36,203 nucleotides of DNA from Candidatus Rifleibacteriota bacterium (lineage in GTDB: Bacteria; Muiribacteriota; Ozemobacteria; Ozemobacterales; Ozemobacteraceae). The stretch's first letter is position 1. Every line of letters starts with the position of its first letter. Made by a program: the position numbers and the translations under genes. The notes below the pieces were generated by a model. The model saw only the letters and a list, made by a program, of their open reading frames with translations. It was not told the DNA's origin and searched no databases. Where the stretch lies: assembly GCA_012520995.1 (NCBI GenBank), contig JAAYNI010000059.1:1-36203 (forward strand), read 5' to 3'. Shown here in pieces: positions 1-36,203 of this stretch.

Positions 1-84
1 CCCGTTCCGAACTCAGAAGTTAAGCTCCCAAGCGCCGATGGTACTGCGGCGGCGACGCCGTGGGAGAGTAGGTTGCTGCCGGGC
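1..84 (+). rRNA. rrf: 5S ribosomal RNA, 3' part (5' end outside window)
   Basis: The first bases read as the conserved middle of 5S rRNA (CCGAACTCAGAAGTTAAG), followed by the GATGGTACTG and GGGAGAGTAGG segments and the closing CTGCCGGGC strand of helix I. About the first third of the molecule lies upstream of the window. A strong terminator follows within a few bases, so this is the end of an rRNA operon. The exact mature 3' end is estimated. Confidence 0.93.
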
Positions 85-89
85 CTATA

Positions 90-124
90 AAGCCCCTTGA
101 CGTTAAACGTCAGGGGGCTTTTCT
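90..124 (+). terminator. Intrinsic terminator of the rRNA operon
   Basis: A 14-bp stem is formed by AAGCCCCTTGACGT and ACGTCAGGGGGCTT, with one G-T pair and a 3-base TAA loop, followed by TTTTCT. It lies six bases after the 5S gene and is a standard rho-independent terminator. Confidence 0.92.
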
Positions 125-467
125 CATATCCACAGATGAACACAGATTAAGAACCAAGCAAACGGACATAACATGATCTTCTGTTAAATCTAATCTTACT
201 CTGTCTCTGATTAATCGCCAGAACGACCAAATAAATTTGCTTTCTCTCTGCCTCTTAATTATTGACGAGATAAAAATATAATTTTTACTTACGCCGTTTG
301 CTGCAATAAAGCTCAAATTAATAACTGCTTTGACCTGCTGGCAAATAGCTGTAGTCTTGATTGAGAGATCTCATGAAGGATATTACAATATGTTAGGACA
401 AAATGAGCAAAACAGACATGTCCATTGTGTGATTTTCTCCTTTATCGCTTCTCCATCTGTGTAATCT
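125..467. other. Intergenic region without a convincing gene
   Basis: This gap of about 340 bases between the rRNA terminator and the permease holds an inverted pair of ATCCACAGAT-type repeats, at 128-149 and 455-475, enclosing AT-rich DNA. No open frame in it has a ribosome binding site or protein-like composition. A minus-strand frame at 110-316 runs through the repeat and the rRNA terminator and is taken as spurious. The permease promoter must lie here, but I cannot pick a clear -35/-10 pair. Confidence 0.6.
128..149 (+). repeat. ATCCACAGAT...ACACAGATTA dispersed repeat, copy 1
   Basis: The sequence reads ATCCACAGATGAACACAGAT followed by TA. The same motif occurs inverted at 455-475 and direct at 15648-15670, with a weak relative near 36005-36035. 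It has no coding role and is a dispersed intergenic repeat. Confidence 0.7.
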
Positions 468-475
468 GTGGATAA
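455..475 (-). repeat. ATCCACAGAT...ACACAGATTA dispersed repeat, copy 2 (inverted)
   Basis: The plus strand reads ATCTGTGTAATCTGTGGATA, which is the exact reverse complement of the core of the copy at 15648. It contains the GTG at 468 that would open the longest reading frame of the permease gene. A start codon inside a dispersed repeat is unlikely to be the native one. Confidence 0.75.
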
Positions 476-491
476 TAAAAGGAAACAGCTG

Positions 492-1616
492 ATGCTAAAA
501 ATAAAAATCTGGAATTTTATAAAAAAAGAATTTGTTCTATGCGTATCTTTATTCTTGGCTCTTGTCTCAATGACATTTATAAAGCCGGATAAAAATTATA
601 TCAGTTACATAGATTTTCATACATTAACCATTCTTCTTAGTTTGATGCTCATTATGGCAGGCTTGCGAAGCATAGGAATATTCTCAAAGATAGGAAGCTG
701 GATTCTGAAAAAAACATCTGATGTTCGCAGCATTTCCTTAATCTTGGTTTTGCTATCTTTTGGCTTTAGCATGCTTATAACCAATGATGTTGCGCTGATT
801 ACTTTTGTTCCATTTACAATAGATCTTCTTCTGATGGCGAGTCTGGAGAAATATATGATCCCGCTTATTGTCTTGGAGACCATTGCCGCTAACTTAGGCA
901 GCATGCTGACTCCGATCGGAAATCCTCAGAATTTATACCTATTTTCATTGAGCAAAATGAGTTTATCTCAGTTTATTTCATTTATGTTGCCTTATACCTT
1001 AATTTCATTAATCGGATTAGTTGCTGCTTGTATCTTGCTGGTTGACAATAAAAGCGTATCTGTGAAAATACCTGCATATCCTCCATTAACAGCGACAGAT
1101 AAAAAAAAGGCCGTTCTTTATTTTTTATTGTTTTTATTAGCTTTGGGAAGTGTGATTCATATTGTTCCAGTATATACGGCAGGCATAATAATTATACTAG
1201 CTGTTCTTATGCTGGATTATAAAATGTTGCGTGAAGCTGATTATTCTTTATTGCTGACGTTTGTTTTTTTGTTTGTGTTTATTGGCAACATGAAGCGTAT
1301 TCCTGCTATTAATCAGTGGTTGCAACAGGCTGTTCATGGAAACGAGCTCCTTGCGTCAATATTGTCCAGTCAGGTTATTAGCAACGTTCCTGCTGCAATT
1401 CTTCTTTCTGGCTTTACGGATAATTTGCAAATGCTGATTGTGGGCACTAACTTAGGCGGTCTCGGAACAATTATAGCTTCTATGGCAAGCCTTATTTCAT
1501 TTAAATATTACGAAGCGACAGAGAATAAGCAAACCATGGCTTATCTTGGAGCCTTTACTATACTTAATTTGCTTTTCTTGGCTTTCTTGCTGTTATTTCA
1601 TTTTATTATTGCCTAA
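492..1616 (+). CDS. SLC13/ArsB-type (citrate transporter-like) membrane permease
   Basis: This is a 374-aa polytopic inner-membrane protein of the ion transporter superfamily (ArsB/NhaD/CitMHS/SLC13). It is very hydrophobic, with about ten predicted membrane segments. It carries the family's two pore motifs: TNDVALITF in the first half, and ANLGSMLTPIGNPQN, where TPIGNPQN is the classic re-entrant signature of ArsB/NhaD-like proteins. A related SNVPAAILL motif lies in the second half. The substrate cannot be told; a dicarboxylate, arsenite or Na+/H+ exchange are all possible. I chose the ATG at 492, because AAAGGAAA at 478-485 is a good ribosome binding site for it. The in-frame GTG at 468, which would add 8 residues, lies inside a dispersed repeat. 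The protein is somewhat short for the family (about 400-430 aa). Confidence 0.88.
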   Translation: MLKIKIWNFIKKEFVLCVSLFLALVSMTFIKPDKNYISYIDFHTLTILLSLMLIMAGLRSIGIFSKIGSWILKKTSDVRSISLILVLLSFGFSMLITNDVALITFVPFTIDLLLMASLEKYMIPLIVLETIAANLGSMLTPIGNPQNLYLFSLSKMSLSQFISFMLPYTLISLIGLVAACILLVDNKSVSVKIPAYPPLTATDKKKAVLYFLLFLLALGSVIHIVPVYTAGIIIILAVLMLDYKMLREADYSLLLTFVFLFVFIGNMKRIPAINQWLQQAVHGNELLASILSSQVISNVPAAILLSGFTDNLQMLIVGTNLGGLGTIIASMASLISFKYYEATENKQTMAYLGAFTILNLLFLAFLLLFHFIIA

Positions 1617-1622
1617 AGAAAA

Positions 1623-1661
1623 ACAGCCCTGCTTTGAGCTTACGCTTTTCAGCAAGGCTGT
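1623..1661 (+). terminator. Hairpin after the permease gene, probable terminator
   Basis: The arms ACAGCCcTGCT and AGCAaGGCTGT pair with one internal mismatch around a loop of about 17 bases. The hairpin begins seven bases after the permease stop codon. The following T-run is poor (TATATTTGAGTTTT), so termination may be partial. Confidence 0.6.
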
Positions 1662-1712
1662 ATATTTGAGTTTTCTTGGGAGAGAATTCTCTATTGTTCT
1701 ATGTAATTAAGA

Positions 1713-1790
1713 GAAGCACTTGCCAGTGTCGAGCGTCTGAGTTTTCACTGCCCTCTACACCCCACACCCTACATCCTACTCCCTAATTTA
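1713..1790 (-). repeat. GGGAGTAGGG/CAGACTCAAT dispersed repeat, copy A
   Basis: The plus strand carries AAGCACTTGCCAGTGTCGAG, then a TGAGTTTTCACTGCC segment, and finally a pyrimidine-rich run of CCCTAC-like units ending in CTACTCCC. In reverse complement it aligns with the copy at 35946-36000: AGCACTTGC, GAG and TGAGT blocks in the same order, then the CCCTACTCCC tract. It fills the gap between the permease terminator and the stop of the minus-strand gene at 1793. Confidence 0.65.
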
Positions 1791-1792
1791 AG

Positions 1793-2767
1793 TTACCAGC
1801 CGAGAACCCAAGCGAAAACCAGAGGAGCTACGATGGTAGCGTCTGATTCAATCACGAATGAAGGAGTGTCGGGAAGAAGTTTGCCCCAAGTGATTTTTTC
1901 GTTGGGGATAGCACCAGAATAGGAACCATAGCTGGTGGTGCTGTCAGAGATCTGGCAGAAGTAAGCCCAGTATGGAGTATCTTCAAGTTCAAGGTCTTGA
2001 GCAAGCATGGGAACTACGCAGATCGGGAAGTCGCCTGCAATGCCGCCGCCTATTTGGAAGAAGCCTATTCCAGGTCCGCCAGCGTTTTTGGGATACCAGT
2101 CGGCCAAGAACATCATGTATTCAACGCCTGATTTCATTGTAGAAGGCTTGAGATCGCCTTTGATGCAGTATGATGTGAAGATGTTGCCCATTGTGGAGTC
2201 TTCCCAGCCAGGAATCACCATGGGAAGGTTTTTCTTGGCAGCTTCAAGCATCCAGCTGTTTTTGGGATCTATTTCATAGTATTGTTCCAAAACGCCTGAG
2301 AGAAGCAATTTATAGAGGAATTCGTGAGGGAAGTAGCGCTCGCCTTTTTCATCAGCTTCTTTCCAGATTTCGAATATATGTTTCTGAAGCCTTCTGAAAG
2401 CTGTGTCTTCAGGAATGCATGTGTCTGTAACACGGTTCAGACCTTGCTGAAGCAGCTCAAATTCATCCTTGGGAGTCAAGTCTCTGTATTTTGGAACTCG
2501 TTTGTAATGCTTGTGAGCCACCAAGTTCATGACATCTTCTTCAGGGTTGTTGCCTGTGCAGCTGAGGATGGAGATTTTGTCTTGTCTGATCATTTCAGCC
2601 AGAGATTTGCCAAGTTCTGCTGTGCTCATGGCTCCTGCTATTGTCATCATCATTTTTCCGCCGTTGGCAATATGTTTTTCATAGCCTTTGGCCGCATCTA
2701 TAAGCGAAGCTGCATTAAAGTGTTTGTAATGCTCTTCCATGAAAGAAGAAATAGGACCTCTTTTCAT
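1793..2767 (-). CDS. Deoxyhypusine synthase-like protein (bacterial DHS family)
   Basis: This 324-aa protein belongs to the deoxyhypusine synthase family, NAD-dependent enzymes that move the aminobutyl group of spermidine. Family hallmarks are the N-terminal MTIAGAMSTAELG and ISILSCTGNN segments, the IGGGIAGDF turn and the C-terminal SGAIPNEKITWGKL motif. The Lys of that motif (about K296) matches the imine-forming catalytic Lys of eukaryotic DHS. However, the KHH motif that follows GGG in eukaryotic enzymes, which holds a substrate-binding His, is AGDF here. Bacteria lack eIF5A, so a polyamine-synthesis role such as homospermidine formation is more likely than hypusine synthesis; the substrate remains open. 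The ATG at 2767 has AAGGAGTT about 5 bases upstream. No polyamine genes lie beside it, and it is divergent from the ABC operon. Confidence 0.88.
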   Translation of the reverse strand: MKRGPISSFMEEHYKHFNAASLIDAAKGYEKHIANGGKMMMTIAGAMSTAELGKSLAEMIRQDKISILSCTGNNPEEDVMNLVAHKHYKRVPKYRDLTPKDEFELLQQGLNRVTDTCIPEDTAFRRLQKHIFEIWKEADEKGERYFPHEFLYKLLLSGVLEQYYEIDPKNSWMLEAAKKNLPMVIPGWEDSTMGNIFTSYCIKGDLKPSTMKSGVEYMMFLADWYPKNAGGPGIGFFQIGGGIAGDFPICVVPMLAQDLELEDTPYWAYFCQISDSTTSYGSYSGAIPNEKITWGKLLPDTPSFVIESDATIVAPLVFAWVLGW

Positions 2768-2918
2768 TTTCTAACTCCTTCAAAAGAATTATTTTCTTTG
2801 TGATACTTCAAATTTAGCCTTTAGTCAATCAAAATAGAGGTTATAGGCGATTTATTGGCTTGTCAAAGAACTTGCTAACTGATAAAGTGGTGCTTACAAA
2901 TAATGGGAGTCTTACAGC

Positions 2919-3941
2919 ATGAGATACGAAGATGGCGACATCGCTATCAGAACAGAACAGTTGCTCAAAACTTTTAATGTACGGCAAAAGAAGCAAGGGA
3001 TTACAGCCAGTCTGAAGAACTTTATTAAGCCTGTATATAAAGAAATACATGCAGTAAATTCGCTTTCCATGGAAATAAAAAGTGGAGAGATAGTCGGCTT
3101 TTTGGGGCCTAACGGTGCAGGCAAAACAACTACGCTTAAAATGCTTTCAGGCCTCTTAGTGCCTACATCCGGGAGCATTTCGGTAAAGGGCTTCGATCCG
3201 TTTGAACGCAACCCCGAGTATTTGAAGCAGATTTCTTTGGTGATGGGACAGAAGCAAAACCTTTGGTGGGATTTGCCTCCTGCGGATACTTTTGAGATTC
3301 ATAAGAGCATGTATTCCATACCAGATGATGAGTATAAGACTATACGCGATACTCTTGTTGATATGCTCGAAATATCTGATTGTCTTGAAACTCAGGCTAG
3401 AAAGCTCTCTTTAGGGCAGAGAATGAGGTGCGAGCTTGCTCTTTCGCTTTTGCATAAGCCTTCCATTCTATTTTTGGATGAGCCGACAATAGGCTTGGAC
3501 ATAATAATGCAGAAAAAGATCCGGAAGTTTTTGGCGGAATATCACAAAATCTATTCTCCGACTATTTTACTGACTTCTCACTATATGGACGATGTGGAAG
3601 CCTTGGCTGAAAGGGTAATAGTCATTAATCATGGAAGAAAGGTTTATGACGGCTCAATAGATTCGCTGACGGGAACTTGGAAAGATACAAAAACTGTTTC
3701 TCTTTTTCTTGAGTGCGATAATCCCCCAGAAAGTTTAATTGCAAAGTATCAACCTACTGCCAAGGAAGGCCATCTCTTTAAGTTTTCAGTTAAAACCCAT
3801 GAGATGGGCGATTTTATGAATAGCGTTTATTCTTCTTGTGAAGTTTCCGATCTTTCGGTTGAGTCTGTGGAGCTGGAAGAAATTATAGGCGAGCTTTTCA
3901 TGATGCAAAGCGAAGAAACAGAGTTGAGAGAAAATGCCTGA
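2919..3941 (+). CDS. ABC transporter ATP-binding protein (ABC-2 exporter operon)
   Basis: This is a 340-aa cytoplasmic ATPase that drives an ABC-2-type exporter. Walker A GPNGAGKTT lies near residues 63-71, the ABC signature LSLGQRMRCELALSLL near 163-178, Walker B ILFLDEP near 183-189, and the H-loop in LLTSHYMDD. An N-terminal extension of about 40 residues before the nucleotide-binding fold and a C-terminal extension of about 100 residues fit the uncharacterised group of ATPases usually paired with two ABC-2 permeases (COG4586 with COG4587 and COG3694). That is exactly the arrangement here. The stop overlaps the start of the next gene by 8 bases, which implies translational coupling. A GGGAG site precedes the ATG. 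Substrate unknown; drug, lipid or polysaccharide export are family possibilities. Confidence 0.92.
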   Translation: MRYEDGDIAIRTEQLLKTFNVRQKKQGITASLKNFIKPVYKEIHAVNSLSMEIKSGEIVGFLGPNGAGKTTTLKMLSGLLVPTSGSISVKGFDPFERNPEYLKQISLVMGQKQNLWWDLPPADTFEIHKSMYSIPDDEYKTIRDTLVDMLEISDCLETQARKLSLGQRMRCELALSLLHKPSILFLDEPTIGLDIIMQKKIRKFLAEYHKIYSPTILLTSHYMDDVEALAERVIVINHGRKVYDGSIDSLTGTWKDTKTVSLFLECDNPPESLIAKYQPTAKEGHLFKFSVKTHEMGDFMNSVYSSCEVSDLSVESVELEEIIGELFMMQSEETELRENA

Positions 3942-4737
3942 TTTTGCAAGTTCTCTAGCTATAATCAAAGGCTATGCCAAGCAGATTTTAACATACAAGG
4001 CAATTTTGTTTATGGAGGCTGCAAGGCTCTTGATAATGCCTCTGATTATTGCGATGGCATGGCTTTCTGTTGCTGAAAACCCTTCTAATCCTTACAATGC
4101 TTCAGATTATATATTTTACTATTTGCTTGTTCCGCTTGTGCAATTGCTTACTCATGCAAGAACCGTACATGTTTTTTCGCAAGCTGTGCGAGACGGTTCT
4201 CTTTCCAGAGATCTTATAAAACCTTATCCGGTTATTTCAAAATATTTTCTGGAAAGTGCCGTTTACAATTTTTTTAAAGCTTCTTTTGCTCTGCCGCTCT
4301 TACTTCTGGGCTTTTTGTTGGCAAGAGGGTACATTTCATTAGAATCTCTGACAACAAAGAATTTGCTTTGCTTTTTGACGGCTTTGTTTTTCGCTTTTCT
4401 TCTCAGATTTTGCATTTCCAGTGCTATAGGCTTTGCTGGGTTCTGGCTTGAAGACGTGGTTTCTTTGAATCTTATTTTCAATGGAGCAGCGGGTACTTTA
4501 ATGGGCGGCATGGTTGTGCCTGTGGAAACTCTTCCGGAAGGTATAAGGCTCTTTGCTAATTTCCTTCCATACAAATACATGTTGGGCTTCCCTTTGGAAG
4601 TTTTGAATGGTAAATCAGGGTCGGATGCTTTGATTTTTGGTTTTTTGATGCAATTTCTTTGGACTGCTGTTTTCTATTTGATAATGAAATTGGTATGGAG
4701 CAGGGGGCTGAAACATTATTCAGCTTATGGCGGCTAA
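3934..4737 (+). CDS. ABC-2 type transporter permease, first subunit
   Basis: This 267-aa integral membrane protein has about six predicted hydrophobic segments and belongs to the ABC-2 permease family (COG4587-like). It begins with a short cytoplasmic stretch rich in Lys and aromatic residues, followed by the first segment around AARLLIMPLIIAMAWL. The pattern GAAGTLMGGMVVPVETLP and NFLPYKYMLGFPLEVLNGK near the C-terminus is typical of this permease group, whose members end close to a YSAYGG-like tail. It overlaps the ATPase gene by 8 bases and is followed after 3 bases by the second permease, so the three proteins probably form one complex with a heterodimeric membrane part. Confidence 0.9.
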   Translation: MPDFASSLAIIKGYAKQILTYKAILFMEAARLLIMPLIIAMAWLSVAENPSNPYNASDYIFYYLLVPLVQLLTHARTVHVFSQAVRDGSLSRDLIKPYPVISKYFLESAVYNFFKASFALPLLLLGFLLARGYISLESLTTKNLLCFLTALFFAFLLRFCISSAIGFAGFWLEDVVSLNLIFNGAAGTLMGGMVVPVETLPEGIRLFANFLPYKYMLGFPLEVLNGKSGSDALIFGFLMQFLWTAVFYLIMKLVWSRGLKHYSAYGG

Positions 4738-4740
4738 TTT

Positions 4741-5535
4741 ATGAAGTATGCAAGAGAAATGGCCATAATATTGAAGTTCTGGAAAACCTCATTTATACAA
4801 ATGATGGAGTACAGAGCCAACTTTGTTTTTTCAATAATAGCCAATACAATAGACTTTATATTCGGGCTTCTTCAATACGTCTTTTTTTTCACTGTAACTG
4901 ATAACTTGGCAGGTTGGGATGAAAACAGTATGCTAACGCTCTATTGTGTTTTTATGTGTGTGTTTGCTGTCCAGTTTCTGTTTTTTTATCCGAACTTGGA
5001 AGCAATCAGCGAAATGGTGAATAACGGCAATCTGGATTTGCTCTTGTCTAAGCCTTTAAATACCCTGCTTTTGGTTTCTTTCAGAAGAATTTCTTTGCAA
5101 GATTCGGGTACCCTTTTTGCAGGTATAGCCTTGTTTTTATGGTTAATTATCTCTGGAAGATTGGTTTTGACATTTCAAAGCTTTTTATTCTTTATCTTTG
5201 CTCTGGCAGCCTCAATAATGATTGTCTATTCAATATTTCTATTGCTTATATCTCTTTCAATAAAATCTGAAAAGATGGAAGATTTGGCAAGCTTTACTTG
5301 GGCTATTTTTGCAGCTGCAAGATATCCTGTGGATATATTTCCCAAGAAGATCAGAATAGTTTTTTTGACTGCGATTCCTATTGGATATATTTCAAGTATA
5401 CCAGCCGCAGTTTTAACAGGTAAAGCTGGCTTTGGAGCTGTATTCGCGGCTTTGTTTGTTTCTCTGCTTTGTATTTGTTTGTCAGTAAAACTATTTTACG
5501 CATCCTTGCGCAATTACACTTCCGCAGGCGGCTGA
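4741..5535 (+). CDS. ABC-2 type transporter permease, second subunit
   Basis: This 264-aa polytopic membrane protein is the partner permease of the same exporter (COG3694-like). It has about six membrane segments, a cytoplasmic N-terminus (KFWKTSFIQMMEYRANFVFS) and a conserved NGNLDLLLSKPLNTLLL loop after the second segment, a hallmark of this subfamily. The segment FAAARYPVDIFPKKIR precedes the last membrane spans. Its tail, RNYTSAGG, resembles that of the first permease (HYSAYGG), suggesting both arose by duplication. The start ATG lies 3 bases after the previous stop. The operon ends here and the repeat-rich gap 5536-5828 follows. Confidence 0.9.
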   Translation: MKYAREMAIILKFWKTSFIQMMEYRANFVFSIIANTIDFIFGLLQYVFFFTVTDNLAGWDENSMLTLYCVFMCVFAVQFLFFYPNLEAISEMVNNGNLDLLLSKPLNTLLLVSFRRISLQDSGTLFAGIALFLWLIISGRLVLTFQSFLFFIFALAASIMIVYSIFLLLISLSIKSEKMEDLASFTWAIFAAARYPVDIFPKKIRIVFLTAIPIGYISSIPAAVLTGKAGFGAVFAALFVSLLCICLSVKLFYASLRNYTSAGG

Positions 5536-5544
5536 TCTAAAAAC

Positions 5545-5684
5545 AAGGGAGCAGGGGTTAGGGCGTAGGGAGTAGCCTAATAACCAGTGATGGGTGGTGC
5601 GTGGCGAGTGCCTGGAACTTCAAGGGAGTAGGGTGTGGGGCGTAGGGTTTAGCAAAAACAGACTCAATCGCTAGAATTGCCAAC
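5545..5684 (+). repeat. GGGAGTAGGG/CAGACTCAAT dispersed repeat, copy B
   Basis: It starts with purine-rich tracts (GGGCGTAGGGAGTAG, then GGGTGGTGCGTGGCGAGTG, then AGGGAGTAGGGTGTGGGGCG) and continues into AAAAACAGACTCAATCGCTA then GAATTGCC. The last part is nearly identical to 35961-35990. An inverted copy of the family (C) lies about 90 bases downstream, so the pair could form a large cruciform-like structure, or represent two insertions. Confidence 0.72.
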
Positions 5685-5770
5685 GGCTTCGATATGTTAA
5701 TAAATAACCGTGCTTGTTAATTTTTTGTTTATTTATTTTTCAAAGTTTCAGCTGTTTATCAGCTGCTTGG

Positions 5771-5840
5771 AATAGTTATTGGTTCGAGCAATTGAGTCTA
5801 AACAATTTCACCATCCACCGCCCACTGCTCACTCTTCACT
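5771..5840 (-). repeat. Dispersed repeat, copy C, overlapping the 3' end of the adjacent gene
   Basis: The plus strand reads GAGCAATTGAGTCTAAACAA, then CACC-type pyrimidine-rich units ending in CTCACTCTTCACT. The same order of blocks, AGCAATTGA then TTTAAACAATT then CGCCACCCGCCACTC, is seen in copy E (15906-15966). The repeat runs into the minus-strand gene at 5829 and provides its last codons and stop (SEE and TGA). Confidence 0.7.
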
Positions 5841-6308
5841 GTAGTTAGGCGGCTCAGTTAATTTATCCAAAGTCGGATCTTTGAGAAGAGCGGCTTTTGC
5901 TTCTGCCATTCGTTTTGGTGATAAATCGGGTTTCCATTGCATTAAAAGATTTTCACCTTCTAGCTTGTAGCAATTTATTTTCATGTTTTCGTGTATGTCG
6001 ATCATCGCGCCGCTGGGGTTTGAAGTAAATCTGAAACCGCATTTTTGAGCATTTGCGGCCAGCTCGCTCATCATAGGTTCATAAGCTGTTTTAGGCGCTA
6101 TGATACATTCGCCGAAAAACTGTTTATCTACAGGACTTTTCCTTATAGAATATGCAGGCAGTTCTAACACACGTGTCATTTCTCTGTCATAAATTTTGAT
6201 TCGCGCTTCATTATAAGATTTTGTATAACCGAAATATATAAGCGTAATTAGAATAACAGAAAGTATTATAAGCAAACCGCCGCAAGAACCTGTTTTTTTT
6301 CTTATCAT
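5829..6308 (-). CDS. Hypothetical small membrane-anchored protein
   Basis: This 159-aa protein is not recognised. A basic N-terminus (MIRKK) is followed by one hydrophobic segment (GGLLIILSVILITLIYFGY, about residues 10-28) that would act as an uncleaved anchor or signal. The rest is a soluble domain of about 130 residues, likely outside the cytoplasm, with two Cys (in FGECIIA and QKCGFRF) that could form a disulphide. The start ATG at 6308 has AAAAAGGA upstream at a rather long spacing. The C-terminal SEE and stop lie in a dispersed repeat, so the original C-terminus may have been different. It is divergent from the C39-like protease gene at 6442. Confidence 0.65.
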   Translation of the reverse strand: MIRKKTGSCGGLLIILSVILITLIYFGYTKSYNEARIKIYDREMTRVLELPAYSIRKSPVDKQFFGECIIAPKTAYEPMMSELAANAQKCGFRFTSNPSGAMIDIHENMKINCYKLEGENLLMQWKPDLSPKRMAEAKAALLKDPTLDKLTEPPNYSEE

Positions 6309-6321
6309 GAGTAAATTTTCC

Positions 6322-6383
6322 TTTTTCAGAAGTTCGGCAATTCCATATGAATTCTTGAGTGTACCTTGACGCTTTCTGAAAAA
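6322..6383. promoter_or_regulatory. Inverted repeat in the divergent promoter region
   Basis: TTTTTCAGAA (6322-6331) and TTCTGAAAAA (6374-6383) form a perfect 10-bp inverted repeat separated by 42 bases, in the 133-base gap between the divergent genes at 6308 and 6442. A TTGACG at 6366-6371 could be a -35 box of the rightward gene, although no good -10 follows at 17 bases. The spacing would suit two operator half-sites bridged by looping; a regulatory role is inference. Confidence 0.3.
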
Positions 6384-6441
6384 TCATTAAAATTAAAGAA
6401 AGGTCTATATCTTTATAAGCTAATAAGCTGGAGGCTTTGCC

Positions 6442-7704
6442 ATGATAAACAAAAACAAAAAACTTGGTCTAACTCTGTTAGCCCTGTTTCTTGTTGTGTC
6501 TCAGTTCACATTTGCCGATACGCGGGCATCGATCAGAGATCTGAAACACAAATACGAAACTAAACTTGCTGAGTATCAGTCCGCAATCAGAGCTGCCAAT
6601 CAAAGGGCGGCTGCTCAGATACAAAAAGAACTTAACGATGCGAAAGCAGCCTATGAAAAAGCTAAGGCGGCCATTACTCCTTCGAAAAAAGCCCAGGGAG
6701 CGATTCAGAAAACTACAGAAGCTGCTGTTGATACAGTAGGAGATGTTTTTGCTCAAGGAACAATTTTCGACGGTCTTTTTGACGGTATTCCCATACCTGG
6801 CAGTGGCAATACTCTTATTGGTTTTGCTAGCCAGAAGGCTCCAAAAATAGACGGCGACAATTATTGCGGTCAGTTTGCCACATCTATGGCCTTGAGATAT
6901 TATAAAATCAATCACGACCCGCAAGAAGTATACAGACAGGCTAATCCTGCAGGTATTTTCACTTCGCCTTCGGCTCTCGTAGAGTCTCTTAATATGAACG
7001 GTCTTGATGCTAATGTTAAGCACAATGCCGGTCTTGAAGACATTGCTAAGAAAATTGACAGCAAAGCGCCTGTAATAGTTCTCGTGGGAACAGAGAGCGG
7101 TTCTCCTCACTGGGTAGCTATTCATAGTTATCAGCGCAATTATAAAGGCGAAATAATTTCTGTTACTATGAGAGACTCTTATTGGGGTTACAATAGAAGC
7201 TATACTATGAAGGCTGATGAGTTCCAAGAAAAATGGGCAAATCCGCTCGGTACCGCTTGGTATTCTGGAGCAGCTGGATATAAAAATCTGATGGTTGATA
7301 TCAAGGGCAAAAAGACTCCTGACAGCAGTCCTTCACTGTTCGGCTTCAACTTCAACTATGCTGCTGAAGAAACTATGGCAGGCGGTATTAATGATGCTGT
7401 TACTGGATGGAAACGCAAATCTCCAACCCAAATGTTGAGCGGTGCAGTTAAAACTGTCGTCGGACTTCCTGGAGTTGCTGTCAAGGTTGCAGGCAATTAT
7501 CTTAATAAAGGTTCTGATAGCCTTATTCAAGGCGGTATTGAACGCTGGAATAACGGCAACAAAGTCGGCGGCGCTTTAAGAGTAGCTGTTGGCGGTCTAG
7601 GCAAAGGTGTAAGCTTTGTGTCCAATACCGTAGCCAATACTTGGGGTGCTGGCGTTAACATCATAGGAAACGGTATTAAGAAACTAGGTTATATTTTTAA
7701 ATAA
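6442..7704 (+). CDS. Secreted C39-like cysteine peptidase, paralogue 1
   Basis: This 420-aa protein has a clear signal peptide (MINKNKKLGL then TLLALFLVVSQFTFA, cleavage near residue 25). A Lys/Ala-rich predicted coiled coil covers about residues 30-80. A papain-like peptidase C39-type domain covers about 135-290: Cys142 in DNYCGQFATSM, His223 in SPHWVAIHSY and Asp245 in MRDSYWGY form the expected triad. The last 120 residues are rich in Gly, Asn and Lys and end in GNGIKKLGYIFK. It is probably exported to the periplasm or outside. GGAGG at 6430-6434 precedes the ATG. Its neighbour at 7866 has the same peptidase domain and tail but a different linker, so the two are tandem duplicates. Whether it cleaves peptides or cell-wall crosslinks is unknown. 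Confidence 0.85.
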   Translation: MINKNKKLGLTLLALFLVVSQFTFADTRASIRDLKHKYETKLAEYQSAIRAANQRAAAQIQKELNDAKAAYEKAKAAITPSKKAQGAIQKTTEAAVDTVGDVFAQGTIFDGLFDGIPIPGSGNTLIGFASQKAPKIDGDNYCGQFATSMALRYYKINHDPQEVYRQANPAGIFTSPSALVESLNMNGLDANVKHNAGLEDIAKKIDSKAPVIVLVGTESGSPHWVAIHSYQRNYKGEIISVTMRDSYWGYNRSYTMKADEFQEKWANPLGTAWYSGAAGYKNLMVDIKGKKTPDSSPSLFGFNFNYAAEETMAGGINDAVTGWKRKSPTQMLSGAVKTVVGLPGVAVKVAGNYLNKGSDSLIQGGIERWNNGNKVGGALRVAVGGLGKGVSFVSNTVANTWGAGVNIIGNGIKKLGYIFK

Positions 7705-7721
7705 GAGCTTCAGCTGAATAT

Positions 7722-7761
7722 AAAAAAGACTGGCGAGTATAAAAGTTGCCAGTCTTTTTTT
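7722..7761 (+). terminator. Intrinsic terminator after the first C39-like gene
   Basis: The arms AAAAAAGACTGGC and GCCAGTCTTTTTT are perfect complements of 13 bases around a loop of 13, followed by T-rich DNA. The A-run before and T-run after make it usable in both directions. It separates the two paralogues into independent transcripts. Confidence 0.9.
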
Positions 7762-7865
7762 ATTTCAAATATAGAGAAAACTTTCATGTTTCTATATGGT
7801 ATAATCAATGTAAGCAGGAGAATTTGATTGTTATAACTCTATAAAAATATAAGTGAGGCGTTGAC

Positions 7866-9224
7866 GTGAAAAGATTTTTGACATTCCTTTTTGCCGTCCT
7901 TTTTCTTATTTTTTTGCCGATCGCAGCTACAGCCAATGATCCGTTTGGCGGAGTAGTAATTAGCGAAGTTGAGCAGGCAGGCGAAACCGAATCAGTTGAA
8001 ATTACTGCTGATATCATTGAATCGGAGTCAGATACCTTAGTGGAGTTAGAAGAACCTCCTTTTTCTCCACTGCCTTCAATGGAGATAAACTATGAAGGTG
8101 AACAAAGTGTCTCTGAAGATGCTTCTCAGCAAAAAGATCAGAACAAACAGGAAGATAAAACTGCTAAACCTGTAGCAGCTTCTTCAGAAAAAACACAGGA
8201 AACACTGACAAGCGGAGTTGGAACTGCTGTTAACGCTGGCGGCGATGTTGTGTCTAAAGCTCCTGCTGAAGCTCCATCTGAGAATACTTCAGAAGAAAAT
8301 AACGGTTCGAAAATTATTGATAAAATATCTGGACAAAAAGCTCCGGATATTGATGGTGACAATTATTGCGGTCAGTATGCTGCTTCTATGATTCTTGAGT
8401 ATTATGGCATAGAACATAAAGCCCAAGATATTTATAAACAAGCTAACCCTGGCGGAATTTTTACCGCTCCTTCCACTCTTCTTGACTCACTCAGGAAGAA
8501 TGGAATTGATTCAAGTATTAAACACAATGCCAGTCTTGAGGATATAGCTAAAAAAATAGATAATGGCACGCCTGTTATAGTGCTTGCGAATGCTGTAAAT
8601 TTTGACAAGCCTGGCACTGATTCGCCTCACTGGATTACTATTCACGGCTATGAGAGAGACGAAAACGGCAAGATAGTTTCTGTTACAATGAGAGACTCGT
8701 ATTGGGGCTATTACAGAAACCACACAATGGATGCCGATGAGTTCATGAAAAGATGGAACAAACCTTGCGGTGACAGTGTTTGGGCTAACTTTGCCGGCTA
8801 TAAAAACCTAATGATCGACATCAATGGAACCAAAAAGCCATCTAAGACTTCTTCCCTCTTTGGTTTTAACCCGCATACTGCAGCTGAGGAAGCTATGGCT
8901 GGCGGCATCAATGACTTCTGGACAGGCTGGAAAAACAAATCTCCAACACAATTATTGGGCGGAACTGTAAAAATTATAGGCGGTTTGCCTGGACTCATAC
9001 CTAAATGTATTGGCAACCAGATAAACAACGCTTCAGATAAACTTCTCAATAGCGGTGTTGATAACTGGAAGAATGGCAATAAGCTTGTTGGCGGTTTCCA
9101 ATGTGCTACAGGCGGTCTTGGCAAAGCAACAGGGTCTGTGTTCAATACAGTTGGTAATGCAATGAGTTCTGCCGCCAATGTTCTTGGCAATGGTATCAAA
9201 AAAATCGGTGACCTTTTTAAATAA
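7866..9224 (+). CDS. Secreted C39-like cysteine peptidase, paralogue 2
   Basis: This 452-aa protein has a signal peptide (MKRFLTFLFA then VLFLIFLPIAATA, cleavage near residue 23). An acidic Glu/Ser/Thr-rich linker of about 130 residues, probably disordered, follows. The C39-type domain spans about 158-320, with Cys168 in DNYCGQYAASM, His255 in SPHWITIHGY and Asp277 in MRDSYWGYY. The C-terminal 125 residues align throughout with paralogue 1: a shared MAGGIND, KSPTQ, GLPG, NGNK, GGLGK and GNGIKK series. The N-terminal linkers do not match. A TATAAT at 7800-7805 and the terminators on both sides suggest its own transcript. Start: GTG at 7866, after a GAGGCG site. The linker's acidic, repeat-like make-up suggests it works outside the membrane. 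Confidence 0.85.
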   Translation: MKRFLTFLFAVLFLIFLPIAATANDPFGGVVISEVEQAGETESVEITADIIESESDTLVELEEPPFSPLPSMEINYEGEQSVSEDASQQKDQNKQEDKTAKPVAASSEKTQETLTSGVGTAVNAGGDVVSKAPAEAPSENTSEENNGSKIIDKISGQKAPDIDGDNYCGQYAASMILEYYGIEHKAQDIYKQANPGGIFTAPSTLLDSLRKNGIDSSIKHNASLEDIAKKIDNGTPVIVLANAVNFDKPGTDSPHWITIHGYERDENGKIVSVTMRDSYWGYYRNHTMDADEFMKRWNKPCGDSVWANFAGYKNLMIDINGTKKPSKTSSLFGFNPHTAAEEAMAGGINDFWTGWKNKSPTQLLGGTVKIIGGLPGLIPKCIGNQINNASDKLLNSGVDNWKNGNKLVGGFQCATGGLGKATGSVFNTVGNAMSSAANVLGNGIKKIGDLFK

Positions 9225-9236
9225 TTTCTTTCTGTG

Positions 9237-9279
9237 AAAAAAAGACTGATGCAGTTTTATGCTCATTAGTCTTTTTTTT
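9237..9279 (+). terminator. Intrinsic terminator after the second C39-like gene
   Basis: The arms AAAAAAAGACTGATG and CATTAGTCTTTTTTTT pair, with one G-T pair, around a loop of about 12 bases and end in a long T-run. It begins 13 bases after the stop codon and resembles the terminator of paralogue 1 (shared AAAAAGACTG start), consistent with duplication of the whole gene unit. Confidence 0.9.
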
Positions 9280-9293
9280 GTCGCATTTTCATG

Positions 9294-9299
9294 TATAAT
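9294..9299 (+). promoter_or_regulatory. Putative -10 box for the membrane peptide/trxB transcript
   Basis: A perfect TATAAT lies just after the C39 terminator in the context TTTTCATGTATAATC. No convincing -35 lies 16-18 bases upstream, where the terminator T-run sits. It is the only good -10 before the 58-aa ORF and trxB. Confidence 0.4.
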
Positions 9300-9361
9300 C
9301 TTTTAGAATAATTAGAGCAGTATAAAACTCATTATAAAAGAAGTAAGGAACATAATCAGTA

Positions 9362-9538
9362 ATGCCATATATGTATAGGCTTTATATCATTATAGCTTTT
9401 CTTCAGCAGCTCGCTTCTGTAATTTATGTTGCTATTGCGGCTGAGAGCAAAAAAGACAAAATAATTTGGTCTTTGATTTGCTGCTTTTTTGGCTTTTTTG
9501 GAGCAGGAGCATTTTATTTTGTTAATAAAAAGAAATGA
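9362..9538 (+). CDS. Small membrane protein, 58 aa, directly upstream of trxB
   Basis: This frame begins ATG-CCA-TAT-ATG and ends AAA-AAG-AAA-TGA. It encodes two hydrophobic stretches (about residues 6-27, with IIIAFLQQLASVIYVAIA, and 34-53, with IIWSLICCFFGFFGAGAF) separated by a charged turn ESKKDK, and it ends NKKK. This is a believable hairpin of two membrane helices with cytoplasmic Lys. It fills the gap before thioredoxin reductase. Its TGA overlaps an ATG at 9535, which is in frame with trxB but is probably not the trxB start. The ribosome binding site is weak (TAAGGAA, about 13 bases before the ATG). No family recognised; the composition is the main support. Confidence 0.5.
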   Translation: MPYMYRLYIIIAFLQQLASVIYVAIAAESKKDKIIWSLICCFFGFFGAGAFYFVNKKK

Positions 9539-9609
9539 CTTCTGTTACTTCCCATTCAATTAACCATCCAGACGAACAAGTTATTAGGATATTTTTAGGA
9601 GGAAAGCAC

Positions 9610-10548
9610 GTGACACACAAAGTAGTTATAATAGGCTCTGGTCCTGCAGGATTGACAGCGGCTATATATGCTGCCAGAGCTGAATTGCAACCATTGGTTA
9701 TAGAAGGTTTTATGAAGGGCGGTATGCCTGGCGGTCAGCTTATGAGCACTGGAGAAGTTGAAAACTTTCCTGGCTTTCCGGAAGGAGTTCAGGGTGCAGA
9801 TCTGATTCAGAAGCTTAAACAGCAAGCAGAACGATTTGGCGCTACTTTCCTTATGGAAGATGTTGAAACAGCTGATTTGACTGGCTCTATAAAAAAACTG
9901 ACTACCACTTCAGGTGAAAACATATCGGCAAATAGTGTTATAATAGCTACAGGCGCAAGAGCAAAACTTCTAAATTTGCCTTCTGTAGAGACCTTCTGGG
10001 GTAAAGGCGTTTCAGCTTGCGCTATGTGTGACGGAGCGTTGCCTATATTCCGCAATCAGCCAGTGGCTGTAATAGGCGGCGGCGACAGCGCTTTGGAAGA
10101 AGCAGGACTTTTGTCCAAATTCGCCTCTAAAGTCTATTTGATTCACAGACGTGACGAATTTAGAGCCAGCAAGGCAATGCAGAAAAAAGTTTTTGATAAT
10201 CCTAAAATTGAAGTAGTATATAATTCTGTTTTGGAAGAAATTTGCGGCGGTGACTTGGTAGAATCGATCAAACTTAAAAATGTAAAAACAAATGAAGTTA
10301 CTGAAGTTCCCATGAAGGGAGTCTTTATGTCTATAGGTCACAGCCCTAACGCTGATTTTGCCAAAGGTCAGCTTGAATTGGATCCGGCAGGCTACATTAA
10401 AACTGCGAAGCCGACCACTAAGACAAATCTTGATGGTGTTTTCGCTTGCGGCGATGTTATAGATCCCAACTACAGGCAGGCAATAGTAGCAGCAGGCACT
10501 GGCTGCATGGCAGCAATGGATGCTGAGCGCTGGCTGTCTTCACAATGA
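9610..10548 (+). CDS. trxB: Thioredoxin reductase (NADPH)
   Basis: This 312-aa flavoprotein reduces thioredoxin with NADPH. It has the N-terminal FAD motif GSGPAGLTAA (about residues 9-18), the redox-active CAMC pair (Cys137 and Cys140, followed by DGALP), the NADPH motif GGGDSALEEA, the HRRDEFRA stretch expected for NADPH use, and the C-terminal GVFACGDVIDPNYRQAIVAA FAD motif. I use GTG at 9610 because AGGAGG at 9597-9602 is ideally spaced before it. The longer frame from the ATG at 9535 would add 25 residues not seen in the family. It lies between the 58-aa membrane peptide and the nucleotidyltransferase fusion. Middle Met in CxxC instead of the usual Thr/Val is a mild variation. Confidence 0.95.
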   Translation: MTHKVVIIGSGPAGLTAAIYAARAELQPLVIEGFMKGGMPGGQLMSTGEVENFPGFPEGVQGADLIQKLKQQAERFGATFLMEDVETADLTGSIKKLTTTSGENISANSVIIATGARAKLLNLPSVETFWGKGVSACAMCDGALPIFRNQPVAVIGGGDSALEEAGLLSKFASKVYLIHRRDEFRASKAMQKKVFDNPKIEVVYNSVLEEICGGDLVESIKLKNVKTNEVTEVPMKGVFMSIGHSPNADFAKGQLELDPAGYIKTAKPTTKTNLDGVFACGDVIDPNYRQAIVAAGTGCMAAMDAERWLSSQ

Positions 10549-10617
10549 CTATAAGCCGGGATTCTCCGGCTTTTAAAACTTACTAAAAAAAATAAAAAGA
10601 ATGATGAGGAATAACTA

Positions 10618-13128
10618 ATGAAAGCTGTTGTAATGGCTGGAGGTTTCGGCACTAGATTAAGACCTATTACTTGCAATATACCAAAGCCTATGGCTCCTGT
10701 TGCAAATGTTCCAATGATGGAACATATAGTCAATCTTCTTAAGACCCATAATTTACGAGAAGTCTGCTCAATTTTATATTTTCAGCCTGAAGTAATAACC
10801 AAATATTTCGGAGAAGGAACAGATTTCGACATTGAGATGGATTATCAGATGGCCACTGCGGACTTTGGAACCGCAGGAAGCGTTAAAAATGCTGAGGAAA
10901 AGCTCAAAGACGATACTTTTCTTATTATTTCAGGCGACGTTTTGACAGACTTTGATCTTGAAGCCGCCATAAATTTCCACAAGGAAAGAGGAGCCATGGC
11001 TACTATGGTTTTGACAAGAGTAGCCAATCCTCTGGAGTTTGGCGTTGTTATAACCGAAGAAGATGGCAAGATTGTTAGATTTTTGGAAAAGCCTAGCTGG
11101 GGAGAAGTTTTCTCTGACACGATCAACACAGGTATTTATATACTAGAACCTGAAATATTCAAGTATATTCCTGCTAATACTGAATTTGACTTTAGCAAGA
11201 ATCTCTTTCCTCTCATGCTCAAAGAACAGCTGCCTCTGTTCGGTTATATAGCGGAAGGCTATTGGAAAGATATCGGCAGCATAGAAGAATACATGGCTGC
11301 TCAACGCAACGTTTTGGATGGAGAAGTCAGAGTTAATCTGCCTGGAGAACGTCTGAATGTTATAGGTAGAGACGTCTGGGTTGGCAAAAACTCTACATTC
11401 TCTCCTAAAGTAAAATTTAAAGGCGGAGTTATTATTGGCTCTAACTGCATCATTGAAGATGGTGTTTCGCTTGAAAACTGTGTAATAGGAGACGGCTGTG
11501 TAATCAAGAAAAACTCTAAAATCCGCAACGCCACCATATGGGACAGTGTACATATAGGCGAGCGGGCTGAAATCAATTCTTGTGTTATAGCTACAAACTC
11601 TCATATCGAGGATAATGTCTTTATAGAGCATGGCGTTGTAATCAGCGAAGACTGTAATATAGGAAAAGATGCTGTAATACGCGAAAATGTTAAAATTTGG
11701 CCCAAGAAAAAAGTAGAAGAGGGTTCTACCGTTCTTTCCAGTATCATATGGAGTGACAAATGGTCTAAGAACCTGTTTACTGATCTTGCGATTACAGGTC
11801 TCGCGAATATTGAGATTACTCCTGAAACTGCAACAAAGATTGGAGCCGCATTTGGTTCAACTTTGCCTAAAGCTTCAAGTCTGATTGTTTCCAGAGACTC
11901 TCACAAAGTCAGCAGAATGCTGAATAGAGCCCTGATATGCGGTTTGATATCTTCAGGCATTAATGTTGCTGACCTGCGTTCTACTCCGGAGCCTGTCGCA
12001 AGGTTTAAACCTTATCTTTTCTTGCGCGGCGGCGGTTTGCATGTCAAAGTTTCAGACGATGATCCAAATCAGGTTGAAATAAAAATCTTTGACAATGAAG
12101 GCCGTGATATTTCTGTCAATCAGAAGAAATCCATAGAAAGAATATTCAATAGAGAAGACTTCAGAAGAGCTTCGGTCGGCGAAGTTGGCGAGATCTCCTT
12201 CCCGCCCAGAGTTCCGGATAACTACAGCGAAGAACTTGTAAGGTATATTGATCTTGAGTCTATCCGCAAAAGACGTCTGAAAGTTGTTTTAGATTATGCT
12301 TCAAGCGATGCCAGCGGAATTTTCAATACTTTTATGGGCAAGTTCAATGCGGATATAATAGCTCTGAATGCTCATAATGATGAGTCCAGAATAGATATAG
12401 TTCCTCTTGAAAATTCAATATCCAACGTTAGCAGTATAGTCAAATCTCTAGGAGCTGATTTCGGCGTTATAATAGGTAATGGCTGCGAGCGTATAACCAT
12501 TATAGACGACCTTGGCAGACCATTGTCAGGCGAACAGGCGTTGATTGTATGGGCTACCATGAGTCTGAAATTCTTTAAAGGCGCCAAAATTGCTGTTCCT
12601 GTTTCAGTCACAAGCCAGCTTGAGAAGATTGCTGAACAGTATTCAGGTGAAATCATTCGAACCAAAACAGGCGTGAGGGCTTTGAATACAGCAGCTATCA
12701 GTGAAGATGCCGATCTTTGTCTTGACGAAAAGGGCGGAGTTATATTCCCGGCATTCCAAGTAGCCTTTGACGGAATAGTAGCGACAGTTAAACTCTTTGA
12801 AGCTGTATCTAAGCTGGATATGCCTCTTTCAACAGTTGTAGATCAGATTCCTGAGTGTTTTACCAAGTCTTTACGGGTTCCATGTCCTTGGGAAGTTAAG
12901 GGTAAAGTCATGAGATATGCCATGGACTTTGCTAAAGGTAAAAAGACTGTTCTTTTAGATGGCATTAAAGTCTATACTTCAGACAGCGAGGACGAGTGGG
13001 TGTTTATATTGCCGGATCCTGATAAGCCATTTATAAACTTGAGTGTTGAAAGCACTTCTATGAAAAAAGCCGAAGATTTGCTGGAAAAACTCTCAAGCCT
13101 TTTAGATGACTGGATCGCAGCAGAGTAA
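10618..13128 (+). CDS. Sugar-phosphate nucleotidyltransferase fused to a phosphomannomutase-like domain
   Basis: This 836-aa fusion belongs to the family annotated as mannose-1-phosphate guanylyltransferase/phosphomannomutase. Residues 1-235 are a nucleotidyltransferase: MAGGFGTRLRPIT with KPMAPVANVPMMEH, the metal-binding GDVLTD, and EKPSWGEVFSDTINTGIYI. Residues about 245-375 are left-handed beta-helix hexapeptide repeats (GVIIGSNCIIEDGVSL). Residues about 385-830 fit a phosphohexomutase fold, but its catalytic sites are altered: the TASHNP phosphoserine loop is replaced by RGGGLHVKVSDDDP (near 469), and the DGDxDR metal loop is IGNGCERI (near 618). The first half is therefore probably an active NDP-sugar synthase, while the mutase part is non-catalytic or regulatory. 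It likely feeds envelope polysaccharide synthesis. The nucleotide and sugar specificity cannot be read from sequence. ATG follows GATGAGGA. Confidence 0.9.
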   Translation: MKAVVMAGGFGTRLRPITCNIPKPMAPVANVPMMEHIVNLLKTHNLREVCSILYFQPEVITKYFGEGTDFDIEMDYQMATADFGTAGSVKNAEEKLKDDTFLIISGDVLTDFDLEAAINFHKERGAMATMVLTRVANPLEFGVVITEEDGKIVRFLEKPSWGEVFSDTINTGIYILEPEIFKYIPANTEFDFSKNLFPLMLKEQLPLFGYIAEGYWKDIGSIEEYMAAQRNVLDGEVRVNLPGERLNVIGRDVWVGKNSTFSPKVKFKGGVIIGSNCIIEDGVSLENCVIGDGCVIKKNSKIRNATIWDSVHIGERAEINSCVIATNSHIEDNVFIEHGVVISEDCNIGKDAVIRENVKIWPKKKVEEGSTVLSSIIWSDKWSKNLFTDLAITGLANIEITPETATKIGAAFGSTLPKASSLIVSRDSHKVSRMLNRALICGLISSGINVADLRSTPEPVARFKPYLFLRGGGLHVKVSDDDPNQVEIKIFDNEGRDISVNQKKSIERIFNREDFRRASVGEVGEISFPPRVPDNYSEELVRYIDLESIRKRRLKVVLDYASSDASGIFNTFMGKFNADIIALNAHNDESRIDIVPLENSISNVSSIVKSLGADFGVIIGNGCERITIIDDLGRPLSGEQALIVWATMSLKFFKGAKIAVPVSVTSQLEKIAEQYSGEIIRTKTGVRALNTAAISEDADLCLDEKGGVIFPAFQVAFDGIVATVKLFEAVSKLDMPLSTVVDQIPECFTKSLRVPCPWEVKGKVMRYAMDFAKGKKTVLLDGIKVYTSDSEDEWVFILPDPDKPFINLSVESTSMKKAEDLLEKLSSLLDDWIAAE

Positions 13129-13130
13129 TA

Positions 13131-13252
13131 CCTGTGCTTCGCACAGGAGGGGGTGGGGCGTAGGGAGTAGAAAAGACAGAAAAACCGAACATTAATTTTT
13201 ACACTCTACACTCTGCATTTTACACTATTAAAACTCACCACCTGCCACTCTT
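13131..13252. repeat. GGGAGTAGGG dispersed repeat, copy D, with a short hairpin at its left end
   Basis: It opens with a 7-bp hairpin (CCTGTGC, loop TTC, GCACAGG, 13131-13147) running into AGGGGGTGGGGCGTAGGGAG, then AAAAGACAGAAAAACCG. After a short gap come pyrimidine-type units (ACACTCTACACTCTGCATTT, then CTCACCACCTGCCACTC). Thus a G-rich tract and a C-rich tract face each other around about 40 bases, as in the 5545-5840 region but more compact. Confidence 0.6.
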
Positions 13253-13273
13253 GATAACAGTTTTTAAATGGCC

Positions 13274-13307
13274 AAAGCTCCCGAGGAATATTCCTCGGGA
13301 GCTTTAT
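13274..13307. terminator. Perfect 32-bp palindrome, probable bidirectional terminator or operator
   Basis: AAAGCTCCCGAGGAAT is followed immediately by its exact reverse complement ATTCCTCGGGAGCTTT (13274-13305). As RNA this makes a long GC-rich hairpin ending in CUUUAU. It lies 146 bases after the nucleotidyltransferase fusion and 25 bases before the next ATG. The T-run is short, so it could also serve as a protein-binding palindrome. Confidence 0.65.
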
Positions 13308-13330
13308 ATTAAAAGGGTTATATTTGAATA

Positions 13331-14155
13331 ATGATAGGGGCAATCGTTGGAGATATAGTAGGTTCCAGGTTTGAATGGAATAATCACAAAACAAAAGACT
13401 TTGCTTTGTTTACAGATGAATGCAGGTTTACTGATGATTCTGTTATGACTTTGGCAATTTGCAATGCTTTTTTACAATGCAAAACAGATTTTTCGGATTT
13501 GTCGCTAAAGACAACTTTGTCCATGAGAAAATTAGGCAGGGTTTATCCTGATTGCGATTATGGCGGACGTTTTAATATGTGGCTGCATTTAGGCAAGCCT
13601 GAACCATATAACAGCTACGGCAATGGAGCTGCAATGAGGGTGAGTGCCTGTGCTTATGTTGCTTGTTCGCTTGATGAAGCTAAAAAACTCTCAGAAACAG
13701 TTACTGCAGTAACTCATAATCATCCTGAGGGCTTGAAAGGGGCAGAAGCAACAACTGTAGCCATCTCTCTTGCTTTGGCTGGTAATAGTAAGAAACATAT
13801 AAAAAAACATATTTCAGATAAATATTATCCGATTGATTTTACTTTGGATTCAATCAGAGACGGCTATAAGTTTTATGAGTCATGCCAATACACTGTACCC
13901 CAAGCACTTGCGGCATTTTTTGAATCTGTTTCATTTGAAGATGCTATAAGAAATGCGATATCGCTTGGTGGTGACAGCGATACCATCGCTGCCATAACAG
14001 GTTCAATAGCTGAGGCTTTTTATGGGATTCCTGATGATATAAGAAAAAGAGCTCTTTCATTTTTAGATGAGCATCTTTTAGGGATATTAAACGATTTTGA
14101 AGAAAAATATCCACCTTCTAGTAGACTTTTTCGCCGCCAATGTAGAGAGCTTTAA
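13331..14155 (+). CDS. ADP-ribosylglycohydrolase family protein
   Basis: This 274-aa protein belongs to the DraG/ARH family, Mg-dependent hydrolases that remove ADP-ribose from proteins or small molecules. Visible hallmarks are the N-terminal GAIVGDIVGSRFEW, the metal-ligand TDDSVM (about 34-39), the HNHPEGLKGAEATT motif, and the second metal site GGDSDTIAAITGSIAEAFYG (about 214-233). All the expected Asp residues are present, so it should be active. No dinitrogenase reductase, ADP-ribosyltransferase or toxin gene lies nearby, so the substrate is unknown. The ATG follows AAAGGGTTA at moderate spacing. The 3' end overlaps the convergent amidohydrolase gene by 38 bases. Confidence 0.92.
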   Translation: MIGAIVGDIVGSRFEWNNHKTKDFALFTDECRFTDDSVMTLAICNAFLQCKTDFSDLSLKTTLSMRKLGRVYPDCDYGGRFNMWLHLGKPEPYNSYGNGAAMRVSACAYVACSLDEAKKLSETVTAVTHNHPEGLKGAEATTVAISLALAGNSKKHIKKHISDKYYPIDFTLDSIRDGYKFYESCQYTVPQALAAFFESVSFEDAIRNAISLGGDSDTIAAITGSIAEAFYGIPDDIRKRALSFLDEHLLGILNDFEEKYPPSSRLFRRQCREL

Positions 14156-15608
14156 CTTCAATATCTTTAAATAGACTTGAGCTCACTAAGAATGGGTCAA
14201 TGTCAAAAAGAGTGAAAGTTGCATCGGCACCTTCTTTTAGCTCAGTATCAGCAAGGGGGGAAGGGAGTATTTTATGAGGCTCTGTAATAAAAACGTTTAG
14301 GGCTGAGTTCAAATCTACTTGCTCGTCACTGTTATGGTGATTTAGCATGGCGTGTATGCCCAAGACAGGATCTATAGGGGTTACTGGGCTATCGGAACCT
14401 CCTGCTAAGGAGATTCCCATATTCAGCAATGTTTTAAATGGGTTGCATGCACGTTCTCTGGTTTTTCCTAGTCGTTGGGCATAAAGGCCGTCAGAACCAC
14501 CCCAAAAATAATCAAATGAAGGTTGAATTGATATGAATGCTTTACTGCTGATAACGTTTCTTATAGCCTTATTGCTTGGCAAAATAAAGTGTTCTATACG
14601 GTTTGAGATGCCAGTATTATGGGTTTGTGCAGTCCAGTTATATAGGCTTGAAACTACATCGTTGGTTTTGTCGCCTATAGAGTGTAGAGCCAATTGTAAA
14701 CCTGCTTTGGAAGCGGCTTTTATAATGTTTTTAATTTCATCTGCGCAAAGCATTAGCGGGGCATTTTCTTTGGTATCTTCATAAGGAGAGTTTAGAGCTG
14801 CATCTCTGGAACCTATAGCACCGTCTGCAAGAATGCATCCGCCCATTTGTTTCCAACCCATTTTGATTGGGAAAGACGGGTCGGGTGACTGGTTATAGAT
14901 AGAGCCTTTGAGTTTGCTTTTCTTGAAAAATTCGCCAACTATTTTAGATGTCATATTGGAAAAAGAGCTGCCTTCCATGGCGTGTACATAGGCTACGCCT
15001 TTGCTGAAACAAGTTTTTTCTACGGTTTTAAGTGCATTTTGCAGAAAAGATTTTGGCAGATAATCATGAAGATTATTTGCAATTTGCATATAGTCTTTGC
15101 CTGTTACTTTGCCTTCAATATGAAAATCATCTCGTTTTAAAATGGATGTAGCCCATTTTATAGCGGCTTCATTCAAAATAGCCGCATGCATGTTATCAAA
15201 GGTTAGCCAAATAAAATGCTTTGTTGAAATCTTATCTAGGTGAAACTTGGTGATAGGAGGATTTTTTGGGGGCGAAAAAAAACTTGAAGAGAGATTGTAG
15301 GCTAGAAAGAGTTTTTTGCTTAAAAGATTAGCGGAGATGAACTCCAATAGATCTGCAGGGGTGGAATAATCGGTTAAATCGAAGGAGAGGGCTGTTATGC
15401 CTGTTTGCAAAAAGTGTGTGTGCGCGTCAGAAAAAGCCGGCAGAAGAACGGCTCCTTCTAAGTCATTTGCTAACGCTGCTTCAGGGCAAGGCAGTTGTCG
15501 TCCGGTAGCAAGAATTTTTCCGTCTTTGACCAGCATGGAGTCAAAGCGGGACAAGCTGAAGTCGGGTGAGCATCTCCCGCTAAAGTTGTAGAAATATTTT
15601 AGTTTCAA
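14118..15608 (-). CDS. Amidohydrolase family 3 protein (YtcJ-like metal-dependent hydrolase)
   Basis: This 496-aa metal-dependent hydrolase has the composite-domain beta-strands at both ends and a TIM barrel between. Metal ligands are visible: DAHTHF (His63 and His65), the HAMEGSSF segment after the catalytic strand, LHSIGDKTND and NRIEHF (downstream His residues), and GGSDSPVTPIDP (barrel-end Asp). The HSIGD and RIEH motifs are typical of the YtcJ/exoenzyme-regulatory-protein group (COG1574). The substrate in this group is mostly unknown. The start is a TTG at 15608, supported by AAGGAG exactly 7 bases upstream; no ATG or GTG is better placed. It converges on the ADP-ribosylglycohydrolase with a 38-base overlap. 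No signal peptide is seen, so it is cytoplasmic. Confidence 0.92.
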   Translation of the reverse strand: MKLKYFYNFSGRCSPDFSLSRFDSMLVKDGKILATGRQLPCPEAALANDLEGAVLLPAFSDAHTHFLQTGITALSFDLTDYSTPADLLEFISANLLSKKLFLAYNLSSSFFSPPKNPPITKFHLDKISTKHFIWLTFDNMHAAILNEAAIKWATSILKRDDFHIEGKVTGKDYMQIANNLHDYLPKSFLQNALKTVEKTCFSKGVAYVHAMEGSSFSNMTSKIVGEFFKKSKLKGSIYNQSPDPSFPIKMGWKQMGGCILADGAIGSRDAALNSPYEDTKENAPLMLCADEIKNIIKAASKAGLQLALHSIGDKTNDVVSSLYNWTAQTHNTGISNRIEHFILPSNKAIRNVISSKAFISIQPSFDYFWGGSDGLYAQRLGKTRERACNPFKTLLNMGISLAGGSDSPVTPIDPVLGIHAMLNHHNSDEQVDLNSALNVFITEPHKILPSPLADTELKEGADATFTLFDIDPFLVSSSLFKDIEVKALYIGGEKVY

Positions 15609-15647
15609 ACTGCTGCTCCTTAAAAACTAAAAGTTATCTTTATTTGT

Positions 15648-15670
15648 TTATCCACAGATTACACAGATTA
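15648..15670 (+). repeat. ATCCACAGAT...ACACAGATTA dispersed repeat, copy 3
   Basis: It begins TTATCCACAGATTACACAGA and ends TTA. The core is the exact reverse complement of the copy at 455-475. The first nine bases match the DnaA-box consensus, but there is only one such site and it belongs to the repeat, so it is not read as an origin. Confidence 0.75.
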
Positions 15671-15690
15671 GGAGTAAAAGCTTTGTAAAC

Positions 15691-15719
15691 CATGGAATAC
15701 ATAGAATACATAGAATACA
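15691..15719 (+). repeat. Short tandem repeat, three 9-base units
   Basis: CATGGAATA is followed by two copies of CATAGAATA and then CAC. It begins about 20 bases after the ATCCACAGAT repeat copy. It is non-coding. Confidence 0.7.
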
Positions 15720-15760
15720 CTGACATGGGTTAAAAATTACGCTAAAACTTCGTTTTGTTA

Positions 15761-15824
15761 GTCTCCGATTAAAGCGAGCTCTTTATCAAATAAACTTTGT
15801 TAAAAAGCTATTTTAATCTGAGAC
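15761..15824. repeat. Imperfect inverted repeat
   Basis: GTCTCCGATTAAA and TTTAATCTGAGAC pair at 12 of 13 positions around about 38 bases that contain a second, inner pair (AGCTCTTT and AAAAAGCT). It could fold as a long hairpin. A related GTCTCTGATTAA occurs in the 125-467 intergenic region. Function unknown. Confidence 0.5.
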
Positions 15825-15905
15825 CAGAGTAAAAATCTTATTTCATTGCATTGCCTAAGATTTTACTCAATTTTTCCCCTTAAAAAACTAGAGTAGTAAT
15901 GGCAC

Positions 15906-15966
15906 AGCAGTTATCAGTTTCAGCAATTGATTTAAACAATTCTACTCGCCACCCGCCACTCATCAC
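15906..15966 (-). repeat. Dispersed repeat, copy E
   Basis: The plus strand reads CAGCAATTGATTTAAACAAT, then TCTACTCGCCACCCGCCACT, then CATCAC. It matches copy C (5771-5840) block by block: AGCAATTGA, TAAACAATT, and the CGCCAC-type C-rich tail. Confidence 0.7.
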
Positions 15967-16041
15967 GGTGCGATCTTATAAGCGGATATTGTCTTGTGAA
16001 GTTTGAATAGCTGTTAGGAAAGTTTTAGACAAAACAAAGCA

Positions 16042-16395
16042 CTAGTTATGCCAGCTGTTTTTAAGTTTTTGCAGATAGGACAATGAAGCAGCTGTCATGT
16101 TAATAAGGAAGGTTACTGGAGGAAGAAGGATTTTCAGAAGCTTTTCCAGAAGTGTGGAAAGACGAAGAAGCTTTATTAGCCAATAAAGCAAGACAAAGAG
16201 AATGAAAGAAGCTCCTGTCAGGTTCAGATAAAAAGCGTTTATACCTAAAGAGCTTGTTTCAGCAGGTTTACAGAGCTTATTCAGAAAACAGGGTTTTTCT
16301 GAGTTTCCGAAAAGTCTGCAAAAGAGTTGAGCTGGCCTTTCAGAGGCAGCTTTTCGTTTAATACATTCGTCGTTCAAATCATAGAGTTTTATCAT
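16042..16395 (-). CDS. Hypothetical small membrane protein, coupled to the SNF2 gene
   Basis: This protein of about 117 aa is not recognised. A charged N-terminal part (IKLYDLNDECIKRKAASE) with four Cys within about 50 residues is followed by two hydrophobic helices (ASFILFVLLYWLIKLL and LLPPVTFLINMTAASL) and a short basic tail. I use the ATG at 16395, which overlaps the end of the SNF2 gene by 17 bases; an in-frame ATG at 16422 would overlap by 44. Reading through the helicase stop suggests translational coupling and a shared transcript. The ribosome binding site is weak (GGAACAGG). The frame is open, and two well-formed helices favour a real gene, but it has no known relative I can name. 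Confidence 0.5.
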   Translation of the reverse strand: MIKLYDLNDECIKRKAASERPAQLFCRLFGNSEKPCFLNKLCKPAETSSLGINAFYLNLTGASFILFVLLYWLIKLLRLSTLLEKLLKILLPPVTFLINMTAASLSYLQKLKNSWHN

Positions 16396-19300
16396 TTGCC
16401 TGTTCCAATATAGAAGTTTCAAGAGGGGTTATCTCTGGAAGATCTGAGAATTTTGCCTCTTTTATGAGATTTATAAGTTCTTCTGTGGATATCTTACCGC
16501 TTATGTCAGTTCCTTCAAGCAGGTCGTTGGCAAGATCACGTTTCTGCTTGTGGAGCATTTGAATCTTTTCTTCAATGGTATTTGTTGTTATCAGTCTGTA
16601 GATTGTTACGGGTCTTGTTTGCCCGAGTCTATGAGCTCTGTCGGAGGCTTGATCTTCTACTGCGGGATTCCACCAAGGATCCATATGTATTACATAGTCG
16701 GCCTCTGTCAGGTTGAGACCCAAACCACCAGCTTTAAGGCTTATCAAGAAAAAGTCTCCCTCACCGTTTTGGAAACTTTTGATAGCTTTTACTCGATCTT
16801 TGACAGGCGTAGAACCATCCAGATACTGATAATTGATGTTTTTTGAATCGAAAAGTTCACGTATGATTGTAAGATGATCTACAAATTGGCTGAAAATCAG
16901 AGCTTTGTGATTTGTTGCCAGCAATGAATCTGCAATGCTTTCTAAAAGAGCGAGTTTTGAGCTCTTTATTTGTAGATTTTTAGTTACTAGCGAAGGATTG
17001 CAGCATAATCGTCTAAGTCGCATGATTTCAGCTAGTACAAAGACAGATTTAGCAGATTTGTTTTCCTGATCAGCTTGTTCTATACGTTCTAAGGCTTGGC
17101 GTCTGAAGGATTCGTAGAGCGACGCTTCTTCTTGAGAGAGCTCGACTTTAAGTACAATTTCAGTACGAGGCGGCAAGAATTTCAAGACTTGCTTTTTCTT
17201 TCTTCGTAAAATGAAAGGTGAAAGAAGCTTCTTGAGAGCTTCTGTAGCCTCTTTGTTTTTTCGGTTTTGTATAGGATGAGCAAATTTCCGGTTAAAAGAC
17301 TGTATTGAACCTAGTAATCCAGGGTTGAGGAATCTAAAGAGATTCCAGAGTTCTCCGAGATGGTTTTCAATCGGAGTACCAGTCATTATTATTTTAAATT
17401 GAGCTTTTAAAAGCATAGTGGCTTGAGATCTGCCAGTATAAACGTTTTTTATTGCTTGCGCTTCGTCTAAAACCAAGGTTACCCAATCTACTTGAGCTAG
17501 ACGTTCCGCTTCGCGTTGTAAAAGCCCATAGCTGCAAATAACTAAATCATAAGGTTTTAGAGACTTTAAAACAGTTTCTCGTTCAGCATCGGCGAACATG
17601 ATGGGGGGGGTTAGTTCAGGTGTGAATTTTTCTATTTCATCTTGCCAGTTAGAGCAGACAGAGGTTGGAGTAATAACAAGGGTAGGACCTTTATCAGCTC
17701 TTGTGAGAATTACAGAGAGGGCTTCCAAGGTTTTGCCGAGACCCATATCGTCTGAAAGACAAGCTCCAAAACCTAGATAGGCCATTTTGCTGAGCCATAC
17801 GAAAGCTTCTTTTTGATACTCACGCAGAATATTATCTAGTGATGGAGGCAAGACAAACGTTTTTTCAGATGCGCTTTTGATTGCGTCTAAAAGATTTGTC
17901 CAAGTGGAGTCTGTGTCTGCTTCTCCTGCATTGAGAAGAAGCTCTTCCATCGCGGAGATTGCGGCAGCATGAAACGTCAGATTGCCGTCTTGTTCTTCAG
18001 TGTATGCGGCTAATTCTGCAATCTGGCGTCTAAATGTATCAGTCAGCAGCAGGTAATCATTATTTGTAAGTTTGACGAATTTGCTTTCAGGATTGTAGTT
18101 TTTAACAAGATCCTTTATGTCTATCAGCAGATCGTCATCTATTCTCATGTCTCCTTTGATAGAGAACCAGTCGTGGGCAGCTCTAACGACTACTTTTATA
18201 TTTGACATGCCAGCTTTTCTGATTCTTGTCACAGGGTTGTTAAGGGGCCATTCGACTGAAACAGTTTGATTGTTTTGTAAAACAGAGAGGGCTTCTAAGG
18301 CATCTTCTTCTATTGAGCAGGTTATGGACAAGGTTTCCGGATCTGGATTTTGGAAAATAGGCGAAAGTTTTAAAGCCTCTTTCAGATTTTCTTTTTCTAA
18401 AGCGAAGTCTCGTTTGGTGTGAAGCTTTTGGCCTGCAATCTCAGTAAAAACGTCTTCATCTCCAATGCCTGGGAGGAAGGCGGTCCCATTTGCGCCAAAA
18501 GGTTTCACGAGAAACTTGATGACAAGAGCATCTTTGCTTGGTTCCAAACGTATGTGTGTTTGGCTGTTGGTAGCGATTGATGCTATCGGAGATGTGTTTT
18601 GCTCAAACTCGAGGGAAGTGAAAACAGGCATGAGGGGTTCCAGAAGACTTAGAAGCTCTTTAAGTCTGTTTTCTGCTGTAGGGGGAAAGGTGTCGATATT
18701 GGCTAGGATTTTTGCGGCTTGAAGTTGTTCGTTGGAGTAGATGTAAACCTTGAGTCTGTTTTGGGTTTCATACTTTAATAGTATGGCGGAGTTGTCAGGA
18801 TTTTCAGGATGAAACCTTAGAGAAAAGTTGCCATTTGCTTCTGAACGCAACATCAGTATGGGTTCGCCGCCGACAATTTCAAGAGGCGTGCTGTAGTCTC
18901 CGTTCAGATATACAGCTGGGTGGGCAATAAGATATGGAAAAATATCTTTGTCGGATTCAATTGAGCCGTCCAGCCAAGGTCGAGAGTTTTGTATTGCTTC
19001 AATAATTTTTTTGTCTTGAACAGTATAATAGCTTGGAAGGTTTGTCAGATCTTCTCCGATTGATGAAAAAGAAACGTTTTTTCCTACAGACCAAGAGTTG
19101 TTTTTCAGTTTTTGCTGCTCTTTTGGTTGCAAGGAAAATCGATTGGAGTTTCGCTCGTGTGACAATTCCCAAATCAGCCTTATGGAAAAGTCTTCTGTGT
19201 CTTGTTGCAGACCAAGTTTTGAGAGCAATGTCTCTATTGTCATTTCCCATTTTTGCTGTTTGTCGGTCATTTCTGCTATGGGAGTCAGAAATGCCAGTTT

Positions 19301-20611
19301 CCAAGTGTCTACGGATTTTTTTTCTGCTTCTGATAGTTCTGCTTTAGAATTAGCTTTAAGTATGAGAAATTCGTTGTAGAAAAGAGCTAATTCATTTGCA
19401 GGAATTTTGTCTGCAAATGAATTCATAATTTTCTCATATTCAGGAGTTTCGGTTAGGCCTGACCAATAGGCTACAAAACAAGCTAGCCATTGCACAAATG
19501 GAGGGTGTGTGTCAGAGAGGTTTCCGAGCATTGCGGCTGGCAACATTTTGCCGAGTCCTCTTGATTTATAAAACTCATTTAATACTCTTAGGGGGGGCTT
19601 GAAAAGATGTTTGGTTTTTTGCTGTCTTTCAAAGAGCTTTGTGGCTTCATACATTGAGTCTGGAGAGTTTTTCTGCAGAAATGCCAAATAGCAAAAAACA
19701 GATGCTGTGGAGTGGAATGTTACGTTCCTTTTTTTTGTGCGTTTTTGCAGGTTTCGCAGTTCCTGTTTGAATAGTTCGATTGCAGCATCGCAACCGTGGA
19801 AAAAATAAATAATCAGAGCTTCTAGAGGGGGAGCCTCAGGAGAGAGAGATGCTTCCAGATAGGATTTGGCTCTTTGAAAGTTGCCCTTGAAGATGAGGTG
19901 TTCTGCAAGCACATGAGCTGAAAAAGTCAGAAAAAGATTGGATTTTAACCATTGAGCTGATAAAAAGTAGTCAAAAATATTCAGTTCTTCGTCAGCTGAA
20001 GGTATTGTTTGAAATCGGAAAAGACTGTAGTAAACAGCATAATTAAAGAGATACAGTCTGGATTTTGTAGGATAGGTATTAAAAATCTCAAAATCAAATG
20101 GATGAATTATTTGAATAAGGGGAGGGGGAGTGTCAGAATTTTCGTTTAATTCATCTAGGGTTATTTCAGTGAAATCAGCTGACTCAAGATTGCCGGTATA
20201 TAATTTGAGTAAAATATCGGACAGGCGGTTTTTTCGTATGGAATATTCGAAAGCAAAATCATCATCTTCAAGAAAGTCTGCCAAGCAGGCTACGAACTGA
20301 GCGGAAAGCTGTTGTCTGAAAGGATAGTTGAAAGCTTGATAAGCACAGAGGTCTGAAGCCTGATATTTATCTGTGACTTTAGTCAGCCAACCTTTTTTAC
20401 AGAATTGATCCAATGTGGTTTGAAGATCGTTTGTTGTGGGTTCTTCTGCAAGACCATTGCTGAGAAATATTTCCAAGAGTCTTGCGATTTGGAAAAAATC
20501 CAAGGGAAAGTTGAGGGTGAAAAAAGCTGACAGCAAAAAAGATTCGGAGGGATTAAGTTTTGAGAAGGCTGCAGCCGTATCTTTTTCTGTGTTTTTTATA
20601 TTATAAGTCAA
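16379..20611 (-). CDS. SNF2/RAD54-family DNA-dependent ATPase (helicase superfamily 2), 1410 aa
   Basis: This large cytoplasmic Swi2/Snf2 motor protein has an intact C-terminal ATPase. REYQKEAFVWL opens the domain; motif I DDMGLGKT lies near residue 949; motif II LDEAQAIKN near 1047; motif III MTGTPIENHLGELW follows. FILRRKKKQVL and QFVDHLTIIRELF introduce the second lobe; motif V is ISLKAGGLGLNL and motif VI DRAHRLGQTRPV near 1320. Residues about 640-900 contain the beta-rich region that precedes the motor in bacterial SNF2 proteins (RIRKAGMSNIKVVV, DWFSIKGDMRIDD). The first 600 residues are mostly helical and unrecognised, perhaps TPR-like. Start: TTG at 20611, the first possible start after an in-frame stop, with only a weak AGAG site. 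The role is probably transcription recycling or DNA remodelling. No methylase, nuclease or phospholipase-type defence gene lies beside it. Confidence 0.93.
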   Translation of the reverse strand: MTYNIKNTEKDTAAAFSKLNPSESFLLSAFFTLNFPLDFFQIARLLEIFLSNGLAEEPTTNDLQTTLDQFCKKGWLTKVTDKYQASDLCAYQAFNYPFRQQLSAQFVACLADFLEDDDFAFEYSIRKNRLSDILLKLYTGNLESADFTEITLDELNENSDTPPPLIQIIHPFDFEIFNTYPTKSRLYLFNYAVYYSLFRFQTIPSADEELNIFDYFLSAQWLKSNLFLTFSAHVLAEHLIFKGNFQRAKSYLEASLSPEAPPLEALIIYFFHGCDAAIELFKQELRNLQKRTKKRNVTFHSTASVFCYLAFLQKNSPDSMYEATKLFERQQKTKHLFKPPLRVLNEFYKSRGLGKMLPAAMLGNLSDTHPPFVQWLACFVAYWSGLTETPEYEKIMNSFADKIPANELALFYNEFLILKANSKAELSEAEKKSVDTWKLAFLTPIAEMTDKQQKWEMTIETLLSKLGLQQDTEDFSIRLIWELSHERNSNRFSLQPKEQQKLKNNSWSVGKNVSFSSIGEDLTNLPSYYTVQDKKIIEAIQNSRPWLDGSIESDKDIFPYLIAHPAVYLNGDYSTPLEIVGGEPILMLRSEANGNFSLRFHPENPDNSAILLKYETQNRLKVYIYSNEQLQAAKILANIDTFPPTAENRLKELLSLLEPLMPVFTSLEFEQNTSPIASIATNSQTHIRLEPSKDALVIKFLVKPFGANGTAFLPGIGDEDVFTEIAGQKLHTKRDFALEKENLKEALKLSPIFQNPDPETLSITCSIEEDALEALSVLQNNQTVSVEWPLNNPVTRIRKAGMSNIKVVVRAAHDWFSIKGDMRIDDDLLIDIKDLVKNYNPESKFVKLTNNDYLLLTDTFRRQIAELAAYTEEQDGNLTFHAAAISAMEELLLNAGEADTDSTWTNLLDAIKSASEKTFVLPPSLDNILREYQKEAFVWLSKMAYLGFGACLSDDMGLGKTLEALSVILTRADKGPTLVITPTSVCSNWQDEIEKFTPELTPPIMFADAERETVLKSLKPYDLVICSYGLLQREAERLAQVDWVTLVLDEAQAIKNVYTGRSQATMLLKAQFKIIMTGTPIENHLGELWNLFRFLNPGLLGSIQSFNRKFAHPIQNRKNKEATEALKKLLSPFILRRKKKQVLKFLPPRTEIVLKVELSQEEASLYESFRRQALERIEQADQENKSAKSVFVLAEIMRLRRLCCNPSLVTKNLQIKSSKLALLESIADSLLATNHKALIFSQFVDHLTIIRELFDSKNINYQYLDGSTPVKDRVKAIKSFQNGEGDFFLISLKAGGLGLNLTEADYVIHMDPWWNPAVEDQASDRAHRLGQTRPVTIYRLITTNTIEEKIQMLHKQKRDLANDLLEGTDISGKISTEELINLIKEAKFSDLPEITPLETSILEQANDKTL

Positions 20612-20685
20612 TGGTTAAGCTCTGCTAAAAAATAGGTATGTCCGAATCTGTCGGCGAAGCATTATACAACTTTGGAGACGGAAAT

Positions 20686-21795
20686 TCAATCTAGATAATC
20701 GGTTTTAAGCTGTTCCAAATCTTTTGAAAATTGTTTTGTGAAATTTTCAACTGTGGAATCGTCAGCATTTGTATATTGTTGAAGTTCTTTTTTCAGCTTC
20801 TCTTGAGCAGCCTTGTCTTTTGAAAATGACTCGAATTCTGCTTTATATTTGCTCAGTTCTCCAGACTCTTGTCTTTTGGTGAGTTCGCTGCGGTATTTGA
20901 GAAGTATTTGTTCTTGCTCTTCGTCTGTTATGGCGTTTTCCAGTTCACTTCTGAAGTCAGATACGGCATTAATCAGCTGTTCTTGGTCTCTTTTAGACAT
21001 ATCTATAGAGAGGTGAGCCGTGAGAGATGCTATGGATTCGGGAGCAAATTCGTCTGATTTAAGCATATCAATCAGTTTCGTTTTGTTTGAGCGATTGAGA
21101 TAGTCAAATCTGCTTGTTACTATAAATTCTTCGTTCAAGTCTTTTACGTAGTCCAAGGCTCTCATATATATTTCAGCAGCCTTGTCTTTTTGACCGCTCA
21201 ACTCATAAAAATAGGCAAGTTGAAGCATAGGCTCGTTATACCATTGATCCCCGTTGAGAGATGGCTGTAGGGCTTCTTCATATATTTTTATGCTTTCATT
21301 TAGGAGATTTATGTTTTGAGCTAAAATAGCACGATTGAATAGAAAGGCTTGATAAAGAGTTACTGCAAGTTTCAGTTTTTGTGGATCATTTTTGTTTTGT
21401 TTATATGCTTCAAATTTTAGAGTTCCGAGTTTGTCGAAAGCTTGTCTGAGATCCCTGATGGCTTTTTTGAATTTCTTCAGGTCGCTGTTATACCGATCGC
21501 CTTTTTCGGCACTTAAGTTGCTGTTGCGCACCAAATCGAAATTCTTCTTTGCTTCAACAAATTTTTGCAAATTGTATTGAATGTATCCTAGACTATATCT
21601 ATAAACAGCGTTGTCAGGTTCAATGTTCAGGGCGTCAATAAGCAGTTGCTCAGCTCGTTGGGGTTGTCTGGCACCCATTGCAGCTTGTGCTTGCTGGAAT
21701 TTTTCAGAAGCTTCGGCAATGAGGGGATATGCGAACAATGTTTGTCCGCAAAAAATCATCAACAAGATAAAGATTATAAGTTGGATTTTTCTCAT
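20686..21795 (-). CDS. Exported TPR-repeat protein
   Basis: This 369-aa protein has a signal peptide (MRKIQLIIFILLMIFCGQTL then FA, cleavage near residue 22). Tetratricopeptide repeats follow: PQRAEQLLIDALNIEPDNAV and YRYSLGYIQYNLQKFVEAKK form a clear pair at about 43-83, with further degenerate repeats to about 230 (MLQLAYFYELSGQKDKAAEI). The last 120 residues are highly charged and helical, probably a coiled coil (SDFRSELENAITDEEQEQIL). It should be periplasmic or envelope-bound and act as a protein-protein scaffold. It lies 74 bases upstream of the SNF2 gene on the same strand and is divergent from the sensor-like gene at 21850. Confidence 0.82.
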   Translation of the reverse strand: MRKIQLIIFILLMIFCGQTLFAYPLIAEASEKFQQAQAAMGARQPQRAEQLLIDALNIEPDNAVYRYSLGYIQYNLQKFVEAKKNFDLVRNSNLSAEKGDRYNSDLKKFKKAIRDLRQAFDKLGTLKFEAYKQNKNDPQKLKLAVTLYQAFLFNRAILAQNINLLNESIKIYEEALQPSLNGDQWYNEPMLQLAYFYELSGQKDKAAEIYMRALDYVKDLNEEFIVTSRFDYLNRSNKTKLIDMLKSDEFAPESIASLTAHLSIDMSKRDQEQLINAVSDFRSELENAITDEEQEQILLKYRSELTKRQESGELSKYKAEFESFSKDKAAQEKLKKELQQYTNADDSTVENFTKQFSKDLEQLKTDYLD

Positions 21796-21849
21796 TATTT
21801 TATTAGAATAGAATGGATTGAACTCAGAAAGGCGACTGAAGAAGGTATC

Positions 21850-23940
21850 ATGACGAAACGAAAGACCCAGTTTTTGACAGCTATGACTGTACTCCTCCTA
21901 TTTCCAATTATAGCACTTATAAGTAACTTTTACCAAATCGTAAGCACAGAATTGGAAAATAATAATCATTTTGAATCTATGAGCCATGAACTTGCTGCTC
22001 TAAAAATGGATTCTGATCCTGACACCTATATGCAAAGATACCTGAATAGGCTTTATGGAATGCTTTCAGTGAACTCTGATATAGAAGCTAAAAAACTATT
22101 CGCTATAATTAATGAATCTGCTGGCAAGGAATATGCCTTTTTGAACTACAGACTTTTCGGAAAAGACGGAAAGCTCATTGTTAACGAGTCTGATGCTAAG
22201 CAGAGGGACTATAGGTTTGTAGTAGAGACAATTTTTGACATCATTCGTGAGAAGGACTTTGAAAAACGCAAGACCATGCAAGAACAGCATAAAACCATGA
22301 TTGAGACTTTCTTGGGCTCGGTAGATATGGCAAGCATAGTTCATAGAACTTCAGAGTTGATACCTGTTACGAGAAAAGGAAAGCCTGCAAGATTTTATCA
22401 TAATTTTTTCACTTCGCCCGATGATGCTTCTTTCAATGGTGGAATATTAGTTTGGTATAATATAGAAGATATAGACAGCGAAAAGGTTTTGAAGGAAAGA
22501 ATCAAGGCTCTTAATGCTTCGCCTCAGGAGAAAAAGCTTTTCTTTGGTTCTCTCAGACTTTCCGCTGAAAATGAAAATGTGCTTTTGCCTAATTATTATC
22601 ACGGAGACTCAGTTTCTTTGCGTAATACGATTAAAGCTTTACGCAATAAATTTCTGACTTCTTCTCAGATTGCTCCGAAAGTGAACTTTTCGTTTAAGAA
22701 TATAACTCCGGATTTAGTTGCGTACGCCTTTAATCAAAAAAAAGCACCTTCGCCTTGGGCAACGGTTTTAACGGTTGGCTGGGTGTTTTTGGTTGCTTTG
22801 CTGACGATTATCCTTCCAGTAGTGATGAAAAAAATTATACCTGACTTATGTGATGTCCGTGCGAGTATTAACAGACATTTCTATTCGCTCTTGGTAGTGC
22901 TGGTATTTATTTTTTGGGTTTTCTTGCTCTCTTTCGGTTATTTATCCATAAAAGATCCGGTAGAGGCGTATTTTACAGCTCTGAGCTCCAGAAAGCTGAT
23001 ATCGCAAGCCAGAAATCTGGGCGATAACATGATTTTGGCTGAAAAACATCTAGAGGATTCTTTCAGACAGATTTTTAATGAGGCTTTACCTGATTTTGCT
23101 CCAGCTTCAGTAGAGATGGCGCTTCAAAAGTTTCCTCTCCCATATCGCCCTGATAAGCTTTTTGTTCTTGGCAAGAGCGGCTCTGCATTGCAACGAGTAT
23201 ATCCTGACGATGATAAATATGAGGCTTTTGGCAAGCACGTGTTGCCATATGTGGCTCGTGAAGCTTTTTATAGGTATGATGATTCGGAGAGCTCTTTGAA
23301 GAATTTTTCACAGGCTTTGCAGAAAACAGCTAATAAGGCAATTCATCAATCTGTTAGCACCAAGCTTTCTGAGATTTTCGGTGACGGTGTTTATGATGTG
23401 TTGGAACCTTTCCAGTCCTACGATAGGCTTAACAAGTTGGACCTTTTCAACGAGAAAGTTTATATCTATGTTAGTCTTGTAGGGGATGCGGGGGCTTCTC
23501 CAAAGTATTTTGCTGTAGCCATGAAAGATGCATCCAAATTTGCGGATAATTATTTAGTAGCTCAAACTGCCAAGACTCGTGAAATTTTTGACAATCTTGA
23601 GGATAAGATTCCTGTTTCTCCTTTGATAGTCTTGGATTCCAATGGAAAAGTTTATCCGCATAATAGTGCAAAGTATCCTTTTATACAGAAAGTTAAAAAC
23701 ACTATTGCCGGCTCGCCTATAAGCTTAAAATTTGAACTTTTCAGCAAGAAACTCCAAACTGTTGCGTTAAGCTTGGATTCTAAGACCTATAGAACAGCTA
23801 TACTTACAGCGGATCTGGAAGAGTTGGAAAGTATGACTTCCAAGCTCTATTTAATATGGCTTCTGCTTGGTTTGCAAGGAGGTTTGATAACCTATATGAT
23901 TTTGTCTGCTATATTGATTGTACCCGTGGAAGAGGATTAA
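21850..23940 (+). CDS. Membrane sensor-like protein ending at a HAMP-type junction
   Basis: This 696-aa protein has four predicted membrane helices: near residues 8-28 (FLTAMTVLLLFPIIALIS), 302-322 (WATVLTVGWVFLVALLTIIL), 343-366 (FYSLLVVLVFIFWVFLLSFG) and 668-690 (LIWLLLGLQGGLITYMILSA). Two large extracytoplasmic regions of about 270 and 300 residues lie between helix 1 and 2 and between helix 3 and 4; their layout resembles ligand-sensing domains. The last helix runs into ILIVPVEED and stops. In transducers, IxxPVxxL after a membrane helix begins a HAMP domain, so the protein looks cut off just as its signalling half should begin. I use the ATG at 21850 (MTKRKTQF) after GAAGAAGG; a longer frame from 21646 would run over the divergent TPR gene. 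Confidence 0.7.
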   Translation: MTKRKTQFLTAMTVLLLFPIIALISNFYQIVSTELENNNHFESMSHELAALKMDSDPDTYMQRYLNRLYGMLSVNSDIEAKKLFAIINESAGKEYAFLNYRLFGKDGKLIVNESDAKQRDYRFVVETIFDIIREKDFEKRKTMQEQHKTMIETFLGSVDMASIVHRTSELIPVTRKGKPARFYHNFFTSPDDASFNGGILVWYNIEDIDSEKVLKERIKALNASPQEKKLFFGSLRLSAENENVLLPNYYHGDSVSLRNTIKALRNKFLTSSQIAPKVNFSFKNITPDLVAYAFNQKKAPSPWATVLTVGWVFLVALLTIILPVVMKKIIPDLCDVRASINRHFYSLLVVLVFIFWVFLLSFGYLSIKDPVEAYFTALSSRKLISQARNLGDNMILAEKHLEDSFRQIFNEALPDFAPASVEMALQKFPLPYRPDKLFVLGKSGSALQRVYPDDDKYEAFGKHVLPYVAREAFYRYDDSESSLKNFSQALQKTANKAIHQSVSTKLSEIFGDGVYDVLEPFQSYDRLNKLDLFNEKVYIYVSLVGDAGASPKYFAVAMKDASKFADNYLVAQTAKTREIFDNLEDKIPVSPLIVLDSNGKVYPHNSAKYPFIQKVKNTIAGSPISLKFELFSKKLQTVALSLDSKTYRTAILTADLEELESMTSKLYLIWLLLGLQGGLITYMILSAILIVPVEED

Positions 23941-24045
23941 CTAATCAAAAAATAAAACATTTGAATTAATCCTTGTGGAAGCTAACAAAATATTGTAAAC
24001 TCCTTGCGTTGTAGAAAAGTCGTTAAAGCATTAAGGAGAGCACTT

Positions 24046-24675
24046 TTGTCGGAGAAAAAGAAACAAAACTCTTCCAGCAGCACCAACAGTAGCTTTTTGA
24101 GCAGAGTAATAACTCATATAGGACAAAACTATACGAGGTATTCTGCAATAGCTATGGTTTTATCTATAGCTGCGGTTTACATAGTTCTTTCGAAATATAA
24201 AGTACAACTTAAAGCTTATTCTTTAGATAAAGTAGAATCATACGGCTTTCCTGCTCTTTTTATGTTTACAATGCTTATGGATCTCTTGATTCAGCCTATC
24301 CCTCCAGATGTTTTGGTGCTGGCGGCAGCAGCGTTTGGCATGGATTGGCATGTAACGGCAGGTGTAGCAGCTTTGGGCAGTGCATGCGGAGGACTTGGGG
24401 GATCATATATTGGACGTGCTATAGGTCCTTGGCGCTTCAGAGCTCTTTTCGGTTCAAAGCTTCTGAAAGCTGGGCGAGATCTTTATCGTAAAAGGGCAGC
24501 TTTGGCTATATTTATTTCAGGAGTATCTCCTATTCCCTATTCGGCAGCTTGCTGGGTGGGTGGAATGTATAGAATGAATAAAGTTGAATTATTTGCAAGC
24601 AGTCTTGTCAGCAGATTTCTTCGTTATGTCATAATTGCTTATCTTGGAAAGATTGCTTTTGCTGCTTCCTCATGA
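24046..24675 (+). CDS. VTT-domain (DedA/SNARE-associated) membrane protein
   Basis: This 209-aa polytopic membrane protein has a polar, Ser-rich N-terminus (SEKKKQNSSSSTNSS), one hydrophobic segment (YSAIAMVLSIAAVYIVL), then the VTT domain. The domain shows the membrane-dipping QPIPPDVLVLAAAAFGM loop, a Gly-rich GSACGGLGGSYIGRAIG helix, and FISGVSPIPYSAACWVGG with the conserved PxPY-type re-entrant loop. The family includes DedA/YqaA proteins, which act in lipid scrambling or undecaprenyl-phosphate recycling. I use the TTG at 24046, with AAGGAG at 24033-24038 seven bases before it, rather than an upstream TTG at 24004. The stop overlaps the next ATG (ATGA), so it is coupled to the L,D-transpeptidase-like gene, consistent with an envelope role. 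Confidence 0.86.
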   Translation: MSEKKKQNSSSSTNSSFLSRVITHIGQNYTRYSAIAMVLSIAAVYIVLSKYKVQLKAYSLDKVESYGFPALFMFTMLMDLLIQPIPPDVLVLAAAAFGMDWHVTAGVAALGSACGGLGGSYIGRAIGPWRFRALFGSKLLKAGRDLYRKRAALAIFISGVSPIPYSAACWVGGMYRMNKVELFASSLVSRFLRYVIIAYLGKIAFAASS

Positions 24676-25352
24676 AAGCAAAACTTTCATCCGTTCTCGG
24701 AGATGTGATTCTTGCAATTGTTACAGCAACCTTTGCACTCTTTTGTTTTTCCCTTTTTATTACTCCTGTGGGCTCATTTCTGAAAAAGGCTGCTGCGGAA
24801 TCTTTGACTGATTATCATGGAGAACAAAGGGCAAAAAAAAGTTTTGCACAAAAATTGCAGGCTGCTGCTATAAAACCTGAAGAGTTTTTTCCAGAGGTTT
24901 TTGTGTCTAAGAGCAAATGCAAAATGTTTGTAGCTTCTGGAGGCCAGATTGTAGTTACTTATCCTGTTTGGATAGGAGAATCACCTCTAGGCGATAAAAA
25001 GACTGCTTCAGACAGAAAAACTCCGGAAGGGGAGTTTTATATCTGTCATAAAGAAAAACCTTATAAATATCATTTGTTTTTGGGCTTTAGCTATCCATCG
25101 GCTACTCATGCAAAAAGAGCTTCATTCAATCAAATAATTTCCAATGCAGAAGAAGCTGCTATTTTAGAGGCTTGGCAGAAACAGGAGTGTATTCCCTCGG
25201 CTACTCCTTTGGGAGGTAATCTTGGTTTACACGGTTTTGGCGGAGTTGCTGAAGATTGGACTCAAGATGGTTCTATAGCTATGTACAATCGAGATATAGA
25301 GGAGCTTTATTGGAATATTCCCTTAAGAACGCCTTTGATAATCAGTGATTAA
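24672..25352 (+). CDS. L,D-transpeptidase (YkuD)-like protein with Ser at the usual catalytic Cys
   Basis: This 226-aa protein has an N-terminal membrane segment or signal anchor (residues about 9-32, ILAIVTATFALFCFSLFI). A YkuD domain of the murein L,D-transpeptidase type (COG3034-like) follows from about residue 75. Typical elements are PVWIGESPLGDKKTASDRKT, TPEGEFYIC, GLHGFGG (His187) and DWTQDGSIAMYNRDIEELY. In active relatives that last motif reads DWTxGCIAxxNxDIEEL; here the Cys position is Ser201 (codon TCT, 25272-25274), with an extra residue before Gly. Catalysis by the normal Cys mechanism would be lost, so it may bind peptidoglycan or use Ser. It overlaps the VTT gene by ATGA; both probably act at the envelope. 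Confidence 0.85.
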   Translation: MKAKLSSVLGDVILAIVTATFALFCFSLFITPVGSFLKKAAAESLTDYHGEQRAKKSFAQKLQAAAIKPEEFFPEVFVSKSKCKMFVASGGQIVVTYPVWIGESPLGDKKTASDRKTPEGEFYICHKEKPYKYHLFLGFSYPSATHAKRASFNQIISNAEEAAILEAWQKQECIPSATPLGGNLGLHGFGGVAEDWTQDGSIAMYNRDIEELYWNIPLRTPLIISD

Positions 25353-25365
25353 TGTTCTAAAGAAA

Positions 25366-25407
25366 AATATAGGTTTGTTTCAGATGAAACAAACCTATAT
25401 TTTTTTG
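25366..25407. terminator. Bidirectional intrinsic terminator
   Basis: The arms AATATAGGTTTGTTTC and GAAACAAACCTATATT pair perfectly over 16 bases around the loop AGAT, with TTTTTTT after and AGAAAAA before. It ends the L,D-transpeptidase operon on the plus strand and, on the minus strand, lies 23 bases past the stop of the small peptide B gene, so it can serve both. Confidence 0.9.
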
Positions 25408-25429
25408 GGGGTCTTTAAAGTAAAAGTGA

Positions 25430-25537
25430 TTATAAAATTGTGTTGTTGTTTGTTGTATCAGAAATGCCTAGTGAAGTTTCTTTTTCCAACTTGTCTTTAT
25501 ATTTATTAAAAAATACTAATATGCTCATATCAAACAT
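25430..25537 (-). CDS. Small peptide B, 35 aa, MFD-M-SILVFF family
   Basis: The frame starts ATG-TTT-GAT-ATG-AGC on the minus strand and ends at TAA (25430-25432). The peptide opens MFDMSILVFF, continues with a charged stretch (NKYKDKLEKETSLG) and ends in a polar TTNNNTIL tail. AAAGGA lies 7 bases before the ATG. Its first ten residues match those of peptide A, 45 bases upstream, at nine of ten positions, and six of those nine codons differ by a synonymous change. That pattern is strong evidence of protein-level selection. The intrinsic terminator at 25366-25407 closes the unit. No known family recognised; a secreted or membrane-active peptide, a signal or a leader-type precursor are possibilities. 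Confidence 0.65.
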   Translation of the reverse strand: MFDMSILVFFNKYKDKLEKETSLGISDTTNNNTIL

Positions 25538-25582
25538 GTTAAAGTCCTTTCTGCAGCTGTTCCGCTATATTGGAAGCTGTTG

Positions 25583-25693
25583 TTAGCGCTGCATGCTAGC
25601 AGGAGAACCTGCAATTTCGTCTGACAGATTTGTGAGGCTGTCGGTGTCTTTTAACCACATTCTGAAGAAAACTAGTATACTTACGTCAAACAT
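25583..25693 (-). CDS. Small peptide A, 36 aa, MFD-V-SILVFF family
   Basis: On the minus strand the frame runs from the ATG at 25693 to TAA at 25583-25585. The peptide opens MFDVSILVFF, then RMWLKDTDSLTNLSDEIAG, and ends SPASMQR. AAAGGAG lies 6 bases before the ATG, an excellent ribosome binding site. Together with peptide B it forms a two-gene unit closed by a terminator. The hydrophobic N-terminal motif is shared, while the remaining 25 residues differ apart from a rough charged-then-polar trend. The gene is divergent from the Smr-domain gene (ATG at 25739), so its promoter must lie in 25694-25760; I see no clear -35/-10 pair there. Function unknown. Confidence 0.68.
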   Translation of the reverse strand: MFDVSILVFFRMWLKDTDSLTNLSDEIAGSPASMQR

Positions 25694-25738
25694 ACCGTTC
25701 TCCTTTCTTTTACTTTTAACTATTACTAAGCAAAATTT

Positions 25739-26011
25739 ATGCCAATTTTAAAAATGCCAATAAATGGGGTTTTGGATCTTCATACTTTTTTGCCCAAAGA
25801 GGTTAAGTTTTTACTTGAAGATTATATTGACGAATGCTTGGCGAAAGGCATAACGGACTTGCGGATAATACATGGAAAGGGCAGGGGAGATTTTCGAAGA
25901 ACAGTTCATAGTTTTTTGTCTAAATCAAATAAAGTGCAGCAATTTCAAATTGCACCGCCAGAGGCTGGTCACTGGGGTGCTACTTTGGTTAAATTGAAGG
26001 TGCCTAAGTAG
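25739..26011 (+). CDS. Smr-domain protein
   Basis: This 90-aa protein consists only of an Smr (small MutS-related) domain. Visible motifs are LDLHTFLPKEV near residue 12 (family DLHGxxxxEA), the LRIIHGKGRGDFR core near 42-54, and the end motif AGHWGATLVKL (family GGxGATxVxL). Stand-alone Smr proteins are RNA or DNA endonucleases that act, for example, on stalled ribosomes or recombination intermediates. The first motif lacks the common Gly after DLH (here DLHTF). The start ATG at 25739 is the first in frame. The ribosome binding site is weak. The domain starts about eight residues in, so no large N-terminal part is missing. Confidence 0.85.
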   Translation: MPILKMPINGVLDLHTFLPKEVKFLLEDYIDECLAKGITDLRIIHGKGRGDFRRTVHSFLSKSNKVQQFQIAPPEAGHWGATLVKLKVPK

Positions 26012-26046
26012 TTATTGCGATTGTGATTTTTTGAACAAATTGTATT

Positions 26047-26080
26047 AAAAGCGCACAGCAACAACTAGTGCTGCTTTTTT
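26047..26080 (+). terminator. Probable intrinsic terminator after the Smr gene
   Basis: The arms AAAAGCGCAC and GTGCTGCTTTT pair with one bulged base around a loop of about 12 bases, and six T follow the stem. It begins 36 bases after the Smr stop codon. Confidence 0.65.
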
Positions 26081-26316
26081 ACTAGAAGTGCCTATTTGAT
26101 GTTAAGACAGTTATCATTCCATGCATCAACTTATGCAGCTGCCGCACTAGAGTGGGTAGTGAAATAATTTTCAACTCAGCATTACACCCAACGACTGCTT
26201 TAAGATCCTATTAAATAGTTGAAGCTTTAAGATTTGAAAAACAGAGAACAAAGCCTGAGATAAATGTACCCGATAACGAACTTTTAGTTGCAACAAAGTA
26301 CTAGATTGTGAATTTC
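26081..26316. other. Intergenic region upstream of the feo promoter
   Basis: No gene is supported in this gap. It includes a degenerate copy of the dispersed repeat (about 26146-26190: GTGGGTAGTGAAATAATTTT then CAACTCAGCATTAC), which aligns with the reverse complement of copy C through GGTGAAATT and ACTCA blocks. The rest is plain AT-rich DNA. It may contain upstream regulatory elements of the iron operon. Confidence 0.4.
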
Positions 26317-26345
26317 TTGACATATAAGTTAGATTAATTTAATAT
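26317..26345 (+). promoter_or_regulatory. Sigma-70-type promoter of the feo operon
   Basis: TTGACA (26317-26322), a perfect -35 box, is followed after exactly 17 bases by TAATAT (26340-26345), a good -10. It lies about 70 bases before the feoA start and is the best-looking promoter in the window. Confidence 0.75.
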
Positions 26346-26363
26346 ATTTAGATAAGCCTAAAT
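26346..26363 (+). promoter_or_regulatory. Putative DtxR-family operator (iron box) at the feo promoter
   Basis: ATTTAG-ATAAGC-CTAAAT is a perfect 6-bp inverted repeat with a 6-base centre, starting directly after the -10 box and covering the likely transcription start. It contains the half-site TAAGCCTAA, similar to the TTAGG...CCTAA operators of DtxR/IdeR regulators. A DtxR-family protein is encoded at the end of this operon, so iron-dependent autoregulation is a natural inference. Confidence 0.55.
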
Positions 26364-26414
26364 GTTCGAGACATCTAACTATCCATAACGGCCATTACGA
26401 AAGGAACCGCAACA

Positions 26415-26663
26415 ATGACTACAGAAATTAAACTCCTTGCCGAACTTGATGAAGGTATGGAGGGGGTAATACATAACATAGACTTGGATTCTCCGACTGC
26501 TCAGCGACTATTAGATTTGGGTTTTGTTCCCGGAACTCCTATAAAGGCTCTTAGAAAAGCTCCAATGGGTGATCCTGTTACCTATCGTATTAGAGGATAT
26601 GAGGTCGGCTTGAGAAAGTCTGAGTCATCCTCTATAGCTGTAGAGGTTTCAGATAATGACTAA
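26415..26663 (+). CDS. feoA: Ferrous iron transport protein A
   Basis: This 82-aa cytoplasmic protein consists of the SH3-like FeoA domain. The pattern LLDLGFVPGTPIKALRKAP followed by GDPVTYRIRGYEVGLRKSES is the family signature (LxxLGhxxGxxhxhhxxxP, then GdPhxhxhxgxxhxLRxxEA). It assists FeoB in Fe2+ uptake. GAAAGGAA precedes the ATG. Its stop overlaps the start of feoB by 8 bases, so the two are translationally coupled. A DtxR-type operator overlaps the upstream promoter. Confidence 0.95.
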   Translation: MTTEIKLLAELDEGMEGVIHNIDLDSPTAQRLLDLGFVPGTPIKALRKAPMGDPVTYRIRGYEVGLRKSESSSIAVEVSDND

Positions 26664-29025
26664 GCAAAAAGACTCAAAAGGAGTTGTTTCCGCTGAAGAG
26701 ACTCTGCAAGGGGAGCATAGGAAAGTTTATTTGCTTGGAAATCCCAATTGCGGCAAAACAAGTCTTTTTAATGCCATAACAGGCGAAAGGTTGCATGTAG
26801 GCAACTGGCCTGGGGTTACTGTTTCCAGAATTGAGGGCCGCAAAGATGTAGATGGCAAAATTCTTTCTTTTGTGGATCTGCCAGGTGCTTATTCTCTTAC
26901 TCCGGCTTCTCCTGAAGAAAAAATAGTTTTACAGAACATGGGGCTGGCTTGGAATGAACAGGTTTTAAATGTGGTCGATGCAAGTAATCTTAACAGAAAC
27001 CTTCTGTTGACCGCTCAACTTTTGGAAATAGGCATAAGGCCAGTAATAGCTTTAAACTGTTTTGACTCCTTTTCTGCTATGGGCGGCACTATAGATTTAA
27101 AACTATTTTCCAACATGACAGGGTGTGAAGTCTTTCCTACTGTAGGCAGAACAGGTGACGGCACTGTGGTTTTGTCTGAATACTTGGCGCAGGGAAAGAC
27201 AGCTGCTTTACCCTCGGAAGAGAGAACTTGTCTTTCATTGCCTGAAGAGTGGCAGAAAGCAGCCGAAAAGGTTCTTCTTTTAAATGGCGGCAAGTCTTGG
27301 GCTGCATCTGAGCCGTTGGCTCGCTATGATTCTATTGTCAAACTTACTGGCCGTGATACATCGGATGAAAAGCTTACTCTTGTAAGACGCGAGTTGGCTG
27401 AAGACCTTTCTAAGACTTTGAACAGAGAAGTGCGAGAGGATAATTTGGCAAGTGAGCTGGCTGCTGACAGATATCGCAGAATAGGTTGTGTTATATCTGC
27501 TACGAGCCAAGTTCCAGAAAAGCAGATGACCCCTCTTCACGAAAAGTTGGACGATGTTCTTACTCATAGATTTTGGGGTTTTCCGATTTTTCTTCTCATA
27601 ATGGCTCTGGTTTTTTGGACAACCTTCTCTATAGGTAATATACCCATGGAATGGATTGAAAACAGCTTTGCTTGGTTGGCAGAATTTTTTAAGAATGTCT
27701 TGCCTAAAGGGCTTTTGGCTGATCTCTTCGTTGAGGGCTTGATTAACGGTGTTGGTTCAGTAGTTGTTTTCTTGCCGAACATTTTAATTCTGTTTTTCTG
27801 GATCGCTCTTCTTGAAGATTCGGGCTATATGTCAAGAGCGGCTTTTATGGTTGATCGGCTTATGGAAGGAATGGGATTGCATGGGCGAGCTTTCATACCT
27901 ATGATAATGGGAGTTGGTTGCAATGTGCCTGCTGTTATGGCAACAAGGATTCTTGATGACAAGTTTCAGCGTTATCTCTCTATGTTTTTAATTCCATTTG
28001 TGACTTGCTCAGCCAGATTGCCTGTTTTAGTTTTGCTTAGCGGTATATTTTTTCCGCAAAATCCTGCTCTTTGTATGTTCACTCTATTTGCAATAAATAT
28101 TTTGGTTATGGTTTTGCTTGGACATTTTATACATATTTTCGCAGAAGCAAAATCTCCTGCTCCTTTTATGCTTGAAATGCCTCCTTACAGGTTTCCGACT
28201 CCCAAGAGCTTATGGAATCTTCTAAAGGATAAGGCTTTGGATTTTTTGGTTAAGGCTGGAACTGTGGTCTTGGCGGGAACAGTGGTTATTTGGGTTTTGC
28301 AGGCATTTCCCAGACAAGTTCCTCTCAGCTTTGACTATAAAGCTGAAGTTGCGGCATATGAACAGACATTGGATGGAGAAGAATTAAGCTCTGCGATCCA
28401 GGAACTCGAACAGCGCAAGACTATTGAGGAACTGGAAGGAAGATATATAGCTAAGATAGGCAAGTTTTTCCAGCCTGTGATGGCGCCTTTAGGTTTTACA
28501 TGGCGAGAAACCGTTTCTCTGATTCCAGGTTTTTTGGCAAAAGAGACCGTGGTATCTGTACTGAACATTCTTTATATGCCTATGTCCTCTCCCGCGGATA
28601 GCGAAGAATTATCTCCAGAAGCAGAACAAGCACAGGTTACGGATTTAGGTGATGCTATGAGAAAAAATGGCATAACACCTTTGAAGGCCTTTGTTTTTAT
28701 GCTGTTTACTCTGCTTTATATCCCCTGTATCGCTACAGTAGGAGTTGTCTGGCGTGAAAGCGGATCTGCTGCCTTTACACTTCTGACTTTATTGTGTTAT
28801 TTTATGATTGCTTACGGAGTGTCTTTCGCTACATTAAAGATCGGGCAGGCTGATCCTACTTTCAACGAGCTTGGTGTAATATTCCTTGGTCTTTTGGCGT
28901 TAGCCTTTATCTTGAGTAAGCTTGTAAGAGCAATTAAAGGCTCTGGGCGGCCAGGTGCGGCATGTTCAGGCAACTGTTCTGCTTGTCATGCAGTTTGTGC
29001 ACCGTCTGAAGATGAGTTAAACTAA
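26656..29025 (+). CDS. feoB: Ferrous iron transporter B
   Basis: This 789-aa GTP-gated Fe2+ permease has an N-terminal G domain with G1 GNPNCGKTS (residues 28-36), G2 in WPGVTVSRIEG, G3 DLPGAYSL (about 75) and a G4-like NCFD where NxxD is expected. A helical spacer follows. The membrane part has the two Gate regions, with DSGYMSRAAFMVDRLMEGMG and the pore segments GVGCNVPAVMATRIL and PFVTCSARLPV, whose Cys residues are family hallmarks. The C-terminus is Cys-rich (ACSGNCSACHAVCAPSE), a common FeoB ending thought to bind iron or a cluster. The length is normal. It is transcribed with feoA and, through a hairpin, dtxR. Confidence 0.96.
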   Translation: MTKQKDSKGVVSAEETLQGEHRKVYLLGNPNCGKTSLFNAITGERLHVGNWPGVTVSRIEGRKDVDGKILSFVDLPGAYSLTPASPEEKIVLQNMGLAWNEQVLNVVDASNLNRNLLLTAQLLEIGIRPVIALNCFDSFSAMGGTIDLKLFSNMTGCEVFPTVGRTGDGTVVLSEYLAQGKTAALPSEERTCLSLPEEWQKAAEKVLLLNGGKSWAASEPLARYDSIVKLTGRDTSDEKLTLVRRELAEDLSKTLNREVREDNLASELAADRYRRIGCVISATSQVPEKQMTPLHEKLDDVLTHRFWGFPIFLLIMALVFWTTFSIGNIPMEWIENSFAWLAEFFKNVLPKGLLADLFVEGLINGVGSVVVFLPNILILFFWIALLEDSGYMSRAAFMVDRLMEGMGLHGRAFIPMIMGVGCNVPAVMATRILDDKFQRYLSMFLIPFVTCSARLPVLVLLSGIFFPQNPALCMFTLFAINILVMVLLGHFIHIFAEAKSPAPFMLEMPPYRFPTPKSLWNLLKDKALDFLVKAGTVVLAGTVVIWVLQAFPRQVPLSFDYKAEVAAYEQTLDGEELSSAIQELEQRKTIEELEGRYIAKIGKFFQPVMAPLGFTWRETVSLIPGFLAKETVVSVLNILYMPMSSPADSEELSPEAEQAQVTDLGDAMRKNGITPLKAFVFMLFTLLYIPCIATVGVVWRESGSAAFTLLTLLCYFMIAYGVSFATLKIGQADPTFNELGVIFLGLLALAFILSKLVRAIKGSGRPGAACSGNCSACHAVCAPSEDELN

Positions 29026-29027
29026 CA

Positions 29028-29057
29028 AAGAAGCTGTTTTTCATAAGACAGCTTCTT
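29028..29057 (+). terminator. Hairpin between feoB and the DtxR-type gene, possible attenuator
   Basis: AAGAAGCTGT and ACAGCTTCTT form a perfect 10-bp stem with a 10-base loop, starting three bases after the feoB stop. No T-run follows; instead the ribosome binding site of the next gene (AGAGGAAGG) does. It probably reduces readthrough or protects the upstream mRNA rather than fully ending transcription. Confidence 0.5.
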
Positions 29058-29070
29058 AGAGGAAGGTCTT

Positions 29071-29517
29071 ATGAAAAAGAGAGTTTCTTTAGTATTGGAA
29101 AGCTATCTTGAGGCTATAGCGGTTTTGCAGGAAGAACATGGAGCTGCAGGAACCGCTATGATTGCTGATAAAATGCAATGCAAACGTTCTTCTGTTACGA
29201 GTGCTTTAAGGCGTCTTTCTGAACATGGCTTAATCAATTATCAGCCCTATAAACCAGTTACTTTGACTGAAAAGGGACGTGCCAACATCAAAAAGCTGGA
29301 TAAATATCACGCGGCTATTAAAAAGTTCTTGCTCAATGTACTAGCTTTTGAAGAGGAATATGCTGAACAAGAGGCTTGCAAGTTGGAGCATCAGATGCTT
29401 CCTGAAACCATCGAAAGACTGTCGTTGTATAATGATTTTCTGGAGTCACGCGGATTCTTGGAGAACGACGCTTTCAAGCTTTATATAAAGGGAGAGCCTG
29501 AGGAGAAAAAATCTTAG
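29071..29517 (+). CDS. DtxR/MntR-family metal-dependent transcriptional regulator
   Basis: This 148-aa repressor has an N-terminal winged helix (TAMIADKMQCKRSSVTSALR as the helix-turn-helix, LINYQPYKPVTLTEKG as the wing) and a helical metal-binding dimerisation domain. Ligand positions: His80 (KYH), then Cys103, Glu106 and His107 in EACKLEH. Cys at 103 matches iron-sensing DtxR (EACRWEH) rather than manganese-sensing MntR, which has Glu there. Ser11 in LESYLE replaces the Asp or Met ligand of other members. There is no C-terminal SH3 domain, as in MntR-sized proteins. Being last in the feo operon, it most likely represses feoAB when iron is plentiful, through the box at 26346-26363. Confidence 0.9.
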   Translation: MKKRVSLVLESYLEAIAVLQEEHGAAGTAMIADKMQCKRSSVTSALRRLSEHGLINYQPYKPVTLTEKGRANIKKLDKYHAAIKKFLLNVLAFEEEYAEQEACKLEHQMLPETIERLSLYNDFLESRGFLENDAFKLYIKGEPEEKKS

Positions 29518-29657
29518 GCTGTTTCGAGTCTGTAGCGACAATAAATGCTGTAAGTGTCAGATGTTTCAAGGCAATGGCCGCTTTGAATTTCTAACCAAGA
29601 CAGAAACTTGTCATCTGTCATCAGTTCTGTAATACCTAGCATTTTTGGACTTATCAC
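29514..29657 (-). CDS. Possible small protein, 47 aa, convergent with the dtxR-type gene
   Basis: The minus-strand frame runs from a GTG at 29657 to a TAA at 29514-29516 and overlaps the regulator's stop by four bases. It encodes a mixed, protein-like peptide (ELMTDDKFLSWLEIQSGHCL, ETSDTYSIYCRYRLETA) with two Cys. AGGGAG lies about 9 bases before the GTG, a usable though slightly distant ribosome binding site. The composition is unlike the low-complexity AT-rich frames seen elsewhere in intergenic DNA. No family recognised. It could be a small regulatory protein of the iron operon, but this rests only on position. Confidence 0.4.
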   Translation of the reverse strand: MISPKMLGITELMTDDKFLSWLEIQSGHCLETSDTYSIYCRYRLETA

Positions 29658-29715
29658 TGTTATGGACTCCCTAGTTGTTTATCTTTGTCTCTTTATGTAT
29701 ACATCGGCAATTTTG

Positions 29716-29721
29716 TATAAT
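29716..29721 (+). promoter_or_regulatory. Putative -10 box upstream of the kinase-like gene
   Basis: A perfect TATAAT in the context TTTTGTATAATTTATT lies about 90 bases before the ATG at 29808, with a TG motif one base upstream (extended -10 type). The -35 region is poor. Confidence 0.45.
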
Positions 29722-29807
29722 TTATTAAGTTCTGATTTATTTGGTTGTTAAAATAATTTTTTGTTACTAGAATGACAAAAGATTTGCGAGGAGGTGTTGG
29801 GGATTCT

Positions 29808-30473
29808 ATGAGTTGTTTCACTATATCCAGAGAGTTTGGAGCGGGCGGCACATATATTGCAGCTAAGCTGGCAGAGAAGCTGAACTATACTCGCTACGAT
29901 GCAGAGCTGTTAAATTCTGTGGCTTTGAAAATGGGAAAAGAACCTCAAGACTTGGAAAGTATGGAGCCGACTCAATATAATCGCTTGGGCGCTTTCTTTA
30001 AAGAAGCTTTTGCAAGTCTGGCTGCCGGCAGTTTGATGCTGAACACTTATGGGTTGGGTATTCTTGATTTCTCAGCAGTGGAATATGAGCTTTACCCGGA
30101 TATAAAAGAACAGCCGGATTATTATACCGCTCTTAAACAAGTCGTATGCGAAGTTGCAAAAAAAGACAGGGCAATTATCATGGGAAGAGGCGGTTTCAAA
30201 ATATTGAAAGATTTTCCTGGTATTGTACATTGTCGTGTGATAGCCAATATTGAGGATCGAATAGCTCAAATTGTTTCTGATGGACGTGCTACTCCTGAAG
30301 AGGCCGAACGGGCAATTCTAAAACGAGATAAGGCTGTTGAACATTTTGTGGAAGATTATTTTGATGAAGATTGGGCTGCACCTCATAATTACTCTATAGT
30401 TCTTAACACTAGCAAGATCTCGAAGGATGAATGTGTCGAGATCCTTCTATCAATGTTGAACAAAAATAATTAA
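29808..30473 (+). CDS. Cytidylate kinase-like family protein
   Basis: This 221-aa P-loop protein of the cytidylate-kinase-like family starts with the N-terminal signature FTISREFGAGGTYIAAKLAE, where GxGG forms the phosphate-binding loop. Further on are IIMGRGGFKILKDFPGIVHC and RVIANIEDRIAQIV, followed by a helical lid region with RDKAVEHFVEDYFDEDW. Such proteins are common in anaerobes, and their substrate is not established. I use the ATG at 29808, because family members begin within a few residues of TISREFG; an upstream in-frame ATG at 29772 would add 12 residues. A GAGGAGG at 29789-29795 is 12-13 bases from this ATG, somewhat far. The PQQ-propeller gene follows after 11 bases. Confidence 0.87.
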   Translation: MSCFTISREFGAGGTYIAAKLAEKLNYTRYDAELLNSVALKMGKEPQDLESMEPTQYNRLGAFFKEAFASLAAGSLMLNTYGLGILDFSAVEYELYPDIKEQPDYYTALKQVVCEVAKKDRAIIMGRGGFKILKDFPGIVHCRVIANIEDRIAQIVSDGRATPEEAERAILKRDKAVEHFVEDYFDEDWAAPHNYSIVLNTSKISKDECVEILLSMLNKNN

Positions 30474-30484
30474 ACTAACCTGAC

Positions 30485-31669
30485 ATGAAAAAATATCTGC
30501 CTGTAATACTTATACTCACGGGGTTTCTCCTCTATTATCTTGTTGCCTCTCAGGCGGAAACAACTCCTGTTTGGCGCAAATCCTTGCCTTACAAGGTGCT
30601 TTACGATCCTGTAAAGCTGCCTTCGGGAGAAACATTGGTATTAGCGGGAGAGAAGGGCAGACATGAATATATTGTCTATAAGATAGCGTCAGATGGTTCT
30701 TTGGCAGCACAATCCCAAATAATAAAGTCCAGTCCCTATGACCCGTTGGTGATTGGTGACAGCCTGGTTTTGACTCTCTATAACAGGATGATAGAAATAT
30801 ACAATCTTTCAGACCTTAAATTGCGATGGCAAGTAGTAGCTGAAGGCAACTTCCAGACATCCCCTGTTAAAATGACTGATACAGCGTTTTTGCAGGCAGT
30901 TGATAATATCATATATTGTATAGATACTGAAAATAATACCCAGAAGTGGGATAAGGTTTTTCCGAATGCAATATTACAAGTAGGAGCTGATCGAGCTGTT
31001 GTTTGCATAACATCCGGCTCTGAATCAGTGCCAGGCGACTTCAGAGCCTATGCTCTTAATCCTGAAAACGGCTCTTTGCTTTGGGAATGCCCTGAGGCTG
31101 TTAGAAACGATCCGCCGCTTTTTTATGGAAACGATGTCATACTCACGACAGCTGCTGGAGTTTTAACTTCTATAAATCAGAAAACAGGCGAAAGCAAAAA
31201 GCTGATTGAACTAAAAGGCGTCAGAGCCATTAAAATTTTAGATGATGCCGTTTTATATCTTGTTACAGGCGGCTCAGGAATTGGTTGTGTTATTTTAGAT
31301 AGCGAAAAACCGAAGGTTTGGACAGCTTCACTTCAGAGAGGCTTTGTGGAAGCTGTGCGGATAGATGATTCGCTTTTTTTGGTTGACAAACATAGCTTGC
31401 GTTGCATTAATATCAGAACTGGTTATCCTATATGGATAAAAGATTTAAAAGATATTTATATGGCTTATTCTGTGCCAGGCGGCATATTCGTAAATCACAA
31501 AACTTCATTTACCTCTCCAATAATATTCGGCAAATTTTTTGATGCTGAAACAGGAAATGTGGAGTGCTTAGCCAAAGGCAGATCGCAATTTAAACAGCCG
31601 ATTTATCAAGATAATGGCATAATGCTTTTTTCCTTTGATGGAAGCTATAGACTGATGCCTAAAAAATGA
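30485..31669 (+). CDS. PQQ-like beta-propeller protein (BamB-like fold)
   Basis: This 394-aa protein has an N-terminal signal sequence or anchor (MKKYLPVILI then LTGFLLYYLVASQA) followed by repeated propeller blades. Blade-type motifs YALNPENGSLLWECPEA, CIDTENNTQKWDKVF, SINQKTGESKKLIELKG and INIRTGYPIWIKDL match the PQQ-repeat pattern (hxxhdxxTGxxxWxxxh). No lipobox Cys follows the signal, so it is not an obvious BamB lipoprotein. A cell-surface or periplasmic scaffold role is inferred. Its TGA overlaps the ATG of the next gene (ATGA), so it is coupled to the activase fusion, an unexpected pairing of an exported and a cytoplasmic protein. Confidence 0.83.
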   Translation: MKKYLPVILILTGFLLYYLVASQAETTPVWRKSLPYKVLYDPVKLPSGETLVLAGEKGRHEYIVYKIASDGSLAAQSQIIKSSPYDPLVIGDSLVLTLYNRMIEIYNLSDLKLRWQVVAEGNFQTSPVKMTDTAFLQAVDNIIYCIDTENNTQKWDKVFPNAILQVGADRAVVCITSGSESVPGDFRAYALNPENGSLLWECPEAVRNDPPLFYGNDVILTTAAGVLTSINQKTGESKKLIELKGVRAIKILDDAVLYLVTGGSGIGCVILDSEKPKVWTASLQRGFVEAVRIDDSLFLVDKHSLRCINIRTGYPIWIKDLKDIYMAYSVPGGIFVNHKTSFTSPIIFGKFFDAETGNVECLAKGRSQFKQPIYQDNGIMLFSFDGSYRLMPKK

Positions 31670-34600
31670 AACAGTCCCTTATTGTTGCTTTTGACATAGG
31701 TTCTGTCAGCATAAATACGATGATTGCTGATTTCTCTGGGACCTTGATAGCGGAATATCCTTATGTCAGACATTTTGGCAGAACCTTGGAACTCTGTGCA
31801 GACATCCTTGAAAAGATAGAGGCTCGATATGGAGATAGCCTTATCCAAAATACTGTATTTACAGGAGTTCATTCCAAACCGATAGCAAAGGCTCTCAGGG
31901 CTTTTTATGAATCAGAAATTACCGCTTCCGTAAGAGGCATGGAAAAACTCGCTCCTGATGCTAGAACCATTGTAGTCATGGGCGGACATGATTCAGCTTT
32001 GCTCACTCTTAAAAAAGAGTCTGGAAGACTAGCGCTAACAGGATTCAGTCTTAACGAGGCTTGTGCGGCAGGTACAGGCAGCTTTATAGACCAGCAGGCT
32101 GAGCGTATTTTTGCTTCAGATGAGAGATATCTTCATATTTCTGAGCCTCAAAAAAAAATAGAATCAATACTCTCACGTTTTATCGATGAAGGCGCTTCTT
32201 CAGAGGATCCTGCTAATGTAGCTTGTCGCTGCACTGTTTTTACTAAATCAGACATGATTCACCTTCAAAACAAGGGCATAGAAAATAAACATATAATAGC
32301 TGGCCTTCACGAAGGAGTCGCAAAAAACTTCAAATCGACCTTGATTAATAATCTAGTTTTGGAAGAACCCGTTTACTTTATAGGGGGGTGCGCTTCCAAC
32401 CGTTTGGCTATAAAAGCATTTGAAAAGACTTTGGGAATGAAAATAAATGTTCCTTCTTATCATGCTTCTGTGCCAGCTTATGGTGTCTTACTTTCTGCAC
32501 TTGAAAACAAATCTGGAACAAAAGTTACTTCATCCGATATAAGGCGGCTGCAAAGAGCTAATGTTCTTGATGTCCCTAGGAATGCTTCGTTACAGCTCAG
32601 GCAATCTCAATTTCTTCCTGCAGGGCAAGCAGTCAAATTTGACAAAGATTCTATTAAAGATGTCTATCTTGGCTTGGATGTAGGTTCTACTACTACCAAA
32701 CTGGTAGTAATTGACGAATTTGGAACAGTATTTTTCAAAACTTATATTCCAACCGAAGGTCAGCCTGTCGAAGCTGTTAAAAAAGCTTTTAAAAATTGTA
32801 CTGAAGCCTGCAATGTTTCTAAATTCAATGTCTTGGGGGTAGGCACGACAGGTTCAGGACGGGAAGCGGCTGCTCTTATTGCGGGAGCGGACGATATAGT
32901 TAATGAAGTTACCGCTCACGCCAAGGGCACTGCTAACTATGCCCCCGATGTTGATACGATCTTTGAGCTTGGCGGACAAGATGCTAAATATACCTATTTA
33001 AAAGATGGCTATGTGGCAGATTTTAAAATGAACAAGGTGTGTGCGGCCGGAACAGGAAGCTTTCTTGAGGAAACGGCAAACAAGCTGGGCATAGACATAG
33101 CGGGTGAATATGAGATGCTTGCAATGTCTTCGCTTTCTCCTTATAAACTAGCTGAACGTTGTACCGTCTATATGGAATCTGATCTTATGTCTTATCTTCA
33201 GTCAGGAGCTGCTGTGCCTGATTTGCTTGCAGGTCTTTCAATCGCTGTTGTTCATAACTATTTGAACAGAGTAGTGCAAGATGGAAAAATAGGTAAGAAG
33301 ATCAGCTTTCAGGGGGGGCCCTCACTGAACAGATCTGTAGTCGCAGCTTTTGAAAATATACTTGGCAAACCTGTTGTAACTTTAAAGCACCGTGAGGTAA
33401 TGGGAGCTATAGGTGCGGCTTTACATGCGGCTGATATAATGAAGTTATCTGGAAAGCATTCGCAGTTTAAAGGCTGGGATGCGGACAAACGAGCTTTTTC
33501 CTACCAGGAAAAGCTTTGTAAAGCCGATGCCAATTGTCATAATCAATGCAAACTTCAAGTTTATAAAATAGACGGAGAAACGGCTATTTATGGCGGCGAA
33601 TGCGGGATGTATGAATCGGGTGCTCAGAAAGCTAAAAGAACACCTAACTGCGCAAATATAAGAAAAGAAATTTTTGAAAGGCATCTCAAAGACAAATATA
33701 CTGTTGCGACTTCTGAATATAAAAAACAAGGACAGAAACTTGTAATAGGTCTTCCGAGAGCTTTAACCTTTTACCAGTTGGGCTTATTTTGGATTAATTT
33801 TTTTACGGAACTGGGTTTTGAGGTTATTTCGTCTCCTGAGACAGATAAAAAAATTACAGACCTTGGTTTAACTTCGGTTGTTTTTCCGACCTGTTTTCCA
33901 GTCAAGCTTTCTCATGGCCATGCGGCTTTTTTGAAAGATAAATGCGACTTCTTGTTTTTGCCGATGATGATTGAAAATATAAGGCAATTAGATTCGGCGA
34001 GATCCTATTATTGTCCATATGTAGAGGCAGCTCCTTTTATGTTGGAAACAGCTTTGGGACTTGATCCTCTGAAAGTTATGAAACCTGCGGTTTATGCGGA
34101 TAATAATAACTTTGAACTCTTGGAAGTTCTTGAAAATGAATTTGTAAGAGTAGGTTTGAATTTTAACAGATCTAAGATTTCTGAGGCTCTGGAAAAAGCA
34201 AAATTTGCACAGAAAGAGTTTGAGAGGGATTTGCACAAAGCTGGATCAGAAATTTTGGCGGAGGCGGGAGACAAGCCTCTTATAGTAGTTACAGGAAGAC
34301 CTTATAGCCTGTATGACGGCAGAGCTAATCTAAATCTCTTTTCTTCATTGAGCAGATTAGGTGTTTATGCAATTCCCCAAGATTTTCTGGATTTATCGGA
34401 AATTGATCTGAAAAAAGAATATCCGAGTATGTATTGGGCTTTCGGCTATGAGATTTTGCGAGCGGCTGAGTTTATAGCGTCAAAGCCGGGAGTTTTCGGC
34501 ATTTATCTTACAAGCTTTTCTTGCGGCCCTGATTCATTTGTTCTTCACTTCTTTGCAGATGAGATGAACAAGAAAAGAAAACCTTATTTGGAGCTTGAGC

Positions 34601-35961
34601 TTGATGAGCATTCGGCAGGAGCAGGTGTTGAAACAAGGCTTTTGGCTTTTATTGATACAATAGGCAATGCTTTCAGAGCAGAGAGAACCCCTGCGGCATC
34701 TAGAGTCGAGGTGAAGCCTGCCAGCATGAAGGGGCGTACAATGTATGTGCCATATATGTGCGAAGGGGCAAGATGTGTGGCAGCCGCTTTCAGGCATATA
34801 GGAGTTAAAGCTGAAGTGATGCCGACAATGACTGAGAAAGCTCAAGTAATCGGTAAAAAATTGACTTCGGGCAAAGAGTGTTATCCATGTGTTGTTACTA
34901 CCGGCGATATGTTTGCCAAAATCAGCGAACTTGAGCATAGCGGTAAAGATCCCGCCAAGGATATTTGCTTTCTTATGCCTGAGGCTGAGGGACCTTGCAG
35001 ATTCGGACAGTATAATAAGCTGCAGCGGATTTTTCTGGATAATTTAGGATATGAAAATGTGCCAATTCTTTCGCCAACAAGTGAAGATGGATACACTTGC
35101 AGAGGCATGATTCCAGAAAATATGAAATTGTCTTTCAGAAAACTTTTGTGGCAGTCTATTGTTTATTCTGATTTTCTTGAAAAGGCATTGTGGCATATAA
35201 GACCTTATGAAATCAAAAGAGGCGAAACTGACGCTCTATTTGAAGAAGCAATGGATGCTGCCGTAAAAGTTATAGAGAGGGGAGGGGGCTTGCCTCTTCT
35301 TAAGCTGGCTCAAAAGACGGCCAAAAGATTTGCTCAAATACCGAAAATCGGAGAACAAAAGCCTCTCATAGGGATAGTCGGCGAAATTTTTGTGAGAAGC
35401 CACAAGGGAAGCAATCAAAATCTTGTAAAAAGGCTCGAGGAACTTGGCTGTGAGGCTTATGTAGCTTCTATTTCAGAGTGGATTTCTTATACGACTGTTA
35501 CGGCTTTTGATAATTCTAAACTGGAAATGGCTAATAATCCGACTGCCAAGTCTTTGACGGATTATCTGACTTATATGGCAGCTATTTCTTATCAGGATTT
35601 AGTTTATTCTGCTATTGCAAGACCTTTTGTCAAATATTGTGGCGTTAAAAAAGATCATAAAACCAGAGACCTTATAAATCAGTCAGAAACTATCTTTTCT
35701 AACCATATAAATTGTGAAGCAGTTTTAAGTATAGGAAGCGCTTTAAATTTTGCAAAAGAAGGATTCAACGGAATAGTGAATGCTATGCCTTTTACTTGTA
35801 TGCCAAGCACTATAGCCGCATCTATACTGAAGGTTGCCGTGAGAAATGATATTCCTTACATAGATATGGTTTATGACGGCAGTCACTTATCCAGCCGTGA
35901 GCTTAGCCTAGAGACCTTCGCTTTTCAAGCGCGCCAAATGAGAAGAGGGAGTAGGGAGTAG
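31666..35961 (+). CDS. Giant 2-hydroxyacyl-CoA dehydratase activase-like fusion protein
   Basis: This 1431-aa cytoplasmic protein has two tandem BadF/BadG/BcrA-type ATPase domains (about 1-290 and 333-600). Each has an ASKHA start (VAFDIGSVSINT and LGLDVGSTTTKLVV), a cluster-ligand motif (ACAAGTGSFIDQQ and VCAAGTGSFLEET) and a second Cys segment (CRCTVFTKSDM and ERCTVYMESDL). From about 690 a DUF2229 region follows (LVIGLPRALTFYQLGLFW), and after about 1020 an HgdB-like dehydratase-related part (YVPYMCEGARCVAAAF, GKECYPCVVTTGDM). The activase of 2-hydroxyglutaryl-CoA dehydratase uses ATP to push an electron onto its partner; here activator and partner-like parts are joined. Such giant proteins are widespread in anaerobes and their substrate is unknown. 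The C-terminal codons (GSRE and TAG) lie in a dispersed repeat. Confidence 0.92.
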   Translation: MKQSLIVAFDIGSVSINTMIADFSGTLIAEYPYVRHFGRTLELCADILEKIEARYGDSLIQNTVFTGVHSKPIAKALRAFYESEITASVRGMEKLAPDARTIVVMGGHDSALLTLKKESGRLALTGFSLNEACAAGTGSFIDQQAERIFASDERYLHISEPQKKIESILSRFIDEGASSEDPANVACRCTVFTKSDMIHLQNKGIENKHIIAGLHEGVAKNFKSTLINNLVLEEPVYFIGGCASNRLAIKAFEKTLGMKINVPSYHASVPAYGVLLSALENKSGTKVTSSDIRRLQRANVLDVPRNASLQLRQSQFLPAGQAVKFDKDSIKDVYLGLDVGSTTTKLVVIDEFGTVFFKTYIPTEGQPVEAVKKAFKNCTEACNVSKFNVLGVGTTGSGREAAALIAGADDIVNEVTAHAKGTANYAPDVDTIFELGGQDAKYTYLKDGYVADFKMNKVCAAGTGSFLEETANKLGIDIAGEYEMLAMSSLSPYKLAERCTVYMESDLMSYLQSGAAVPDLLAGLSIAVVHNYLNRVVQDGKIGKKISFQGGPSLNRSVVAAFENILGKPVVTLKHREVMGAIGAALHAADIMKLSGKHSQFKGWDADKRAFSYQEKLCKADANCHNQCKLQVYKIDGETAIYGGECGMYESGAQKAKRTPNCANIRKEIFERHLKDKYTVATSEYKKQGQKLVIGLPRALTFYQLGLFWINFFTELGFEVISSPETDKKITDLGLTSVVFPTCFPVKLSHGHAAFLKDKCDFLFLPMMIENIRQLDSARSYYCPYVEAAPFMLETALGLDPLKVMKPAVYADNNNFELLEVLENEFVRVGLNFNRSKISEALEKAKFAQKEFERDLHKAGSEILAEAGDKPLIVVTGRPYSLYDGRANLNLFSSLSRLGVYAIPQDFLDLSEIDLKKEYPSMYWAFGYEILRAAEFIASKPGVFGIYLTSFSCGPDSFVLHFFADEMNKKRKPYLELELDEHSAGAGVETRLLAFIDTIGNAFRAERTPAASRVEVKPASMKGRTMYVPYMCEGARCVAAAFRHIGVKAEVMPTMTEKAQVIGKKLTSGKECYPCVVTTGDMFAKISELEHSGKDPAKDICFLMPEAEGPCRFGQYNKLQRIFLDNLGYENVPILSPTSEDGYTCRGMIPENMKLSFRKLLWQSIVYSDFLEKALWHIRPYEIKRGETDALFEEAMDAAVKVIERGGGLPLLKLAQKTAKRFAQIPKIGEQKPLIGIVGEIFVRSHKGSNQNLVKRLEELGCEAYVASISEWISYTTVTAFDNSKLEMANNPTAKSLTDYLTYMAAISYQDLVYSAIARPFVKYCGVKKDHKTRDLINQSETIFSNHINCEAVLSIGSALNFAKEGFNGIVNAMPFTCMPSTIAASILKVAVRNDIPYIDMVYDGSHLSSRELSLETFAFQARQMRRGSRE

Positions 35962-36000
35962 GAAAAACAGACTCAATCTCTAGAACTGCAAGTGCTTTGC
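35946..36000 (+). repeat. GGGAGTAGGG/CAGACTCAAT dispersed repeat, copy F, overlapping a gene end
   Basis: GAGGGAGTAGGGAGTAGG is followed by AAAAACAGACTCAATCTCTA and GAACTGCAAGTGCTTTGC. The second part differs from copy B (5650-5684) at only a few positions. The GAG-TAG within it ends the activase reading frame, so the repeat sits on the 3' end of that gene. Confidence 0.75.
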
Positions 36001-36004
36001 TACT

Positions 36005-36035
36005 TTATCTGCGTCCATCTATGTAATCGATCTGG
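36005..36035 (-). repeat. Degenerate ATCCACAGAT-type repeat, copy 4
   Basis: ATCTGCGTCCATCTATGTAA followed by TCGATCTGGATTT resembles the copy at 455-475 (ATCTGTGTAATCTGTGGATA) but is diverged. It lies directly after repeat copy F. Confidence 0.4.
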
Positions 36036-36097
36036 ATTTAAGCAATGTGAAATGTAGCGTGTGGAAAGCTGGAGAAATGATCCGGACCCCAAAAAGG

Positions 36098-36153
36098 TAA
36101 CACATTTTCCGACAATATTTCCCCTTTCGTGAAGGAGAAAGGAAAATGTGTTA
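36098..36153. repeat. Inverted repeat around the start of the putative transposase gene
   Basis: TAACACATTTTCC (36098-36110) and GGAAAATGTGTTA (36141-36153) are exact 13-base complements. Inside lie a second pair (CCTTTC and GAAAGG) and the purine-rich ribosome binding site. The last base of the right arm is the A of the transposase ATG. This is probably the left part of the insertion sequence, whose end may be the TCCGGACCCC region near 36081-36090. Confidence 0.65.
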
Positions 36154-36203
36154 TGGCATATAGTATTAAATTCAGGAAAAAAGTTCTTAATGAAATCTTC
36201 AAC
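36153..36203 (+). CDS. Putative transposase, N-terminal fragment (runs off window)
   Basis: Only 17 codons are in the window: MAYSIKFRKKVLNEIFN. The pattern MAYSxxFRKKVL is the typical N-terminus of the helix-turn-helix part of IS630-type transposases, although IS3-type first reading frames can look similar. AAGGAG and AAAGG lie upstream, inside the inverted repeat that covers the start. A G-A-C-C-C-C-A-A-A-A-A motif about 60 bases upstream resembles an insertion-sequence end. The family assignment is tentative because of the short visible part. Confidence 0.6.
   Translation, partial: MAYSIKFRKKVLNEIFN

Follow-up and report, generated by a model that had tools for sequence, protein, structure and literature searches.

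A putative sigma-54-controlled, lineage-specific micropeptide family in Candidatus Riflebacteria

Introduction

Alternative sigma factor sigma-54 (RpoN) drives the transcription of small RNAs such as Qrr and CrcZ, and pspA is a well-known unit of sigma-54 and an enhancer-binding protein. To our knowledge, no sigma-54 regulon dedicated to a micropeptide of the kind presented here has been described, and ORFs shorter than 40 amino acids are usually left unannotated. Sigma-54 has been associated with functions of the cell envelope (PMC4551910), and the Riflebacteria rank among the phyla whose genomes carry the most unknown gene families (PMC10849945). Our literature search returned no paper joining Riflebacteria with sigma-54 and no relevant paper with the string SILVFF.

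Here we analyse two tandem ORFs in a stretch of 36,203 nucleotides of Candidatus Riflebacteria DNA (hereafter the window). Their conservation and their apparent promoter indicate that they very probably make real peptides; they are members of a previously undescribed, lineage-specific micropeptide family. An earlier note on this DNA had recognized the ORFs, their paralogy and the pattern of a conserved head with a variable tail, all of which stand, but had overlooked three features described below: a sigma-54 promoter, an enhancer site and the fact that the unit stands alone.

Results

The gene for peptide 1 (25583..25693, minus strand, stop included) encodes 36 amino acids (MFDVSILVFFRMWLKDTDSLTNLSDEIAGSPASMQR) and has homologues as well as signs of purifying selection. 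It is followed after 45 bases by the gene for peptide 2 (25430..25537, minus strand), which encodes 35 amino acids (MFDMSILVFFNKYKDKLEKETSLGISDTTNNNTIL) and is a diverged tandem paralogue in which W13 is replaced by Y. Peptide 1 has the Shine-Dalgarno (SD) sequence GAAAGGAG, part of an extended element (25700..25708, minus strand; AGAAAGGAG) complementary to the 16S tail CCUCCUUUCU, and peptide 2 has the SD GAAAGGA (25545..25551, minus strand). Both frames, their spacing and the presence of a good ribosome binding site for each are thus as first read, and so are the nine shared residues of the MFD-x-SILVFF head, of which three are encoded by identical and six by synonymous codons. The strong terminator proposed to close the unit corresponds to a 19-bp AT-rich inverted repeat with A/T flanks (25363..25404). 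This hairpin is symmetrical and is probably a bidirectional terminator, which would also serve the convergent gene on the plus strand for a YkuD-type L,D-transpeptidase (PF03734) ending at 25352. The divergent neighbour encodes an Smr-domain protein (PF01713). Elsewhere in the window, two tandem paralogues (6442-7704 and 7866-9224, plus strand) encode apparently exported proteins that are alike in their tails and in a central domain (DGDNYCGQFATSMALRYY...), which by eye is perhaps a C39-like cysteine peptidase.

A protein search followed by profile searches located the peptide family in 19 of the 24 genomes that belong to the same taxonomic family (Candidatus Riflebacteria). Homologues with a conserved head, whose absence from relatives the earlier note had named as a possible refutation, are therefore present in most of these genomes. 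The same profile searches found the family in none of 16 genomes from other families of the phylum and gave no convincing homologue among about 340 further genomes; the best extra-family match (E 6.5e-4) covered only part of the head and was treated as chance among that many genomes. One 97% complete relative (G017) has no peptide, and none was found at the sigma-54 promoters of G017, G001, G019, G022 and G009 when sought there. One relative (G008, DYKG01000026.1) is titled Candidatus Methylomirabilis, yet it groups with the Riflebacteria family, and its public name is probably wrong.

Peptides of the family are 24-53 residues long and share the head M-[FML]-D-x-S-I-[LI]-[VI]-[FW]-F-Q-R-W-L-I, in which F10 and W13 are nearly invariant, followed by a variable tail; in genus g6 the start codon may lie one codon later. 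Tandem pairs occur in two genera, g1 (that of the window) and g5 (G004 and G011), which together with the family head bears out the suggestion of paralogues with a conserved hydrophobic head and a variable tail. The earlier note knew of no described family with this motif, and indeed no profile in Pfam, NCBIfam or PHROG matches above its cut-off. The best NCBIfam match (E 0.061, 13.4 bits against a cut-off of 45) is at chance level, and no relative with a solved structure was found in the PDB. A phage or viral origin was considered and rejected, as PHROG and a viral scan gave no phage or viral relatives.

Selection acts at the level of the peptide: when the 15 opening codons of the 22 copies are compared, the mean proportion of synonymous differences (pS) is 0.87, whereas that of nonsynonymous differences (pN) is 0.30. 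This agrees with what the earlier note had read from the synonymous codon pattern of the two paralogues. The peptide genes of G005 and G012 differ by three synonymous and no nonsynonymous changes. The element AAAGGA is present in the SD of all 22 peptides but in only 9% of background genes. We also considered an RNA thermometer, since in several mRNAs the SD can be paired by the FF codons. However, synonymous recodings pair nearly alike (17 of 18 mRNAs do not exceed their recodings in the strength of SD pairing), and members with W-F mostly lack this pairing, so that there is no sign of selection on structure.

Upstream of peptide 1 lies a complete -24/-12 element of the sigma-54 type (25730..25745, minus strand; TTGGCATAAATTTTGC), contained within TGGCATAAATTTTGC, which starts 51 bases before the ATG. 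The exact pattern TTGGCAY-N5-TTGC has 11 sites in the 2.84-Mb genome as compared to one for the reversed control. Among the first copies with enough upstream DNA to be testable (n=18, window included), all 18 carry TGGCAY-N5-WTGC within 130 bp upstream, against 11 of 9390 control windows (0.12%). The genome encodes rpoN (PF04552, E 3.8e-58) and has seven matches to the sigma-54 activator domain (PF00158). We infer that both ORFs are transcribed from this one promoter. The element overlaps the annotated smr ATG (25739), where smr has no clear SD; the real start of smr may be 25754, or transcription of smr and of the peptide unit may interfere.

Further upstream, relatives carry the dyad TGNNCAA-N3-TTGNNCA, whose positions hold across several genera. 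At least nine of its ten fixed positions are matched within 130 bp in 14 of 18 peptide promoters, as against 3 of 60 other sigma-54 promoters of the same genomes; this contrast is the only real test of the dyad, as its consensus was derived from the peptide promoters themselves, which biases the counts towards them, and genomes that are related do not count as independent. In 12 of the 14 the distance from the start of the dyad to the -24 element is 79-116 bp. It is 24 in G005 and G012, an odd and doubtful place; in G004 and G011 the dyad is found at 157-159. The exact dyad combined with the promoter occurs eight times in 22 genomes and never in controls, and six of these eight sites are the peptide promoters of G002, G003, G006, G010, G016 and G021. 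In relatives the dyad is thus the probable site of an enhancer-binding protein, one that appears largely dedicated to the peptide. The best match in the window (25828..25844, minus strand; TCGCCAAGCATTCGTCA) lies inside the smr coding region and is a weak candidate, with 8 of 10 positions and no significance by itself (P ~0.2).

Other sigma-54 promoters in these genomes precede genes for Flp pilin, Hsp20, ClpB, GroES, EIIA-type PTS proteins, PspA, AhpC/TSA peroxiredoxin and thioredoxin-like proteins, and many apparently secreted proteins likewise sit behind such promoters. The stress and envelope flavour of these targets fits the link between sigma-54 and envelope functions that has been published (PMC4551910). 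The promoters of hsp20, clpB, groES and pspA recur in several Riflebacteria (L140, L144, L148, L156, L162, L192 and L215), an apparent sigma-54 heat-shock and envelope regulon as judged from promoter sequences. Another tiny ORF (L143; G000:C97:38626-38669, minus strand; MQNEQYKDYVLVRTEKNSTLDVWVKLPPSGH, 31 amino acids) with a strong SD and no Pfam match is also located behind a sigma-54 promoter.

Within 10 kb of the peptide genes of the 19 genomes, neighbours differ and are unrelated between genera; they include, by eye, nucleoside phosphorylase, threonine synthase, a SpoIIE-type phosphatase carrying a receiver domain, a DHH-type phosphoesterase and further genes of an ordinary kind. This variation argues that the peptide genes form a stand-alone unit. 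A leader peptide or attenuator was rejected, as the genes downstream are not the same from genus to genus and may be on one strand or the other. These neighbourhoods have no export or processing gene in common, which extends to 19 genomes the earlier observation that no export or modification gene adjoins the ORFs, and no signal sequence is visible by eye in the peptides. The suggestion of a signalling or precursor peptide accordingly found no evidence in its favour.

AlphaFold, run on 11 sequences, gives one N-terminal helix (residues 4-28) with a poorly predicted tail; over residues 1-20 the block pLDDT is 86 and 83. The helical hydrophobic moment of the head is ordinary, and a usual transmembrane helix would need a longer core, so that membrane association is a guess from hydrophobicity. 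Net charge ranges from -8 to +2 across the family.

In the same genomes we predict a sigma-54-driven sRNA of about 75 nt (G000:C5:29940-30050, L244; L098:1501-1610; L242-L259), located downstream of hfq in about 10 genomes and near hfq in others. Of 18 Riflebacteria genomes, 16 share a 31-nt core without any change and the remaining two have a single mismatch each; a terminator-like hairpin follows. The sRNA is below threshold for any Rfam family (suhB/MmgR, E 0.016). The sRNA is found in all 16 peptide-bearing and in two of five peptide-less genomes (21 family genomes), three of these five being less complete ones, and the copy in G008 carries the peptide-type dyad at 10 of 10 positions. Its seed UUCCUUUCC (UCCUUUC) is anti-SD-like and could pair as a complement with GAAAGGA in the SDs of the peptides. 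Predicted sRNA-SD duplexes are only slightly stronger than those with other genes (percentiles 0.07-0.76; P 0.013 when each related genome is counted by itself), and the 16S tail accounts equally well for the AAAGGA or GAAAGGAGG type of SD. For these reasons the pairing is a lead only, and the sRNA is a possible rather than a demonstrated partner of the peptide.

Discussion

The explanation that we favour, with a probability of roughly 0.5, is that the family consists of sigma-54-controlled, stress-induced micropeptides which in relatives have a largely dedicated activator, and whose head acts at the inner face of the membrane. An enhancer-binding protein at TGNNCAA-N3-TTGNNCA would, in relatives at least, activate the sigma-54 promoter, probably in response to envelope or proteotoxic stress. 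Such a signal is proposed because sigma-54 promoters also precede the hsp20, clpB, groES, pspA, peroxiredoxin, thioredoxin and EIIA genes, a link that is made by the shared sigma factor and not by a shared enhancer site. The strong extended SDs would then allow quick production of short helical peptides, in which a mostly hydrophobic head (MxDxSILVFFQRWLI) is conserved and a polar tail varies. These peptides may bind the cytoplasmic membrane at its inner face, and the head would there engage and modulate the membrane or a fixed protein partner. A membrane-associated intracellular micropeptide responding to stress or to the state of the envelope thus seems most likely, and the promoter, enhancer site and stand-alone layout fit such a regulated peptide no less well than they fit a secreted signal.

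By our own estimate secretion, toxicity and feedback through a soluble partner are together nearly as likely as this membrane reading. The nearly invariant aromatic residues F10 and W13 could also be the contact surface of a small regulatory protein, whose FFQRWLI head binds a soluble partner such as a chaperone, AAA+ protease or even the sigma-54 activator for feedback control. The apparently dedicated enhancer site and the presence of sigma-54 promoters before chaperone genes are in line with this, but no partner came to light and the neighbourhoods show no linkage to an activator gene, and we consider such a role rather unlikely. A short, hydrophobic and leaderless head that is predicted to be helical would also suit a membrane-active toxin resembling type I toxins or leaderless bacteriocins. 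However, the homologues share no antisense or immunity gene, the opposite strand of 25300-25900 has no sigma-70-like promoter in a weak scan, and the strong SD does not suggest suppressed translation. Moreover, the family is widespread and apparently vertical with no phage or viral relatives, and its range of net charge is unlike that of cationic antimicrobial peptides, which makes toxicity improbable.

A conserved head with a variable tail, in tandem paralogues, is also what might be expected of a secreted pheromone-type peptide that reports density or stress, with the head as its recognition sequence. Against this, no transporter, protease or receptor gene is common to the surroundings of the homologues, and the conserved part is the N-terminus with the initiator methionine rather than a C-terminal mature part; we regard a secreted signal as improbable too. 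Finally, the RNA itself might be functional, as a sigma-54-dependent regulatory RNA or leader in which the ORFs are incidental. The window transcript folds well (z -4.3), largely through its terminator, and sigma-54-driven sRNAs such as Qrr and CrcZ exist in other bacteria. But residues are kept despite synonymous divergence in the 22 copies, every copy has a strong SD, SD pairing does not exceed that of recodings for 17 of 18 mRNAs, and no downstream gene is common, all of which leaves very little room for this explanation. It is also conceivable, but doubtful, that the micropeptide and the nearly invariant sRNA beside hfq belong to one enhancer-controlled circuit under a single activator. 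The seed UUCCUUUCC, which resembles the 16S tail, would pair with GAAAGGA in the ribosome-binding sites of the peptides and time or limit their translation.

The conserved head, the promoter and, in relatives, the control site make this family unusually testable. If the regulatory reading is true, a sigma-54 activator has been kept largely for one micropeptide, and the family offers a way into the stress signalling of a phylum that has received little study.

Among described systems, attenuation leader peptides are similar in that a short ORF behind a promoter is followed by a hairpin, but the present unit has no conserved downstream gene and no run of a single regulatory codon, and occurs in several genomic contexts. 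Phenol-soluble modulins and leaderless bacteriocins are likewise short, leaderless and sometimes present in tandem copies; unlike them, the Riflebacteria peptides have no immunity or transporter gene, are conserved across genera and are not consistently cationic. With TisB, SpoVM and MgrB the family shares a length below 55 amino acids and, as predicted, a short hydrophobic helix and control by an alternative sigma factor or stress regulator, whereas it has no sequence relation to them in Pfam or NCBIfam, its hydrophobic moment is not exceptional and its promoter is of a different class. In contrast to the sigma-54 units of pspA, Qrr and CrcZ, the product is a micropeptide that stands alone and has no activator gene beside it. 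However, the architecture is that of these units, with a -24/-12 promoter in which GG and GC are 10 bp apart and, in relatives, a dyad about 90 bp upstream.
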